A stretch of 64,000 nt of DNA from Rhodobacter capsulatus (GTDB lineage: Bacteria; Pseudomonadota; Alphaproteobacteria; Rhodobacterales; Rhodobacteraceae), in assembly GCF_003254295.1 (NCBI RefSeq), contig NZ_QKZO01000002.1, positions 204,820 to 268,819 of the forward strand, read 5' to 3'. The position numbers and the translations under genes are program-made. Shown piece after piece: positions 1 through 64,000 of this stretch. The notes beneath the pieces are model-generated. The model did not search any database. It saw nothing but the letters and a program-made list of their open reading frames with translations, and was not told the origin of the DNA. Numbering within the stretch: the first letter of the stretch is position 1; each line of letters starts with the position of its first letter.

Positions 1-336
1 GATTTCCATCGTGCCCGCCTGATCGAATTCGATCGAATGCAGCCCCATCGGGCGGATTTCCAGCCCCTCGATCACCACCTCGTCGACCCAGATCGCGCGG
101 AAGAAATCGCCGCCCGAAAGCCCGATCTCGCCCGAGCCGTCGGCGGTGATCTCGACCTCGTAATAGCGGCCCGATTTCAGCGCCCAGGGCCCGCCCAAGG
201 GCTCGCCGACCGAAAGCATCACCTCGGGCAGGGTCTGTTTGTTCGGCCCCGCCAGAAGGCCTGCGGGGGCGTCATCATCTTCGGCCAAGGCCGGGGTGGC
301 CAAGGCAAGGGCGAGCAGCAGCGGGAAAAGGCGCAT
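1..336 (-). CDS. partial small periplasmic protein of the PQQ locus, 3' end off the window
   Basis: An open frame runs on the minus strand from an ATG at 336 to the window edge without a stop, giving 112 codons. The N-terminus (MRLFPLLLALALATPALAED) is a clear Sec signal peptide with an ALA-type cleavage site near residue 18. The mature part is rich in acidic and glycine residues and has no cysteine pair or other motif that I recognise. It begins 8 bp after the stop of the beta-propeller gene on the same strand, so it is probably in the same operon as that gene and the substrate-binding protein. Function is unknown; a periplasmic accessory of PQQ-dependent alcohol oxidation is an inference from position only. 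Confidence 0.6.
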   Translation of the reverse strand, partial: MRLFPLLLALALATPALAEDDDAPAGLLAGPNKQTLPEVMLSVGEPLGGPWALKSGRYYEVEITADGSGEIGLSGGDFFRAIWVDEVVIEGLEIRPMGLHSIEFDQAGTMEI

Positions 337-344
337 GGGAACTC

Positions 345-1307
345 CTATTGCGGGGTGGGGCGGGCGGCGGCCCCCCAGGGGAAGCGGCCGACCTTGATCG
401 TGGCAAGGGGCTCTAGCGTGGCGAGGTCGATCACCGTCACATCGCCTGAAACCCCGTTCGTGGTGAAAAGCCGGGTCTGATCGGGCGAAAGCGCCATGTG
501 CCAGACGCGGCGGCCGACCATGATGTAGCGCTCGACCTGCAGGGTCTTGGCATCGACCACGGCCAGATGGTTGGCGGGGCCGAGCGCCACGAAAACCCGG
601 GCGGCATCGGGCGAGAACCTCATCCCCACGGGTTGCAGCTTTTCCGCCCGCACGCCCGGAATTTCAAAGGAAATCTTGCCCTTCTCGGTCTGTGTTGCGG
701 CATCGAACACCGTCACCGTGCCGCCGATTTCGGAACTGACCCAAAGTTCCGCGCCATCGGGAGAAAATTCGGCGTGCCGCGGGCGGCTGTCGACCAGCGT
801 GTTCGCGACGATCCGATGCGTCGCCGTGTCGATCCAATGCGCCATGTTGGTGGTTTCCGAGGTCGTCACCTGCAGCTTGCCGTCGGGGGAAATCCCCATC
901 CCCTCGGGCTCGACGCCGACATCGATCTGCGCCACCACAGAGCGGCTTTGCGTGTCGACGACGGTGGTGATCGCGTCATCCTCGTTCGCGATGTACAAAA
1001 GCCGGTCATCGGGGGCGAGCACGAATTGCTCGGGGTCCTCGCCCGAGGGCAGGTCATGCAGGATCGCCCCGGTGTCCGGGTCCATCACCTGCACCGCGTC
1101 GCTGTCCGAGGCGCAGATGTAAAGCCGCTTGAAATCGCGCGAAAAGGTGATGCCGCGCGGGCGTTCGCCGGTGGGGTAGGTGGCCTTGACGGCCAGCGTC
1201 GCCACGTCGATCACGCTCACCGTGTCGTCGGATTCGTTCGTCACCCAGATTTCATCGGCCATCGCGGGCGTGGCGAGCAAGGTGGTCAGCAAAAGGGCGC
1301 GGATCAT
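345..1307 (-). CDS. YVTN-type beta-propeller protein, PQQ-dependent catabolism associated
   Basis: The product is a 320-residue secreted protein with a signal peptide ending near ADE (residues 18-20), followed by seven or so repeats of the form YVTNE/SDTVSVID and SPDG that build a beta-propeller. It matches the family of propeller proteins found with PQQ-dependent alcohol dehydrogenase and its ABC transporter genes. The start at 1307 is chosen because its ATG overlaps the TGA of the upstream gene (ATGA, 1304-1307), a sign of translational coupling; a longer reading upstream would add eight residues before the signal peptide. It probably acts in the periplasm, perhaps in cofactor or metal handling, but no reaction can be assigned from sequence. 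Confidence 0.85.
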   Translation of the reverse strand: MIRALLLTTLLATPAMADEIWVTNESDDTVSVIDVATLAVKATYPTGERPRGITFSRDFKRLYICASDSDAVQVMDPDTGAILHDLPSGEDPEQFVLAPDDRLLYIANEDDAITTVVDTQSRSVVAQIDVGVEPEGMGISPDGKLQVTTSETTNMAHWIDTATHRIVANTLVDSRPRHAEFSPDGAELWVSSEIGGTVTVFDAATQTEKGKISFEIPGVRAEKLQPVGMRFSPDAARVFVALGPANHLAVVDAKTLQVERYIMVGRRVWHMALSPDQTRLFTTNGVSGDVTVIDLATLEPLATIKVGRFPWGAAARPTPQ

Positions 1308-2473
1308 AGATTGGCTCCGAAGGCTTTGCACAGGGTTTCGGGGCGGTCGGTGCCCAGCGTGTCAAGTTCGTTCGTCTGGTGCAGGAAGCCTTCCAGCGGG
1401 GCCATCGCCACCACGGCGCGCTCGGTCACCAGCGGCATCGGCTGGCGCATCTGCCCGTCCCAGGGGCGGAAGCTGACCGGCTGGCCGAGGAAGGCGGCGA
1501 TCCGCGCCTTGTCCGAAAGCAGGAAGCTGCGCAGGTCCGCGGGATCGGCGGTCCCTGTGCGGGTGCGCGCATCCGAAATCGCGGCGATGGCGGCCCAGGC
1601 CGAGAAATCCGCGTCCTGCATCGGGCGGCTTGCGGTCTGGCGAAAGCGCACTTGCAGCTGTGCTGCGCCGTAGTCTTCGACCACCTCGGTCCAGCCTTTC
1701 GCACTCAGCCCCTCGGAGCCCGCGACGGGGCGCGGCAACCAGGTGTTGAAGGGGATGTAGCGGGCGAAATCGCCGCGTTCGTCGGCCACAAGCAGCAGGT
1801 CATGTTCGGGCAGATCTTGCGTGAAGAGCGGCACCTCGGCCGCGCCGGACCGGCGCATGTCGGCAGTGAGCGGCCAGTCCTTTTCGCCCGCAAGCGTCAG
1901 GCCGAATTTCGCCAGGCTGGTTTTCAGCGCCGCGGCAAAGGCGCGGTCCTCGGGCTGCGGGCCGGTGATCAGCGCAAGGCTTTGCCAGCGTTTCGCCCGC
2001 AATTGCTGCGCCAGCGCATCGGTGCGCATCGCGGTCGAGGGCAGCGTGTGCAGCACATTCGCCCGGCAGTCCTCGTTGCGCAGCCGCGGCTCGGGGGCGC
2101 CGGTGTTGAAGATCAGCGCCCCCGCGGCCTCTGGCAGATCGGCGAGCGCGAGCAGATCGGCGGCTGGCGCGCGCACGATCAGCACCCGGGCGCCCGTGGC
2201 CAGAACGCGTTTCGCGGCGGCCAGAAAGTCCTCCTCGGGGGCTACAACAGTTTCGTGCAACGCCCAGTCGATCTTGAGGAATTTTCCCGTCGTCGCGATA
2301 TCGGCCAGGCTGAGCCGCGCCCCTGCAAGGCCCAGATCGGCCGGATCGCCGGTCAGGTTCGACAGCACCGGCGGCGGCGTCAGCTGCCGTTCCAGCCAGT
2401 CCAGCCGGACCGTCTCGGCAGCAAGCGGCGTGCAGGCCAGCATCAAGGCTGCGGATAGGACAAGGTTTTTCAT
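1304..2473 (-). CDS. PQQ-associated ABC transporter substrate-binding protein
   Basis: The 389-residue product starts with a signal peptide (MKNLVLSAALMLACTPLAAE) and then has the two-lobed periplasmic-binding fold of the branched-chain amino acid type. It resembles the substrate-binding proteins that occur beside PQQ-dependent alcohol dehydrogenases with a dedicated ABC ATPase and permease. Those transporter partners are not in the window and may lie beyond its left end. The gene starts 114 bp from the divergent Sel1-like gene, and the shared intergenic region holds one copy of the 16-bp motif that recurs through this locus. It is followed by the beta-propeller gene with a 4-bp overlap. The ligand is unknown; lanthanide chelators, PQQ or an alcohol are possibilities. 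Confidence 0.8.
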   Translation of the reverse strand: MKNLVLSAALMLACTPLAAETVRLDWLERQLTPPPVLSNLTGDPADLGLAGARLSLADIATTGKFLKIDWALHETVVAPEEDFLAAAKRVLATGARVLIVRAPAADLLALADLPEAAGALIFNTGAPEPRLRNEDCRANVLHTLPSTAMRTDALAQQLRAKRWQSLALITGPQPEDRAFAAALKTSLAKFGLTLAGEKDWPLTADMRRSGAAEVPLFTQDLPEHDLLLVADERGDFARYIPFNTWLPRPVAGSEGLSAKGWTEVVEDYGAAQLQVRFRQTASRPMQDADFSAWAAIAAISDARTRTGTADPADLRSFLLSDKARIAAFLGQPVSFRPWDGQMRQPMPLVTERAVVAMAPLEGFLHQTNELDTLGTDRPETLCKAFGANL

Positions 2474-2523
2474 GGTTTCCCCCCGGGTCTCAGGCTTCCC
2501 GCCCCGGCGCGCGGGCGCAATAC

Positions 2524-2539
2524 GACCAAGGTCTAAGGC
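2524..2539 (+). promoter_or_regulatory. 16-bp shared motif, copy A
   Basis: GACCAAGGTCTAAGGC lies in the divergent intergenic region between the substrate-binding protein gene (start 2473) and the Sel1-like gene (start 2588). It matches copies at 3155, 3889 and 5828 under a loose consensus GACCAWNGKMYAA. This copy contains the inverted pair GACC-AA-GGTC. It is likely to be a binding site for a regulator of the PQQ locus. Confidence 0.5.
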
Positions 2540-2587
2540 GGGCGCATCGGGCCGCGTGCTAGCCTGCGCAAAAGCCCGGAGGTGATG

Positions 2588-3130
2588 ATGCGAAAGATGC
2601 TTCTGTGCGCCGGGCTGATGCTGGCGCTGGCTGCGCCGGTTCGGGGCGAGGAGGCGGGGCAGGGCGATCTGAACCCGCCCGAGATGAGCCTTGAGCGGGT
2701 GTTGCGCGATGTCGGGCGGGGCGAGACCTCGATGACCCATTGCGCGAGCGGGTATTTCCTGACGAAATCGGGCGATCATAGCGCGGCGCGCGCGGTCTTT
2801 GGCCTTTGCGCCGAACGTGGCTGGACCGGGGCGATGACCTGGATGAGTCAGCTCGACGACAACGGGCTGGGCGGCCCCGAAGACCCGGCGGCGGCGGCCG
2901 AGTGGAACCGGCAGGCCGCCGCGGCGGGCGATCCGGTCGGGTTGTTCAACCGCGGTCTGGATCTTTTGCGCGGGCGCGGCGTTGCGCGCGACCCGGCGGC
3001 GGGGCGGCAGTTCGTCGATCGGGCCGCCGCGGCGGGTCTGGGCGATGCGCAACGGCTGCAGCGCGCGGGCTACGACTGGCGCGAAGTCACCCCCGATGCC
3101 GACGAGGCGCGGTACCTGCCGCAGGGCTGA
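2588..3130 (+). CDS. secreted Sel1-repeat-like protein
   Basis: The 180-residue product has a signal peptide (about residues 1-20) and then alpha-helical repeats of Sel1/TPR type, seen as AEWNRQAAAAGDPVGLFNRG and GRQFVDRAAAAGLGDAQRL around residues 100-160. Two cysteines flank the first repeat. The start is set at the third in-frame candidate (2588) because the Shine-Dalgarno GGAGGT (2578-2583) would lie too close to the GTG at 2582 or the ATG at 2585. It is read divergently from the substrate-binding gene and precedes the cytochrome c gene by 113 bp. Such repeats usually bind other proteins, so a periplasmic assembly or scaffold role in the PQQ system is plausible but unproven. Confidence 0.7.
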   Translation: MRKMLLCAGLMLALAAPVRGEEAGQGDLNPPEMSLERVLRDVGRGETSMTHCASGYFLTKSGDHSAARAVFGLCAERGWTGAMTWMSQLDDNGLGGPEDPAAAAEWNRQAAAAGDPVGLFNRGLDLLRGRGVARDPAAGRQFVDRAAAAGLGDAQRLQRAGYDWREVTPDADEARYLPQG

Positions 3131-3154
3131 GGCGCCGGTTTCGCCGTGCCCTGC

Positions 3155-3170
3155 GACCAAAGTCCAATGG
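3155..3170 (+). promoter_or_regulatory. 16-bp shared motif, copy B
   Basis: GACCAAAGTCCAATGG sits 89 bp before the cytochrome c start codon. It shares GACCAA and CAAT with the other copies and lies at almost the same distance from its gene as the copy before the response regulator gene. This supports a role in transcription control. Confidence 0.5.
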
Positions 3171-3243
3171 CGCGTTTGATGCGGATCAACCGAGGCTGCG
3201 GCAAGCGGAATAGACTGGCGCCGAATGATCAGGAGAATTGGCC

Positions 3244-3630
3244 ATGAGAAAACGTTTCATCCTTGCCGCCGTGCTGGCCGCGGCCCTTGCCTCTGGCGCG
3301 CAGGCGGACCCGACCGAGCGCATCAAGATCGACGCCGGGCGGCAGTTCTTTGACGCCAACTGCCACCGCTGCCATTCGGTCGAGGCCGACAAGGCGAGCT
3401 ATGGCCCGTTGCTGGAAGGCGTCGTCGGGCGCCGCGCCGGGTCGTTCCCCGGCTATCCCTATTCGAAGGCGTTGCAGGCGGCGGGCTTCGTCTGGACCAA
3501 GGGCGCGATCCGCGCCTGGATCGAGGCGAATGACCAGCTTGTTCCCGGCACGAAGATGCGCCATGTCGGCATCACCGATCCGACGGTGCAGGATTTCATC
3601 GTCGAATATCTGGCCAGTCTGAAGCCCTGA
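3244..3630 (+). CDS. periplasmic cytochrome c, likely electron acceptor of the PQQ dehydrogenase
   Basis: The 128-residue product has a signal peptide ending at AQA-D (residues 19-22), one haem motif CHRCH at residues 40-44 and a probable axial methionine in GTKM at residue 105. This is a small class I cytochrome c of the c550/isocytochrome type. The start is ATG 3244, with AGGAGA 8 bp upstream; the earlier TTG at 3238 has no advantage. In quinoprotein alcohol oxidation such a cytochrome takes electrons from reduced PQQ and passes them to the terminal oxidase, and its place 361 bp before the dehydrogenase gene supports that. No second haem motif is present. Confidence 0.9.
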
Positions 3631-3991
3631 GGGGCGGGCGGCGCGGATCTGGCCGAGGCCATCGCCGAGGCCCTGCGCATCATCCGCCCCGCGACCGCCG
3701 GGGGCCCAAAGGCTCTCGGCCAGCGCCCGCCCCGCCCATGGCGGGCGCTTCTCGCCCGCCGGGACGGGCGTCGGCCTCTGCTGTGCCTCGCCGATGCGGT
3801 TCTCCGCCCCCCCCCCGGTCGAAACGGGCGGGGAAAGGCGATGCCTTTCCTTCTCCGCCCGAAACAGGCCGCTCTGCAGGGGTCGTAAGACCAATGGACA
3901 ATACCCGCCGCTGCCGCCCCCGCCGATACTTCGCGAAGCCGTGATCAGACCTGTGCGGGGCGTGATCGGACAACAGGGAGGAATAAGACAG
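3631..3991 (+). other. 361-bp structured leader/intergenic region before the PQQ dehydrogenase
   Basis: No convincing gene is seen here. The region holds a GC hairpin (8-bp arms 3740-3747 and 3753-3760), then a longer imperfect hairpin at 3826-3860, in which GGAAAGGC-GAT-GCCTTTCC is extended by GGGCGG/CCGCCC across a 4-nt bulge. Copy C of the 16-bp motif follows at 3889. Either hairpin might end the cytochrome c transcript or act in the leader of the dehydrogenase mRNA; neither has a proper T-run. The ribosome-binding site AGGGAGGA lies just before ATG 3992. Confidence 0.5.
3889..3904 (+). promoter_or_regulatory. 16-bp shared motif, copy C
   Basis: GACCAATGGACAATAC lies 103 bp before the PQQ dehydrogenase start and differs from the copy before the response regulator gene at a single base. 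It is the best evidence that the dehydrogenase and its regulator share an operator. Confidence 0.6.
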
Positions 3992-5761
3992 ATGAACCGT
4001 TTCGTTCTGGCCGCGGTGGTGGCCCTGACATGTTTCGGCACCGCGCAGGCGGGCGGCGTGACCGAGGAGGATCTGCGCAACGACCAGCAGACCGCGGGCG
4101 ACGTGGTGACGAACGGCATGGGGCGCGATCTGCAGCGGTTCAGCCCGCTTGCTACGCTCAACCGCGACAACGTCAAGAACCTGATGCCCGCCTGGGCCTT
4201 CAGCCTGGGCGGCGAGAAGCAGCGCGGCCAGGAAAGCCAGCCGATCGTCTATGACGGCGTCATGTACATCACCGGGTCCTATTCGCGGCTTTACGCGATC
4301 GACATCCACAGCGGCAAGGAGCTCTGGCAATACGACGCCCGCCTGCCCGAGGGCATCCTGCCCTGCTGCGACGTGATCAACCGCGGCGCCGCGATCTATG
4401 GCGACAACGTCTATTTCGGCACGCTCGACGCCCGCATCGTCGCGCTGGATCGCAAGACCGGCGACGTCAAGTGGAACAAGAAGATTGCCGATTACAAGGA
4501 AGGCTACAGCTATACCGCCGCGCCCCTGATCGTGAACGGGCTCGTCATCACCGGCAATTCGGGCGGCGAATTCGGCATCGTCGGCGAGGTGCAGGCGCGC
4601 AATGCCGAAACCGGCGAACTCGTCTGGACCCGGCCGATGATCGAGGGGCATATCGGCACGCTGAACGGCAAGCCCTCGACGATGACGGGCACGCTGAACG
4701 CGACCTGGCCGGGCGATCTGTGGAAGACCGGCGGCGGGGCAACCTGGCTTGGCGGCAGCTATGATGCCGAGACCGACACGCTGATCTTCGGCGCGGGCAA
4801 CCCCGCGCCCTGGAACAGCCATCTGCGCAACGCGGGCAAGCCGGTCGAGGGCAACAAGGGCGACAACCTTTACGCCGCCTCGCGCGTGGGGATCGACCCG
4901 GCGACGGGCGAGATCAAGTGGCACTTCCAGACCACCCCGCGCGAGGGCTGGGATTTCGACGGCGTGAACGAGGTCGTGGGCTTCGTCGACAAGGACGGCA
5001 ACAAGCGCTTTGCCACCGCCGACCGCAACGGCTTCTTTTATGTGCTCAACCGCGCGGACGGCAAATTCGTCAACGCCTGGCCCTTCGTGAAGAACATCAC
5101 CTGGGCCAAGGGCATCGGTCCGGATGGCCGGCCGATCTACAACGAGGACAACCGCCCCGGCGCCCCCGATGCCGCGGCCGAGGGCGGCAAGGGCCAGCAG
5201 ATCTTTGCCGTGCCGAGCTTCCTGGGCGGCAAGAACTGGATGCCGATGGCCTACAGCCAGACCACGGGGCTCTTCTACGTCCCCTCGAACGAATGGGGGA
5301 TGGACATCTGGAACGAGCCGATCACCTACAAGAAGGGCGCGGCTTACTTGGGCGCGGGCTTCACGATCAAGCCCTTGTTCGAGGATTACATCGGCTCGCT
5401 CAAGGCGATCGACCCGAATACGGGCGCGGTGAAATGGGAATACAAGAATGACGCGCCGCTGTGGGGCGGCGTGATGACCACCGCGGGCAAGCTGGTCTTC
5501 ACCGGCAACCCCGAGGGCGAGTTCCTGGCGCTGGACGCCGAGACCGGCGAAAAGCTGTGGTCGTTCCAGACCGGCTCGGGCATCGTCGGCCAGCCGATCA
5601 CCTGGGAACAGGACGGCGAGCAATATGTCTCGATCATCTCGGGCTGGGGCGGCGCGGTGCCGCTTTGGGGCGGCGAGGTGGCCAAGCGCGTCAATTATCT
5701 GAACCAGGGCGGCACGGTCTGGACCTTCCGGCTGCCGAAACAGCTCGCCTCGGTCAACTGA
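3992..5761 (+). CDS. PQQ-dependent alcohol dehydrogenase, predicted lanthanide-type
   Basis: The 589-residue product is a periplasmic quinoprotein with a signal peptide (residues 1-20) and eight W-motif propeller blades. The vicinal Cys125-Cys126 pair that stacks over PQQ is present. Metal ligands match Glu193 and Asn270, and the catalytic base is Asp321. Residue 323, two after the catalytic base (W-D-F-D-G), is aspartate, as in XoxF and PedH; MxaF has alanine there and calcium ethanol dehydrogenases serine. From known families this predicts lanthanide use. No haem motif is present, so electrons must leave through a separate cytochrome, probably the one encoded upstream. ATG 3992 is chosen because it has a strong ribosome-binding site and starts the signal peptide. 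Substrate (ethanol, methanol or other) cannot be read from sequence. Confidence 0.92.
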
Positions 5762-5827
5762 GGGCGCCATCACGGCAGCGGGCGTCCGGGGGACCCTGGG
5801 CGCCTTTTGCCTGCGCCGGGCCAATGC

Positions 5828-5843
5828 GACCATTGGACAATAC
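5828..5843 (+). promoter_or_regulatory. 16-bp shared motif, copy D
   Basis: GACCATTGGACAATAC lies 90 bp before the response regulator start. It is embedded in a perfect inverted repeat CCAATG-CGAC-CATTGG (5821-5836), as expected for a dimeric regulator. Its place suggests that the regulator controls its own gene. Confidence 0.55.
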
Positions 5844-5917
5844 GGGGGCGGCGCTATGATTGTTAGGGTGGAGAGACACTTATCGCCCAGGGGGCGGAGA
5901 GAGACAGGACAGGCCCG

Positions 5918-6637
5918 ATGACCCCGGAACCCGCCGCCGCCGCCAGCCCGCGCACCGATTTCCGCTCGGCGCTGATCGTCGATGACCACCCGCTGTTTTG
6001 TGACGCGCTGGCGATGACGCTGCAGGCGGTGGCCGGGATCGAGGAGATCGCCAGCGCCGACAGTCTGGAAACCGCGCTGATCCGGGTCGAGACCGCCGAG
6101 GGGGCACCGGCCGACGTGCTGGTGCTGGATCTGAACCTGCCCGATGTGAACGGGCTGGACGGGCTGATGCGGCTGCGCCAGGCGGCGCCAGACATGCCGA
6201 TCGTGGTGGTGTCCTCGATCGACGATCCGCGGGTGATCCGCGCCGCGATCTCGGCGGGGGCGGCGGGCTTCGTGCCGAAACATTCGCGCCGGGAATTGTT
6301 CCGCGCCGCCTTTGCCGCCATCGCGCGCGGCGAAATCTTCGTGCCGGAATCGACCGGCGACAGCCTTGCCACCGGCGACGGCATGAGCCCGCAGGACGAG
6401 GCCATTCGCCGCCTCAGCCTGCTGACGCGGCAGCAGGCGAACATCCTCGAACAGATCTGCGCGGGCAAGATGAACAAGCAGATCGCCTATGACCTGTCGA
6501 TCGCCGAAACCACGGTCAAGGCGCATGTGACGGCGATCATGCGCAAGCTGGGCGTCTATTCGCGCACCCAGGCCGTGCTTTTGGCGCGCGAGGCGCAGAT
6601 CAATGCGCCCTTGCCGGAAGGCTGGCGCAAGCCCTAG
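5918..6637 (+). CDS. LuxR/NarL-type response regulator of the PQQ locus
   Basis: The 239-residue product has an N-terminal receiver domain with the acid pair at Asp22-Asp23 and the phosphoacceptor Asp71 in VLVLDLNLPDVNG, then a LuxR-type helix-turn-helix (about residues 165-235) with the conserved pattern NKQIAYDLSIAETTVKAHV. Regulators of this class (AgmR/ErbR, ExaE) switch on quinoprotein ethanol oxidation genes in Pseudomonas. Position directly after the dehydrogenase and before a FIST protein and a hybrid kinase supports the same job here. The 16-bp motif upstream of this gene and of the other operons of the locus is a natural candidate for its binding site. Confidence 0.9.
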   Translation: MTPEPAAAASPRTDFRSALIVDDHPLFCDALAMTLQAVAGIEEIASADSLETALIRVETAEGAPADVLVLDLNLPDVNGLDGLMRLRQAAPDMPIVVVSSIDDPRVIRAAISAGAAGFVPKHSRRELFRAAFAAIARGEIFVPESTGDSLATGDGMSPQDEAIRRLSLLTRQQANILEQICAGKMNKQIAYDLSIAETTVKAHVTAIMRKLGVYSRTQAVLLAREAQINAPLPEGWRKP

Positions 6638-6683
6638 GATGCGCGCGGAAGTTGAAATGCCAAAGCGGCAGGAGGAGGCTGCG

Positions 6684-7853
6684 ATGGATCACCCCGACAG
6701 CGGGCTTTGGCGGGGGCCGGCCGCCGCCGTGCCCGCGCGCGCGGCGGTCTCTGCCGATCTGCCCGATCCCTTGCCGCGTCTGGCGCGGGCGCTCGGCCCC
6801 GGGCCTTTCGCGCAGGTCTTCCTGTTTGCCAGCCCCGAGGCCGATCTGGCGGCGCTGGCCGCCGCGGCCCCCGCAGTCTTCGGCGCGGCGCGGGTCTGCG
6901 GCTGTTCCACCTCGGGCGAGATCACCGGGCGCGGCTATGACAGCGGCCAGATCGTCGCCTTTGCCCTGCCCGCCGCCGGGTTCGAGGTCGAGCAGCTGGT
7001 GATCGAGCGGCTGGATGCGCTGGATCCGCGGACGCTGATTGCCGAGGCCCTGCGGGCGCGGCAGGCTTTGGGGCGGCGCGCGCCGGACTGGCCCCACGAG
7101 GCGGCGGTGCTGCTGATCGACGGGCTTTCGGGGCAGGAGGATGCGCTGGTGGCGGCGCTTTCGGGTGGCTTGGGCGCGGTGCCGGTCGTCGGCGGCTCGG
7201 CGGGGGACGGGGCGCGGTTCCGGACGGCCCCGGTCTTTGCCCGCGGCCAGCTGCGCGAGAATGCGGCGGTGCTGACGCTGATCCGCTCGGCCTGGGAATT
7301 GCGGCCGTTCAGCTTTGCGCATCAGCGCCCGACGGCGCGGCGGATGGTGGTGACGCGCGCCGATCCCTCGCGCAGGCTGGTGGAGCGGATCAACGACGAA
7401 CCGGCGGCGCGGGAATATGCCCGTGCGCTGGGGCGGCTGCCCGAGCAGCTGACGCCGTTCCTGTTTGCCGCGCATCCGCTTCTGGTGCGGGCGGGCGGGC
7501 GGCATCATGTGCGCTCGATCCAGCAGGTGGCGCCCGATGGCGGGCTGACCTTCTTTGCCGCGATCGACGAGGGGCTGGTGCTGACGCTGGCCGAGCCGGT
7601 CGACATGGTGGCGCATCTGCGCGCGGAGCTGGCGGGCCTGTGCGCGGGCGGGCGTCCTGCGGTGATCCTGGCCTTTGACTGTTTCTTTCGCCGCCTTGAG
7701 GCCGAGGGGCGCCAGCTGGGCCGCGAAATGTCCGAGCTGCTGATGCAGCACGGGGTCTGGGGGCTGTCGACCTATGGCGAGCAGGTGGGGGCGATGCATG
7801 TGAACCAGACCCTGACCGGGCTGGCCTTTTACCCGCCCGAGGCGCGCCGATGA
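6684..7853 (+). CDS. FIST-domain sensor protein (NosP-like)
   Basis: The 389-residue product has FIST N and FIST C domains: GCSTSGEI near residue 75, VVGGSAGDGARF near residue 170 and a C-terminal CFFRR motif. It has no signal peptide or membrane span, so it is cytoplasmic. The start is ATG 6684 behind a strong AGGAGGAGG. Its stop overlaps the start of the hybrid kinase gene (ATGA). The same pair, FIST protein then PAS hybrid kinase, is NosP-NahK in P. aeruginosa, where NosP binds haem and nitric oxide and controls the kinase. Homology of role is inferred from domain order and neighbourhood; a haem-ligating residue cannot be confirmed without alignment. Confidence 0.85.
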   Translation: MDHPDSGLWRGPAAAVPARAAVSADLPDPLPRLARALGPGPFAQVFLFASPEADLAALAAAAPAVFGAARVCGCSTSGEITGRGYDSGQIVAFALPAAGFEVEQLVIERLDALDPRTLIAEALRARQALGRRAPDWPHEAAVLLIDGLSGQEDALVAALSGGLGAVPVVGGSAGDGARFRTAPVFARGQLRENAAVLTLIRSAWELRPFSFAHQRPTARRMVVTRADPSRRLVERINDEPAAREYARALGRLPEQLTPFLFAAHPLLVRAGGRHHVRSIQQVAPDGGLTFFAAIDEGLVLTLAEPVDMVAHLRAELAGLCAGGRPAVILAFDCFFRRLEAEGRQLGREMSELLMQHGVWGLSTYGEQVGAMHVNQTLTGLAFYPPEARR

Positions 7854-10096
7854 GCCCCGAGGACCTGCAGGCGGCGCAGGCGCTGGTCGATCCCCGCGAT
7901 CCGCCCGAGCGGCAGACCGAGAAGCTTCTGACCATCGTCGGCGCGCTGATCCGCCATGCCGAGGAAACCCCGAAGGATCGCGGCGCCGCCTGGGTGCAGT
8001 TCGAACGCGCCGCGATGCTGGAAGAACAGGTCCGCGACCGCACCCGCGATCTGGAACGGGCGCTCGATCTGCTCAATGCCTCGAATGCGCGGCTGGCCGA
8101 GGCGCATCGCGAGACCGAGGCGGCGCGGCTCAACCTCGCCTCGGCGATCGAGACGGTGCAGGAGGGATTCGCGCTGTTCGATGCGAATGACGTGCTGGTG
8201 ATGTGCAATTCGCGCTTCAACGCGCTGTTGCCCGACATCCGCGCGCAGATGAAACCGGGGCTGACCTTCACCCGGTATGTCGAGATCGCCGCCGGGTCCC
8301 GCCATCTGGGCATGCCCGACGGGATGACGCGGAACGACTGGGTGCGGATGCGGCTGATGCGGCATCAGCAGCACCATTTCATCCTGACCCAGCAGATGGG
8401 CGAGGATCGCTGGGTGCAGGTGTCCGAACATCGCACCCGCGAGGGCGGCACGGTGATCCTGCAGACCGAGGTGACCGATTTCATCCGCCGCGAACGCGAG
8501 GCCCGCGGGCGACGGCTGGACGATCAGGCCGCGGTGCTGCGGCCCACGCTCGAACATCTGAAGATCGGCGTCTGTCTGTTTGACGTGCGGCTGCATCTGC
8601 TGGTCTGGAACGAGCGTCTGGCGGAATTTCTGACCCTGCCGCGCAACCGGCTGTGGCGGGGGATGCATTTCGACGCGCTTCTGGAACAGGTGCGGGGCCA
8701 GTTCATCTTTCCGGGCGGCCATTCGGCGCGGCAATTGTCGGATTGGGTGCGGCGCGCGCGCAGGCTCGAGACCTTTCAGATCGAGGTCACCCGCGACGGC
8801 GGGCAGGTCTACGAGATCTTCGCGCAAGAATTGCCCGATGGCGGCTTCGTGGTGTCTCTGGAGGACATCACCGAGGTCCGCTCGACGCTTGCCGAGTTGA
8901 GCCGGGCGAACGAGACGCTGGAGGCGCGGGTGACCGAGCGCACCTGCGAACTGGAAGATGCGCTGGCCAGTGCCGAGCGGGCGAATGCGTCGCGGGCGCG
9001 CTTCGTGGCGGCGGCAAGTCATGACCTGTTGCAGCCGCTTTCGGCGGCCAAGCTTTATCTGGCCAGCCTTGGCGATGACGCGCTGACCGCACCGGCCCGG
9101 CGGACGCTGGAGAAGGCGCAGAACGCGCTGTTGTCGGTCGAGGGGATTCTGGGCGCGCTTCTGGATATCTCGCGGCTCGAATCGGGGCGGGCGGCGATCG
9201 ACCCTTCGGCCGTGCCGCTCGGGCCGGTATTCCGGCAGCTGGCCGATGAATTCGCCCCGGCGGCGGCGCTCAAGGGCTTGCGGCTGCGGGTGCGCCCGAC
9301 CGAAGCGGTGGTGTTTTCCGACCGCGCCTATCTGCGCCGGATCCTGCAGAACCTGATCTCGAATGCGATCCGCTACACCGCGCGGGGCTCGGTTCTGGTG
9401 GCGGCACGCCGACGCGGCGGGCTCTGGCGGGTCGAGGTGCGCGATTCGGGCCAAGGCATCGCCGAGGAACATCAGGACCTGATCTTTCGCGAATTCCAGC
9501 GCATCGACGCCCATGCCTCGGCCTCCGAGGGGATGGGGCTGGGGCTGGCCATCGTCGAACGGGCGGCGGCGCTTTTGGGCCATCCGCTCTCGCTGCGCTC
9601 GGCCTCCGGCTGCGGCGCGACCTTTTCGCTCGATCTGGCGCAGGCGGCGCGGCCGGTCACGCGCGTCGAACCGGGGCGGGCGGTGCCGCTGGCCCGCGAT
9701 GCCGAAGCTTCGGAGCTGGTCGTGCTGCTGGTCGAGAACGACCCGGAGCTGTCGCGGGCGATGGTGCAGCTGCTGGAGACATGGGGGGTGAGCGTGTTCG
9801 ACGTCCCCTCGGGCGAGGAGGCGCTGGCGCTGGTCGCGGCGACCGGGCTGGTGCCCGACCGCTGTCTGATCGACTATCAGCTGGGCGCGGGGATGAGCGG
9901 GCTGGACTGTCTGGCGGCCCTGCGGGCGCGGCTGGGGCCGGTGTCGGCGCTGATCGTCACCGCCGACCGCAGCGAGGCGCTGGGCGCCGAGGCCCGGGCG
10001 CTGGGGGGGGCCGTGCTGCAAAAACCGATCCCGACCGAGGCGCTTTCAGAATTCCTCTTTGGCGCCGGATCGGGCGGCGCGGCCGCTACGCTGTGA
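7850..10096 (+). CDS. PAS-containing hybrid histidine kinase (NahK/ErcS'-like)
   Basis: The 748-residue product has no membrane span. A coiled coil near residues 60-100 is followed by two PAS-like domains (about 100-210 and 230-350), a second coiled coil, a dimerisation domain with phosphorylated His391 in [13 protein letters not shown], an ATPase domain ([24 protein letters not shown]) and a C-terminal receiver with Asp675. The unusual SHDLLQPL H-box is that of the NahK/ErcS' kinases. The gene overlaps the FIST gene by 4 bp, so kinase and sensor should be made together. The receiver may pass phosphate on or act as a sink; the separate LuxR regulator upstream is the likely final target. Its 3' end overlaps that of mnmA by 11 bp in convergent orientation. 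Confidence 0.9.
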
Positions 10097-11225
10097 CGAT
10101 CCAGCCGCCGCCGAAGATCCGGCTGCCTTCGGTTTCGTAAAAGACGCAGGCCTGACCGGGGCTGACGCCTTCTTCGGGCTCGATCAGCTCGACCTCGGCG
10201 GTGGTGGCCGAGAGCGGCCGCAAGATCGCCGGCCGCGGCGCCCGGGTGGAGCGGATCCTCACCGAGACCTCCCGCTCCGGGCGGCTTTCGAACGGCTCGT
10301 CGCCCAGCCAGTTGATTTCGGCCACCCGCAAAAGCCGCGTGGCAAGCGCCTCCTTCGGGCCGACGATCACCCGGCGCGTGTCGGGATCAAGCTTCACCAC
10401 GTAAAGCGGATGATCGCCAAGGCCGCCGATGCCCAGGCCGCGGCGCTGCCCGATGGTGTAATGGATCACGCCCTTGTGATGACCCAACACTTTGCCCGCA
10501 AGATCGACGATCTCGCCCGGATCGGCGGCGCCGGGGCGCAGCTTCTCGATCACGCTCGCATAATTTCCGTTTGGCACGAAGCAGATATCCTGGCTGTCGG
10601 GCTTGTCGGCGACAACGAGACCGAATCTGGCTGCCAGCTTGCGGGTCTCCGCCTTCGACGGCAGATGGCCGAGCGGGAATCGCAGGAAGGCGAGCTGCTC
10701 GGGCGTGGTCGAGAACAGGAAATAGCTCTGATCGCGCATCGGATCGGCGGCCGAGTGCAGCTCGGGCCCCTGGGCGCCCAGCTTGCGCTGGATGTAGTGG
10801 CCCGTCGCCATGCAATCGGCATCGAGATCGCGGGCGGTTTCCAGCAGATCCTTGAACTTCACCCGTTCGTTGCAGCGGATGCAGGGCACGGGCGTCGCCC
10901 CGGCCAGATAGGCATCGGCGAATTCCTCGATCACCGCTTCGCGGAAAGTGTTTTCGTAATCAAGGACATAGTGGGGGAAGCTCATCGCCTCTGCGACGCG
11001 GCGGGCATCGTGGATGTCCTGTCCCGCACAGCAGGCGCCCTTTTTCGCCAGCGCCGCGCCGTGGTCGTAAAGCTGCAAGGTCACGCCGATGACATCGTAA
11101 CCTTCCTCCTTCAGCATCGCGGCCACGACCGAGCTGTCGACGCCGCCCGACATGGCAACGACCACGCGGGTCTCGGCGGGCGCCTTGGGCAGGCCCAGCG
11201 AATTCAGGGGAAGATCTTTCGGCAT
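10086..11225 (-). CDS. mnmA: tRNA 2-thiouridylase MnmA
   Basis: The 379-residue product is tRNA-specific 2-thiouridylase, which puts sulfur on the wobble uridine of tRNA-Lys, -Glu and -Gln using ATP and a persulfide carrier. The PP-loop AMSGGVDSS lies at residues 24-32. The catalytic pair is Cys118 in [11 protein letters not shown] and Cys215 in DSQDICFVP. Length and motif order are normal. It is transcribed divergently from sciP, with about 126 bp between the two starts, and its end overlaps the end of the hybrid kinase gene by 11 bp. Confidence 0.97.
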
Positions 11226-11351
11226 CGCAACAGTCCTTTAACCAGACCTGCACGAATATAGGAAAATGCGATCTACTCTCAACCCTTGGCTAAACCCAGC
11301 GTTAAGGCCCTCGGCGCATTCTGCCCCCATGAAGACGAGGGGGGTGAGCCC

Positions 11352-11630
11352 ATGTATCTGAAAAAAGTGGATGGCCCGCGCGCAGTTACGCTGCCCGACG
11401 GGACGATTCTGACCCGGGCCGATCTGCCGCCGAAGGAAACGCGTCGTTGGGTGGCGTCGCGCAAGGCGATCATCGTGCATGCGGTGACGCATGGGCTGAT
11501 CGGACGTTCGGAAGTGCTTGAACGTTACGGATTATCGGAGGAAGAATTCGATATCTGGGCCGAAGCGGTCAAGAAACACGGCATTGCAGGGCTGAAAGTG
11601 ACGGCGATCCAAAAGTACCGACAACTTTAA
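11352..11630 (+). CDS. sciP: SciP-like CtrA-inhibitory small protein (DUF1153)
   Basis: The 92-residue product is a DUF1153 protein with the core RRWVASRKA near residues 31-39 and a helix-turn-helix at about residues 49-75 (LIGRSEVLERYGLSEEEFDIW). In Caulobacter the family member SciP binds DNA and CtrA and stops CtrA from recruiting RNA polymerase at part of its regulon. Here the gene ends 95 bp before ctrA on the same strand. The start at 11352 gives the usual family length and N-terminus (MYLKK); the longer reading from 11286 has no support. A GCGTTAAGG sequence near 11300 and TTAACCAG at 11238 could be CtrA half-sites. Confidence 0.9.
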   Translation: MYLKKVDGPRAVTLPDGTILTRADLPPKETRRWVASRKAIIVHAVTHGLIGRSEVLERYGLSEEEFDIWAEAVKKHGIAGLKVTAIQKYRQL

Positions 11631-11640
11631 GTTGCAAATG

Positions 11641-11725
11641 AACAGAATCCTGCGACAGTAACTACGTGTTAACCATTTGGTGACAAGGTCGAACGTGATC
11701 GAGGGATTAATGCGGAGAACCCAGG
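11641..11725 (+). promoter_or_regulatory. ctrA promoter region with GANTC and CtrA half-site
   Basis: The short gap before ctrA contains GAATC at 11645-11649, a CcrM methylation sequence, and TTAACCAT at 11669-11676, which fits a CtrA half-site. In Caulobacter the ctrA P1 promoter is controlled by methylation of a GANTC site and by CtrA itself, so the arrangement suggests the same inputs here. Confidence 0.5.
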
Positions 11726-12439
11726 ATGCGGATTTTGTTGGTGGAGGACGACCCGACGACCTCTCGCAGCATCGAGCTGATGCTGACCCATGCCAACCTC
11801 AACGTCTACTGCACCGACCTCGGTGAAGAAGGCATCGACCTTGCGAAGCTTTACGACTACGACCTGATCCTGCTCGATCTGAACCTTCCCGACATGAACG
11901 GGCTCGAGGTGCTGCGTCAGCTGCGATTGGCTCGTGTCGACACGCCGATTCTGATCCTGACCGGTGCCGATGACACCGAGAACAAGATCAAGGGCTTCGG
12001 CTTTGGCGCCGATGATTACATGACGAAGCCCTTCCATCGCGAAGAGCTGGTGGCCCGGATCCATGCGATCATCCGCCGCTCGAAGGGGCATTCGCAGTCG
12101 ATCATCCGCACCGGCAAGATCTCGGTCAACCTCGACGCCAAGACGGTGGAAGTGGGCGGCAAGCCGGTGCATCTGACCGGCAAGGAATACCAGATGCTGG
12201 AGCTCTTGAGCCTGCGCAAGGGCACGACGCTGACCAAGGAGATGTTCCTCAATCATCTTTACGGTGGCATGGACGAGCCCGAGCTGAAGATCATCGACGT
12301 CTTCATCTGCAAGCTGCGCAAGAAGCTGGCCGAAGTGACGGGGGGCGAGAACTATATCGAGACCGTCTGGGGCCGGGGCTATGTGCTGCGGGACCCTGAT
12401 CAGGGCGACCTCGACCGCCGCATGGTCGTGGGCGCCTGA
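11726..12439 (+). CDS. ctrA: master response regulator CtrA
   Basis: The 237-residue product is an OmpR-type regulator. The receiver has the acid pair at Asp8-Asp9 and phosphoacceptor Asp51 in [13 protein letters not shown]. The C-terminal winged helix (about residues 130-225) has the conserved [10 protein letters not shown] and RKKL.....[15 protein letters not shown] segments of CtrA. In Caulobacter it controls the cell cycle; in Rhodobacter it is known to control motility and gene transfer agent production instead of being essential. It follows sciP closely, and ligA begins 63 bp downstream. Length and sequence are normal. Confidence 0.98.
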
Positions 12440-16716
<4,277 letters not shown>

Positions 16717-16718
16717 AT

Positions 16719-16733
16719 GTTCTTAAAATGTTC
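16719..16733 (+). promoter_or_regulatory. LexA (SOS) box GTTC-N7-GTTC
   Basis: GTTCTTAAAATGTTC is an exact match to the alphaproteobacterial LexA operator GTTC-N7-GTTC described for Rhodobacter. It directly touches a TTGACG -35-like hexamer (16734-16739). A second, closer pair GAAC-ATGA-GAAC follows at 16749-16760. The box lies 55 bp before the start of the 40-codon gene, a normal operator position, so that gene is probably repressed by LexA. Confidence 0.75.
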
Positions 16734-16787
16734 TTGACGCATCGGCTGGAACATGAGAACAAAATGGCAACAGGAAGGAGACCTGAG

Positions 16788-16910
16788 ATGCAGCACCGTC
16801 CGACCCCGTTTTTCGCCCGTGAGACCGCCGAATTGGCGCAGGATATGCTCGGGGCGCTGTCGCTTTGCGCCACTTTCCTTGCCGTGCTTTACTTGCCCGG
16901 CCTGTTCTGA
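16788..16910 (+). CDS. 40-residue single-span membrane protein, predicted SOS-induced
   Basis: This short frame (MQHRPTPFFA start, LYLPGLF end) has a strong ribosome-binding site GGAAGGAGA 7 bp before its ATG, a LexA box upstream and a strong terminator downstream, so it is a complete one-gene transcription unit. Residues 1-20 are polar and helical (RETAELAQDML) and residues 21-38 form one hydrophobic segment that could span the inner membrane. The layout is that of Caulobacter SidA, a tiny SOS-induced inner-membrane protein that blocks division through FtsW, or of other SOS division inhibitors. I cannot show sequence homology to SidA; the link is by size, topology and regulation. An upstream in-frame ATG at 16764 would place the ribosome-binding site inside the gene and is less likely. 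Confidence 0.7.
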   Translation: MQHRPTPFFARETAELAQDMLGALSLCATFLAVLYLPGLF

Positions 16911-16994
16911 CCGTCACTGCCACGCGCTTTCGCGACCCTGACGTCACATCACGGCCGCCTGTCCCCAAGGGCTTTGCCCGGAAAGCGCTTCCTG

Positions 16995-17025
16995 CGCCGC
17001 CATCCCCGGATGGCGGCGTTTTTTT
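16995..17025 (+). terminator. intrinsic terminator
   Basis: Perfect 11-bp arms (16995-17005 and 17008-17018, CGCCGCCATCC/GGATGGCGGCG) are followed by seven T residues. It ends the transcript of the 40-codon gene. Its T-run overlaps the last codons of the convergent chemoreceptor gene. Confidence 0.92.
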
Positions 17026-18433
17026 ACAGCCGATAGGCCAGACGCAGCCCGCCCCAATGCCGCCCGGAAACGAAGATCGGCGCCGAGAGATCCTTCATCA
17101 GCACGAAATTGCCGCCGCCCATGTCGCGCCGGTAGATCTGCAACAGGAAAGGCGCGGTCGATTGCCCGGCGCGCAGCCCGACGCGGTCGTTGAAAATGCG
17201 CCGGTTGCGGCAGTTCGCGGCGTTCCAGACCGGGTCCGGCCCCTGCGGCTGCGAGAATTTCCGATTGTGCGTCGGCAGATAGCCGTTGCGATCGACGGCG
17301 GCGCAAAACACGATCTCAGGCGAGAGGCTCAGCACCCGTTCCTGCACCGCGGGCAGAACGGCGTCGGTGAAGCCGGTGAAGGGCGCCATCACCTGCGCCG
17401 GATTGCTGCCCGCGATCGGGCTGTAACGCGCCTCGAAGAGCGTGCCCGCATTGATCCGGCCCGCGGAAATGCCCGCCTCGAACAATTGGCCCACCTCTTC
17501 GGCGGCGGATTTCACCGCCTCGATGAAGGTATTGTCGGCCAGCGCGCCGCCCAGCTCGACCGCCTCCTGCACGATGGTCTCGCCCGCGATGATCAGGGTC
17601 CGGGTCTTTTGCGTCGCCGCATGCACCTCGGTCGAGGTTTGCTGCATGCCATCGGCCATGCGCCGGAACGCCGGGCCGAAGGAGGCATTGGCGCTGTTCA
17701 CCTCGGCGGCGCGGGTGGCGATTTCGGTCACCGCCGCGCGGGTCTGCGTCAGCCCGCCGAGCATCCGCCCAAGCGCCGCATCGGTGCCCGAGGCGCCGGT
17801 CAGCACCGCATCGGCATCGGTCGAAATCGCCCCGGCCTCGTCATGCAGGGCGCGGATCGAGCCGGTCAGCCCGCCCACGGCACTGCCGATCCCCTCGGAG
17901 GCGGCGGCGGTCTTGCGCGACAATTCGTTGATCGCCTCGGCCACGACGGCAAAGCCGCGGCCCGCGTCGCCCGCCCGGGCCGCTTCGATTTTCGCGTTGA
18001 TCGCCAGGATGTTGACCTGCATCGCCACGGATTTGATGCCGGCGTTTTCCGCCTGAACCCGGGTCAGGGTCGCGTTCAGCTCCTCCATCCGCGCGATCGC
18101 CGAGCGCACCCAGCTGGCAATCGTCTGCGCATGGGCCGAGGTCTCGCGCAGCTGCGCCGCCGTCTCCTCGACCATGCCCAGCGTCGCATCGGCGCTCTGG
18201 CCGACGCGCTGCGCGCCATCCAGCACCCGGGCATTGGCGTCCTGCACCGTCTCGGCCGCCGTCTGCGCGCTGCGCAACAGCGCAAGCTGCGAATCCGCAA
18301 GCTTTTCCAGCGCCTCAAGTGCACCGGCCACCTCGGCGACATCCCGGCCGAGATCGAGCGCGTCGGTCGCGATGCGGGTGATGCGCCCTTCGGAGCTGGT
18401 CGGAAGGGACGGGGAGGGAGCGGGCTGGGTCAT
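17024..18433 (-). CDS. soluble chemoreceptor-like protein with C-terminal sensor domain
   Basis: The 469-residue product has a methyl-accepting-type coiled-coil signalling domain with its hairpin tip at about residues 141-170 ([15 protein letters not shown] then GRGFAVVAE). There is no signal peptide and no hydrophobic span, so it is cytoplasmic. The signalling domain is N-terminal and a globular domain of about 150 residues follows (from about residue 310), with a conserved-looking end [21 protein letters not shown]; this resembles the C-terminal Cache-like region of some proteobacterial receptors. This order is the reverse of normal receptors. It may signal to a cytoplasmic chemotaxis cluster. 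It follows the IscU-like gene by 66 bp on the same strand. Confidence 0.8.
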
Positions 18434-18499
18434 GCAAGGTCCGGATGAGTTTCAGCCCACCATCGCATGCGCCCCTTGCACAAGAGTTAAGGTCCGTTC

Positions 18500-18928
18500 T
18501 CAAACTGCCGACAAGGCCGCCAAAGTCGCCTCCGGCGCGAGCAGAATCGAGGCGTGGCGGTTCGGATAGTCGCGCGCGGCGGTCAGAACCTCGTATGGCG
18601 CGAAGGGCGCGGCGGGCACCGGGCCACCCCGGAGCATGGTGGCCAGAGCCTCGCACAGCGCCGCCACCTCGGCGCGCGAGCGCCCGATCACCGCGGCGCC
18701 GAAAATCGCGGCCGAGGCCTGGCCCAGCGCGCAGGCCTGCACGGTCTGCGAAAAGGCGGCGATGCGCCCGCCCTCCAGCCGCAGCGCCACCGAGACGGTC
18801 GAGCCGCAAAGCGGCGCCCGTTTCGTCGCGCGCAGCGCCGGATCGGGCAGGGGCTCGGTATGCGGGATCGCGGCGGCCAGCGCCAGCACGCGATCGGCAT
18901 AGAGTTTGAAAAGATCGGCATCGCTCAT
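18500..18928 (-). CDS. IscU/NifU-like protein with incomplete cysteine set
   Basis: The 142-residue product has the fold signature of Fe-S scaffold proteins: Cys41 in PLCGSTVSV and Cys66 in VQACALGQASA. The third ligand position, where IscU and SufU have a cysteine after R/K-x(1-2), reads RHAS, with Ala126 in place of cysteine. Such short NifU-like proteins are common in alphaproteobacteria and may act in cluster handling without being true scaffolds. The start at 18928 is set by the family-like N-terminus (MSDADLFKLYADRV). It is divergent from hisI with 57 bp between the starts. Confidence 0.75.
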   Translation of the reverse strand: MSDADLFKLYADRVLALAAAIPHTEPLPDPALRATKRAPLCGSTVSVALRLEGGRIAAFSQTVQACALGQASAAIFGAAVIGRSRAEVAALCEALATMLRGGPVPAAPFAPYEVLTAARDYPNRHASILLAPEATLAALSAV

Positions 18929-18985
18929 GGCTTTTCCCCGCAGGCTGCGCAGGTTAGATAGACCGGGACACGCAGGGAGGAAAGC

Positions 18986-19348
18986 ATGGGTTTCGATCCG
19001 CAGAGCCTGAATTATGATGCGAACGGTCTGATCCCGGCGATCGCGCAGGAGGCGGGCACGGGCGAGGTGCTGATGATGGCCTGGATGAATGCCGAGAGCC
19101 TGGCGCGGACGCTGGCGACGGGGCAGGTGACCTATTGGAGCCGCTCGCGGCAGGCGTTCTGGGCCAAGGGCGAAAGCTCGGGCCATGTGCAGAAGCTGGT
19201 CGAGCTGCGGATCGATTGCGACCGCGACTGTCTGTTGCTGCTGGTCACTCAGGCGGGTCCGGCCTGTCACACCAACCGCCGGTCCTGTTTCTACACCGCG
19301 CTGCGCGGCGGCGAAGAGGTCGAGATTCTGACGCCGATGGCGGAGTGA
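18986..19348 (+). CDS. hisI: phosphoribosyl-AMP cyclohydrolase HisI
   Basis: The 120-residue product is the single-function HisI that opens the purine ring of phosphoribosyl-AMP in the third step of histidine synthesis. It shows the family core [22 protein letters not shown] and the metal-binding region CDRDC...... with [20 protein letters not shown] precedes the ATG. No other his gene is adjacent, as is usual in Rhodobacterales. Confidence 0.97.
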
Positions 19349-19406
19349 GCGCGACGCCCGACGGCTTTCGGCCGCTTGCGGGCGGCAAGCCCTCTCGAAG
19401 TCAAGA

Positions 19407-19490
19407 TGGTGCGGGTGGTCGGACTCGAACCGACACTCCTCGCGGAAACAGAGTTTGAGTCTGTCGCGTCTACCATTCCGCCACACCCGC
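19407..19490 (-). tRNA. tRNA-Leu(CAA)
   Basis: The minus strand folds as a class II tRNA of 84 nt with acceptor GCGGGTG/CACCCGC, anticodon stem CAGA/TCTG and loop CTCAAAC giving anticodon CAA, a short variable arm, T arm GGTTCGAGTCC and an encoded CCA end. It reads UUG leucine codons. Confidence 0.97.
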
Positions 19491-19641
19491 ACGTTGCACC
19501 GCCTGCAAGGTAGAGCCGGGTCGAAGCCAGGCCGCGGGCGGTCTTCTGCTGGCCGGTCGGGGCGGATCCGCTCCGTCCCGGCCGGTTTCTCGCATCTACC
19601 CTTGCGCGCGGGATCTGACAAGAGCAAACGGCGCGGCCGGT

Positions 19642-20586
19642 TCAGGGCGTGGTCCGGCTGAAACTGTCGCAGGCCGTGACCTGGCCGGTCTTGAAGCCCT
19701 GGGCGAACCAGAACTGGCGCTGATCCGAACTGCCATGGGTGAAGCTGTCGGGCATCGGGCGGCGGCCCGCATGGCGCGCCAGCGTGTCATCGCCGATCCG
19801 CGCCGCCGCCCGCATCGCCTCGGCCACGTCGCCGCGCTCGAGCGTGCCGAGATCCGCGGCGGCATGATGCGCCCAGACCCCGGCGAAGCAATCCGCCTGC
19901 AGCTCGAGCCGCACCGAAAGCGCATTCGCCGTGGCCGGGTCGGCGTTCGCGCGCGCGGCCTCGACCCTGTCGAGCAGGCCAAGCTCGTCCTGCACGCGAT
20001 GCCCGATCTCATGTGCCACCACATAGGCGGCGGCAAAATCGCCCGCGGCGCCAAGCTCTTGCGAGAGCCTGTCGAAAAAGGCCGTGTCCAGATAGACCTT
20101 GCCATCGGCCGGGCAGTAGAACGGGCCGGTCGCCCCCGAGGCGGTGCCGCAGGGCGAGCGCGTCAGCTGCGAAAACAGCACCAGAACCGCCGGGTGATAG
20201 ACCCGCCCCAGATCGTTGCGGAAGATCCCGGCCCAGATCTCCTCGGTATCGGCCAGCGTCACCGAGACGAAATCGCCCATCGCCCGGTCGCGCGCGCTCA
20301 GCGCGCCGCCGTCTTCCACCTGCGGGGCCGTCCCGCGCGGCAGCCCGTCACCGTGCAGCCCGTCCCTGTGCAGCCCGTCGCTGTTCAGAAGCGGCGTCAG
20401 ATCCACCCCGAAGACCCAGCCCGCCAGCACCAGCGCCAGAAGGCCAAGCCCGCCCGCGCCGCCGGGCGAGATCCGCCGCCCGCCGCGCCGGTCTTCGATA
20501 TTGTCGCCGCCGCGACGGTCTTCGATATTGTCGCCGCCGCGCCGGTCCTCGATGTTGTCGCTGCCGCGACGGCCTTGCCACCTCAT
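19642..20586 (-). CDS. YpfJ-type neutral zinc metallopeptidase
   Basis: The 314-residue product matches the YpfJ family. The N-terminus MRWQGRR leads into repeats of SDNIEDRR, then a glycine-rich linker, one membrane span near residues 40-56 and a periplasmic peptidase domain. The zinc motif is VAHEIGHRVQ, preceded by a TAFFDRLSQELGA-type helix, and ends with SDQRQFWFAQGFKTG. The start at 20586 fits the family. Two low-complexity expansions stand out: the N-terminal EDRR motif is present three times, and the linker has GLHRDGLHGDGLPRG. Substrate is unknown. Confidence 0.9.
   Translation of the reverse strand: MRWQGRRGSDNIEDRRGGDNIEDRRGGDNIEDRRGGRRISPGGAGGLGLLALVLAGWVFGVDLTPLLNSDGLHRDGLHGDGLPRGTAPQVEDGGALSARDRAMGDFVSVTLADTEEIWAGIFRNDLGRVYHPAVLVLFSQLTRSPCGTASGATGPFYCPADGKVYLDTAFFDRLSQELGAAGDFAAAYVVAHEIGHRVQDELGLLDRVEAARANADPATANALSVRLELQADCFAGVWAHHAAADLGTLERGDVAEAMRAAARIGDDTLARHAGRRPMPDSFTHGSSDQRQFWFAQGFKTGQVTACDSFSRTTP
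20483..20563 (-). repeat. three tandem 27-bp repeats within the zinc peptidase gene
   Basis: Units at 20483-20509, 20510-20536 and 20537-20563 encode the nine residues G-(G/S)-DNIEDRR. The first two units are nearly identical at the DNA level and the third, nearest the start codon, has diverged. Typical YpfJ proteins carry one copy, so this is a local expansion in the cytoplasmic tail. Confidence 0.85.
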
Positions 20587-20725
20587 CGCGCCCCTCCCGA
20601 TCACGGTTGCGAAATTAGCCCCGCAAAGCCGCCCCGGACAGGGGGAAAACGTCGCGCCCCGGCTTGACGCCGCCCCCCCGCCTTGCGATGCACGGCCAGG
20701 ATGCCGGAACCAGCCGCGGGGACCC

Positions 20726-21310
20726 ATGTTCGAACGACTTTACCGCTGGACCCTCGGATTGGCCGGACATCGCCGCGCGGATTGGGCGCTTGGGGTCATT
20801 TCCTTCACCGAAAGCTCGTTCTTTCCGATCCCGGCCGATGTGCTTTTCGTGCCGATGGCGCTGGCGCGGCCCGAAAAGATCTGGCGCTATGCGCTGATCG
20901 CCTCGGTCACCTCGGTGCTGGGCGGGATCTTCGGCTGGTGCATCGGTCATTACGCCTTCGACCTGCTGGCGCGGCCCTTCCTGGAAGCGACGGGCAAGAT
21001 GGCGACCTTTGAAGCCCTGAGCGACGGCGCGGGCACCTGGGCGATCCTGCTCATGCTGGTCACCTCGGGGCTGGCGCATATCCCGCCGATGAAGGTGGTG
21101 ACGATCCTTGCGGGGGTGCTCAGCTTCGATCCGGTGCTGTTCATCCTCTCGGCCATCGTCGCGCGCTCGGCGCGGTTTTACGGCCTTGGCTGGCTGCTGG
21201 CGCGATTCGGCGAACGCATCGCCAGCTTTGTCGAGCGCCGTCTGGCCTGGGTCGCAGGCGGGGTGCTGCTTGTGCTGGCCGCGGCCTGGTTTGCCCTGAA
21301 AGGAGCCTGA
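20726..21310 (+). CDS. YqaA/DedA-type (SNARE-associated) membrane protein
   Basis: The 194-residue product is an inner-membrane protein of the YqaA/DedA type. It has the re-entrant core FTESSFFPIPADVLFVPMALA near residues 27-47, four further hydrophobic segments and a GIFGWCIGHYAFD loop. The family works in membrane lipid flipping and homeostasis, though the substrate of YqaA-like members is not settled. Its stop lies 2 bp before the dsbB start, so the two are cotranscribed. Confidence 0.88.
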   Translation: MFERLYRWTLGLAGHRRADWALGVISFTESSFFPIPADVLFVPMALARPEKIWRYALIASVTSVLGGIFGWCIGHYAFDLLARPFLEATGKMATFEALSDGAGTWAILLMLVTSGLAHIPPMKVVTILAGVLSFDPVLFILSAIVARSARFYGLGWLLARFGERIASFVERRLAWVAGGVLLVLAAAWFALKGA

Positions 21311-21312
21311 AC

Positions 21313-21810
21313 ATGTCCCCGATCCTGACCGCGATGCTGACCCCGCGCGGGCTTGTCGCGCTTGCCGCCGCCGGTTCGGCCGCGGTGCTGATCGCGGCGC
21401 TGGTGTTTCAGGCGCTGGGATTTCCGCCCTGCGATCTGTGCGTGCTGCAGCGCTGGCCGCATCTGGTCGCGGCCATTCTGGGGGCGCTGATGCTGCTCTT
21501 GCGGCTGCCGATGGCCTTTGCCGGTTTCGGCGCGCTGGCGGCCCTGACCACGAGCGGCTTCGGCCTTTATCATTCCGGCGTCGAGCGCCACATCTTCGCC
21601 GGTCCCGACAGCTGCACCACGAACCCGATTGCAAGCCTTTCGGCGCAGGATCTGATGGCGCAGATCTCCGCCGCGCCGCTGGTGCGCTGCGACGAGATCG
21701 CCTGGCAGGTCCTGGGCGTCACCATGCCGAACCTGAACGCGGTCGCCTCGCTGGTCTTTGCCGGCCTCTGGATCGCCGCGGCCTTGAGCGATCGTCGCGC
21801 CCGCCGCTGA
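21313..21810 (+). CDS. dsbB: disulfide bond formation protein B
   Basis: The 165-residue product has four membrane spans and the two periplasmic cysteine pairs of DsbB: CDLC in FPPCDLCVLQRWPH near residues 39-42, and a wider second pair at about residues 97 and 121 (DSCTTN, VRCDE). It reoxidises DsbA with quinone. Cytochrome c maturation and the secreted proteins of this window need such an oxidation system. It follows the YqaA-like gene with 2 bp spacing. Confidence 0.93.
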   Translation: MSPILTAMLTPRGLVALAAAGSAAVLIAALVFQALGFPPCDLCVLQRWPHLVAAILGALMLLLRLPMAFAGFGALAALTTSGFGLYHSGVERHIFAGPDSCTTNPIASLSAQDLMAQISAAPLVRCDEIAWQVLGVTMPNLNAVASLVFAGLWIAAALSDRRARR

Positions 21811-21819
21811 GCGCCAAGG

Positions 21820-21869
21820 GCGTATTTGAGCCAAGAAAAAGCAGCCGGCTTTTCCTGGTCCAAATACGC
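21820..21869 (+). repeat. 50-bp imperfect inverted repeat after dsbB
   Basis: Arms GCGTATTTG (21820-21828) and CAAATACGC (21861-21869) flank inner matching blocks CCA-A-GAAAA and TTTTC-C-TGG. The result is a long stem with a few mismatches and a small loop. It lies 10 bp after the dsbB stop and probably ends that transcript or forms a REP-like element. I see no second copy in the window. Confidence 0.65.
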
Positions 21870-21970
21870 AAAATCCGGCCTTTGCCCCCGGGTGCGCCAT
21901 TCGCCGTTGCACCCAAGCCATGGGTTGCGATATAAGACGACACAACAAAATCTGGCAGAAGAAGCCCCGC

Positions 21971-24712
21971 GTGACCGATATCATCGACACCTCGGACCCC
22001 TCCGGCGACACCCCGAAACGTGCCCACCATGCGGGCCCGGTGGTTTCCATCGCCGAGGAAATGAAGACCGCCTATCTCGATTACGCGATGAGCGTGATCG
22101 TGAGCCGCGCCATTCCCGACCTGCGCGACGGGCTCAAACCCGTGCACCGGCGCATCCTTTATGCGATGCATGAAACCGGCAACACGCATGACAAGCCCTA
22201 TCGCAAATCGGCGCGTCCGGTGGGCGACGTGATGGGGAAATACCACCCGCATGGCGACGCCGCGATCTATGATGCGCTGGTGCGGATGGCGCAGGACTTC
22301 TCGATGTCGCTGCCGCTGCTGGACGGGCAGGGCAACTTCGGCTCGATGGACGGCGACAGCGCCGCGGCGATGCGCTACACCGAAGTGCGGATGGACAAGC
22401 CCGCCTCGTTCCTGCTGGCCGACATCGAAAAAGACACGGTCGATTTTCAGGACAACTATGACGGCAAGGACCGCGAACCCACGGTTCTGCCGGCGCGGTT
22501 CCCGAACATGCTGGTCAATGGCGCGGGCGGCATTGCCGTCGGCATGGCGACGAACATCCCGCCGCACAATCTGGGCGAGGTGATCGACGCGACGCTGGCG
22601 CTGATCGAAAACCCGGATCTGAGTTCGGAAGCGCTGATGGACTATGTGCCCGGCCCCGATTTCCCGACCGGCGCGCAGATCATGGGCCGCGGCGGCGCCC
22701 GCAAGGCCTATCTGGAGGGCCGCGGTTCCGTCATCATCCGGGCGAAAACCCGGATCGAGGAGATCCGCAAGGACCGTTTCGCGATCATCGTCGACGAGAT
22801 TCCCTATCAGGTGAACAAGGCGACGATGATCGAGAAGATGGCCGATCTGGTGCGCGAAAAGAAGCTCGAGGGCATTTCCGGCATTGCCGATGAATCCGAC
22901 CGCGTCGGCGTGCGGGTGGTGATCGAACTCAAGCGCGACGCCACCGCCGATGTCGTTTTGAACCAGCTTTACCGCTTCACCGCGCTGCAAACCTCCTTCG
23001 GCTGCAACATGCTGGCCTTGAACGGGGGGCGTCCCGAACAGCTGACGCTGCGCGATTTCCTGAGCCATTTCATCACCTTCCGCGAGGAAGTGGTAGCGCG
23101 GCGCACGGCTTACGAGCTGCGCAAGGCGCGCGAGCGCAGCCATATCCTGTGCGGTCTGGCCGTGGCCGTGTCGAACGTCGACGAGGTGGTGGCGACGATC
23201 CGCTCCTCGAAGGATCCGGCCGAGGCCCGCGACCGGCTGATGGCACGGCGCTGGCCCGCGCATGAGATCGTCGAATATCTGCGGCTGATCGACGATCCGC
23301 TGCATCCGGTCAACGACGACGGCACCTACAACCTGTCGGAAGTTCAGGCCCGTGCCATTCTGGACCTGCGGCTGCAGCGCCTGACCGCGATGGGGGTGCA
23401 GGAAGTCACCGAGGAACTCGCCGAACTTGCGGGCAAGATCCGCGATTATCTGGCGATTCTGGCCTCGCGCGAGCGGATCATGGAGATCATCTCGAATGAG
23501 CTGCGCGAGGTCCGCGCCGCCCATGCCGTGCCGCGCCGCACCGAGATTGTCGACTGGGCCGGGGATCTCGACGACGAAGACCTGATCGAGCGCGAGGACA
23601 TGGTGGTGACCATCACCAGCGGCGGCTACATCAAGCGCACGCCTTTGGCCGAATTCCGCGCGCAACGCCGCGGCGGCAAGGGGCTCGCCTCGATGGCAAC
23701 CAAGGAAGACGATGTCGTCACCACGCTCTTCGTTGCCAATACCCATACGCAGCTTTTGTTCTTCACCACCGATGGCATGGTCTACAGCCTGAAATGCTGG
23801 CGCCTGCCCTTGGCCGGGCGGACGTCCAAAGGCAAGGCGATCGTCAACATCCTGCCGATCCCGCAAGGGGTCAGCGTCGCCTCGCTGATGCCGGTCAACG
23901 CGCCCGAGGAAACCTGGGAGGAGTTCCAGGTCTTCTTCGCCACCTCGGATGGCGACGTGCGCAGGAATGCGCTCTCCGATTTCGCCAAGGTGATGCGCAA
24001 CGGCAAACGCGCGATGGAGCTGCCCGAGGGCGTGACGCTGGTTGACACCCGGATGTGCCACGAGGACGACGACATCATGCTGGTGACGGCCTCGGGCCGC
24101 GCCATCCGCTTCCCGGTGCCGGAGGTGCGGATCTTCAAGGGCCGCTCCTCGACCGGCGTGCGCGGCGTGCGGCTGGCCGAGGGCGACAAGGTCGTCTCGA
24201 TGTCGGTGATCCGCCATTTCGAGGCCGAGCCCTGGGAACGCGAAGCCTTCGTCAAGCGCTACCGCGCGGAACTGGGCGGCGAGACCGAGGACGAGGCCGA
24301 GACCGAACGCGATGCCGAGGACGAGGCCGAGGGCAGCGAAGGCGTGCTGTCTGACGCCCGTTATGCCGAAATGCTGGCGGCGCAGGATCTGATCCTGACG
24401 ATCACCGCCAAGGGGCTGGGCAAGATCTCCTCAAGCCACAGCTATCCGGTGCGCGGCCGCGGCGGTCAGGGCGTCACGGCCTTTGAAAAATCGATGCGGG
24501 GCGGGGCGCTGGTGGCCTCCTTCCCGGTCGAGCCGACCGATCAGGTGATGCTGGCGACCTCGACCGGGCAATCGATCCGCTGCCCGGTGGCGGGGATCTC
24601 CTTCCGCTCCCGCGCGGCCGGGGGGGTGAAGGTGTTCAACACCGGCGCCGAAGAAGAGGTCGTCTCGGTCGCCCGCGTGGCCGATCCGGGCGATGACGAG
24701 GCCGAAGCGTAA
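21971..24712 (+). CDS. gyrA: DNA gyrase subunit A
   Basis: The 913-residue product (GTG start) is the gyrase breakage-reunion subunit. The catalytic tyrosine is Tyr136 in AAMRYTEVR and the quinolone pocket is [13 protein letters not shown]. At the position of E. coli Ser83 it has Ala97. The C-terminal pinwheel has a highly acidic insertion, rich in Glu and Asp, encoded at about 24280-24340, before [11 protein letters not shown]. The GTG start is chosen because it gives VTDIIDTSD, as in relatives; the ATG at 21920 would add 17 residues without homology. The gene stands alone after the dsbB terminator-like repeat. Confidence 0.96.
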
Positions 24713-24739
24713 GACCAAGAACAAACCATGAGGTTGAAG

Positions 24740-25444
24740 ATGCAGAAGATTGTCCCTCTGGCGCTGGTTGCGGCGCTGCTTCCCGTTGCCGCGCTGGCCG
24801 AAGGTTCGGTGCGCGGGGCGGAGATTGGTTTCAGCTGGTCGGGGCTGGCCGAGGGCCAGCAGCGGCACAAGAACAATCTCGCGCTTGAAGGGGCGGTGGA
24901 ATATGGCTTCACCCCGGGCTTTGCCGCGCAGATGGACGTGGCGCAGCACCATTTCACCAACAGCAACGACGAGGCGACGAACGTCACCCTGCATGCGATC
25001 GGCCATGTGAATGACGGCTTCGCGGTCGGCGGCTTTCTGGGCCACGAATGGGTTGGCGGCAATCACATGGAGCATTACGGGCTCGAGGCCACGCATGACT
25101 TCGGCCTGCTGACGCTTGAGGGCAATGCGACGCTGCTGAAGAATGACGGCAATGATGCGACGATCCTCGGCCTTGATGGCCGCTATGCGCTGACCGACGC
25201 GCTGTCGCTGGGCGGCCGGGTGGAGACGGTCAATGCCGATCACGGCTCGGACACCACCGCCTTTGACGCGACGGTGGGCTATGCGATGCCCTCGGGGGTG
25301 AAGATCGACGGCTCGCTCGGGCTGGTCGATGGCAACCAGTCGGACCGCGAGCTGACTGTGGGGCTGGGCGTGAAGCTGTTGATGGGCGGCAATGGCGTCA
25401 CCTTCGGCAAGCGCGGGTTGTCGCAGTCGATCATCGGCAACTGA
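24740..25444 (+). CDS. small outer-membrane beta-barrel-like protein
   Basis: The 234-residue product has a signal peptide (MQKIVPLALVAALLPVAALAE) and then alternating polar/hydrophobic strands that end without the usual terminal phenylalanine. Repeated features such as GFAVGGFLGHEWVGG and LSLGGRVETV suggest about eight to ten strands, as in a small porin or OmpW-like barrel. No family could be named with certainty. The start could instead be ATG 24728, four residues earlier; the later ATG is preferred because it begins the signal peptide directly. The gene starts 27 bp after gyrA. Confidence 0.7.
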   Translation: MQKIVPLALVAALLPVAALAEGSVRGAEIGFSWSGLAEGQQRHKNNLALEGAVEYGFTPGFAAQMDVAQHHFTNSNDEATNVTLHAIGHVNDGFAVGGFLGHEWVGGNHMEHYGLEATHDFGLLTLEGNATLLKNDGNDATILGLDGRYALTDALSLGGRVETVNADHGSDTTAFDATVGYAMPSGVKIDGSLGLVDGNQSDRELTVGLGVKLLMGGNGVTFGKRGLSQSIIGN

Positions 25445-25470
25445 CGCGGTTAAGCCATTCTCAAGACATC

Positions 25471-25507
25471 CATGCTTTTCTGTCTCTGCCCGAGGGAGAA
25501 AAGCATG
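25471..25507 (+). promoter_or_regulatory. stem-loop hiding the start codon of the next gene
   Basis: Perfect 11-bp arms CATGCTTTTCT (25471-25481) and AGAAAAGCATG (25497-25507) enclose a 15-nt loop. The right arm includes the ATG start of the DUF6614-type gene and touches its ribosome-binding site GGGAG. The structure should lower translation until melted or bound, as in an RNA thermometer or an sRNA-controlled leader. Confidence 0.6.
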
Positions 25508-25855
25508 GATCTTTATCACTGCATGATCGAGCTGAAGAGCGATGCCAAGGCCCTGGCCTTTGCCGCCTCGGTCGAACAATGGATGAGCGAGCTGAAGCAG
25601 GAAGGCCTGATCGGCGGCTGGCGGCTGATGCGGCGCAAGATGGGGCTGGCCTCGGGGCCGCATACGGGCTTCATCCTGGAAGTCGAATTCGAAAGCATGG
25701 CGGCGCTGGAAAAGGCGTTCCGGTCGGTCGCGCAATTCACCGAGGGCGAGATGCGGCATTACGAGCTGATGCATGCGATGATCGCCTCTTATTCGGTCGG
25801 GCTGTACCGGCCTTTCCCCGATGCCGAACGGCGCGAGCGCATCGCGCTGATCTGA
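25505..25855 (+). CDS. DUF6614-type small protein
   Basis: The 116-residue product begins [11 protein letters not shown] and has the alpha-beta pattern of a ferredoxin-like dimeric protein: strand, helix ([20 protein letters not shown]), strand, strand ([10 protein letters not shown]), helix, strand. I place it in the DUF6614 family; no enzyme is known. There is no signal peptide. An in-frame ATG at 25472 would add 11 residues but lies in the left arm of the hairpin and lacks a ribosome-binding site, so 25505 is preferred. Confidence 0.75.
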
Positions 25856-25866
25856 TCCCGCCATCC

Positions 25867-25900
25867 GATACCGTTGCACGCGGCCCCCCGGGGCGGTATC
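25867..25900 (+). promoter_or_regulatory. stem-loop just before trmFO
   Basis: GATACCG (25867-25873) pairs with CGGTATC (25894-25900), and inside lies a second GC stem GCCCC/GGGGC. The 3' arm directly adjoins the likely ribosome-binding site AGGCGG of trmFO (ATG 25908). With no T-run it is not a good terminator and may instead affect trmFO translation. Confidence 0.4.
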
Positions 25901-25907
25901 AGGCGGC

Positions 25908-27248
25908 ATGGACACACTTCACATCATCGGCGCCGGTCTGGCCGGCTCGGAAGCGGCGTGGCAGGCGGCACAGGCGGGGGTCCCCGTGGTGCTGCATGAA
26001 ATGCGGCCGCGCGTGGGCACCTTTGCGCATCGTTCCGGCGATTTCGCCGAAATGGTCTGCTCGAATTCCTTCCGCTCGGATGACGACGAAAGGAACGCCG
26101 TCGGCCTTCTGCATTGGGAAATGCGCGCGGCGGGCGGGCTGATCATGACCACGGCCGACCGCCATGCCCTGCCTGCGGGCGGGGCGCTGGCGGTGGACCG
26201 CGAGGCGTTTTCGGCCGCCGTCACCGCCGCCTTGCGGGCGCATCCGCTGATTTCCGTCTCGGAAGAAGAGATCACCGAGTTGCCCACCGACGGGCATTGG
26301 ATCATCGCCACCGGGCCGCTGACCTCGGGCGCCTTGGCCGAGAGCATCCGGGCGGTGACGGGCGCCGACAGCCTTGCGTTCTTCGATGCGATCGCGCCGA
26401 TCGTGCATGCCGAAACCATCGACATGTCCGTCGCCTGGCGGCAAAGCCGCTATGACAAGGGCGAGACCGAGGAAGAACGCACCGCCTATATCAACTGCCC
26501 GATGACGAAGGATCAGTACGAGGCCTTCATCGACGCGCTGCTGGCGGCCGAAAAGACCGAGTTTCACGAAGGCGAAACCGCGGGGTATTTCGACGGCTGC
26601 CTGCCGATCGAGGTGATGGCGGAACGCGGCCGCGAGACGCTGCGCCACGGGCCGATGAAGCCGGTCGGGCTGACCAATGCCCATGATCCGGCGACCAAGG
26701 CTTACGCGGTGGTGCAGCTGCGCCGCGACAATGCGCTTGGCACGCTCTACAATATCGTCGGCTTTCAGACCAAGATGAAGTATGGCGCGCAAACCGCTGT
26801 TTTCAGGATGATTCCGGGGTTGGAGCAGGCGTCTTTCGCGCGTCTGGGCGGGATTCACCGCAACACCTTCCTGAACTCGCCGACGCTGCTCGACGATCAG
26901 ATGCGGCTGCGCGCGCGCGCGAACCTGCGCTTTGCGGGTCAGGTCACCGGGGTCGAGGGCTATGTCGAAAGCGCCGCGATGGGGCTTTTGGCGGGGCGGA
27001 TGGCGGCGGCCGAGATCAAGGGCGCCAGCCTGCCCGCGCCGGGTCCCGAGACCGCGATGGGCTCGCTTGTGCACCACATCACTGGCGGCGCGGTGGCCAA
27101 GACCTTCCAGCCGATGAACGTGAACTTCGGCCTGTTTCCGCCGCTCGACGACGCGCGGGGCGGGCGGCGCGGTCGCAAGGACCGCTACAAGGGCTACACC
27201 GATCGCGCCAAGGAGGTCTTCACCGCCTGGCTCGCCGATCAGGCGTGA
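25908..27248 (+). CDS. trmFO: folate-dependent tRNA (uracil-54-C5) methyltransferase TrmFO
   Basis: The 446-residue product is the FAD- and methylenetetrahydrofolate-dependent enzyme that makes ribothymidine at position 54 of tRNA. The FAD-binding motif [13 protein letters not shown] starts at residue 6. The two redox cysteines match Cys51 in [11 protein letters not shown] and Cys231 in [14 protein letters not shown]. The C-terminus has the expected FGLFPP segment. Its stop overlaps the gluQRS start by 4 bp (GTGA), so two tRNA modification enzymes are coupled. Confidence 0.96.
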
Positions 27249-28096
27249 TCACCCGCTTCGCCCCTTCGCCCACCGGCCCGCTGCATCTGGGCCATGCCTA
27301 TGCGGCGCTGATCGCGCATGACATGGCGCGGGCGGCGGGCGGGCGGTTTCTGCTGCGCATCGAGGATATCGACCGCGCCCGCGCGAAACCGCAGTGGGAG
27401 GCGCAGCTGCTTGACGATCTGCGCTGGCTCGGGATCACCTGGGACGGGCCGGTGCTGCGGCAGTCCGACCGTCTGCCCGTTTATCGCCAAACCCTTGAAA
27501 AGCTGTGGCAAAAGGGGCTGCTTTACAGCTGTGCCTGCAGCCGCCGCGACATCGAACAGGCGGCCTCGGCGCCGCAGGAGGGGGTGCCGCTTGGCCCCGA
27601 CGGCATTGTCTATCCCGGCACCTGCCGCGACAAGGGCCGCCCGCGCCCGGGCGAAGGCCTGCCCGACACCGCGCTGCGCCTGCGCATGGACTTTGCCGCG
27701 ACCGCAACCGGCTTTGACGAAACCGGCTTTGACGAAACTGGCCCCGCCCATCGTGGCCGTCACCGGATCGACCCCGAAACGATGATCCGCAGCGTCGGCG
27801 ATATCGTTCTGGCCCGGCGCGAGATGGGCACTTCCTATCATCTTGCGGTGGTGCTCGATGATGCGGCGCAGGGCGTCACCCATGTCAGCCGCGGCGAAGA
27901 TCTGTTCGAGGCGACCTGCATCCATGTCACGCTGCAGCGCCTGCTGGCTCTGCCGGTGCCGGTCTATCACCACCACGGCCTGATCCGCGACCAAGCGGGC
28001 AAGCGTCTGGCCAAGCGCGACGATGCCCGGGCGCTGGCGAACTACCGTGCCGAGGGGGCCTCGCCCGCCGATATCCGCCGCCTGATCGGCCTGTAG
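27245..28096 (+). CDS. gluQ: glutamyl-Q tRNA(Asp) synthetase
   Basis: The 283-residue product resembles the catalytic part of glutamyl-tRNA synthetase and lacks the anticodon-binding domain, as GluQRS does; it attaches glutamate to queuosine in tRNA-Asp. The HIGH-like motif is HLGH near residue 16, the zinc ligands are CACSRRDI and YPGTC, and the KMSKS-like motif is KRLAKRD. It starts with GTG overlapping the trmFO stop. A tandem [10 protein letters not shown] duplication at about residues 158-167 lies in a surface loop. Confidence 0.94.
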
Positions 28097-28198
28097 GTTG
28101 CGGTTGGCCGGGCCCCGCCGCTGCAACCGGCGGTTGGATTTTCCACCGGCATCGCGTATGAACATCCCACTGTTTGCCAAGCAGTTTGCGAGGAATTC

Positions 28199-29275
28199 AT
28201 GCGATTCGCTGTTTTTGCGGCGGCGTCGGGCCTGATTTTGGGGGCCTGCGACGTGACCAAGACCGATTTCCCGGTCCGCACCGAGGCCGTTCGGGCCGAG
28301 GTCGAAGAAATGTCCACCAATGTCATCGTGGTCAAGCTGACGGCCGACAACATCGAGGCCTTCAACACGCCGCGGGATCTTTCGGGCAGCCGGGCCTCGC
28401 TCTCCTCTGCCGCCTGGGATTACCGGGTCGGCGTGGGCGACGTGCTTGATGTCACGGTCTGGGACCATCCCGAGCTGACACAGGCGGCGGGCACCGGGCG
28501 CACGGTCGAACAGGCGGGCCAGCGCGTGCAGGCCGATGGCACGTTCTTTTACCCCTACGTCGGGCAGGTGCCCGCGCGCGGCAAGACCCCCGAGGCGATC
28601 CGCGACGATCTGCGCCAGAAGCTTGCGGCCTTCATCCCCGATCCGCAGGTCGAGGTGCGGGTGGCCAGCTACAAGAGCCAGTCGGTCTCGGTGACGGGCG
28701 AGGTGGGCAGCCCCAGCCGCCAGCCGCTGACCGATGTGCCGCTGACGCTGCTCGATGCGATCGACGCGGCGGGCGGGCTGACCGAAACGGCCGATCCGCG
28801 CGCGGTCACCATCCGGCGCGGCGGGCGCAGCCATCAGGTCGACATGAAGGCCTTTCTGGAACAGGGCATCGGCGCCAACAACCCGGTGTTGCAAAACGGC
28901 GATGTCATCAGCGTCGGGCGGCAGGAGGTGCAGGAGGCCTATCTGCTGGGGCAGATCGTCAAGCCCTCGACGATCGATCTGACGCTGGAGAACATCACCC
29001 TGACCCAGGCGCTGACCCGGGTTGGCGGGCTGGCCGAGGACAAGGCCGATGCCCGCGGCATCTTCGTCTTCCGCGACGAGCCGATGGGGATCACCGTCTA
29101 TCAGCTCGACGCCTCGAACCCGACCGCCTATCTGATCGGCACCCGCTTCGTTTTGTGGCCGCAAGACGTGATCTATGTGACCTCGGCCCCGGTCTATCGC
29201 TGGAACCGGCTGATTTCGAGCATCTTGCCGACGGTGACGGTGGTGAAGACCACCGGCGACATCAGCACGGATTGA
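28199..29275 (+). CDS. wza: polysaccharide export lipoprotein Wza (module 1)
   Basis: The 358-residue product is an outer-membrane export channel subunit. It has a lipobox LGAC with lipidated Cys17, a polysaccharide export domain (YRVGVGDVLDVTVWDHPEL near residue 78) and two SLBB domains, then a C-terminal segment that would form the outer-membrane helix. It heads the module 1 run wza-wzb-wzc; wzb begins 5 bp after its stop. GAGGA lies just before the ATG. It is shorter than the second Wza-like protein at 37933-39312 (459 residues), which has a long N-terminal addition. Confidence 0.92.
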   Translation: MRFAVFAAASGLILGACDVTKTDFPVRTEAVRAEVEEMSTNVIVVKLTADNIEAFNTPRDLSGSRASLSSAAWDYRVGVGDVLDVTVWDHPELTQAAGTGRTVEQAGQRVQADGTFFYPYVGQVPARGKTPEAIRDDLRQKLAAFIPDPQVEVRVASYKSQSVSVTGEVGSPSRQPLTDVPLTLLDAIDAAGGLTETADPRAVTIRRGGRSHQVDMKAFLEQGIGANNPVLQNGDVISVGRQEVQEAYLLGQIVKPSTIDLTLENITLTQALTRVGGLAEDKADARGIFVFRDEPMGITVYQLDASNPTAYLIGTRFVLWPQDVIYVTSAPVYRWNRLISSILPTVTVVKTTGDISTD

Positions 29276-29280
29276 GCGCC

Positions 29281-29739
29281 ATGTTCCGTTCGGTTCTGGT
29301 CGTCTGTGTCGGCAATATCTGTCGCTCTCCGCTGGGTGAAGCGGTTCTGGCCCGGGCGCTGCCGGGGCTGCGGCTGTCCTCGGCGGGGCTGGCGGCGGTG
29401 GTGGGGCAGGGCGCCGATGCCGATGCGGCGCGGGCCGCGGCCGAGGTCGGGCTGGATCTTTCGGGCCATGTCGCGCGCCAGCTGACCGCCGGGATCGGCG
29501 CGGCGCAGGATCTGATCCTGGTGATGGAACCGGGCCACCGTGCCGAGATCTTCCGCCGTTTTCCGGCGCTTTCGGGGCGGGTGATGCTGTTTGACCACTG
29601 GACCGGCGGGCAGGGCATCGCCGATCCGTTCCGCCGCGATCTGGCCGTGCATCGCGCGACGCGCGACCGGATCCTGGCCGCGGCGCAGCCCTGGATCGCG
29701 CGGCTTGGCCGCAACGACGAAAACGGCGCCTCCGCCTGA
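29281..29739 (+). CDS. wzb: low-molecular-weight protein tyrosine phosphatase Wzb
   Basis: The 152-residue product has the phosphatase signature C-V-G-N-I-C-R-S at residues 9-16 and the catalytic aspartate loop DPFRRD (phenylalanine instead of the usual tyrosine). Wzb removes phosphate from the tyrosine tail of the Wzc kinase and so controls polymer export. It lies between wza and wzc, as in capsule loci of other bacteria. It is the only such phosphatase in the window, so it may serve both Wzc proteins. Confidence 0.93.
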   Translation: MFRSVLVVCVGNICRSPLGEAVLARALPGLRLSSAGLAAVVGQGADADAARAAAEVGLDLSGHVARQLTAGIGAAQDLILVMEPGHRAEIFRRFPALSGRVMLFDHWTGGQGIADPFRRDLAVHRATRDRILAAAQPWIARLGRNDENGASA

Positions 29740-29813
29740 CGCTTGGCCGGGCGGGGCCTGCTTGCGGGACCCTTCGTCCCGATCTGATGTTTGATTGATT
29801 GACAGGAAAGCCG

Positions 29814-32006
29814 ATGACCAGCACTGCCCCCCGTCCGACCCCGGAACAGACCGACGAGATCGATCTGATGGAGCTTGCGGCGCATCTTTGGGCGGGCAAG
29901 CTCTGGATTGCCGGGATCACCGCGGCGGCGCTGGCGCTGGGGGTGTTTTCGGTGCTGCGCGCGACGCCGGTCTATCAGGCCGAGGGGCTGTTGCAGCTGG
30001 AGGCGAAATCGGGGGCGCTGGCGCTGCCCGAGGGGATGCAGGAACTGCTCAGCGGCGATCTGGGCGCGAAATCCCCCGGCGAGGCCGAGATGGCGATCAT
30101 GAAATCGCGGATGGTGATGAGCGAAGTGGTGCAGGGGCTGAACCTGCAGATCGTCGCCGAGCCGCGGCCCTGGCCTGTGCTGGGCATGTTGCCGGTGCGG
30201 CTCGGGGTGCCGGATCTGCTGTTTCCGGCCTTCCAGCATGGCAACGAGGCGATCGCGATCAGCGTTCTTGACCTGCCCGAGGCGCTTTTGGGCGAAGATC
30301 TGTGGCTGCGGATCACCGCACCGGGGGAATTCCGGCTGACCCTGCCCGACGGCGCGGTGCTGGAGGGTCCGATGCGGCGGCGGCTGTCGCTGCCCGAGGC
30401 GGGGGTGACGATCCTTGTCGACCGGCTCGAAGGGCCGGTGGGGCGCGAATTTCTGGTTTCGAAACAGGCGCTGCCCGACAGGGTGCAGGAGTTGCAGGAA
30501 AACTTCGCCGTCGCCGAGGCGCCGAAGGGCTCGTCGATCCTCAAGGTCAGCTATCGCGATCCGGTGCCCGAGCGCGCCGAGCGGATTCTGGATGCGATCG
30601 CCCAGGCCTATGTGAGCCAGAACGTCAGCCGCTCCGCCGCCGAGGCGCGCAACTCTCTCGACTTCATCGACGCGCAGCTGCCCAAGGCCGAGGTGGCGGT
30701 GGCAGCGGCGCAGGATGCGCTGAACGCCTATCGGCAGGCGCAGCAATCGGTGGATGTCGATTACGAGACCAAGGCGCTTTTGGACCGCGCGACGCAGATC
30801 GAGACCGAACTGAACGCGCTCACGCTGAAGGAAGAAGAGCTGAAGGACCGCTTCACCATCAATCACCCGGTCTATCTGGCGTTGCTGCAAAACCGCGCCA
30901 CGCTCGAGGCGCAGCTGGCCGAGCTGCGCAAGACGACGGCCAACCTGCCGGAAACGCAAAAGGAAATCTTCAACCTGAGCCGCAATCTGGAAGTGGCGCA
31001 GCAGGTCTATGTGCAGCTTCTGAACCGGCAGCAGGAATTGCGGGTGGTGCAGGCCTCGACGGTGGGCTCGGTGCGGATCATCGACACCGCCTATGCAAGC
31101 GACATCAAGGTGTCGCCGCGGGCGGGGCGGATCATGGCGGTGGCGCTGCTGCTGGGGCTGGTGCTGGGGGCGGCGGCGGTGTTCGGGCGGCGGCTGCTGA
31201 ACCGCGGCATCCGCGGCGCGCAGGAGTTGGAAAAGCTCGGCCTGCCGGTCTTTGCGACGGTGAATTTCTCGCCCGAGGCGGCCAACCATCGCCGCCGCAA
31301 GGGCGCCTTGCCGATCATGGCGCTGAGCAACCCGGACGATCTGGTGATCGAGGCCCTGCGCAGCCTGCGCACCTCGCTGCATTTCGGCATGCTGGATGCG
31401 CGCACGAACACGGTGCTGATCACCTCGGCCGCGCCGGGGGCGGGCAAGAGCTTCACCTCGGTCAATTTCGCCGCGGTGGCGGCGCAGGCGGGGCAGCGGG
31501 TGTGTCTGGTCGATGCCGATCTGCGCAAGGGCTATCTGCGGCGCTATTTCGGCCTGGACCGGAGCCATCCGGGGCTGTCGGACTATCTGGCGCGCGAACG
31601 CACGCTCGAGGAGGTGCTGACCGAGGGCCCGATCGCCGGGCTGTCGGTGATCACCTCGGGGCGGTTTCCGCCGAACCCTTCGGAACTTTTGATGCGGGCC
31701 GAATTCGAGGCGCTGCTGCAGGCGCTTTCGGCGCGGTTCGATCTGGTGATCATCGACAGCCCGCCGGCGCTGGCGGTGACCGATCCGGTGGTGATCGGCC
31801 GCTTCACCGGGGCGCGGATCGTTGTCGCGCGGCATCTGGAAACCATGGCGGGCGAGATCGAGGCGGTCAAACGCGCCTTCGAGACCGCGGGCAGCACGAT
31901 CACCGGGGCGATCCTGAACGGCTACAAGGTCGAGGAGGGGGCCCGCTACGGCGGCGCCCATCATTATTACAACTACCGCTATGACTACAAATCCGACCGG
32001 CGCTGA
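29814..32006 (+). CDS. wzc: polysaccharide co-polymerase and BY-kinase Wzc (module 1)
   Basis: The 730-residue product has a Wzz domain with spans near residues 40 and 440, a long periplasmic coiled coil, and a C-terminal tyrosine kinase. Walker A is PGAGKSFTS with Lys545, Walker A' is VCLVDADLRKG and Walker B is LVIIDSPPA. The C-terminus is a tyrosine cluster (HHYYNYRYDYK), the autophosphorylated tail. It controls chain length and export together with Wza. The start at 29814 follows AGGAAAG. A small stem CGGGAC-CCTTC-GTCCCG lies in the gap before it. Confidence 0.94.
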   Translation: MTSTAPRPTPEQTDEIDLMELAAHLWAGKLWIAGITAAALALGVFSVLRATPVYQAEGLLQLEAKSGALALPEGMQELLSGDLGAKSPGEAEMAIMKSRMVMSEVVQGLNLQIVAEPRPWPVLGMLPVRLGVPDLLFPAFQHGNEAIAISVLDLPEALLGEDLWLRITAPGEFRLTLPDGAVLEGPMRRRLSLPEAGVTILVDRLEGPVGREFLVSKQALPDRVQELQENFAVAEAPKGSSILKVSYRDPVPERAERILDAIAQAYVSQNVSRSAAEARNSLDFIDAQLPKAEVAVAAAQDALNAYRQAQQSVDVDYETKALLDRATQIETELNALTLKEEELKDRFTINHPVYLALLQNRATLEAQLAELRKTTANLPETQKEIFNLSRNLEVAQQVYVQLLNRQQELRVVQASTVGSVRIIDTAYASDIKVSPRAGRIMAVALLLGLVLGAAAVFGRRLLNRGIRGAQELEKLGLPVFATVNFSPEAANHRRRKGALPIMALSNPDDLVIEALRSLRTSLHFGMLDARTNTVLITSAAPGAGKSFTSVNFAAVAAQAGQRVCLVDADLRKGYLRRYFGLDRSHPGLSDYLARERTLEEVLTEGPIAGLSVITSGRFPPNPSELLMRAEFEALLQALSARFDLVIIDSPPALAVTDPVVIGRFTGARIVVARHLETMAGEIEAVKRAFETAGSTITGAILNGYKVEEGARYGGAHHYYNYRYDYKSDRR

Positions 32007-32150
32007 CGGGCGCGGCGGCATCGCTGCGGCAGGCCCGACACGCCGGGGTGATATCGCGCGGGTTTCGCTCTGCTTTCGGTTGACTGCGCCGGTCGGACGA
32101 AGCAGGTTGGGTGAAAGTTCAAGGTATAATAGCGGCAGGGCAGTGACAGA

Positions 32151-34274
32151 ATGTCGAGACCGTCGAAAGCAATTTTTCTGATCTCTTCCCTCGGCCTGCT
32201 TGCGGGACTGTCGGGCCTTCCGGCCGCGGCCGGGCCGACCGGGACGGCCTGGGGCTACAACAGTTACGGCGTGCCCGGGCTGATCGACATGCCCGGCGCC
32301 TTCGGCCGCGAAGACGGCGAGCTGAGCTATGGCGTCAGCCATTTCCAGAACCAGACCCGGCATGCGCTGACCTTCCAGATCTCCGAGCGCTTCTCGGCCT
32401 CGTTCCGCTATGCGCTGCTTTACAACATCCGGCGTCATCCCGGCGGCACGGTCGGGCCCTATCGCTATGACCGCAGCTTTTCCGTGCAGTATCGGTTCCT
32501 TGACGAGGGCAGCTACCGCCCGGCCTTCGCGGTCGGGATCAACGACATCGTCGGCACCGGGATCTATGGCGGCGAATATGTGGTGGCCAGCAAGACCCTT
32601 TCGCCGCAGCTGCGGGCCTCGCTCGGGCTGGGCTGGGGGCGGCTTGGCTCTCATGGCGGCTTCAGCAATCCGCTGGGCGTGCTGGCGAGCCGGTTCAAGA
32701 CCCGGCGCATGCGGACCTCGGACGGGCTGGGGGGCTCGTTCAACGCCGGGGAATGGTTCCATGGCGATGCGGCCTTCTTCGGCGGGCTGGAATGGCGCCC
32801 GAACGACCGCTGGCGGCTGGTGGCCGAATATTCCTCGGATGATTACGCCCGCGAGGACGGCGCCGCCTTCGACCGCAGATCGCCGCTGAACTTCGGGGTG
32901 GATTATCACCACAACGACCGCACCACGCTGAGCGCGCGCTATCTCTACGGCTCGGAACTCGGGCTGCAGGTCACCTATGCGCTGAACCCGAAACAGCCGC
33001 GCATGGGCTCGGGGCTGGATGCCGCGCCGCCGCCCGTCGTGCCGCGCGCGGGCCTGGCCGGGCAAAGCCCCGATCTGGACGACAGCGCGCTGATCGCCGC
33101 CGTCCGGACCGCGCTGGACAAGGAGGGGCTGAGCCTGCACGGGCTTGCCCGCGACGGCGACACCCTGCGCATCCAGATCGGCAATGACCGCTATCCGATC
33201 GCCGCCCAGGCCACCGGCCGCGCCGCCCGCGCGCTGACCGGCCTCGCCCCCGCCCATGTCGAGCGCTTCGAGATCCGGCTGACCGAAAAGGGGATGCCGG
33301 TCTCCTCGGTGCTGCTGCGCCGCGCCGATCTGGAGGCGCTGGAATTCCACCCCGTCGCCTCCGATCTGATGCGCGCCCGCACCCGGATCGCCGATGCGCC
33401 GCAGTCGCTGGCGCCGAACGGCGGCCATTTCCCGGCCTTCACCGCGGCGCTGGAACCCTATGTGACGCCAAGCTTCTTCGACCCGGATTCGCCTTTGCGC
33501 ATCGATGCCGGGGCGGCGGCCACGGCCCGGTATGAGCCGATGGCGGGCCTGGTTTTCTCGGGGCGGCTGCAACAGAAACTGGCGGGCAACCTTGACAAGA
33601 CCATCCGCCCCTCGACCTCGGTGCTGCCGCATGTGCGCTCGGACGGCTATCTTTACGCCAAGGGCAGCGACACCAGCCTGACCGAACTGACCGCCGCCTG
33701 GTATCTGCGGCCGGGGCGGGACCTTTATGGCCGGGTGACCTTCGGCCTTCTGGAACAGATGTATGGCGGGGTGTCCTCGGAACTGCTCTGGAAGCCGCAA
33801 AACAGCCGCCTCGCGCTGGGGGCCGAGGTGAACTGGACGAAGCAGCGCGCCTTTGACGACATGTTCGGCTTTCGCGATTACGATGTCGCCACCGGCCATG
33901 TCTCGGCCTATTACCAGTTCGACGGCGGCTTCATGGGGCAGATCGATGTCGGCCGCTATCTGGCGGGCGACACCGGGGCGACGCTGACGTTGGCGCGCGA
34001 ATTCGACAACGGCTGGAAGATCGGCGCCTTTGCCACGCTCACCAATGTCTCCTCCGAGGATTTCGGCGAGGGCTCCTTTGACAAGGGGATCAGCCTGACG
34101 ATCCCGATCGACTGGATCACCGGCAAGCCGGAACGGCGGGCGATCAATACCACGATCCGGCCGGTGCAGCGCGATGGCGGCGCGCGGCTTTCGGTGCCGG
34201 GGCGGCTTTACGAAACCGTGCGCGGCCAGCAGGCCTCGGCGCTGGATGCATCCTGGGGGCGGTTCTGGAAATGA
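32151..34274 (+). CDS. yjbH: YjbH-family outer-membrane beta-barrel protein (module 1)
   Basis: The 707-residue product has a signal peptide (about residues 1-27) and the YjbH start NSYGVPGLIDMPGA, then many beta strands: two barrels of roughly 300 residues joined by a segment near residue 290-400. It matches the YjbH/GfcD family linked to exopolysaccharide secretion. A TATAAT sequence at 32125-32130 may be the -10 element of its own promoter, as the gap after wzc is 144 bp. Its stop overlaps the yjbF start (ATGA). A paralogue with the same ends lies at 43206-45332. Confidence 0.88.
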   Translation: MSRPSKAIFLISSLGLLAGLSGLPAAAGPTGTAWGYNSYGVPGLIDMPGAFGREDGELSYGVSHFQNQTRHALTFQISERFSASFRYALLYNIRRHPGGTVGPYRYDRSFSVQYRFLDEGSYRPAFAVGINDIVGTGIYGGEYVVASKTLSPQLRASLGLGWGRLGSHGGFSNPLGVLASRFKTRRMRTSDGLGGSFNAGEWFHGDAAFFGGLEWRPNDRWRLVAEYSSDDYAREDGAAFDRRSPLNFGVDYHHNDRTTLSARYLYGSELGLQVTYALNPKQPRMGSGLDAAPPPVVPRAGLAGQSPDLDDSALIAAVRTALDKEGLSLHGLARDGDTLRIQIGNDRYPIAAQATGRAARALTGLAPAHVERFEIRLTEKGMPVSSVLLRRADLEALEFHPVASDLMRARTRIADAPQSLAPNGGHFPAFTAALEPYVTPSFFDPDSPLRIDAGAAATARYEPMAGLVFSGRLQQKLAGNLDKTIRPSTSVLPHVRSDGYLYAKGSDTSLTELTAAWYLRPGRDLYGRVTFGLLEQMYGGVSSELLWKPQNSRLALGAEVNWTKQRAFDDMFGFRDYDVATGHVSAYYQFDGGFMGQIDVGRYLAGDTGATLTLAREFDNGWKIGAFATLTNVSSEDFGEGSFDKGISLTIPIDWITGKPERRAINTTIRPVQRDGGARLSVPGRLYETVRGQQASALDASWGRFWK

Positions 34275-34873
34275 CGGGAAAAGCGCTTGTTCTGCTTGCC
34301 TGCGCCGCGGCTCTGGCCGGTTGCGGGCCCTCGCCGCGGCACCAGGCCGAGCTGGCCGCCGCCGCGCAGCCGTTTCTGACCGCGCCGCTGATCCGCGCCG
34401 ATCTGCCCGCGCGCAAGGCCCGGGCGGTGCTGCGCCCGGTGGGGCAGAATGGCACCGTCAGCACCTGGCAGACGCTGGACCGGATCACGCTCTCCTTTGA
34501 CGACGGCATTCTGGTCGCCAGCCGCGGTCTGGGCGACGATCTGATGGGGGCCGATGCCGCCCCCACCCGCGCCGCGCTGGCCGGGCAGGCGGAGGGGGTC
34601 TACCGGCGCAAGCTGCGCTATCTGACCGGGGACAACCATTCGACCTGGCTGACGGCGGGCTGTGTGATGCGGGCTCTGGGGGTTGAAAACGGGCTGCGCC
34701 GGTTCGAGGAAAGCTGCCGCGCGCGCGACCACGCCTTCACCAATGTCTTCGAGCTTGATTCGGCCGGGAGGGTGGCAAAATCCCGGCAATGGCTCTCTCC
34801 CGCTTTGGGATATGTTGATATCGGGCCATTCAACCTAGGCGAAACTGAGGCAATGCCCGGCAGAAGCGGCTGA
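34271..34873 (+). CDS. yjbF: YjbF-family lipoprotein (module 1)
   Basis: The 200-residue product has a lipobox LAGC (Cys18) and the YjbF/GfcB core with FDDGILVASRGLGDDLMGAD. In E. coli YjbF belongs to the yjbEFGH operon whose products form or guide extracellular polymer through YjbH. It overlaps the yjbH gene by 4 bp. The second copy of this pair (42547-45332) is on the other strand with the same overlap, showing that the pair moves and is expressed as a unit. Confidence 0.85.
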   Translation: MTGKALVLLACAAALAGCGPSPRHQAELAAAAQPFLTAPLIRADLPARKARAVLRPVGQNGTVSTWQTLDRITLSFDDGILVASRGLGDDLMGADAAPTRAALAGQAEGVYRRKLRYLTGDNHSTWLTAGCVMRALGVENGLRRFEESCRARDHAFTNVFELDSAGRVAKSRQWLSPALGYVDIGPFNLGETEAMPGRSG

Positions 34874-34953
34874 AATGCCCTTGAAGCGGCGTGACAAGCT
34901 TTGCAGACAAGGCCCCGCATGGTAGTCTGGGTCAAATTTTTCGGGAGACGATC

Positions 34954-35283
34954 ATGAAGAAAATCTGTCTTGCATGCCTTCTTTGCGCCCTGCCGTTCGC
35001 GGCCCAGGCGCAGCAAGTTCCGGGCGCGGCGCGGGTCTCGACCAAGGCGCCCGCGGCACAGCCCGCGACCGTCAAAACCCCGGCCGCCAAAACTCCGACC
35101 GCCAAACCCGGCGCGCCCGGCGGCGCGGCGGCTGAGGCGAAAGAGGCCGGTGTCGAACCTGAAGCCACCGGTTTCCTGCCGCTGCTTGGTGGTCTTGGTG
35201 CCCTTGGCGGCGTGGCCGCGGCCGGTGTGGTGGCGGCGGCCGTGGCGGGCGGCGGCGGCGGTGCCACCACCGACACGCAATAA
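34954..35283 (+). CDS. small secreted Gly/Ala-rich protein, YjbE-like (module 1)
   Basis: The 109-residue product has a signal peptide ending AQA-Q, an Ala/Pro/Lys/Thr-rich middle (KTPAAKTPTAKPG) and a hydrophobic C-terminus FLPLLGGLGALGG followed by GGGGG. A second small protein at 37648-37911 has the same design and end (LLPLLGGVAG, GGGGG). E. coli YjbE is a small secreted protein in the same operon class. The end could insert in the outer membrane or act as an export tag. The start follows GGGAGACG. Confidence 0.6.
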   Translation: MKKICLACLLCALPFAAQAQQVPGAARVSTKAPAAQPATVKTPAAKTPTAKPGAPGGAAAEAKEAGVEPEATGFLPLLGGLGALGGVAAAGVVAAAVAGGGGGATTDTQ

Positions 35284-35307
35284 GCACGGCGCCGAACGGC
35301 CGTCTTC

Positions 35308-35331
35308 CGGCGGGGCCGACAGGCTCCGCCG
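35308..35331 (+). other. GC hairpin between convergent genes
   Basis: CGGCGGGGCC (35308-35317) pairs with GGCTCCGCCG (35322-35331) around a GACA loop, with one G-U pair. It lies between the yjbE-like gene and the convergent ClpP-like gene. It has no T-run on either strand, so its role as a terminator is doubtful. Confidence 0.4.
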
Positions 35332-35349
35332 GTGCTGATCACTGCGGCC

Positions 35350-35847
35350 TCAGCATTGCGGATAGCCCATCCGGATCAGCTCTGCGCCGCTGACCTTGTA
35401 ATAGCCGTTGGTGATGTAGCGCGCCTTGGTCATGAACCACGAGCGCAGCGGCTCGCTGTAATTGCGGGCCATCACCTGCGACCAATAGTCGAAATCGCGC
35501 TGCGGCAATGGAATGCCGTTCTTGCTCGGGCCGTGAAAGCCCAGCACGGCATCCGGCGCGACGCAGACATTGGGCAGGCTCAGATACATCGTGCAGGCCG
35601 ACAGGCAGGTGCCGCGCAGCTCGACCCGCTGCCCCATCGAGCGCATCCGGTCGATCTGGTCGCTGCGTTTGCCAAGATAGCCGCCCCGGTCCGCGGTGAC
35701 GATGATCGGATTGGTGGCCAGATACATGTCCTGCGCCCGGGATGCCCCCGGCGGCATGCCGACCAATCCAAAGACCATGAAAGCGCCTGCGATCCTGCGC
35801 GCGGCAAAGCGCGGCAGGACCCGCAGACGGGTTGCCTGTTCCCACAT
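35350..35847 (-). CDS. secreted ClpP-fold protein, copy 1
   Basis: The 165-residue product has an N-terminal signal sequence of about 40 residues and then a ClpP/crotonase-like core. It shows the motif ELRGTCLSACTMYLSLP, with the nucleophile-like serine of SAC near residue 87, and LGFHGPSKNG, with a histidine in the place of the ClpP active-site histidine. A paralogue sits at the far side of the locus (60333-60848) with the same motifs. Periplasmic proteins of this kind have no established substrate; trimming or quality control of exported polymer proteins is a guess. The start at 35847 follows AAGGGG. Confidence 0.65.
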   Translation of the reverse strand: MWEQATRLRVLPRFAARRIAGAFMVFGLVGMPPGASRAQDMYLATNPIIVTADRGGYLGKRSDQIDRMRSMGQRVELRGTCLSACTMYLSLPNVCVAPDAVLGFHGPSKNGIPLPQRDFDYWSQVMARNYSEPLRSWFMTKARYITNGYYKVSGAELIRMGYPQC

Positions 35848-36159
35848 AAGATTACCCCTTCGTTCCCACTTCACGTCGGGGGGATGGCCCTCACCATCAT
35901 GCTTCCCCGACACCCGGAAGCCAGCAGACAGCAAGGATCTTAAGGAGTGGTGAGCGGGGCCCGGACCGGGGCGCGTTCTTCGTCTCAAACTTGAGGCGAA
36001 TGACCGGGATTTTTCGCGGGCCGCGCCGTGCCGGGCCGATTTCCCGCGCCGATTTGCGGCCTGCCCGGGCGAAAGCCGCGCAGATCGAACATGCTTAACG
36101 GATCGGTAGTGTTTTCCTGCGCATCCTGTGATAGCGAGTGTGGAAAAAGGTTCGAACGG
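35848..36159 (+). promoter_or_regulatory. 312-bp intergenic region with a 20-bp palindrome
   Basis: No gene longer than 57 codons begins here. At 35980-35999 lies TCGTCTCAAACTTGAGGCGA, a near-perfect 20-bp palindrome (TCGNCTCAA-N2-TTGAGNCGA) of the sort bound by dimeric repressors. It stands between the divergent ClpP-like gene and the plus-strand genes that follow, so it could control either. A CTTAACGG sequence near 36096 is a weak CtrA-like half-site. Confidence 0.45.
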
Positions 36160-36333
36160 ATGTCGGCTCTTCTCATCTTCCCGGTTTGCGCGATCCTGTG
36201 GATGGTTCTCAATGCCAGGCTCGGGCTCGTGCGGGACCAGCCGCCGCAATATGACGCGGAGGCCGCCGCGCCGCCCGCGCCCGATCCGGACGCCGAGGCC
36301 GCGCCGCCGCAGACGCAGGTGACGCGCGCCTGA
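36160..36333 (+). CDS. possible small membrane protein
   Basis: This 57-codon frame starts [22 protein letters not shown], one clear hydrophobic span, and then has a Pro/Ala/Glu-rich tail. A weak AAGG lies 11 bp upstream of the ATG. The frame is open further upstream but without a start context. Nothing known is recognised. A real small inner-membrane protein is possible, since hydrophobic N-termini with polar tails are not expected by chance, but coding is unproven. Confidence 0.4.
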
Positions 36334-36532
36334 GGGCCGCCGGTTCCGGCAGCCCGGGCGCTGCCTTGACCCCGTTCCGGATTGGCTGCGGTCTTCAAGG
36401 GCTTGCGGTACGCCGGAATTGACGGGGCCCTTCATGGATGGCATGGCAGGGGCAAAGGGCGTGACGGCGCCGCAGCTTGCGCCGATCTGTGCCGGGGGCG
36501 CGACGCCCTTTGTCGATGAACGGAGACATGCC

Positions 36533-37555
36533 TTGAGCGCAGACCTTCCCCGCGTCCTGATCACCGGCACCGCCGGTTTCATCGGTTTCCACCTTGCCCG
36601 GCAGCTGCTGGCCGAGGGCTGGCGGGTGCAGGGCTATGACGGGATGACCGATTATTACGATGTCGCGCTCAAGCAGCGCCGCCATGCGATCTTGCGCGAC
36701 CATCCGCATTTCACCGCGACCGAGGCGATGCTGGAAGATCAGCCCCGCTTCGATGCCGTGGCCGACGCCTTCCGCCCCGAGGTGATCGTGCATCTGGCCG
36801 CCCAGGCCGGGGTGCGCTACAGCCTTGAAAATCCGCGCGCCTATCTCGACAGCAACGTGATCGGCACCTTCACCGTGATCGAGGCGGCGCGGCGGCTGAA
36901 GGTGAAACACCTGCTGATCGCCTCGACTTCCTCGGTTTACGGTGCCAACACCGAGATGCCCTTTGCCGAGACCGACAAGGCCGACACGCAGCTGACGATC
37001 TATGCGGCGACGAAAAAGGCCAATGAAAGCATGGCCCATGCCTATGCGCATCTGTGGAACCTGCCGACGACGATGTTCCGCTTCTTCACCGTCTATGGTC
37101 CCTGGGGGCGGCCGGATCTGGCGCTTTACAAATTCGTCGATGCGATCCTTGATGACCGGCCGATCGACATTTACAACCACGGCGAGATGTATCGTGACTT
37201 CACCTATATCGATGACCTCGTGCGCGGGATCCGGCTTTTGATCGATGCGGTGCCGGTGCGTCCGGCGGATGGCGTGGTGCCCGCGGGCGACAGCCTGTCG
37301 CCGGTGGCGCCCTATCGCATCGTCAACATCGGCAATTCCGACAAGGTGCGGCTGCTCGATTTCGTCGAGGCGATCGAGGCCTGTCTGGGCAAGACGGCGA
37401 TCAGAAACTACATGCCGATGCAGAAGGGCGATGTGCCCGCGACCTTTGCCGATGCGACGCTGCTGCACAGCCTGACCGGCTACCGGCCGCAGACCGATTT
37501 CCGCGACGGCATCGCCCGCTTCGTGGCCTGGTATCGCGACCATTACGCGAAATGA
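36533..37555 (+). CDS. UDP-glucuronate 4-epimerase-type SDR
   Basis: The 340-residue product is an extended short-chain dehydrogenase with [14 protein letters not shown] near residue 12, the STSSVYG serine motif and catalytic YAATK, and a substrate pocket with [19 protein letters not shown] as in UDP-glucuronate/UDP-galacturonate epimerases (LspL/CapI). It would supply UDP-galacturonate for an acidic polymer. The likely start is TTG 36533, 7 bp after GGAG. The ATG at 36528 opens only a two-codon frame (ATG CCT TGA) whose stop overlaps the TTG, so it cannot be the start. Confidence 0.9.
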
Positions 37556-37647
37556 CCGGGCTTCGGGCCGCTGCCGCCGCGCTGTGAAAGCCGCGGCGGC
37601 CGTGCTATCGTTGCGGCGAACGGGCCTTTGGGGCGGGAGAGACGAAG

Positions 37648-37911
37648 ATGAGATCTGCGGTGGTTCTGGCGGTTCTTGGCAGTCTGGCGCTGGCGATGCC
37701 CGCGCCGACGCTGGCGCAATCGGCGCCGAAGACCGGAAGCCAGACCGAAAAGGACGAAAGCAAACCCGCAGTGGTCCTGCCCGAGGGCGACCTGCCCGTC
37801 GGCCGCGCCACCAACCTGGTGTTCCTGCTGCCGCTTCTGGGCGGGGTGGCGGGGCTTGCGGCGCTTTCGGCGGGCGGCGGCGGCGGCAGCTCGACCCCCT
37901 CCACCAACTGA
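37648..37911 (+). CDS. small secreted Gly-rich protein, YjbE-like (module 2)
   Basis: The 87-residue product has a signal peptide (ending TLAQ), a charged middle and the C-terminal pattern VFLLPLLGGVAGLAALSAGGGGG. It parallels the protein at 34954-35283 in size, signal, LPLLGG motif and final glycine run. GGGAGA lies before the ATG. It is convergent with the module 2 wza gene, 21 bp apart. A hairpin with CCGCCGCG/CGCGGCGG arms lies in the gap after the epimerase gene upstream. Confidence 0.6.
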   Translation: MRSAVVLAVLGSLALAMPAPTLAQSAPKTGSQTEKDESKPAVVLPEGDLPVGRATNLVFLLPLLGGVAGLAALSAGGGGGSSTPSTN

Positions 37912-37932
37912 GCGCCCCCGGATCGCGCCGTC

Positions 37933-39312
37933 TTACTCGGCGACGGCGTTGACCGAAGAGACCAGCAGCGAGGGCGTCAGCGCCTTGATCACGTTGCTCC
38001 AGTGCTGCACCGGCTGGGCGGCGACGAAGATCACGTCATTGGCATGCAGATCGAAGCGCGTCGCCAGCAGCATCGCCGCCATGTTGCCCGCGTCCAGATG
38101 CCAGGCGGTGATCGCGTCATATTCCAGCGGATCGGCAGAGCCGCGCAGCACATAGATCTCTTTCGGGTTCGAACTGGCCGTGCTCAGCCCGCCGCCCGCA
38201 TCGTAAAGCGCATCCGCCAGCGTCGCCTTGCGGTCGAAGGGCAGGGGATAGCGGCTTTGCTTGCCGATCTCGCCGGTGAGATAGACGTGATCGCGCGCCT
38301 CTGCCCCCAGATCGAGCCGCGTGGCAAAGGTCTCGCGCGCCTCGGACAGCTCGGACCGGCGCAGCGCCACCTCGGTCTGCAGCGCCTCGAGCCGCGACTT
38401 GCGCTCGGCCTGACGGAAATTCGCCAGCGTGATCTGCTGCTCGAAATAGGCCGCCGCCCTGTCCAGCGCATAGCCGCTGTCGACGAACAGGCTGTCGCCC
38501 GCCGCAAGCGGCAGCTGCCCCACCGCGGGGTCGTCCTGCACCGCCTTCAGCGGCATCTGGTAAAGCTTGCCGCCGCGATGCAGCCGCACCAGCGCAGTAT
38601 CCGCATCGGCGGATTTCACCCCGCCCACCGCCGCCAGCGCCGCGTCCAGATGCAGCGGCGCCAGCGTCACCGGCACCACCCCGGGCGCCGCGACATCGCC
38701 GCCGATCGCCACGTTCTGCGAGCGGAATTCGGCGATTTCCAGCGAGAAGGTCGGGTCGATCTTCCGGTCGAGGAAGCTTTGGAACAGCGTCGCCTCGGCA
38801 TCGTCGACGGTCTGACCGGCGATCTGCACCCGCCCGACCGTCGGCACCGAGATCGTGCCGTCATCTTGCACCGTATAGCCCTGCCGCGCGGTCTGCGCGG
38901 CAAGGATGCCGGTCAGCTGCCCGACCGTGCTGCCGTCGCGCGGCGTGGCCAGCAGCACGACATCGCCGACGCCGATCCGGTAGCTTGCGGGGGCAAGCGG
39001 CGGCGGCAGGCGCATCTGCGGCGGTGCGGGGCGCGCGAGGCGCGGCAGCGTCGCCTCGGGCGCGGCGACGGGCGCGGCCAGCGTGCCGCCAAGGCCCGCG
39101 GTCTGACGGAAATAGCCGGGCAATTGCCGCGGCTGATAGGGGGCGGCATTGGCCACCAGCACCGATTCCGCGGTGATCGGCAGGACGCGGACCTTGCCCT
39201 CGGCGCTGACGCCGGGGCGGACCTTGGCGCCATGATAGGCGACGCCGCAGCCGCCCAGTGCCTGAGAGAGCATCGTCGCGGTCAGCAGCACGGTCAGCAG
39301 GCGCAAGGTCAT
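37933..39312 (-). CDS. second Wza/GfcC-like polysaccharide export lipoprotein (module 2)
   Basis: The 459-residue product has a lipobox LGGC (Cys22), a long low-complexity N-terminal part of about 85 residues (APVAAPEATLPRLARP), then the export domain YRIGVGDVVLLATP near residue 112, SLBB domains and a coiled-coil segment (AERKSRLEALQTEVALRRSEL) inserted around residues 300-325. Such an insertion is unlike classic Wza and could reach across the periplasm. It is read from the minus strand with the sugar transferase gene 121 bp upstream of it on the same strand. Confidence 0.87.
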   Translation of the reverse strand: MTLRLLTVLLTATMLSQALGGCGVAYHGAKVRPGVSAEGKVRVLPITAESVLVANAAPYQPRQLPGYFRQTAGLGGTLAAPVAAPEATLPRLARPAPPQMRLPPPLAPASYRIGVGDVVLLATPRDGSTVGQLTGILAAQTARQGYTVQDDGTISVPTVGRVQIAGQTVDDAEATLFQSFLDRKIDPTFSLEIAEFRSQNVAIGGDVAAPGVVPVTLAPLHLDAALAAVGGVKSADADTALVRLHRGGKLYQMPLKAVQDDPAVGQLPLAAGDSLFVDSGYALDRAAAYFEQQITLANFRQAERKSRLEALQTEVALRRSELSEARETFATRLDLGAEARDHVYLTGEIGKQSRYPLPFDRKATLADALYDAGGGLSTASSNPKEIYVLRGSADPLEYDAITAWHLDAGNMAAMLLATRFDLHANDVIFVAAQPVQHWSNVIKALTPSLLVSSVNAVAE

Positions 39313-39433
39313 CTCCGGGGCAACGCGCTTCCGGGCAACGGCGGGCGCACTGCTTCCGCTCTAGGCCGCGGGCGCGAGATTCGCAATCTGGCCGTGCCCC
39401 GCCGTGCCCCGCCGGGCGAGGCGGCCGCGCCGG

Positions 39434-40132
39434 TCAGGCGCCGGTGCGGCGCAACACCACCCCGGCCGTGCGCAGGATCAGCGCAAGATCGCGGCGCAGC
39501 GACAGGGTTCGGCCATAGGTCTCGTCGAAATGCACCCGCGCGGCAAAGGTGGTGTCGTGGCGGCTGACGATCTGCCAAAGCCCGGTCACGCCCGGACGCA
39601 TCCGGTAATAGGCCCGCCCGCCCGCCTGACGGTAAAGCGGCTCTTGCGCGGGCAGGAAGGGACGCGGGCCGACAAGGCTCATGTCGCCCTTCAGCACGTT
39701 GAAGATCTGCGGCAATTCATCAAGGCTGAGCTTGCGCAGCCAGGCGCCCGCGCGGGTGATGCGGGGGTCGTGGCGCAGCTTCTGATAGGTCGCCCATTCG
39801 GCGGCGATGGCGGGATCGCGGGCGCAGATCTCGGCCAGCACGCCTTCGGCCCCGGGAACCATGGTGCGGAACTTGTAGCAGGCGAAGACCCGCCCGTCCT
39901 GCCCGACGCGGGGCTGGCAAAACAGCGCCGGATGGCCGTCGCGCCGCACCCAAAGCCAGATCAGCCCGATCACCGGAAGCAGCACCGGCAGCATCAGCAC
40001 CGCCAGCACCAGATCGACCAGCCGCTTGCCGAGGCGGGCGTAAAGCGCGCGCAAGGCACCGCGCCGGGGCGCAAGGCTGCGGTCCAGCGCGACAAGGTCT
40101 TCGGCCGAGGATCCGATGTCGTAAAAGGCCAT
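39434..40132 (-). CDS. initiating sugar-phosphate transferase (ExoY/WbaP C-terminal type)
   Basis: The 232-residue product is a polyprenyl-phosphate hexose-1-phosphate transferase of the short ExoY kind. It has one hydrophobic segment (residues 36-62), then the family blocks [29 protein letters not shown] (start near residue 117) and [10 protein letters not shown], and RPGVTGLWQ. It puts the first sugar, usually galactose or glucose, on undecaprenyl phosphate. A second, unrelated initiating enzyme of the WecA type lies at 61236. It is read divergently from wzc2 with a 302-bp regulatory gap. Confidence 0.92.
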
Positions 40133-40434
40133 CTCTCACTCCCAGAGGTCAGCTCAAAAGGTCTCAGCACCAAAAACGATCGCATGGTGTGATCTTTCGC
40201 AGATCACGCGTTAACCCATTGATTACGAGTATGGCGCAAATGAGACGCGACCGGTTCCAAATGGCGGCACTGCGCCCGGGCGGGACCGGATTGTTGCGCG
40301 CCCCCCCGACAATGCGGCGGTTGCCGCGGCGCGGTGGAAACCACTTAGCCTGTAGGGCAAACTCTGCTAGGACGGGGCGAATTGCGGGGACGCCGATCTT
40401 GCAAGCCCCGCCCGACGGTTTCGATGGAATGCAG
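40133..40434 (+). promoter_or_regulatory. 302-bp divergent regulatory region of module 2
   Basis: No gene is seen. A perfect 7-bp inverted repeat GTGATCT-TTCGC-AGATCAC (40189-40207) lies beside TTAACCCATT (40211-40220). The repeat is like the site of a dimeric helix-turn-helix regulator, and the TTAA element resembles a CtrA half-site. Both are about 60-80 bp from the sugar transferase start and more than 200 bp from the wzc2 start, so they best fit control of the minus-strand operon or of both. Confidence 0.5.
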
Positions 40435-42510
40435 ATGAACGCTCCCCACTCTCCCGCCGAACGTCCCGCGCCCGAGGACGAGATGATCGATCTGGCGCAG
40501 GGGCTGCGCAGCCTGCGCGCGGGCTGGCGGACGATCGCGGCCAGCTTTGGCGTCGCGGTGGCGCTGGGGCTGCTTTATGCGCAATTCCTCGCGACGCCGG
40601 TCTATACCGCCAAAGCCACCGTCGTTCTGGAAACCCGCAAGCCGCAGGTGATCGACCTCGAGGGGATGATGGGCGGGCTGACCGGCACGTCGGACGAGCT
40701 GAACACCGAGGTCGAGGTGCTGCGCTCGCGCGGGCTGGCCGAGAAGGTGGTGGCGGCGCTGGATCTGGGCGCGGACCCGGAATTCAACGCGACGCTGGGG
40801 GCGCCGTCCTTGCGGGCGCGGCTGCGCGGGCTGTTCGGCGCGGCTTCGGCGCCCGATCCGGCGGCGATCCGGGCGGGGGTGGTGGATGCGGTTCTGGCGC
40901 ATCTTGCGGTGCGCAACCTGCCCGACAGCTATGTCTTTGAAGTCGCCGTGCAATCCGAAGACCCGCAAAAGGCGGCGCGGATCGCCGATGCCTGGACGAA
41001 GCGCTACATCGTCAACCAGATCGAGGTGAAATTCGAGGCGACCGAACAGGCGACGGTCTGGCTGGGCAACCGGGTGGCCGCGCTCAAGCGCCAGCTCGAG
41101 GCGACCGAGGAAAAGGTGAAATCCTTCAATGTCGGCACGACGCTGATTTCCGAGGACTCGCTGGCGGCGCTGCAGGTGCAGCTCAAGGATCTGCGCGAGC
41201 GGATCGCCGACACCACGCAGGCGGCGGCGCGGGCTTCGGCGCGGGTCACGGCGCTGGAAGCGGCGCGGACGCGCGATGAAAAGGTCGCGGCGGCGGGCGA
41301 GGTTGCGCTGGAGCGGCTGGCGGCCGGGAACGGCGCCGAATTCGACACGCAATTCGCCCGGCTGCTGGCGCGGGCGCGGCTGGAACGGGCGCGGGCCGAG
41401 GATCAGCTCGCCGCGATGCGGCGCACCGAGACGACGCTCTCGCAGCAGATCTCGCGTCAGGGCGATGACATGATCGCGCTGCAGCAACTGACCCGCGAGG
41501 CCGAGGCGAACCGCACGCTTTACGAATATTTCCTTGGTCGGCTCAAGGAAACCTCGGCGCAGCAGGGCATCCAGCAGGCCGACAGCCGGGTCCTCTCGGC
41601 GGCGGTGGTGCCGAGGTCGCCGACCGCGCCGCGCAAGGGGCTGATCCTGGCGATGTGCGGCGTGCTGGGGCTGATCGCGGGCGTGGCGATCGTGGTTTTG
41701 CGCGACCTTTTGCGCAATGGCTACCGCACCGCGCGCGCGCTTGAGGAGGACACGGGGCTGGTCGTGATGGGGCAGATCCCGGTCATTCCCGGCGCGACGC
41801 GGGGCGAGGTGCTGGCCTATCTGGCGGCGAAACCCTCCTCGGCGGCGATGGAGGCGGTGCGCAACCTGCGCACCTCGGTGCTGCTGTCGAATGTCGATGC
41901 GCCGCCGCAGGTGATCATGCTCACCTCCTCCGTGCCGGGCGAGGGCAAGACGACGAATGCGCTGGCGCTGGCGATGAATTTCGTCGGCATCGGCAAGTCG
42001 GTGCTGCTGATCGAGGGCGACATCCGCCGCAACATGCTGGCGGAATATTTCCCGCAGCATGCCGGGCGCAAGGGGCTGGTCTCGCTGCTCTCCGGCGCGG
42101 CCGGGGTGGACGAGGTGGTGATCGCCGATCCCGATCTGGGCCTGTCGCTGATCATGGGCGAGCGCAGCCGGGTCAATGCCGCCGATCTGTTCATGTCCGA
42201 CGCCTGGAAGGCCTTCATCGCGCAGATGCGGCGCCGCTTCGACTATATCCTGATCGACACGCCGCCGGTTCTGGTGGTGCCCGATGCCCGGATCATCGCG
42301 CAATCGGCCGATGCGGCGCTGTTTTCGGTGCTCTGGGACGGCACGGCGCGCAGCGAGGTCTTCGAGGCGCTGCAGCTGTTCGAGAGCGTGCACCAGAAGG
42401 TCAGCGGCCTGATCCTGAGCCGGATCGACACCGACCGGATGCAGCGCTACGGCCGGGGCGGCAGCTACGGCGCCCGCAGCGGGGCGCATGCGGAGTATTA
42501 CCGCGACTAG
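40435..42510 (+). CDS. second Wzc-type co-polymerase/BY-kinase (module 2)
   Basis: The 691-residue product has a Wzz domain (spans near residues 35 and 405), a long coiled coil and a C-terminal kinase with Walker A SSVPGEGKTTN, Walker A' VLLIEGDIRRN and Walker B YILIDTPPVL. The tail has a few tyrosines (YGRGGSYG, EYYRD), fewer than module 1 Wzc. In Walker A' the usual aspartate pair reads EGDIR, with Glu in place of the first Asp. The start is either ATG 40429 or 40435; the second has TGGA upstream. Confidence 0.92.
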   Translation: MNAPHSPAERPAPEDEMIDLAQGLRSLRAGWRTIAASFGVAVALGLLYAQFLATPVYTAKATVVLETRKPQVIDLEGMMGGLTGTSDELNTEVEVLRSRGLAEKVVAALDLGADPEFNATLGAPSLRARLRGLFGAASAPDPAAIRAGVVDAVLAHLAVRNLPDSYVFEVAVQSEDPQKAARIADAWTKRYIVNQIEVKFEATEQATVWLGNRVAALKRQLEATEEKVKSFNVGTTLISEDSLAALQVQLKDLRERIADTTQAAARASARVTALEAARTRDEKVAAAGEVALERLAAGNGAEFDTQFARLLARARLERARAEDQLAAMRRTETTLSQQISRQGDDMIALQQLTREAEANRTLYEYFLGRLKETSAQQGIQQADSRVLSAAVVPRSPTAPRKGLILAMCGVLGLIAGVAIVVLRDLLRNGYRTARALEEDTGLVVMGQIPVIPGATRGEVLAYLAAKPSSAAMEAVRNLRTSVLLSNVDAPPQVIMLTSSVPGEGKTTNALALAMNFVGIGKSVLLIEGDIRRNMLAEYFPQHAGRKGLVSLLSGAAGVDEVVIADPDLGLSLIMGERSRVNAADLFMSDAWKAFIAQMRRRFDYILIDTPPVLVVPDARIIAQSADAALFSVLWDGTARSEVFEALQLFESVHQKVSGLILSRIDTDRMQRYGRGGSYGARSGAHAEYYRD

Positions 42511-42546
42511 TTAGTTGCGACCCTTGGCCGCGATCGGTGGCCGCGC

Positions 42547-43209
42547 TCAGCGCTGCGCGGGGTCGATCCGCCGCAGCGAGATCTTGCCGGTCAGCGGCCC
42601 GGTCCATTGGCTGGATTGCACGATCTCGCCGGTCTCGGGCACCACCCAGTAGAAGTTGTAAAACCGCGCCAGCGGGCCGCGGCAGGCCTCGGTCACCGTG
42701 CGGGTGGTGACCGCGCGGGCGCCGATGCGGAGGGTCTCGGTCTCGCCCGGGGTGATCTGGCAGCGAAAGGCCCGCGTCACCGCATGGTCATTGCCGTCGA
42801 TCAGCGTCATCAGCCGTGTCGATGTCCCGGCCGAAAGCCGGTGCACCAGCGCCGCGCTTTGCGCCACCTCCGCGGCCATCACATCGGCGCCAAAGCCGCG
42901 GCTGCCGACCAGCACGCCGCCCTGAAACATCAGCTGCGCGCCATCGGCGGCGATCATCGTCTCGACGCCGTCGGGCTCCGATACGGTCTGCCGCCGCAGC
43001 ACCGCAATCGCCTCCGGCCGGGATTCGACCGCCGCCGCAAGGGCCGGGGCGCCCGCGCGCTCGGCCGCGGCAAATTCCGGGTTCGGGTCAGCCGCGCGCG
43101 CGCCCAAGGGCAGCGCCCCGGTCAGCAGCGCCCGTGTTCCCGGGTCCGAGGAACAGCCCGCAAGAGCCGCCAGAACCGCAAAAGCCGTCAGAACCCGCCG
43201 CCTGTTCAT
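42547..43209 (-). CDS. YjbF-family lipoprotein (module 2)
   Basis: The 220-residue product has a lipobox LAGC (Cys19) and a YjbF/GfcB domain with MFQGGVLVGSRGFGADVM, directly comparable to the FDDGILVASRGLGDDLM stretch of the module 1 protein. The start at 43209 overlaps the yjbH2 stop (ATGA), as in module 1. It is convergent with wzc2, 36 bp apart. Confidence 0.83.
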   Translation of the reverse strand: MNRRRVLTAFAVLAALAGCSSDPGTRALLTGALPLGARAADPNPEFAAAERAGAPALAAAVESRPEAIAVLRRQTVSEPDGVETMIAADGAQLMFQGGVLVGSRGFGADVMAAEVAQSAALVHRLSAGTSTRLMTLIDGNDHAVTRAFRCQITPGETETLRIGARAVTTRTVTEACRGPLARFYNFYWVVPETGEIVQSSQWTGPLTGKISLRRIDPAQR

Positions 43210-45332
43210 CGCCAGAACTTGCCCCATTGATCGGAGAGCGTCTGGGCATTCGTGCCGCGGACCTCGTCGTAAAGCCGATGCGCGATCGCCACCCGGGCGC
43301 CGCCGTCGCGCTGGATCGGCCGGATCGTCTGCGCAAAGCCGCGCCGCGAGGGCTCGCCGGTCAGCCAGTCAAGCGGGATCGTCAGGCTGATGCCCTTGTC
43401 AAACGAGCCCTCGCCGAAATCGTCAAAGGAAATGCCGGTCAGGGTGAAGAAGGCCGCGACGCGAAAGCCGTTGTCGAATTCGCGCGCCAGCGTCAGCGTG
43501 CCGCCCCAGTCGCCCGCCAGATAGCGCCCCAGATCCAGCTGGCCGCGGTAGCTGTCGCCAAAGTCGTAATAGGCCGAGGCATGGCCGGTGGTGACGTGAT
43601 AGTCGATCAGCCCCAGCCGCGCGGCGGGATCGCGCTGCGCGACATGGTTCAGCTCGGCGCCAAGGGCGAGGCGGCTGCCCTGCGGATACCACAGGATCTC
43701 GCCCGAGACGCCCGCGAACATCTGTTCGAAATAGCCTGCCGAGACCCGGCCATAAAGATCGCCCCCGGGCCGGACCAGGTAATCGGCGCTCAGCTGCACC
43801 AGCTGCGGCCCCGAAAGCTTGTCGTAAAGCGGCGCATCGGAACGCACATGGTGTTGAATCGAATTCGAAATCCGGCTCGATTGATCGAGCGTGCCAAAGG
43901 CTTTCTGCCGGATCAGCGTTTCGACCGAAAGGCCCGGCGCCAGCCGGTAGCTGGCACTGGCCGCCAGCCCGACATCGGCGCGCAGCGGGCTGTCGGGGTC
44001 GAAAAGCGCGGTGCGGAGATAGGGCAGAAGGCTCCAGTCAAGCGCCGGATAGACGCCCGGATCGGGGGCGAGCCGCGCGGGCGCATCGGTGATGTCTGCG
44101 CGGGCGAAGCTTTGCCAGCTGCCGTCCCAGGCATGTTCCAGCTGATGCAGGTCGGCGCGGCGAAAGCTGGCCCGCGTCGTCGGCATGCCCTGTGCGGTCA
44201 GGGTGATCTCGAAGCGTTCGATCCCGGCGTGCAGGCTGTTGGCCATCGCGCGCACCGCCCGCCCCAGCGCCTGCGGCGCGGCGCGATAGCGGGGATTGGC
44301 GAGCACGACCCGGGCGCGGGCGCCGTCCTCGGCATAGCTTTCCAGCCGCAGCCCCTCCCGCGTCAGCGCCGATGCCAGACGGCTGCGGCTGGCGCCTGTG
44401 TCCCCGGCGGGCCAGCCCAAAGCGGCGATTTCGGCGCGCGGCAAAAGCGGCGGCACCGCCCTTTCACGCCCGCCCGGCGCCCGCGGCGCGCGCGGATCGA
44501 GCTGATAGCTGAAGCCAAGCCCGAGCTGCGCCCCGCCGATCACCGCGGCCGTCAGCGTCAGCGCCTCGCTCGCCTGCCAGCTCAGGCCAAGGTTCACCGG
44601 GCTGCGATGCGCAAAGCCCATGCTGGCGACCTCGCGCCGATAGGCGTCGGAGGAATATTCGACCGCGAGCCGCAGCCGGTCGTTCACCTGATAGGAGAGC
44701 CCGCCAAACAGCGCCGCCTCGCCGCGGAAGAAACGGTTGAACGAGACGCGGCCGGTTTCCGACAGGCTTGTCAGGCCCGGCCGGGTCTCGAAGCGATCGC
44801 CGAGCCCCGCCAGCGGGTTGCGAAACCCGTGATAGGAGCCCAGCCGCCCCCAGCCGATGCCGCCGCTCAGCGCCAGCCGGTTGTCAAGGAACCGCTTCGT
44901 CGCGACCAGATATTCCGCGCCGAAAACCCCGGTGCCGCCGAAATCGCGCAAGCCCACCGCAAGCGCCGGAAACCGCGGGCTTTCGGTGCGAAAGACATAG
45001 TGCAGATCGAAGCTGCGGTCGTAAAGATCGGCCTCGGGCGTGTCGAAATAACCGCGCAGGATCGAATAGCGAAACACCCCCGACAGCCGCGGCGTGATCT
45101 GGAACTGCAGCGTGTTGCGAGTGTGCCCGCCCAGAAAGAGCGAGGTCCAGGCCAGCATGCCATCCGGCGCCGCCGTCGCCTCTGGCATGTCGATCAGCCC
45201 GGGGGTGCCGTAGCTTGAAAGCCCCTCGGCGCGGGCGGGCGCGGAAAAGCCGCTCAGCGCCGCCAGTGCAAGGCCGGTCAGCGCAAAGCCGGTCAGCGTC
45301 GGGGCAGCCGCGGGAAAGCGCAGGCGGGCCAT
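43206..45332 (-). CDS. YjbH-family outer-membrane beta-barrel protein (module 2)
   Basis: The 708-residue product has a signal peptide (to ARAE near residue 36) and the family opening SSYGTPGLIDMPEA, then two strand-rich halves and the same C-terminal blocks as module 1: EFDNGFRVAAFFTLT, GEGSFDKGISLTIPLDWLTG and RDGGARVAIAHRLYDEVRG. Similar length and strong conservation of the end show that the two YjbH proteins are true paralogues. The start at 45332 lies 4 bp after the glycosyltransferase gene, so yjbF2 and yjbH2 are read with it. Confidence 0.87.
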   Translation of the reverse strand: MARLRFPAAAPTLTGFALTGLALAALSGFSAPARAEGLSSYGTPGLIDMPEATAAPDGMLAWTSLFLGGHTRNTLQFQITPRLSGVFRYSILRGYFDTPEADLYDRSFDLHYVFRTESPRFPALAVGLRDFGGTGVFGAEYLVATKRFLDNRLALSGGIGWGRLGSYHGFRNPLAGLGDRFETRPGLTSLSETGRVSFNRFFRGEAALFGGLSYQVNDRLRLAVEYSSDAYRREVASMGFAHRSPVNLGLSWQASEALTLTAAVIGGAQLGLGFSYQLDPRAPRAPGGRERAVPPLLPRAEIAALGWPAGDTGASRSRLASALTREGLRLESYAEDGARARVVLANPRYRAAPQALGRAVRAMANSLHAGIERFEITLTAQGMPTTRASFRRADLHQLEHAWDGSWQSFARADITDAPARLAPDPGVYPALDWSLLPYLRTALFDPDSPLRADVGLAASASYRLAPGLSVETLIRQKAFGTLDQSSRISNSIQHHVRSDAPLYDKLSGPQLVQLSADYLVRPGGDLYGRVSAGYFEQMFAGVSGEILWYPQGSRLALGAELNHVAQRDPAARLGLIDYHVTTGHASAYYDFGDSYRGQLDLGRYLAGDWGGTLTLAREFDNGFRVAAFFTLTGISFDDFGEGSFDKGISLTIPLDWLTGEPSRRGFAQTIRPIQRDGGARVAIAHRLYDEVRGTNAQTLSDQWGKFWR

Positions 45333-45336
45333 CGGC

Positions 45337-46482
45337 TCAGGCGCCGATCCGGGCCAGGCTGGCGCGGATGCCCGCGACGAACCGTTCCTCCGAGAAATCC
45401 GCCGCCCGTGCGACGCAGGCCGCGGTGCAGTCGCGCCCCAGCCCCGAGGCCTCGAAGCGCTCGACCGCATCGACCAGCGCCTCGACCGATTGCTCGTGAA
45501 AGAACAGCCCGGTTTCCCCCTCGACCACCGTTTCCAGCGCCCCGCCGCGGCCCAGCGCGATCACCGGCCGCCCCGAGGCCATGGCCTCGACCGGGACCAT
45601 GCCGAAATCCTCCTCGCCCGGGAAGATCAGCGCCTTGCAGCCCGCCATCAGCGCCTTGAGCTCGGCAAAGGGCCGCTTGCCCAGGATCTGCGTCCGCGGT
45701 CCGGCCTGCCGCGCCAGCGCCTTCGCCAGCTTGTCGGGACCGCCCAGCATCTTGAAGGGCAGGCCCAGACGGCGAAACGCCTCGACCGCGATATCGGGGC
45801 GCTTGTAATGCGTCAGCTCGCCCACCCACAGATAGTAATCGCCGCGCTCCGCCGCGGGGATCGGGGCGAATTCCTGCACCGCCACCGGCGGATGCACGAC
45901 ATCGGCGCCGCGGCGCCAGTATTTCTCGATCCGCCGCGCCACAAAGGCGGAATTGGCGACGAAGCCGTCGACGCGCGCGGCGCTGGTCACGTCCCATTGC
46001 CGAAGCGGATGCGCCAGATGCGGCATCATCAGCCGCGTCAGCCCGCCCGCGCCGTTCAGGTAAAGCGTGTATTGGTCCCACAGATAGCGCATCGGCGAAT
46101 GACAATAGCACAGATGCGGGGCGTTCGGCGGCGCGATCACCCCCTTGGCCGGACCCGATTCCGAGGAGATCACCAGATCGTAGCCGCTCAGATCCAGCTC
46201 TTCGAGCGCGCGCGGCATCAGCGGCAGGTATTTCTGGTAAAGCCGCGGCGCAAAGGGCAGCCGCCCGACCCGGGTCTGAAAGATCGCATGGCGGCGCAGC
46301 GCGGGCGAGATCCGCTCGGGCACGACGACATGGGTGAAGATGTCGGCCTGCGGAAACATCCGGCACAGCGCTTCGAGCACCTTTTCACCGCCGCGCATCC
46401 CCACCAGCCAGTAATGGATCAGCGCCACCCGGCGCCCGTCGGCCGCCCCGGCCGCGAAAGGATCACTGTCTTGCACGGTCAT
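45337..46482 (-). CDS. GT4-family glycosyltransferase
   Basis: The 381-residue product has the two-domain GT-B fold of family 4. The N-terminal domain contains GMRGGEKVLEALCRMFPQAD and CYCHSPMRYLWDQY, as in mannosyl- or rhamnosyltransferases of exopolysaccharide loci. The C-terminal donor site has LWVGELTHYKRPD and the E-x7-E motif EEDFGMVPVEAMASG near residue 290. It should add a sugar to the lipid-linked repeat unit at the cytoplasmic membrane. The start at 46482 gives the usual N-terminus before VALIHYWLVG. It is 4 bp from yjbH2 downstream. Confidence 0.88.
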   Translation of the reverse strand: MTVQDSDPFAAGAADGRRVALIHYWLVGMRGGEKVLEALCRMFPQADIFTHVVVPERISPALRRHAIFQTRVGRLPFAPRLYQKYLPLMPRALEELDLSGYDLVISSESGPAKGVIAPPNAPHLCYCHSPMRYLWDQYTLYLNGAGGLTRLMMPHLAHPLRQWDVTSAARVDGFVANSAFVARRIEKYWRRGADVVHPPVAVQEFAPIPAAERGDYYLWVGELTHYKRPDIAVEAFRRLGLPFKMLGGPDKLAKALARQAGPRTQILGKRPFAELKALMAGCKALIFPGEEDFGMVPVEAMASGRPVIALGRGGALETVVEGETGLFFHEQSVEALVDAVERFEASGLGRDCTAACVARAADFSEERFVAGIRASLARIGA

Positions 46483-46627
46483 CGGCTGCCCCCAAATCCG
46501 CCCGCGGCAGCGGCGCTGCCGGTTGCCCGTTCCGGCGCGACAGGGCTCACCCCGGCCTGTCGGGCCCCGGCCGTTATCGGGGCAAGTCAGGGCCCGGCGC
46601 AAGAGGGTTTCCGCGCCCCGCCGCGGC

Positions 46628-47533
46628 TCAAAGCTCGAGGATCCGGCGGGGATGCGACCGGCCGCGCAGAATGTCGCGCAGCGCCAGCCAGTTGCCCGCC
46701 GCCCGGGCACGGCGGTCGATCCAGGGCTCGGGCCGGGCCATTTTCAGGTGATTGGCCAGAAGGTTGCGCAAAGCCAGCCGGGCGGCAAAGCGCCCCCGCA
46801 TCGAGCCCTTGCGCCACAGATACCAGGGATTGGCGATCTGGCTGTAGCCCAGCCGCCGCCCCGCCGTCTCGCGACCCGATTTCGTGCCGCGATGCACGCC
46901 GGCAAAGGCGTCTGTCCTGATCCGCCCCCCGGGCAGGCGGGCGGCGAAATCGCTGTCCTCCTGCCAGGCGTAAAGCGGCAGGGTCTCGTCGAACCGCGCC
47001 GGGCCGATCGCCGCCATCCGGTAGGCCATGTTGCAGCCGTAAAGGCTTTGAAGCCCCGCGCGCAGGATCTGCGGCGCGGCGCGCGGCGCGGCCTCGTAAT
47101 CCGCGATCTTCGCGCGGGCCTGCGCATCGTCCAGCCCGGGGCCCAGGATGCCGTCGGCCAGCACAAGGCCGGTCATGCCGTTCACCTCGGGCCAGCGGGC
47201 AAAGGCGGCGACGATGCCTTCCAGCGCATCTTTGGCGGGGACGAAATCATCGTCGAAAAACACCACCAGATCGCAATCGCCGCTGATCCGGTCCAGGCCC
47301 GCATTGCGCTGCAGGCACAGGCCCTTGCGGGTCAGCACCGTCTCGGCGCGGGTTTCGGGGCCGAACAGCGGCGCCGGATCGAAGCCGATGTCGCTCTCCT
47401 GATGGCCGATCAGCAACAGCCGGTCGGGGGCGCGGCTTTGACGCTGCAGATGCGGCATCAGCTCGCGCAGGATGTCCGGCCGTCCGACCGAACAGATCAC
47501 CACCGCGATACGGGTTTTCGGCTCTGCTGTCAT
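46628..47533 (-). CDS. GT2-family glycosyltransferase
   Basis: The 301-residue product is a GT-A fold enzyme with AVVICSVGRPDILRELM at the start, the metal-binding DDD in VVFFDDDFVPAKDAL near residue 93 and an acceptor region with GCNMAYRM and WQEDSDFAARL. The second motif ED matches the catalytic base of family 2. It has no long membrane span. The donor is unknown. It is separated from the next minus-strand gene by 145 bp without recognisable signals. Confidence 0.87.
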   Translation of the reverse strand: MTAEPKTRIAVVICSVGRPDILRELMPHLQRQSRAPDRLLLIGHQESDIGFDPAPLFGPETRAETVLTRKGLCLQRNAGLDRISGDCDLVVFFDDDFVPAKDALEGIVAAFARWPEVNGMTGLVLADGILGPGLDDAQARAKIADYEAAPRAAPQILRAGLQSLYGCNMAYRMAAIGPARFDETLPLYAWQEDSDFAARLPGGRIRTDAFAGVHRGTKSGRETAGRRLGYSQIANPWYLWRKGSMRGRFAARLALRNLLANHLKMARPEPWIDRRARAAGNWLALRDILRGRSHPRRILEL

Positions 47534-47654
47534 GTCCTGCCCCGGGTCTGCCTGTCCGGGTGATGGCGGGCGCGGGGCGCGATGTCAACAAAGCGACGCC
47601 CCGGGCGACACGAAGCGGTTGCCGCGCCGGGGCAAAGCCGTCACAGTCGCCCCG

Positions 47655-47712
47655 CGCCGCAGGCGCGAGAGCGAAGGAAAGACCTCGCCGCAAGCGCGAG
47701 GGCGAAAGGAAA
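47655..47712 (+). repeat. two direct repeats of about 26 bp before a glycosyltransferase gene
   Basis: CGCCGCAGGCGCGAGAGCG at 47655 and CGCCGCAAGCGCGAGGGCG at 47686 start two nearly identical units, each ending in AAGGAAA or AAAGGAAA. The second copy provides the ribosome-binding site for the GTG at 47717. This may be a small duplication or a leader element. Confidence 0.55.
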
Positions 47713-47716
47713 ATCG

Positions 47717-48958
47717 GTGCCGAAGATCGTCATCCTCAACGATGCCAGCCTTGCGCGCGGCGGGGCCACCGGGTTGGCGCTTCTGCAGGCGCGGCTGCTG
47801 CGGGCGCGCGGGCTGGCCGTGGTCTTTGCCAGCGCCGATCGCGGCGCGGGGGCCGCGGCGCTGCGCGACATCGGCGTCGAGGTGCATCTGGCGGGCGCGC
47901 AGCCGCTGACCGAGGCGCCCGCCCATGTCGCGGCGACGCGCGGGCTTTACAACCCGGCGGTCGCGCGGATGCTGGCGCGGGTGATCGCCGCCCATGACGG
48001 GCCCGACACCGTCTATCATGTCCATTCCTGGTCGAAGACGCTGACGCCCGCGGTCTTTGCCGCGCTGCGGCCGGTGGCGCCGCGCGTCTTCATTCACGCG
48101 CATGATTTCTTTCTGGCCTGCCCGAATGGCGGCTTCATGGATTATCAGGCGATGCGGCCCTGCGATCGGCGCGGGCTCTCTGCCGCCTGCCTGACGACAC
48201 AATGCGACAAGCGCAGCTTCGCGCAAAAGCTCTGGCGCAGCACCCGGCAAGCGATCTTGCACCGCAGCCTGCCGCGCCGGGCGCCCTGGGGCGGCATCGT
48301 GCTGATCCATCCGGCGATGGCGCCGCGCTTCGTGGCGCAGGGCTATCCGGCCGAACGGCTGCGGGTGCTGCGCAACCCGGCCGAGGCGCTGTCGCCCCGC
48401 CGCATCCCGGCCGAGACGAACCGCGGCTTTCTGTTCATCGGCCGGGTCGAGGCGGAAAAGGGCATCGAGGAGCTGATCGCCGCGGCGCAGGCGGCCGGGG
48501 TGGCGCTGACGGTGGTGGGCGAGGGGCCGCTGCGCGGGCCATTGTCGCGCGCGCATCCGCAGCTGCGCTTCACCGGCTGGCTTGACCGTGCCGCGATCCT
48601 GGCCGAGGCGCAACAGGCCCGCGCCGTCGTCATGCCCTCGCGCTACCCCGAGCCCTTCGGTCTGGTCGCGGCCGAGGCGGTGCTGTCTGGCCTGCCGGTG
48701 ATCCTGTCCGAACCCGCGCTTCTGGCCCCCGAGATCGCGGCGCGGGGGCTGGGCTGGGTCTGCGACACCCGCGACCCGGCGGCCTTTGCCGCGCTGTTGC
48801 GCCTTGTGGCCGATCTGCCGCCCGCGGCGCTGCGGCAGGTCTCGGACGCGGGCTTTGGCGCCAGCGCCGGTCTGTGCCTGACGCCAGACAGCTGGTGCGA
48901 CGGGCTTCTGGATCTTTACGCGGGCGTCACGGGGCTTTCGGACCCGGACCCGCGCTGA
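47717..48958 (+). CDS. GT4-family glycosyltransferase
   Basis: The 413-residue product begins MPKIVILNDASLARGGATG and has a GT-B fold with FIGRVEAEKGIEEL and the donor motif YPEPFGLVAAEAVLSGLP near residue 312. The first half has HVHSWSK and HAHDFFLACPNGGFMDY, as in capsule glycosyltransferases. The GTG start at 47717 follows AAAGGAAAA; a longer reading from 47582 is low-complexity. Its 3' end overlaps the convergent pyruvyl transferase gene by 32 bp. Confidence 0.87.
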   Translation: MPKIVILNDASLARGGATGLALLQARLLRARGLAVVFASADRGAGAAALRDIGVEVHLAGAQPLTEAPAHVAATRGLYNPAVARMLARVIAAHDGPDTVYHVHSWSKTLTPAVFAALRPVAPRVFIHAHDFFLACPNGGFMDYQAMRPCDRRGLSAACLTTQCDKRSFAQKLWRSTRQAILHRSLPRRAPWGGIVLIHPAMAPRFVAQGYPAERLRVLRNPAEALSPRRIPAETNRGFLFIGRVEAEKGIEELIAAAQAAGVALTVVGEGPLRGPLSRAHPQLRFTGWLDRAAILAEAQQARAVVMPSRYPEPFGLVAAEAVLSGLPVILSEPALLAPEIAARGLGWVCDTRDPAAFAALLRLVADLPPAALRQVSDAGFGASAGLCLTPDSWCDGLLDLYAGVTGLSDPDPR

Positions 48959-50123
48959 GCGCCGCCAGCAGCCGGTCAAGATCCGCCCCGGCCTCGGCGA
49001 TCACCGCGGGGTGGCGCGAAAAATCCCCGCCCTTGGCGGCCAGCTGTCCGACCCGCTCCGCCGCCGCCTCCGGGGCCAGCCTGGCGGCATCGGCGAGCCA
49101 GCCCTCCTGCCCGACCGAGGCGAGGAAGGCGTCGAGCTTGTCATCCCATTTCAGCGCCAGAACCGGCACGCGGCTCGCATAGGCGGCGATGACCGCATGC
49201 ATCCGAAAGGCGATCAGCGCGGCGCAGGGCGCGATCACCGCGGCGAGGTCTGCCGGAGTTTCGGGCTGCATGATCTCGGCGCCGAGCGCGCGCAGATCGG
49301 GGGCAAGCAGGGCCAGGGTCTCGCGGTCCTCGGGGGCGCCATTGGTAAAGACGCGCAGCCGCGCGCCGTCACGGCACAGCCTGCGGGCAAGGGCGCGATA
49401 CCAGCGCAGCAGATCGGCGGCGCCAAGCGTGGTCTGCGCATGATAGCGCAGCGCCAGATGCGACATCACGCAAAGCCCGATCGGTGCTGCGGCATCCGGC
49501 GCGCGCGGCGGCAGGGCCCAGGTCAGCGCGGTGAGCAGCCCGGGGTCGCGCACCTGCCTGGCGCGCTGCCCGGTCGCCTCGGCAAAGCGGGCATCCCAGC
49601 GCGCGCAGGAGGGCGCATCGCGCAGGAAGACCGCCCGCAGATCGACGCCCGCAAGGGCGCGGCGCAGGCGACGGTGGCCCTCGGCGCTCCAGTCGGCGGC
49701 CATGCCGCAGGCGTGAAACGCCACCGGCAGCCCGCGGTCCCGCGCCGCGGTCAGCGCCAGCGCAAGCTTGGTCGGAAAATTCAGATCGTGATCGGACAGA
49801 AGATTGCCGCCGCCGATCACCATGGCCGTGGCCCCGGCCAGTTCGCGCGCATAATGCGGCGCCCATCTGCGCGCCGAGGCAAGGGCGAGCGGCGCCCGCA
49901 CCGCCTGCGCGCGCAGCCCGGGCGGCATCGCCTCCAGCAGCCGCAGCACCCGGCCGCGCCCGGCCAGTCCCTGCCCGTAGCCCGTCCGCGCCGCCAGATC
50001 GATCGAGCCCGCCGCGGCGCCCCGCGCCCGCAGCCCGGCCTCGAGGCAGTCCGACAGCAGCCCGTCGCCCAGATTGGGGCTGAACTTCACGTTCATCAGG
50101 CGGATCAGGGGGGCGGGCGGCAT
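48927..50123 (-). CDS. polysaccharide pyruvyl transferase-family protein
   Basis: The 398-residue product fits the pyruvyl transferase family: SPNLGDGLLSDCLEAGL near residue 14, GGGNLLSD, FLRD and a late AFRMHAVIAAYA...PVLALKWDDK block. These enzymes add ketal pyruvate from phosphoenolpyruvate to sugars of the repeat unit and so add negative charge. The family includes colanic acid and succinoglycan enzymes. The start is opposite the FAD protein gene, 126 bp away. Confidence 0.85.
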   Translation of the reverse strand: MPPAPLIRLMNVKFSPNLGDGLLSDCLEAGLRARGAAAGSIDLAARTGYGQGLAGRGRVLRLLEAMPPGLRAQAVRAPLALASARRWAPHYARELAGATAMVIGGGNLLSDHDLNFPTKLALALTAARDRGLPVAFHACGMAADWSAEGHRRLRRALAGVDLRAVFLRDAPSCARWDARFAEATGQRARQVRDPGLLTALTWALPPRAPDAAAPIGLCVMSHLALRYHAQTTLGAADLLRWYRALARRLCRDGARLRVFTNGAPEDRETLALLAPDLRALGAEIMQPETPADLAAVIAPCAALIAFRMHAVIAAYASRVPVLALKWDDKLDAFLASVGQEGWLADAARLAPEAAAERVGQLAAKGGDFSRHPAVIAEAGADLDRLLAALSAGPGPKAP

Positions 50124-50249
50124 CGGGGGCTCCGGTTTCGGCGGTCCGGCCAGCTAGACCGGAATGCGGCACGATGGCAAGCGAAGCGCGGCGAAAGGTC
50201 TTGAAACGCGGGCCCCTGCCGGGTCAGATTGGGCCTCGGGGGCAGGGGA

Positions 50250-51620
50250 ATGCCGATGGAGGATCTGCAGGTAGCGCTGAGCGACCCGGCGCAGGACACC
50301 GGGGTTCTGGTGATTGGCGGCGGCATCGGCGGGCTGGCCGCGGCCGATGCGCTGGCGCGGGCGGGGCACCGGGTGGTGCTGCTGGAAGCCGGGGACCGGC
50401 TGGGCGGGATGCATCATTCGGTCGAGATCGGCCCCTACAGCTTCGATCTGGGCGCGATCTTTTACGAGGAGACGGCGGCGCTTTTCGACCTTGCGCCGGG
50501 GCTGCGCGATCTGTGCCCGCAGGTGCAGCGGGTGCAGTGCCGGATCGATCCCGAAGGCGCACTGTGCCATTACCCGATCGAGCTGCGCGATCTGCGCCGC
50601 TGGCCGCGGGCGCGGCTGGCGGTGGCGGTGGCGGCGATGCTGGCGGCGCGGCTGTTGCTGCGGCGCGACGGCACGCTGGAGCGGGCCTGCGTGAACCGGC
50701 TCGGGCCGGTGTTTTACCGCGGCACCGGGCTGCGCGATTACGTGGCGCGGTTCAACGTCAGCCCGCCCGAGGCGATCGACGAGGAATTCTTTGTCGACCG
50801 GATGCGCTTCGTGCATCGGCAGACCGATTTCGCCGCGATGGCGCGGGCGGGCTGGAACGGGCTGCGCCACGGCGCCTTCCGGGTGACACCGCGGGACCCG
50901 CTGCGGGTGCGCCCGCGCGCGGGCTATGGCGAGCTTTTCGAGCGCATTCGCGCCCGGCTTGAAGCCGCGGGAGTGCGCGTCGTGCTGCAGGCGCCGGTGA
51001 CACGGATCGAGCGCGAGGCGCCGGGGCGGATGGTCGTCACCAGCCCGGCGGGGCGGTTTCGCGCTGCCACCGTGGTCGGGGCGGCGCCCCTTGACACGCT
51101 GCACCGCGCGGTCTTCGGCACGGAAAGCGGCTTTGAAAGCCTGTCGCTGCTGACGCTTTTCGTCTCGGCGGGCCGGTTTGCGCCCGGCGCGGGCAATCTT
51201 CTGTTCAATTTCCACGCCGAGGGGCGCTGGAAACGCGCCACCTTTTATTCGCGCCTTTATCCCGATCCGGCGATCGCGCGCGAGTATTTCTCGGTCGAGG
51301 CGACGCTTCTGCCCGGCGAGGCGCTGACCGCCGAGGCGGTCTTTGCCGCGTTTCGGGCGCAGTGCCTGCGGCTGGGTCTGGCCGAGGATCTGCGGCTGGA
51401 AGGCGCGGTGACGACGCCGCAGGCCTATCCGCTTTACCGCCCGGGCCAGCTGGCCCGGCGCGCGGCGGTACTGGAGCGGCTGGTGCAGGCGGGGGTGCTG
51501 CCGGTCGGGCGGCAGGGGCGGTTCGAATATCTGCCCACCGCCAGCGGCGTCGTGCGCCGGGTACAGGAAGAGCTGACCCGCGCGGGGCTTTCCCACGCGG
51601 GTCGCGACGGTCAGCCGTGA
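50250..51620 (+). CDS. FAD-dependent amine oxidase/UDP-galactopyranose mutase-like protein
   Basis: The 456-residue product has the dinucleotide-binding motif VLVIGGGIGGLAAADAL near residue 20 with VVLLEAGDRLGG, and an amine-oxidase type FAD fold. In exopolysaccharide loci such proteins are usually Glf-like mutases or unassigned oxidoreductases, but the arginines of true UDP-galactopyranose mutase cannot be confirmed here. A sugar-modifying oxidation or ring change is inferred only from context. The start at 50250 follows AGGGGA. It runs convergent with the RTX gene, 6 bp apart. Confidence 0.75.
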   Translation: MPMEDLQVALSDPAQDTGVLVIGGGIGGLAAADALARAGHRVVLLEAGDRLGGMHHSVEIGPYSFDLGAIFYEETAALFDLAPGLRDLCPQVQRVQCRIDPEGALCHYPIELRDLRRWPRARLAVAVAAMLAARLLLRRDGTLERACVNRLGPVFYRGTGLRDYVARFNVSPPEAIDEEFFVDRMRFVHRQTDFAAMARAGWNGLRHGAFRVTPRDPLRVRPRAGYGELFERIRARLEAAGVRVVLQAPVTRIEREAPGRMVVTSPAGRFRAATVVGAAPLDTLHRAVFGTESGFESLSLLTLFVSAGRFAPGAGNLLFNFHAEGRWKRATFYSRLYPDPAIAREYFSVEATLLPGEALTAEAVFAAFRAQCLRLGLAEDLRLEGAVTTPQAYPLYRPGQLARRAAVLERLVQAGVLPVGRQGRFEYLPTASGVVRRVQEELTRAGLSHAGRDGQP

Positions 51621-51626
51621 CGGGGC

Positions 51627-52193
51627 TCAGACATAGGTGAAGGTGGCGTCGCTGACGCGGCCCGCCGCATCTTCGAGCAGCGCGATGACATGGCCGTCGA
51701 TCGACACCGCGACATCGTTGCCGTTCACCGTCTCGTAGCTGGCCTGGCCCGCGAAGCCCTTGAGCTGGATCGTCTCGCCAAAGGAGAAATCGGTGATGAC
51801 ATCGGTCGCATCGGCGGTGCGCGCGACAAAGACGAAGGTGTCACACCCCGCGCCGCCGCTCAGCGTGTCGGCGCCGAAATCGCCCGAAAGCGTGTCCGAT
51901 CCGCTGCCGCCAGAAAGCCGGTCGGCGTCCTTGCCGCCGTAGATCTCGTCATTGCCCGCGCCGCCGTCGATGCGGTCGGCGCCCGCGCCGCCCAGAAGCA
52001 GGTCATTGCCGGAGCCGCCCAGAAGGGTGTCGTTGCCGTCATTGCCGGCAAGGGAATCGGCGCCGCCAAGGCCAAGAACGAAATCGTTGTCCGCCCCCGC
52101 GCTCAGCCGGTTGTCGGAATTGTCGAGCACGTTCAGCTTGAGCGCCTTGAACAGATCAAGAAGGTTGACTTGAAAAAACGGAAAGCCACGCAT
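51627..52193 (-). CDS. small RTX repeat protein without enzymatic domain
   Basis: The 188-residue product is almost entirely calcium-binding nonapeptides: about eight GG-x-G-x-D-x-(L/I) units between residues 38 and 118 (for example GNDGNDTLLGGSGNDLLLGG). It then has a C-terminal DVITDFSFGETIQLKGF region of the kind used as a type I secretion signal. There is no Sec signal and no catalytic domain. Exported RTX proteins of this kind can bind polysaccharide and calcium, so cross-linking of the polymer made here is a plausible role. No type I exporter is in the window. An AT-rich stretch upstream (52300-52340) probably holds its promoter. Confidence 0.85.
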   Translation of the reverse strand: MRGFPFFQVNLLDLFKALKLNVLDNSDNRLSAGADNDFVLGLGGADSLAGNDGNDTLLGGSGNDLLLGGAGADRIDGGAGNDEIYGGKDADRLSGGSGSDTLSGDFGADTLSGGAGCDTFVFVARTADATDVITDFSFGETIQLKGFAGQASYETVNGNDVAVSIDGHVIALLEDAAGRVSDATFTYV

Positions 52194-52360
52194 CTGGGGT
52201 CCTTTCGGGTCTGGGTCGCGCAGAGGATCCTCCGGCCCCGGCAGGACCGGCCCCGGCGCCCCGCGCGAAGGGGGAAGACGACCCGCATCCTGCCGTGATG
52301 GTTATGAAAGAATTAAGGCCGAAATGGTTAATAATTGCGGCCGGGCGTCGAGCCGCCCGA

Positions 52361-53845
52361 TCAGCCGGAAAAGGCGGACAGGCTGACCACCCGCAGCCGC
52401 CAGCCCAGCAGCAGCGTGCCCGCGCCCAGCGCCGCCGCCGCCGCAAGGCCAAGGCCAAGCCCGACAAGCCCGGCGCCGAAACCCGCCTGCAGCTCTGGCC
52501 AGACCAGCGCCAGCGCCAGCCCGTAGCCCAGCACCAGCCCGACCGCGCGCAAAAACGCCCGCAGCGCGGCGCCGATCGCGATGCCCTCGCGGCGCAGCAG
52601 CCACAGCGCGGCGGCGGTGCCCAGAAGGCTTGTCCCGGCCTGGCTCCAGGCCAGGGCGCCAAGGCCGAAGGGCGCCGCCAGCGCCACCGCCAGCACCGTG
52701 GCAAGGGCGAAGACGAGGTTGAACATCATGCCAAGCCGGGTCTTGTGCTGCGCCGCCAGCGCCGGTTCGAGCAGCAGCCCGCCCAGCCCGAAGACTGCCC
52801 GCATCGCCATCGCATAGGTCACCCCGATCCCGGCCGCATAGGCGGGGTTGAAGACCTCGGTCATCAGGGTGGGGGCAAAGACGATCACCGTCGCCGCGAC
52901 GCCGCCGGTCAGCACCGTGACCGTGCCCGCAAAGCGCGCGATCAGCCCCGAGAGGTCGCGATCCTGCCGCGCGGCGGCGCCAAGCTGGGTCAGCGCGAAG
53001 CTGGACATCGGCTGTTGCACCACCTCGACCGCGCCGCCCGCGATGCGGTTGCCAAAGCGGTAAAGCCCGGCCTCGGCGGTGGTGAACATCAGCCCCAGCA
53101 GCAGATCGCCCGCGTAAAGCTGCAAAAAGCTCAGCAGCCGCGACCCGTAAAGCCCGCCCGAATAGCGCAGCGCCTGCCGCGCCAGCGCCGGATCGAAGCC
53201 GCGCCCGGGCCGGATCGGCGTCAGCAGGGTGTAAAGCAGCTGCGCCGAGAGCACGCGCAGGAAGCGGAACGCCACCAGCGCCAGCAGCGATTGCCACCAC
53301 CAGAGCAGCAAAACGCCCCCCACCAGCGCGATGGCATTTTGCAGGAACATGATCAGGAAATGCCGGTTCACCTGCTGGCGGCGCAACAGCACCGCCGAAT
53401 ACCAGGCGCCCAGCCCCGCGACCGGCTGCACCAGCGCCAGAAGCTGCAGCACCCGGTTCAGTTCGGGCGCATGCAGCGCCGCGGCGATCTGCGGCGCCGC
53501 CAGCGCCAGCAACGCCGAGGCGGCGACCGAAAGCCCCGCCAGCAGCCAGAAACTGGTGGCCTCGACGGCGCGGTCGTCCTCTTTCGCGGTGACGATGAAA
53601 TGGTAAAAGCCGGTGTAGCTGAGGGTCTGGATCAGGGTGATGAAAACGATCGCCAGCGCATAGACGCCATAGTCGGCCGGGGTCAGGAACCGCGCCGCCA
53701 GCAGGGTGATGACCAGGGTCGAGAGCTGCTGCGTCGCCCGCGCGACAAAGGCGAAGACCGCAAGCGCGCCGCGACGGCCGCGACCGGGCCGGATCCCGGG
53801 GCCCGGGACCGCAGCCGCGGGACCGGGGGGCAAATCGCTGGTCAT
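52361..53845 (-). CDS. Wzx-type polysaccharide flippase
   Basis: The 494-residue product has about 12-14 hydrophobic segments and the MATE/MVF-type layout of polysaccharide transporters, with FVARATQQLSTLVITLLAARFLTPADYG (family-typical opening, first half shown in pieces) and RFGNRIAGGAVE. It would turn the lipid-linked repeat unit to the periplasmic face. The start at 53845 (MTSDLPPG) removes a longer reading of low-complexity residues. It is read divergently from the polymerase gene, 121 bp apart. Confidence 0.87.
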   Translation of the reverse strand: MTSDLPPGPAAAVPGPGIRPGRGRRGALAVFAFVARATQQLSTLVITLLAARFLTPADYGVYALAIVFITLIQTLSYTGFYHFIVTAKEDDRAVEATSFWLLAGLSVAASALLALAAPQIAAALHAPELNRVLQLLALVQPVAGLGAWYSAVLLRRQQVNRHFLIMFLQNAIALVGGVLLLWWWQSLLALVAFRFLRVLSAQLLYTLLTPIRPGRGFDPALARQALRYSGGLYGSRLLSFLQLYAGDLLLGLMFTTAEAGLYRFGNRIAGGAVEVVQQPMSSFALTQLGAAARQDRDLSGLIARFAGTVTVLTGGVAATVIVFAPTLMTEVFNPAYAAGIGVTYAMAMRAVFGLGGLLLEPALAAQHKTRLGMMFNLVFALATVLAVALAAPFGLGALAWSQAGTSLLGTAAALWLLRREGIAIGAALRAFLRAVGLVLGYGLALALVWPELQAGFGAGLVGLGLGLAAAAALGAGTLLLGWRLRVVSLSAFSG

Positions 53846-53966
53846 GGGCTGCCACTGTCCCCTATACTGTCCGGGTGCCGTGAAGGCGCCAGACCGCCTT
53901 CGAGAGCAAGGCATATCGGAAATCACCCCGGCGTCAACGCCCCCAGCTCGGACCCGCTCTGGCTTC

Positions 53967-55397
53967 ATGCAATTCGTCTCCAGCACGCTTTTTGGTCTGG
54001 CCTTGGTGATCTGGGCGCTTTGGCGCGGCCCGTCGGGGGCGGTGGTGGCACTGTTCGCGGCGATCCCCTTTGGCATGATGGCGGCGATCAACCTGCCCGC
54101 GCTGGGCAACACCTCGCTTCTGGCCAGCGATCTGGTGGTGGTGACGCTGGCGGGCATGGTGCTGGTGCGGCGCGGGATCGCCCGCGATCTCGCCCGTCTG
54201 CTGGCGCCGCGCGGGGCGGGGATCGTGCTGGCGCTGTTCCTGGCCTATGCGGTCTTCGCGACGCTGTTCTATCCGCGCCTGTTTGCGGGGGCGACGCAGG
54301 TTTTCAGCCTCGCCCGGGCGGGCAATGAGGCGGGGATCGTCAGCCAACCGCTGGCGCCGGGCGGCGGGAACCTGTCGCAGCTGTTGCGGATGCTCCTGAG
54401 CACGCTGCTGTTTTTCGCCGTCGCGCTGGTCACCGCGCGCCGCCCCGAGCCGCAGATCGTGCTGCGCGCGATGACGGCGGTGACGCTTTGCCATGCCGGT
54501 CTGGGCCTTCTGGACATCGCCACCCAGGCGACCGGGACAAGCTTTGTCCTGCAGCCTTTGCGCACGGCCAATTACGCGCTGATGCTGGGCAACGAGATGG
54601 CCGGGCTGAACCGGCTGATCGGCGGGTTTTCCGAGGCCTCGTCCTATGGCTACGTGCTGATCGGGCTGATCGGCTTCTGGCTGGGCCATGTCTATCACGA
54701 CCGGTCGGGGCGGCGCTGGCCGGTGGCGCTGCTGGCGCTTCTGGGGCTCTTGTGGCTGCGCTCGACCTCGTCTTCGGCCTATGTCGGCGGGCTCTTGCTG
54801 CTGATCGTCTTCGCGCTGCCGCGGCTTTTCGAGCTGACCCGGCGGCGCCGGGTCGGGGTGCCGCGGCGGGCGGCGCTGGTGGTCTTTGGCGGGCTTGCGG
54901 CGCTGGTTCTGGTGCTGCTCGTGCTGGGGGCGCTGTATCAGACCCTTCCGGCGGTGGCGCAATTCCTTGACCGGGCGCTGCTCGACAAGCTGTCGACGCA
55001 ATCGGCCGAGGAGCGCGGCAGCTGGGATGCGCAGGCCTATCGCAACTTTCTTGACACCTGGATGCTGGGGGCGGGGCTTGGCTCGGTGCGGGCGTCGAGC
55101 TGGATCGCGGCGACGCTGGGCACGACCGGGCTGATCGGGCTTGGGCTGCTTTTGCTCTTCCTGTGGCGGTTGTTCCGGTTGCGGTTCGACCGGGCGGATG
55201 CGGCGCGCTGGCAGCTGGCCGCGGCGCTGAAACTGGGGATGGCGGGCTGCCTGTGCCGGGCGCTTGTCGTCAAGTCGAGCCCCAATCTCGATTACATCTT
55301 TCTGGGCATGGCCGGTCTTCTGGTCGGGCTGTGGCTTGGCGGCCGCCGCCCGGCCGCGCCCCGGCGCCGCCCGCAACCGGGAGCGAAGATCCGATGA
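53967..55397 (+). CDS. Wzy/O-antigen ligase-like membrane protein
   Basis: The 476-residue product has about 11-12 membrane spans with a large periplasmic loop near residues 335-370 (TQSAEERGSWDAQAYRNF). That is the usual layout of Wzy polymerases and WaaL ligases. No short sequence motif defines the family, so the call rests on topology and on its place between flippase and sulfotransferase genes. The next gene overlaps its stop by 4 bp (ATGA). Confidence 0.78.
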   Translation: MQFVSSTLFGLALVIWALWRGPSGAVVALFAAIPFGMMAAINLPALGNTSLLASDLVVVTLAGMVLVRRGIARDLARLLAPRGAGIVLALFLAYAVFATLFYPRLFAGATQVFSLARAGNEAGIVSQPLAPGGGNLSQLLRMLLSTLLFFAVALVTARRPEPQIVLRAMTAVTLCHAGLGLLDIATQATGTSFVLQPLRTANYALMLGNEMAGLNRLIGGFSEASSYGYVLIGLIGFWLGHVYHDRSGRRWPVALLALLGLLWLRSTSSSAYVGGLLLLIVFALPRLFELTRRRRVGVPRRAALVVFGGLAALVLVLLVLGALYQTLPAVAQFLDRALLDKLSTQSAEERGSWDAQAYRNFLDTWMLGAGLGSVRASSWIAATLGTTGLIGLGLLLLFLWRLFRLRFDRADAARWQLAAALKLGMAGCLCRALVVKSSPNLDYIFLGMAGLLVGLWLGGRRPAAPRRRPQPGAKIR

Positions 55398-56191
55398 CGA
55401 CAGCCGAGCCCTGGCGCGAGGGGCTGAAACGCGGGCTGGGGCAGGGCGTGCGGCTGCTTTGGCCGCAGCAATGCCGCTTTGACCGTGCCGTCTTTCTTCT
55501 GGCGCATATGCGCTGCGGCTCGACGGCGCTGTCGAACATCCTGTGTTCGCGCCCCGACATCAGCGGTTACGGCGAGGCGCATGTCCGCTATGACGGCCCC
55601 GGCGCGCTGGGGCGGCTGGTGGTCAATCAGGCCCGGCGCGGCAGCTGGCGGTCCGGGGCGGCGCATCTGTTCGACAAGATCCTGCACGACCGCCATGACG
55701 CGCAAGCCCCGCCCGGGTTCTTTGCCGCGCGGGCGATCTTTCTGGCGCGACGGCCGGGGCCCAGCATCCGCTCGATCCGCGATCTTTTCCAGGGCATTGG
55801 CCGGGAGGAAGAATATCCCGACGATGCGGCGGCGGCGCGCTATTACATCACCCGGCTTGATGCGCTGGCGCGGCTTTGGGCGCAGTTCCCGCCCGATCGT
55901 CGCGTCGGTCTGACCTTTGGCGCGCTGATCCGCGACCCCGAGGCGGAGCTTTCGCGGATTTCCACCGCGCTGCGGATCGTTCCGGCGCTGGAAAACCGCT
56001 ATGTCAGCCCCGCGGCCTCGCGCCGGGGCGGGGGCGGTGATCCGACGCAAAGCGGCCGCTTCACCCGGATCGAGCCGCGCCGCGACGACCCGGCCCGCGA
56101 TGCCGCCGTGCCGCTCGACATCCCGGAAGCGCTGCGCGATCAGGCCGAGGCGGCCTATCTGCGCTTCGAGGCGATGATCCGCGCCGGTTGA
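55394..56191 (+). CDS. sulfotransferase-family protein
   Basis: The 265-residue product has the PAPS-binding loop of sulfotransferases, AHMRCGSTALSNIL (residues 37-50), and a matching 3'-phosphate motif FLARRPGPSIRSIRDLF near residue 115. Family members move sulfate from PAPS to sugar or lipid hydroxyls. Its start overlaps the stop of the polymerase-like gene, so sulfation and polymerisation are linked. There is no signal peptide; it would act on the cytoplasmic side. Sulfated polymer is inferred; the acceptor is not known. Confidence 0.85.
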   Translation: MTTAEPWREGLKRGLGQGVRLLWPQQCRFDRAVFLLAHMRCGSTALSNILCSRPDISGYGEAHVRYDGPGALGRLVVNQARRGSWRSGAAHLFDKILHDRHDAQAPPGFFAARAIFLARRPGPSIRSIRDLFQGIGREEEYPDDAAAARYYITRLDALARLWAQFPPDRRVGLTFGALIRDPEAELSRISTALRIVPALENRYVSPAASRRGGGGDPTQSGRFTRIEPRRDDPARDAAVPLDIPEALRDQAEAAYLRFEAMIRAG

Positions 56192-56199
56192 ACCGGGCG

Positions 56200-57180
56200 C
56201 TACAGGAACCGCCCGCCGCCCGCGTCGCGCCAGGCCCGCAGCGCCGGTTCCAGCCGGTCGCGGGTCGGTAGCCCGGCGGCCTCGGCCCAGAGCGGCAGGA
56301 TGTTGGTCGAGATCATCAGCTTCTCGATCCGCTCGGGATGGATGCCCAGACCGGTGGCCGAGATCGGCCGCAAGGCCGCCGCCGCCGTCTTTAGCACCCC
56401 GGCGGGCAGCATCACCGTGCGCGCCTTCGGAAAGGCGACGCGGCGGAAGGTCTCGACGATCTCCTCGATCGTGTAGCGGTTCGCATAGGCGCCGTTGAGC
56501 AGCACGCTGCGCTCGCGCCGATCCGCCGCCGCCAGCATCCAGTCCAGCAGATCGGCGACATGGATGCAGGATTTGATCGTGTCCCTGCGGCCCGGATAGA
56601 CGAAAAACCCCTTTTCCAGCATCCGCGCCAGCCGGGTGAAATTGCCGCCCTCGCCCAGACCGAAGACGACGGCGGGGCGAACGATCACCAGACGGCGGTC
56701 CGGGGCGGCCTCGAGCCAGTCGCGGTGCAGATCTTCGGCGATGCGCTTCGAGCGGCCGTAATCCGACACCGGCGCGGGGGCGGTGCTTTCGTCCTTGGCG
56801 GCCTCGTCGGGGCCATAGACGGAAATCGAGCTGGTGAAGACGATCTGCCCGCAGCCCTGCCGGGCGGCAAAGCGCGCCACCTCGCGGGCGCCGCGGACAT
56901 TGGCGTCGTAATATTCCCAGGGCGCGTGACCGGGCGTCGTATGCACCGCCGCCAGGTTGAAGATCCGCGCCACCGGCCCCGAAAGCGTCAGCCCGGAAAG
57001 GTCGCGCACGTCGCCGATCCGGTACTCCACCCCGGCGACCGGCCGCGCGGGCGGGCGCAGATCGAGGCTGAGGATCCGTGCCGCGCCCGCGGCGCGCAGG
57101 CGCCCCAGAAGATGCGTGCCGATGAAGCCCGAGCCGCCGAAGACGACCTGGGTTGCGCCATTGGGGTCGAAATCTCTCAT
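56200..57180 (-). CDS. extended SDR, NAD-dependent sugar epimerase/dehydratase
   Basis: The 326-residue product has the Rossmann motif VVFGGSGFIGTHLLG near residue 13, the SSISVYG serine block and catalytic YGRSK. It is close to UDP-glucose epimerase-type and 3-beta-hydroxysteroid-like SDRs; the substrate cannot be read. It starts 4 bp after manC, so a GDP- or UDP-sugar of the mannose pathway is a possible substrate. Start 57180 is used because the longer reading runs into manC. Confidence 0.83.
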   Translation of the reverse strand: MRDFDPNGATQVVFGGSGFIGTHLLGRLRAAGAARILSLDLRPPARPVAGVEYRIGDVRDLSGLTLSGPVARIFNLAAVHTTPGHAPWEYYDANVRGAREVARFAARQGCGQIVFTSSISVYGPDEAAKDESTAPAPVSDYGRSKRIAEDLHRDWLEAAPDRRLVIVRPAVVFGLGEGGNFTRLARMLEKGFFVYPGRRDTIKSCIHVADLLDWMLAAADRRERSVLLNGAYANRYTIEEIVETFRRVAFPKARTVMLPAGVLKTAAAALRPISATGLGIHPERIEKLMISTNILPLWAEAAGLPTRDRLEPALRAWRDAGGGRFL

Positions 57181-57184
57181 GCTC

Positions 57185-58618
57185 TCATCCCTTCGCGCCC
57201 TGACCGCGGGCATAGGCGTCGTCATAGCGGATGATGTCATCCTCGCCCAGATAGGCGCCGGTCTGCACCTCGATCAGCACCATCGGCATCTTGCCGGGGT
57301 TTTCCATCCGGTGCACCGCGCCCAAGGGCACATAGACGGACTGGTTTTCCGTCACCAGCGTCACCCGGTCATCGACGGTCACCCGCGCCGTGCCCTGCAC
57401 GACGATCCAGTGTTCCGACCTGTGGTGGTGGCTTTGCAGGCTCAGGCTGGCGCCCGGATGCACGACGATGCGCTTGACCTGAAAGCGGTCGGCCAGCGCC
57501 AGCGTCTCGAACCAGCCCCAGGGCCGGTGATCCTTGGGAAACTGCTCCGCCTGCTTGGCCTTGCGCGTCCTGAGCGCCTCGACCGCCTTTTTCACCTCCT
57601 GCGCCCGGGACATGTCGGCGACCAGAACCGCATCGTTCATCGCCACCGCGATCACATTCGTCAGCCCGATGCCGACCAGTTCGACCCCCTCGCTTTCCGA
57701 GCGCAGCAGGCTGTCGTGACATTCGATCGCCGTCGCCCCCTGCGAGGTCGCCACCCCCGCCGCATCGCGCGGTTGCGCCGCCCAGACCGCATCCCAGCCG
57801 CCAAGGTCCGACCAGTCGCCGTCAAAGGGCACGGCGCAAAGGTTCGTCGCCCGTTCCATCACCGCATAGTCGATCGAGATGTCGGGGGCCTGCGCCCAGG
57901 CCTTGGGATCAAGGCGCAGGAACCCCAGATCGGCGCGCGCCGCGGCCAGCGCGGCCTCGACCGGGGCCACAACCTCGGGCGCATGGGTTTGAAAGGCGGC
58001 AAGCATGTCGGCGGCGCGAAACAGGAAAATCCCGGCGTTCCACAGATAGGTGCCCGCCGCCAGCATGGCCTCGGCGCGGGCCAGGTCGGGCTTTTCGACA
58101 AAGCGGGCCAGCGGCACCGGCGCCCCCCCGGGGAGGGGTTGCGCGGTCAGTTCCAGATAGCCATAGCCGGTTTCGGGGCGCGCGGGCGGGATGCCGAAGG
58201 TGACGATCTGCCCCGCCGCCACCGCGGGCAGGCCGCGGGTGACGGCATGGCGAAAGGCCACCGCATCGGGGATCGCATGATCCGAGGGCGCGACGAGCAG
58301 CACCGCCTCGGGGTCGGTTTCCAGCACATGCAGCGCGGCGGCCAGCACGGCGGGGGCGGTGTTGCGGCCCTCGGGCTCGATCAGGATCGCGCCCGGATCG
58401 ATGCCCGCCTCGGCCAGCTGTTCGGTGACGATGAAGCGGAAATCGCTGTTCGTCAGCACCACGGGGGGCGCGAAGCCCGGGCCGTGCAGCCGCCGCGCCG
58501 AGGCCTGAAACAGCGTTTCCGGGCCCAGAAGCGGCACGAATTGCTTCGGATAGGACTTGCGCGAGAGCGGCCACAGACGGGTTCCGGAGCCGCCACAGAG
58601 AATCGTCGGATAGATCAT
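57185..58618 (-). CDS. manC: mannose-1-phosphate guanylyltransferase / phosphomannose isomerase
   Basis: The 477-residue product is the bifunctional ManC/AlgA type. The N-terminal nucleotidyltransferase has CGGSGTRLWPLSRKSYPKQF near residue 8 and the FVEKP block. The C-terminal cupin is the type II isomerase with PWGWFETL, SLQSHHHRSEHW and VYVPLGAVHRMENPG. It makes GDP-mannose for the polymer. Length is normal. It precedes the extended SDR gene by 4 bp and follows the phosphomannomutase gene. Confidence 0.95.
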   Translation of the reverse strand: MIYPTILCGGSGTRLWPLSRKSYPKQFVPLLGPETLFQASARRLHGPGFAPPVVLTNSDFRFIVTEQLAEAGIDPGAILIEPEGRNTAPAVLAAALHVLETDPEAVLLVAPSDHAIPDAVAFRHAVTRGLPAVAAGQIVTFGIPPARPETGYGYLELTAQPLPGGAPVPLARFVEKPDLARAEAMLAAGTYLWNAGIFLFRAADMLAAFQTHAPEVVAPVEAALAAARADLGFLRLDPKAWAQAPDISIDYAVMERATNLCAVPFDGDWSDLGGWDAVWAAQPRDAAGVATSQGATAIECHDSLLRSESEGVELVGIGLTNVIAVAMNDAVLVADMSRAQEVKKAVEALRTRKAKQAEQFPKDHRPWGWFETLALADRFQVKRIVVHPGASLSLQSHHHRSEHWIVVQGTARVTVDDRVTLVTENQSVYVPLGAVHRMENPGKMPMVLIEVQTGAYLGEDDIIRYDDAYARGQGAKG

Positions 58619-58705
58619 CGGCGGCCCCCTCGGGATGGTGAAAGTCGTGACGGTGCAAGTCTGGACAGTGCAAGGCAAGCACGAAGGCGGCGCGGCCGCA
58701 ATTCC

Positions 58706-60106
58706 CTATTTCCGGCCCAGCGCCGCGGCCACCGCTTCCATCGCGTCGCGCAGCAAGTCCTGTGCCGCGGTGGCGGTGGCGGCCTCGGTGTAAAGTCGGA
58801 ATTCGGGCGCATTGCCCGAGGGGCGCAGATGCAGCACCCGCCCGTCCTGCAGCCCGATCCGCAGCCCGTCGGTGCGGTCAAGCGCGGTCTCGGTGCCGAA
58901 GCGGGCCAGAAAGGCGGCGCGGGCGGCGTCATCTTGCGACAGCCGCGCCAGAAAGGCGGCGCTGGCCTCCGTCGGCGTGTCGGTCAGCCGGTCCGAGGCG
59001 GTCACCCGCGCGGGCAGGGCGGCGACCAGCGCGGCCAGGCCTTGCCCCGCGCGCCGGGCGGCGACGAGCGGGGCGAGCAGCGGCAGCACCGCATCGCGGG
59101 TGCGCAGGGCGGGCAGCGGACCGGCCGGACCCGCCGCGTCAAAGCCGAGCAGAAAGCCGCCATTCGCCTCGAATCCCACGACTTTCGCGGCGGGATCTTG
59201 CGCCCGCGCCGCCGCCATCGCGGCGATGACAAAAGGCGAGCCGATCTTCGTGCGGGGGATGGCGTCGAAATCGGGAAGCTGTTCCAGCAGCGAATTCGAC
59301 GAAACCGGGGTGCAGATCACCCGCGCGCCCAGCGCCCGCGCCGTCAGCACGCCCAGCAGATCGCCCGCGATCACCTGCCCGGTGCCGTCGGTCAGCATCG
59401 GCCGGTCGGCATCGCCATCGGTCGAGAGCACCGCCGCCAGATCGTGGGCGCGGCACCAGGCGGCCAGCTGCGCCCGGGTCGCGGGATCGACCGCCTCGGT
59501 ATCGACGGGGATGAAGCTGTCTGAGCGCGCCAGCCGCACCACCGTCGCACCAAGCGCGTGCAGGATATCGTGCAGCAGATCGCGCGCCACCGAGGAATGT
59601 TCGTAAAGCCCGAGCCGCAGCCCCGAAAGCGCCGTGGCACCAAAGGCGGTGACGTAACGGGCGACATAGGCCTCGGCCGCCGCGGGGGCGGGGGTCAGCC
59701 GCCCCTCGGGCTGCGGCGGGGCCGTCTGGCCCAGGGCGGCCATGATCGTCGCCTCCTCCGCCTTGGTGATCTCGCCGCTGGGGGTGTGGAATTTCAGCCC
59801 GTTGCGATCGGCCGGGATGTGGCTGCCGGTGACCATCACCGCCGCCGCGCCGGACGCCATCGCCGCCATCGCCAGCGCGGGGGTGGGCAGGGCGCCGCAA
59901 TCGCTGACCGCAAGCCCCGCCGCGCGCGCCGCCGCGATCACATCCGCCGCGATGCGGCCCGAGGAGGGGCGCAGATCCCGGCCGACGAACAGGCCGGTGC
60001 CGGTCGGGCAGGCGGCGAGGAAGGCCGCGACATGGGCGCCGATCAGCCCGGGCGTCAGATCGACGACACGTCCGCGCAGGCCGCTGGTTCCGAATTTGGG
60101 GGGCAT
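58706..60106 (-). CDS. phosphomannomutase/phosphoglucomutase
   Basis: The 466-residue product is an alpha-D-phosphohexomutase. The phosphoserine is in VTGSHIPADRNGLKF near residue 93, the metal loop is STDGDADRP near residue 229 and the C-terminal phosphate-binding motif is RPSGNAPEFRLY. Most mutases have TASHNP at the active serine; TGSHIPxDxNG is the variant of one subgroup. It converts mannose-6-phosphate to mannose-1-phosphate, feeding ManC. Confidence 0.93.
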   Translation of the reverse strand: MPPKFGTSGLRGRVVDLTPGLIGAHVAAFLAACPTGTGLFVGRDLRPSSGRIAADVIAAARAAGLAVSDCGALPTPALAMAAMASGAAAVMVTGSHIPADRNGLKFHTPSGEITKAEEATIMAALGQTAPPQPEGRLTPAPAAAEAYVARYVTAFGATALSGLRLGLYEHSSVARDLLHDILHALGATVVRLARSDSFIPVDTEAVDPATRAQLAAWCRAHDLAAVLSTDGDADRPMLTDGTGQVIAGDLLGVLTARALGARVICTPVSSNSLLEQLPDFDAIPRTKIGSPFVIAAMAAARAQDPAAKVVGFEANGGFLLGFDAAGPAGPLPALRTRDAVLPLLAPLVAARRAGQGLAALVAALPARVTASDRLTDTPTEASAAFLARLSQDDAARAAFLARFGTETALDRTDGLRIGLQDGRVLHLRPSGNAPEFRLYTEAATATAAQDLLRDAMEAVAAALGRK

Positions 60107-60332
60107 CGCTGTCCTCTCGGGTTTTGCCCCGTTCTAAGGGCCGGGCGCGGCGCTGTCGAGCAAGCCGGTTCCGGGCGGGTTGCATGGCCTTTTTGGAGAA
60201 CTTTAGCCATTCGTCCCGGGCCGTCCGGCACAAGCTAAGGCTTTGTTAAACCCCCGAGGCTCTACTGGCCGCGGGCGCTTGCGAGGCGTCCGGGGGGGCG
60301 TGCCTTGGCATGCCAGGACTTGGGGTGATCAA

Positions 60333-60848
60333 ATGACTGAATTGTTCGCACGCCTTAGGGCGGGGCGGAGCCTTGCGCTTGTTCTTGTGACCATGGTCGG
60401 GGCGGGTCTGACCGGCCTGACGCCGTTTGCGCCGGGCTCTGCTGCGGCACAAAGCCTGCCTGCGGGCGAAGGCCAGCCCGCGCCGGTGATCGTGCGCAAC
60501 GATCTGGGCGGCGATGTCGGCGCCTTTGCCAACCGCATCCGCGCCATGGCCGCGGCGGGCCAGACCGTCGAGATCCGCGGCGCCTGCTATTCCGCCTGCA
60601 CGATGTATCTGGGCCTGCCCGGCAGCTGCATCAACCGCAACAGCCAGTTCGGCTTTCATCGCCCCAGCTATTTCGGCACCGCGCTGGCGCCCGAGGAGTT
60701 CGATTTCTGGTCCCGGGTGATCGCGGCGCATTATCCGCCCGCCCTGCGCGACTGGTATCTGCGCGAGGGCCGCTACAGCGCGGGCCTGCGGACGATCTCG
60801 GGGGCGCAGCTCATCGATCTTGGCGTGACGGAATGTCACCGCGCCTGA
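60333..60848 (+). CDS. secreted ClpP-fold protein, copy 2
   Basis: The 171-residue product has a signal peptide of about 40 residues (to AAAQS) and the same core as the gene at 35350-35847: EIRGACYSACTMYLGLP (serine near residue 89) and FGFHRPSYFG. Both end with a conserved cysteine-containing tail (VTECHRA here, YPQC there). The paralogues stand near the two ends of the polysaccharide locus, which suggests that they work with it. A TTAAAC sequence near 60246 lies upstream. GGGTGATCAA precedes the ATG, without a strong ribosome-binding site. Confidence 0.65.
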   Translation: MTELFARLRAGRSLALVLVTMVGAGLTGLTPFAPGSAAAQSLPAGEGQPAPVIVRNDLGGDVGAFANRIRAMAAAGQTVEIRGACYSACTMYLGLPGSCINRNSQFGFHRPSYFGTALAPEEFDFWSRVIAAHYPPALRDWYLREGRYSAGLRTISGAQLIDLGVTECHRA

Positions 60849-61235
60849 GCGCGGTCCTGAAGCTTGCCGCGCTCAGGCGCGGCAGGGCCGGACCGGGCGC
60901 CGCCAGAGAACCGGCGTTCCGGTCCGCAAGTCGGGCAGGCGATGGGGCAGGTGAGGGGAGAGGCGATTCGGCCGCGCGGCGGTCTTGCCCCGGTCAGAGC
61001 GCCGCGAAACCGGCGCGGATTTGTGCAGGCCGGAACGGTTAACCATTTCGGCGTCGAACTTTGTTCAATCCTGTCAGGGGGGCGTGCCGATCCCGGCGAA
61101 TTTGCGGCATCGCAGCAAGCTCGGGGCGAAAGCCTCTAGGACAGAGCTGAAATCTACCTTAAGATGAATGAAGTGTTAACGGTGCACCCTGTGCGCATTC
61201 CTTGAAATACAGTTCTCAACTTCGGGTAGGTAGTG
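60849..61235 (+). promoter_or_regulatory. 387-bp intergenic region with TTAACCAT element
   Basis: No gene is seen. TTAACCAT at 61039-61046, identical to the element before ctrA, lies about 190 bp before the WecA-like gene, and GTTAACGG occurs near 61175. A GAAC-TTT-GTTC inverted repeat at 61056-61066 may be a regulator site; its spacing does not fit LexA. The last 90 bp are AT-richer and probably hold the promoter of the next gene. Confidence 0.45.
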
Positions 61236-62333
61236 ATGATCCACTCGGCCGCGTTTTCCTTTTCGCTGATCGCCAGTCTTTCCGTAGCCCTGACGATCAT
61301 CCTGACGCAGCGATTTCATGGGCATCTGACCCATGACAGTCACAGCGGCGTGCAGAAGTTGCACCATATCCCGACCCCGCGGGTCGGCGGGCTGGCCCTG
61401 TGCGCCGGGATGGTTGCGGGCGGGGTGCTGTTGCCCGAAGACACGCGGGGCGTGTGGTGGGTGATGTCGCTTTCGGCGCTGCCCGCCTTTGTCTTCGGCC
61501 TGATCGAGGATGTGACGAAGCGGGTGGGGGTGAAAACCCGGCTGCTGGCGACGATCTGCTCGGGCCTGATCTTTTGCGTCGCCTCGGGCTATCATCTGAC
61601 GCAGGTCGGCCTGCCCGGTCTGGATCTGCTTTTTGCCTTCGCCGCTTTCGCGATCCCGTTCACCGCTTTCGCGATGGGGGGGATCGCCAATGCGATCAAC
61701 CTGATCGACGGGGTGAACGGTCTGGCCTCGGGCACGTCGATCATCATCCTCGCGGGCTTCGGGGTGGTCGCGGCCGGGGTCGGGGATCAGCAGCTTCTGG
61801 GGATCTGCCTGGTGCTGGCGGGGGCGCTTGGCGGCTTTTTCCTGATGAACTTCCCGATGGGGCGGATCTTTCTGGGCGATGCCGGGGCCTATGCGACGGG
61901 GTTCATGCTGGCGGCGCTGGCAGTGGCACTGCCCGCGCGCAACCCGGAGGTCTCGCCGCTGATCGGGCTGCTGGCGCTGTCCTATCCGGTGACCGAGACG
62001 ATGGTCTCGATCCACCGCCGTCTGGTGCGTGCGGGGACCAATCCCGGTCAGCCGGACCGGCTGCATCTGCACAGCCTGATCTACCGCTCGCGGGCGCGTC
62101 GGCTGGCCGGACTTCTGGGCGCGCCGCAGTTGCGCAACGCGCTGTCGGGTCTGGTGGTGATGGGGCTGCCCTTCGTCTCCACCGTGATGATGGTGCTGTT
62201 TTGGGACAGCACGGCGCTGATCCTTGCGGCGATCGCACTGGTGAGTGCGGTCTATCTGGTGATCTACCGCAAGGTGGCGCTTCTGGGCGGGATCACCCCC
62301 GCGCTGCGCGGCAGGGTGATGTCCGAGGCCTGA
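61236..62333 (+). CDS. WecA/MraY-type undecaprenyl-phosphate sugar-1-phosphate transferase
   Basis: The 365-residue product is a multi-span membrane enzyme of the WecA/WbpL family. It has IPTPRVGG near residue 45, the aspartate pair FGLIEDVTKR and the motif NLIDGVNGLASG near residue 152, then FLGDAGAYATG and the late HLHS motif with two basic residues. It would link UDP-GlcNAc or a related sugar to the lipid carrier. As the locus also has an ExoY-type enzyme, two different polymers may be started. ATG 61236 has a weak AGG upstream and follows an in-frame GTG at 61233. Confidence 0.9.
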   Translation: MIHSAAFSFSLIASLSVALTIILTQRFHGHLTHDSHSGVQKLHHIPTPRVGGLALCAGMVAGGVLLPEDTRGVWWVMSLSALPAFVFGLIEDVTKRVGVKTRLLATICSGLIFCVASGYHLTQVGLPGLDLLFAFAAFAIPFTAFAMGGIANAINLIDGVNGLASGTSIIILAGFGVVAAGVGDQQLLGICLVLAGALGGFFLMNFPMGRIFLGDAGAYATGFMLAALAVALPARNPEVSPLIGLLALSYPVTETMVSIHRRLVRAGTNPGQPDRLHLHSLIYRSRARRLAGLLGAPQLRNALSGLVVMGLPFVSTVMMVLFWDSTALILAAIALVSAVYLVIYRKVALLGGITPALRGRVMSEA

Positions 62334-62449
62334 GCGGGCCTCCGGCCCCGCGCCCGGAGCATCGCCAAGCGCCGAGATCCGTTTGCGCAAGCGCCGACCC
62401 GGGGCTTGCGCAAGGTCTTTTCGGTTCAGGGCCTGATCGCGGAGGGGCG

Positions 62450-62525
62450 TGGTGGGTGATGAGAGACTCGAACTCCCGACATCCTCGGTGTAAACGAGGC
62501 GCTCTACCAACTGAGCTAATCACCC
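62450..62525 (-). tRNA. tRNA-Val(UAC)
   Basis: The minus strand folds into a 76-nt tRNA with acceptor GGGTGAT, D arm TAGCTCAGTTGGTAGAGC, anticodon stem CCTCG/CGAGG with loop TTTACAC giving UAC, T arm GGGAGTTCGAGTCTCTC and an encoded CCA. It reads GUA and other valine codons. Confidence 0.97.
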
Positions 62526-62606
62526 TTCGCGGTGCTCTTACCCTGCTGCGGGCTGCAACCGCAAGGGGCATCTGGGCGGGCGTGTCGGCGGGCATCTTTG
62601 GCCGGA

Positions 62607-63527
62607 TCAGCCGCCGATCTTCGCCAGATCGTAGGGCGTGTCCTGATAGATCGCATTCACCCAATTGCCGTAAAGCAGATGCGCGTGGCTGCGCCAGCGG
62701 TTCATCGGCAGCTGCGACGGGTCGTCGTCGGGGTAGTAATGCGCGGGCACGTTGATCTGCTTGCCCGCCGCCACGTCGCGGTCGTATTCGTCCTTCAGCG
62801 TTGTGCTGTCATATTCGAAATGGTTGAACACATAAAGCGCGCGGTGGCAGGCATCCTCGACCAGACAGGGGCCGGTGTCGTCGCCCGCGATCAGCGTGCG
62901 CAGCCCCGCCCGGTCCAGTTCGTCCTGCTTCATCTCGGTCCAGCGGCTCACCGGCACCAGCACGTCATCGGAAAAGCCGCGCAGATAAGGCGAGGTCGGC
63001 GCCAGATTGCGGTGGCGGAAACAGCCGAAGGCCTTGGCGTCGAGCATGTGCTTGGCAACATTGTGGAAGTGATAGGCCATCGCCATCCCCCCCCAGCACA
63101 CGCCGAAGGTCGAAAACACATGGCTCTGCGTCCAGTCGAAGACGCGCTGCAGCTCGTCCCAATAGGTCACCTCCTCAAAGGCCAGATGCTCGATCGGGGC
63201 GCCGGTCACGATCAGCCCGTCGAATTTCTCGCCCGAGGCCGCGATCTCGGCGAAGGGGCGGTAGAATTCGGCCATATGTTCGGCGGCGGTGTTCTTCGTC
63301 TGATGCTCGGTCATCCGGATCAGCTGGAAGTCGATCTGGATCGGCGTCGCGCCGATCAGCCGGGCGAACTGGTTCTCGGTCTGGATCTTCTTCGGCATCA
63401 GATTGAGAAGCCCGATGCGCAGCGGCCGGATTTCCTGCCGCGCGGCGCGTTCGGGCGTCATCACCATCACGCCTTCCTGCGACAGGATGTCGAAGGCGGG
63501 CAGCGTGGCAGGCAGGGTGATGGGCAT
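62607..63527 (-). CDS. metA: homoserine O-acetyltransferase MetA
   Basis: The 306-residue product is the MetA-type acyltransferase of methionine synthesis. The catalytic cysteine is Cys144 in [13 protein letters not shown] and the His/Glu pair follows in SRWTEM and FNHFEYD. The segment [15 protein letters not shown] has glutamate (Glu113) at the position known to make the enzyme use acetyl-CoA, where E. coli has glycine and uses succinyl-CoA. It is 47 bp after the partial upstream gene on the same strand. No SAM-II aptamer is visible in that gap. Confidence 0.93.
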
Positions 63528-63574
63528 TGTCGTTCCGATACTTGGCCGATATTTGGCAGAGATGTGCAGAGGCC

Positions 63575-64000
63575 TCAGGCGGGCAGCGCCGAAGCTATGA
63601 GCGATGTAAGGTCTTTCTCGTCGCGCACAAGGGCGACATCTGACGCGGCGATCTTGACCCCCCAGTTCCGCGCCATCGCCGCATAGCGCGGCTGACGGTG
63701 ATCCAGCGCCTGATGATAGGTCCAGCGGATGAAATCGTCCGGGTTCACCTCGTCTTCGCGCAGGCCGCGCTCGACGCGGTATTGCAGCCATTTCTTTTCC
63801 AGAAAGGCGGGCTGGTAATACATCGGCTTCGGCGCGCGGTCGAAGCGGCGGACCAGCTCCTCGGTATGTTCCGCGCTGCCCTCGATCCAGACCATCAAGA
63901 GGTGATCAGAGAGTTCGCGCAGGATCTTGTCGTCCGGGTCCTCGGGGTCGACCACCTCGCAGATCGAGCCGCCGCAGTCGCAGACGAAATGCGGCAGGCC
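63575..64000 (-). CDS. unrecognised protein, 5' end off the window
   Basis: The minus-strand frame is open from its stop at 63575-63577 through the window edge, giving 141 codons. The visible first residues [15 protein letters not shown] hold three cysteines (C-x-C and a third), which suggests metal binding. Further on lie [23 protein letters not shown] and a helical C-terminus. A GTG at 63955 could be misread as the start. I do not recognise the family with confidence; it stands before metA and may share its transcript. Confidence 0.75.

Follow-up and report, generated by a model that had tools for sequence, protein, structure and literature searches.

Among the closest described systems is SidA of Caulobacter crescentus, which the cited reports present as an SOS-induced protein of 29 amino acids that acts on FtsW (PMC4211646, PMC12700426). 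In the Firmicutes, YneA of Bacillus subtilis is described as an SOS-induced, single-span division inhibitor that interacts with FtsW. An RNA product is known from Klebsiella pneumoniae, where the small RNA DinR is reported to be cut from the 3' end of the LexA-controlled dinI mRNA and to repress ftsZ (PMC10907235), and SOS peptides of the TisB/DinQ type are reported from E. coli (PMC8145889, PMC3567139). The locus described here, from the alphaproteobacterium Rhodobacter capsulatus, shares with SidA a LexA box of the GTTC-N7-GTTC type, a tiny protein predicted to span the inner membrane once, and the class; with YneA it shares the single span and, to judge from the LexA box, SOS induction. It differs from SidA in that the microprotein of the Rhodobacter family is usually 40 residues long (40 in 104 of 141 modelled loci, range 31-50, one length of 32 being cut off at the locus end) and carries a structured 3' RNA, and from YneA, which is a Firmicutes protein; both likenesses are of description. 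Like DinR, the RNA belongs to a LexA-controlled small-protein mRNA, and pairing with the ftsZ leader is a predicted candidate here; unlike DinR, it has a stem-closed fold that recurs across a bacterial family.

The window, that is, the whole stretch of 64,000 nucleotides that was analysed, carries the unit on its plus strand at positions 16719-17025. The upstream neighbour, outside the LexA unit, is recG, a 697-aa open frame on the same strand (14623..16716, stop TAA at 16714-16716). The unit begins with the LexA box GTTCTTAAAATGTTC (16719..16733), an exact GTTC-N7-GTTC, which directly adjoins the -35-like hexamer TTGACG (16734-16739). This hexamer, a 17-nt spacer and GAGAACAAA (16755-16763) make up the promoter core (16734..16763), where a sigma-70 scan called no promoter; we infer that GAGAACAAA, which contains an inverted LexA half-site, is the -10 region. 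There follow the ribosome-binding site AGGAAGGAG (16772..16780) and the 40-codon open reading frame (16788..16910, stop included; ATG at 16788, TGA at 16908-16910), whose product is MQHRPTPFFARETAELAQDMLGALSLCATFLAVLYLPGLF. An intrinsic terminator closes the unit (16994..17025, stem 16994-17019, T run to 17025). Terminator-like sites are found at the level of shuffled sequence (1 against 1.2), so all that lends the terminator weight is where it lies and that relatives have it too; a script finds terminator-like ends in 114 distinct tails among the 141 modelled loci. The sequence-only reading had described the box, ribosome-binding site, frame and terminator behind recG, and all are present on direct inspection. 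To these our analysis adds a conserved structured RNA, which occupies 16911-16993, the interval from the stop codon to the terminator. Further along the window, at 19642-20727 on the minus strand, lies a frame that by eye we guess to be metallopeptidase-like, with a threefold repeat around RRGGDNIED in its N-terminal part.

The microprotein is conserved well beyond the species. A search with the window protein finds a match in 18/18 genomes of the genus (E <= 0.01), and a profile of 28 members (A1) matches 342/394 genomes of the family, or 341/393 when counted by genus; a single-sequence search of the family had reached 15/198 genomes only. Loss of the frame among relatives, which had been named as a possible refutation of the gene, thus did not occur. 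As read from the match rows, 11 of the 342 positive genomes have two matches and the others one. The genomes with two are G046, G013, G061, G087, G105, G248, G263, G309, G358, G398 and G399. In the class as a whole, 8/385 genomes match, five of them being family members and the other three marginal (E 0.004-0.006); these three are the only matches outside the family among the class genomes searched, a further difference from SidA. Fifty-two family genomes lack a profile match; 20 of these were listed and the recG end was readable in 16. Behind recG, 11 of these 16 apparent absentees have, by position and by eye, a LexA-type box as well as a small, divergent frame, and the other five have no box or small frame there. 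The LexA box was found at 0/8 recG ends outside the family. The unit is apparently ancestral in Rhodobacteraceae and retained by most of its members, and we infer vertical descent of the gene.

Selection on the frame is that of a protein. Among 96 distinct 40-codon frames, 76 closer pairs, not independent since close relatives are among them, give a pN/pS of 0.29 in frame, against 1.28 and 2.53 when the reading is shifted by one and by two bases. All 96 frames keep D19 and G22 and 94/96 keep P37, and no frame (0/96) has K or R after residue 19. The layout is a basic N-terminus, an uncharged helix at residues 20-36, Pro37 and a hydrophobic end, and AlphaFold2 predicts a single helix at residues 8-39 (mean pLDDT 77). 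The N-terminus is most likely inside. The window protein has no profile match in Pfam, NCBIfam or PHROGs, and the microprotein has none among solved structures; the 28 members give a single marginal match in NCBIfam (NF007711, E 0.0043) and a single one in PHROGs (phrog_35731, E 0.046), each for one member. That the LexA-box microprotein is a real gene is near certain.

The bare LexA box is a poor guide by number. It is matched twice in the window, where 1.26 matches are expected, and the genome has 82 matches where the reversed pattern gives 77; with counts at background level, box counting was dropped as evidence. Its position is another matter. Among the protein-search matches listed (L018-L080), the window's own included, are 54 distinct loci, and a box of the form GTTC-N7-GTTC or GAAC-N7-GAAC lies at most 140 nt upstream of the frame in all 54, where shuffles predict 0.3; every listed locus thus has the conserved promoter box that marks members of the alphaproteobacterial LexA regulon. 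The unit as a whole exceeds chance, with the box in 54/54 listed loci and the frame conserved as a protein. The frame stands directly behind the recG C-terminus in 52 of the 54. In the remaining two, L025 and L026, no recG occurs in the upstream bases examined (635 and 1,479, respectively) and the box is kept in both, which suggests that the unit does not need recG.

The promoter gives a similar picture. The pattern GTTCTYAWAAWGTTCTTKAC-N14-18-GAGAACAAA occurs in at least 118 stretches of genome contigs, 80 of which were examined; from their titles we take the listed ones to belong to Rhodobacteraceae genera or to unclassified alphaproteobacterial or Rhodobacterales genomes. In 79 of the 80 listed loci recG lies upstream of the promoter, the remaining one being at a locus edge, and the profile finds the microprotein frame in 78; the two without a profile match are L182, cut by the locus end, and L120, with a 31-residue form. 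Viral contigs lack the pattern. Judged from these sequences, control of the unit by LexA in cells is very highly probable.

Elsewhere in this genome, boxes precede recA, lexA, an impB/mucB-type polymerase, uvrB, a radical-SAM protein and a PAS-HisKA-REC kinase; these genes come from five of 15 loci inspected, which had been picked from among the 82 box sites for the most part because their spacers are A/T-rich. The kinase is a hybrid kinase that, from its architecture, we presume to be of CckA type. The LexA-type box GAACGTAACGAGAAC (L362:1477-1491) lies 115 nt before it, in accord with the report of a LexA site at cckA in R. capsulatus, unlike Dinoroseobacter, that is cited in PMC6473078. Another box, GTTCAAAAAAAGTTC (L094:1501-1515), has an all-A/T spacer; 40 nt on from its first base starts a 199-aa frame, possibly a further SOS gene.

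Among the matches listed, the stretch from stop codon to terminator is conserved as well. With the terminator excluded, the cores of 100 loci (a non-independent sample, as it contains close relatives) fold with a median z of -2.43, 60% of them below -2; in two controls of 99 loci each the median is -0.06 for recG coding sequence and -0.16 for sequence further downstream. The long form of the RNA has UUUCUGCC unpaired, followed by an outer stem and three hairpins whose loops carry CUGUCCC, CUGCCU and UGCCUC, and then by the terminator. A sequence-only alignment of 87 tail RNAs yields no common fold except the terminator; the structure was therefore named by hand, from single-sequence folds of 12 close sequences, and extended by covariance search. 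The resulting model R1 matches 73/96 sources at E <= 0.1, the 12 included, and all 73 matches lie on the same strand and at most 150 nt past the stop codon. In the alignment of these 73 sequences (A3), double-sided changes occur in 33/34 pairs, little in excess of the 27.5 seen in shuffles; the cells with double-sided pair changes number 444, against 116 in shuffles and 80-114 when the structure is slid, and paired cells make up 88.7% against 66.9%. A3 contains the 12 seed sequences and was fitted to the structure, which biases the covariation counts towards that structure. At gathering score, Rfam has no match in window 16600-17100 or in 10 relatives, and the one sub-threshold match that overlaps a tail is to sX13, in that of L057 (24.2 of 50 bits, E 0.93). 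On this evidence the tail RNA is, with good confidence, functional in the family.

What the function is can be read in two ways. The protein alone could matter, with the tail serving the processing or stability of its own mRNA and having no role in trans. R1 matches only 33 of 120 whole family genomes searched. Consistent with a tail of this kind, each of the 33 has a single match, and in 25/25 of those where the place of the ORF was available the match lies directly behind it; the RNA is also short in Rhodobacter, and in G083 it has no CTGYC. The loop motifs, needless in a pure stability hairpin, argue the other way, being kept and multiplied, with 3.66 CTGYC per core against 0.84 in shuffles (100 loci). 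We consider a tail with such a role only to be rather unlikely, and lean slightly towards the tail RNA acting in trans.

The window itself has the short Rhodobacter form of the RNA (16911..16993, plus strand), the structure of which comes from relatives, the window's own evidence being weak. Its outer stem GCGCUUUC/GAAAGCGC pairs 16924-16931 with 16981-16988; CTGCC lies ahead of the stem (16917-16921) and CUGUCCCC inside it, with the motif CTGTCCCC at 16959-16966. In 20 relatives of the short type the outer stem is nearly invariant, so that covariation in it is thin. The window RNA folds with a z of -2.9 with the terminator and -0.8 without. R1 leaves the window copy undetected at E <= 0.1, and model R2, built from the 73 sequences, recovers 16914-16993 only at E = 3, as the second of three window matches. 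Of 53 further sources, R2 matches 31 at E <= 1 and, more strictly, 18 at E <= 0.1; the short-type loci L036 and L030 are among these matches. Of its rows with a modelled frame, 28/29 lie directly behind that frame. Because position, motifs and intermediates agree, we take the window copy as a reduced member of the tail RNA.

Since DinR represses ftsZ, we examined ftsZ as a candidate target. The ftsZ gene of Rhodobacteraceae has an atypical ribosome-binding site, ACAGGCGG, in 18/26 readable leaders (CAGGCGG in 22/26), against 6/340 background leaders, five of these six being ftsZ. It occurs in 0/16 ftsZ leaders outside the family, and in 5/10 readable leaders from family genomes without a protein match. 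The motif was chosen after inspecting the leaders, so these counts are no blind test. The tail RNA carries CCGCCUGU (in Rhodobacter) or CUGCCUGU, which can form an 8-base pairing with ACAGGCGG. In the window the candidate pairing segment is ACGGCCGCCUGUCCCC (16951..16966, plus strand), which includes the palindrome CGGCCG; opposite positions -46 to -31 of this genome's ftsZ leader it forms 15/16 pairs, a compact duplex stronger than that of any of 55 background genes, and is suggestive only.

Across 10 genomes the compact duplexes are uneven: the fraction of the background at least as strong is 0, 0.79, 0.86, 0.07, 0.34, 0.04, 0.03, 0.23, 0.25 and 0.81, ftsZ being among the strongest in four and weak in three. 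The background was drawn from the surroundings of recG and ftsZ, 25-55 script-called genes in each genome, and ftsZ itself may be among them. On average a matched leader gains 0.98 kcal/mol over the leaders of other genomes. Whole-core duplexes, ranked in 6/10 genomes in which ftsZ was recognised, are unremarkable (7/30, 8/32, 13/27, 23/30, 12/27 and 26/33). Only some of five loop segments tested beat their reversed controls. For CCGCCTGTCCC the reversed controls favour ftsZ too, but less (median fraction 0.128 vs 0.034), and for TTTCTGCCTGCG the reversed control is equal (0.071 each). Co-occurrence is broken in both directions, in that G056 has the ftsZ motif and no unit behind recG, and G083 has the unit and no CTGYC. 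That ftsZ is a target of the tail RNA is accordingly a doubtful proposition.

Before ATG, ACAGGCGG has 27 occurrences in this genome, against five for the reversed pattern, which likewise speaks against ftsZ as the target, and ACAGGCGGN3-9ATG is commoner than its reverse in most of 31 family genomes. Because of this excess, ACAGGCGG may represent a distinct class of ribosome-binding site in the family. Further upstream, several ftsZ leaders (L260 and others of L247-L273) also contain GGGAC(A/G)G; these shared leader features stand independently of what the SOS RNA does.

The reading that best accounts for the locus is a LexA-controlled checkpoint transcript with two products, which we judge to have about an even chance of being right. 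In undamaged cells, LexA on the box beside the -35 hexamer would repress the unit. On DNA damage, RecA would trigger cleavage of LexA and one short transcript would be made. The 40-residue protein would insert into the inner membrane, most likely with its N-terminus inside, and would most likely restrain a division or cell-envelope membrane protein until repair is done. The remainder of the transcript would fold into the stem-closed RNA, with repeated CUGCC/CUGUCC segments in its loops, and would most likely act on ribosome-binding sites in the manner of a small regulatory RNA, ftsZ being the leading candidate. The parts of this reading differ in strength. Observed here are the gene, its box and promoter layout, conservation, selection and, in the family, the RNA structure; LexA regulation in cells, membrane topology, division arrest and the action of the RNA are deduced. 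The earlier description of the product as an SOS-induced, SidA-like membrane protein stands as to a gene with a LexA box, a predicted one-span microprotein and family-wide conservation. As a tiny one-span protein under a LexA box, its membrane insertion being predicted, the product may work like SidA, to which it is likened by description and not by sequence. Division arrest by the microprotein, argued from this analogy, falls a little short of an even chance. It is improbable that one SOS transcript carries two arms against division, the microprotein acting on the divisome and the RNA loops shutting off ftsZ translation.

A microprotein of this kind could instead tune another inner-membrane process of the damage response, such as transport, respiration or gene-transfer-agent release. 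The sequence names no target, and the invariant D19 and G22 suggest that there is some partner; nothing direct speaks against such a role, and only by analogy do SidA and YneA, which control division, point elsewhere. We hold such a role unlikely. TisB and DinQ are one-span toxic peptides under SOS control, and a peptide of their kind would depolarise the membrane or slow growth (persistence), with no specific division stop. Size, single span and SOS control, here the LexA box, are shared with them. The microprotein gene differs from theirs in being widespread and held at one chromosomal place, usually behind recG and mostly with one match per genome; no antisense partner is known for it, Rfam giving no match at gathering score in 16600-17100; its helix has no K/R, and a family member searched against 72,556 plasmid and 50,697 phage records has no match, all of which makes a depolarising or growth-slowing peptide still less likely. 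That a chance frame and box in the 3' flank of recG make up no gene at all, as the background-level count of bare boxes might suggest, is practically excluded by the conservation in genus (18/18) and family (342/394), the pN/pS of 0.29 and the box at 54/54 listed loci.

We found nothing in the open-licence literature that identifies the factor halting division in DNA-damaged Rhodobacteraceae, and no paper on this locus in the literature searched, which was mostly non-subscription. A gene that looks damage-induced, encodes a predicted membrane microprotein and ends its mRNA in a conserved folded RNA is a good candidate for holding back cell division while repair proceeds. A gene of 40 codons that is present in 341/393 sampled genera can still escape protein-family libraries, and a candidate LexA-controlled RNA is added with it. 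If the reading with two arms against division were true, a bifunctional checkpoint RNA would be conserved across a bacterial family, and translation would be shut off as well for some other genes that share the atypical ribosome-binding site of ftsZ. For the question of how Rhodobacteraceae respond to DNA damage, the analysis offers one conserved locus for deletion.
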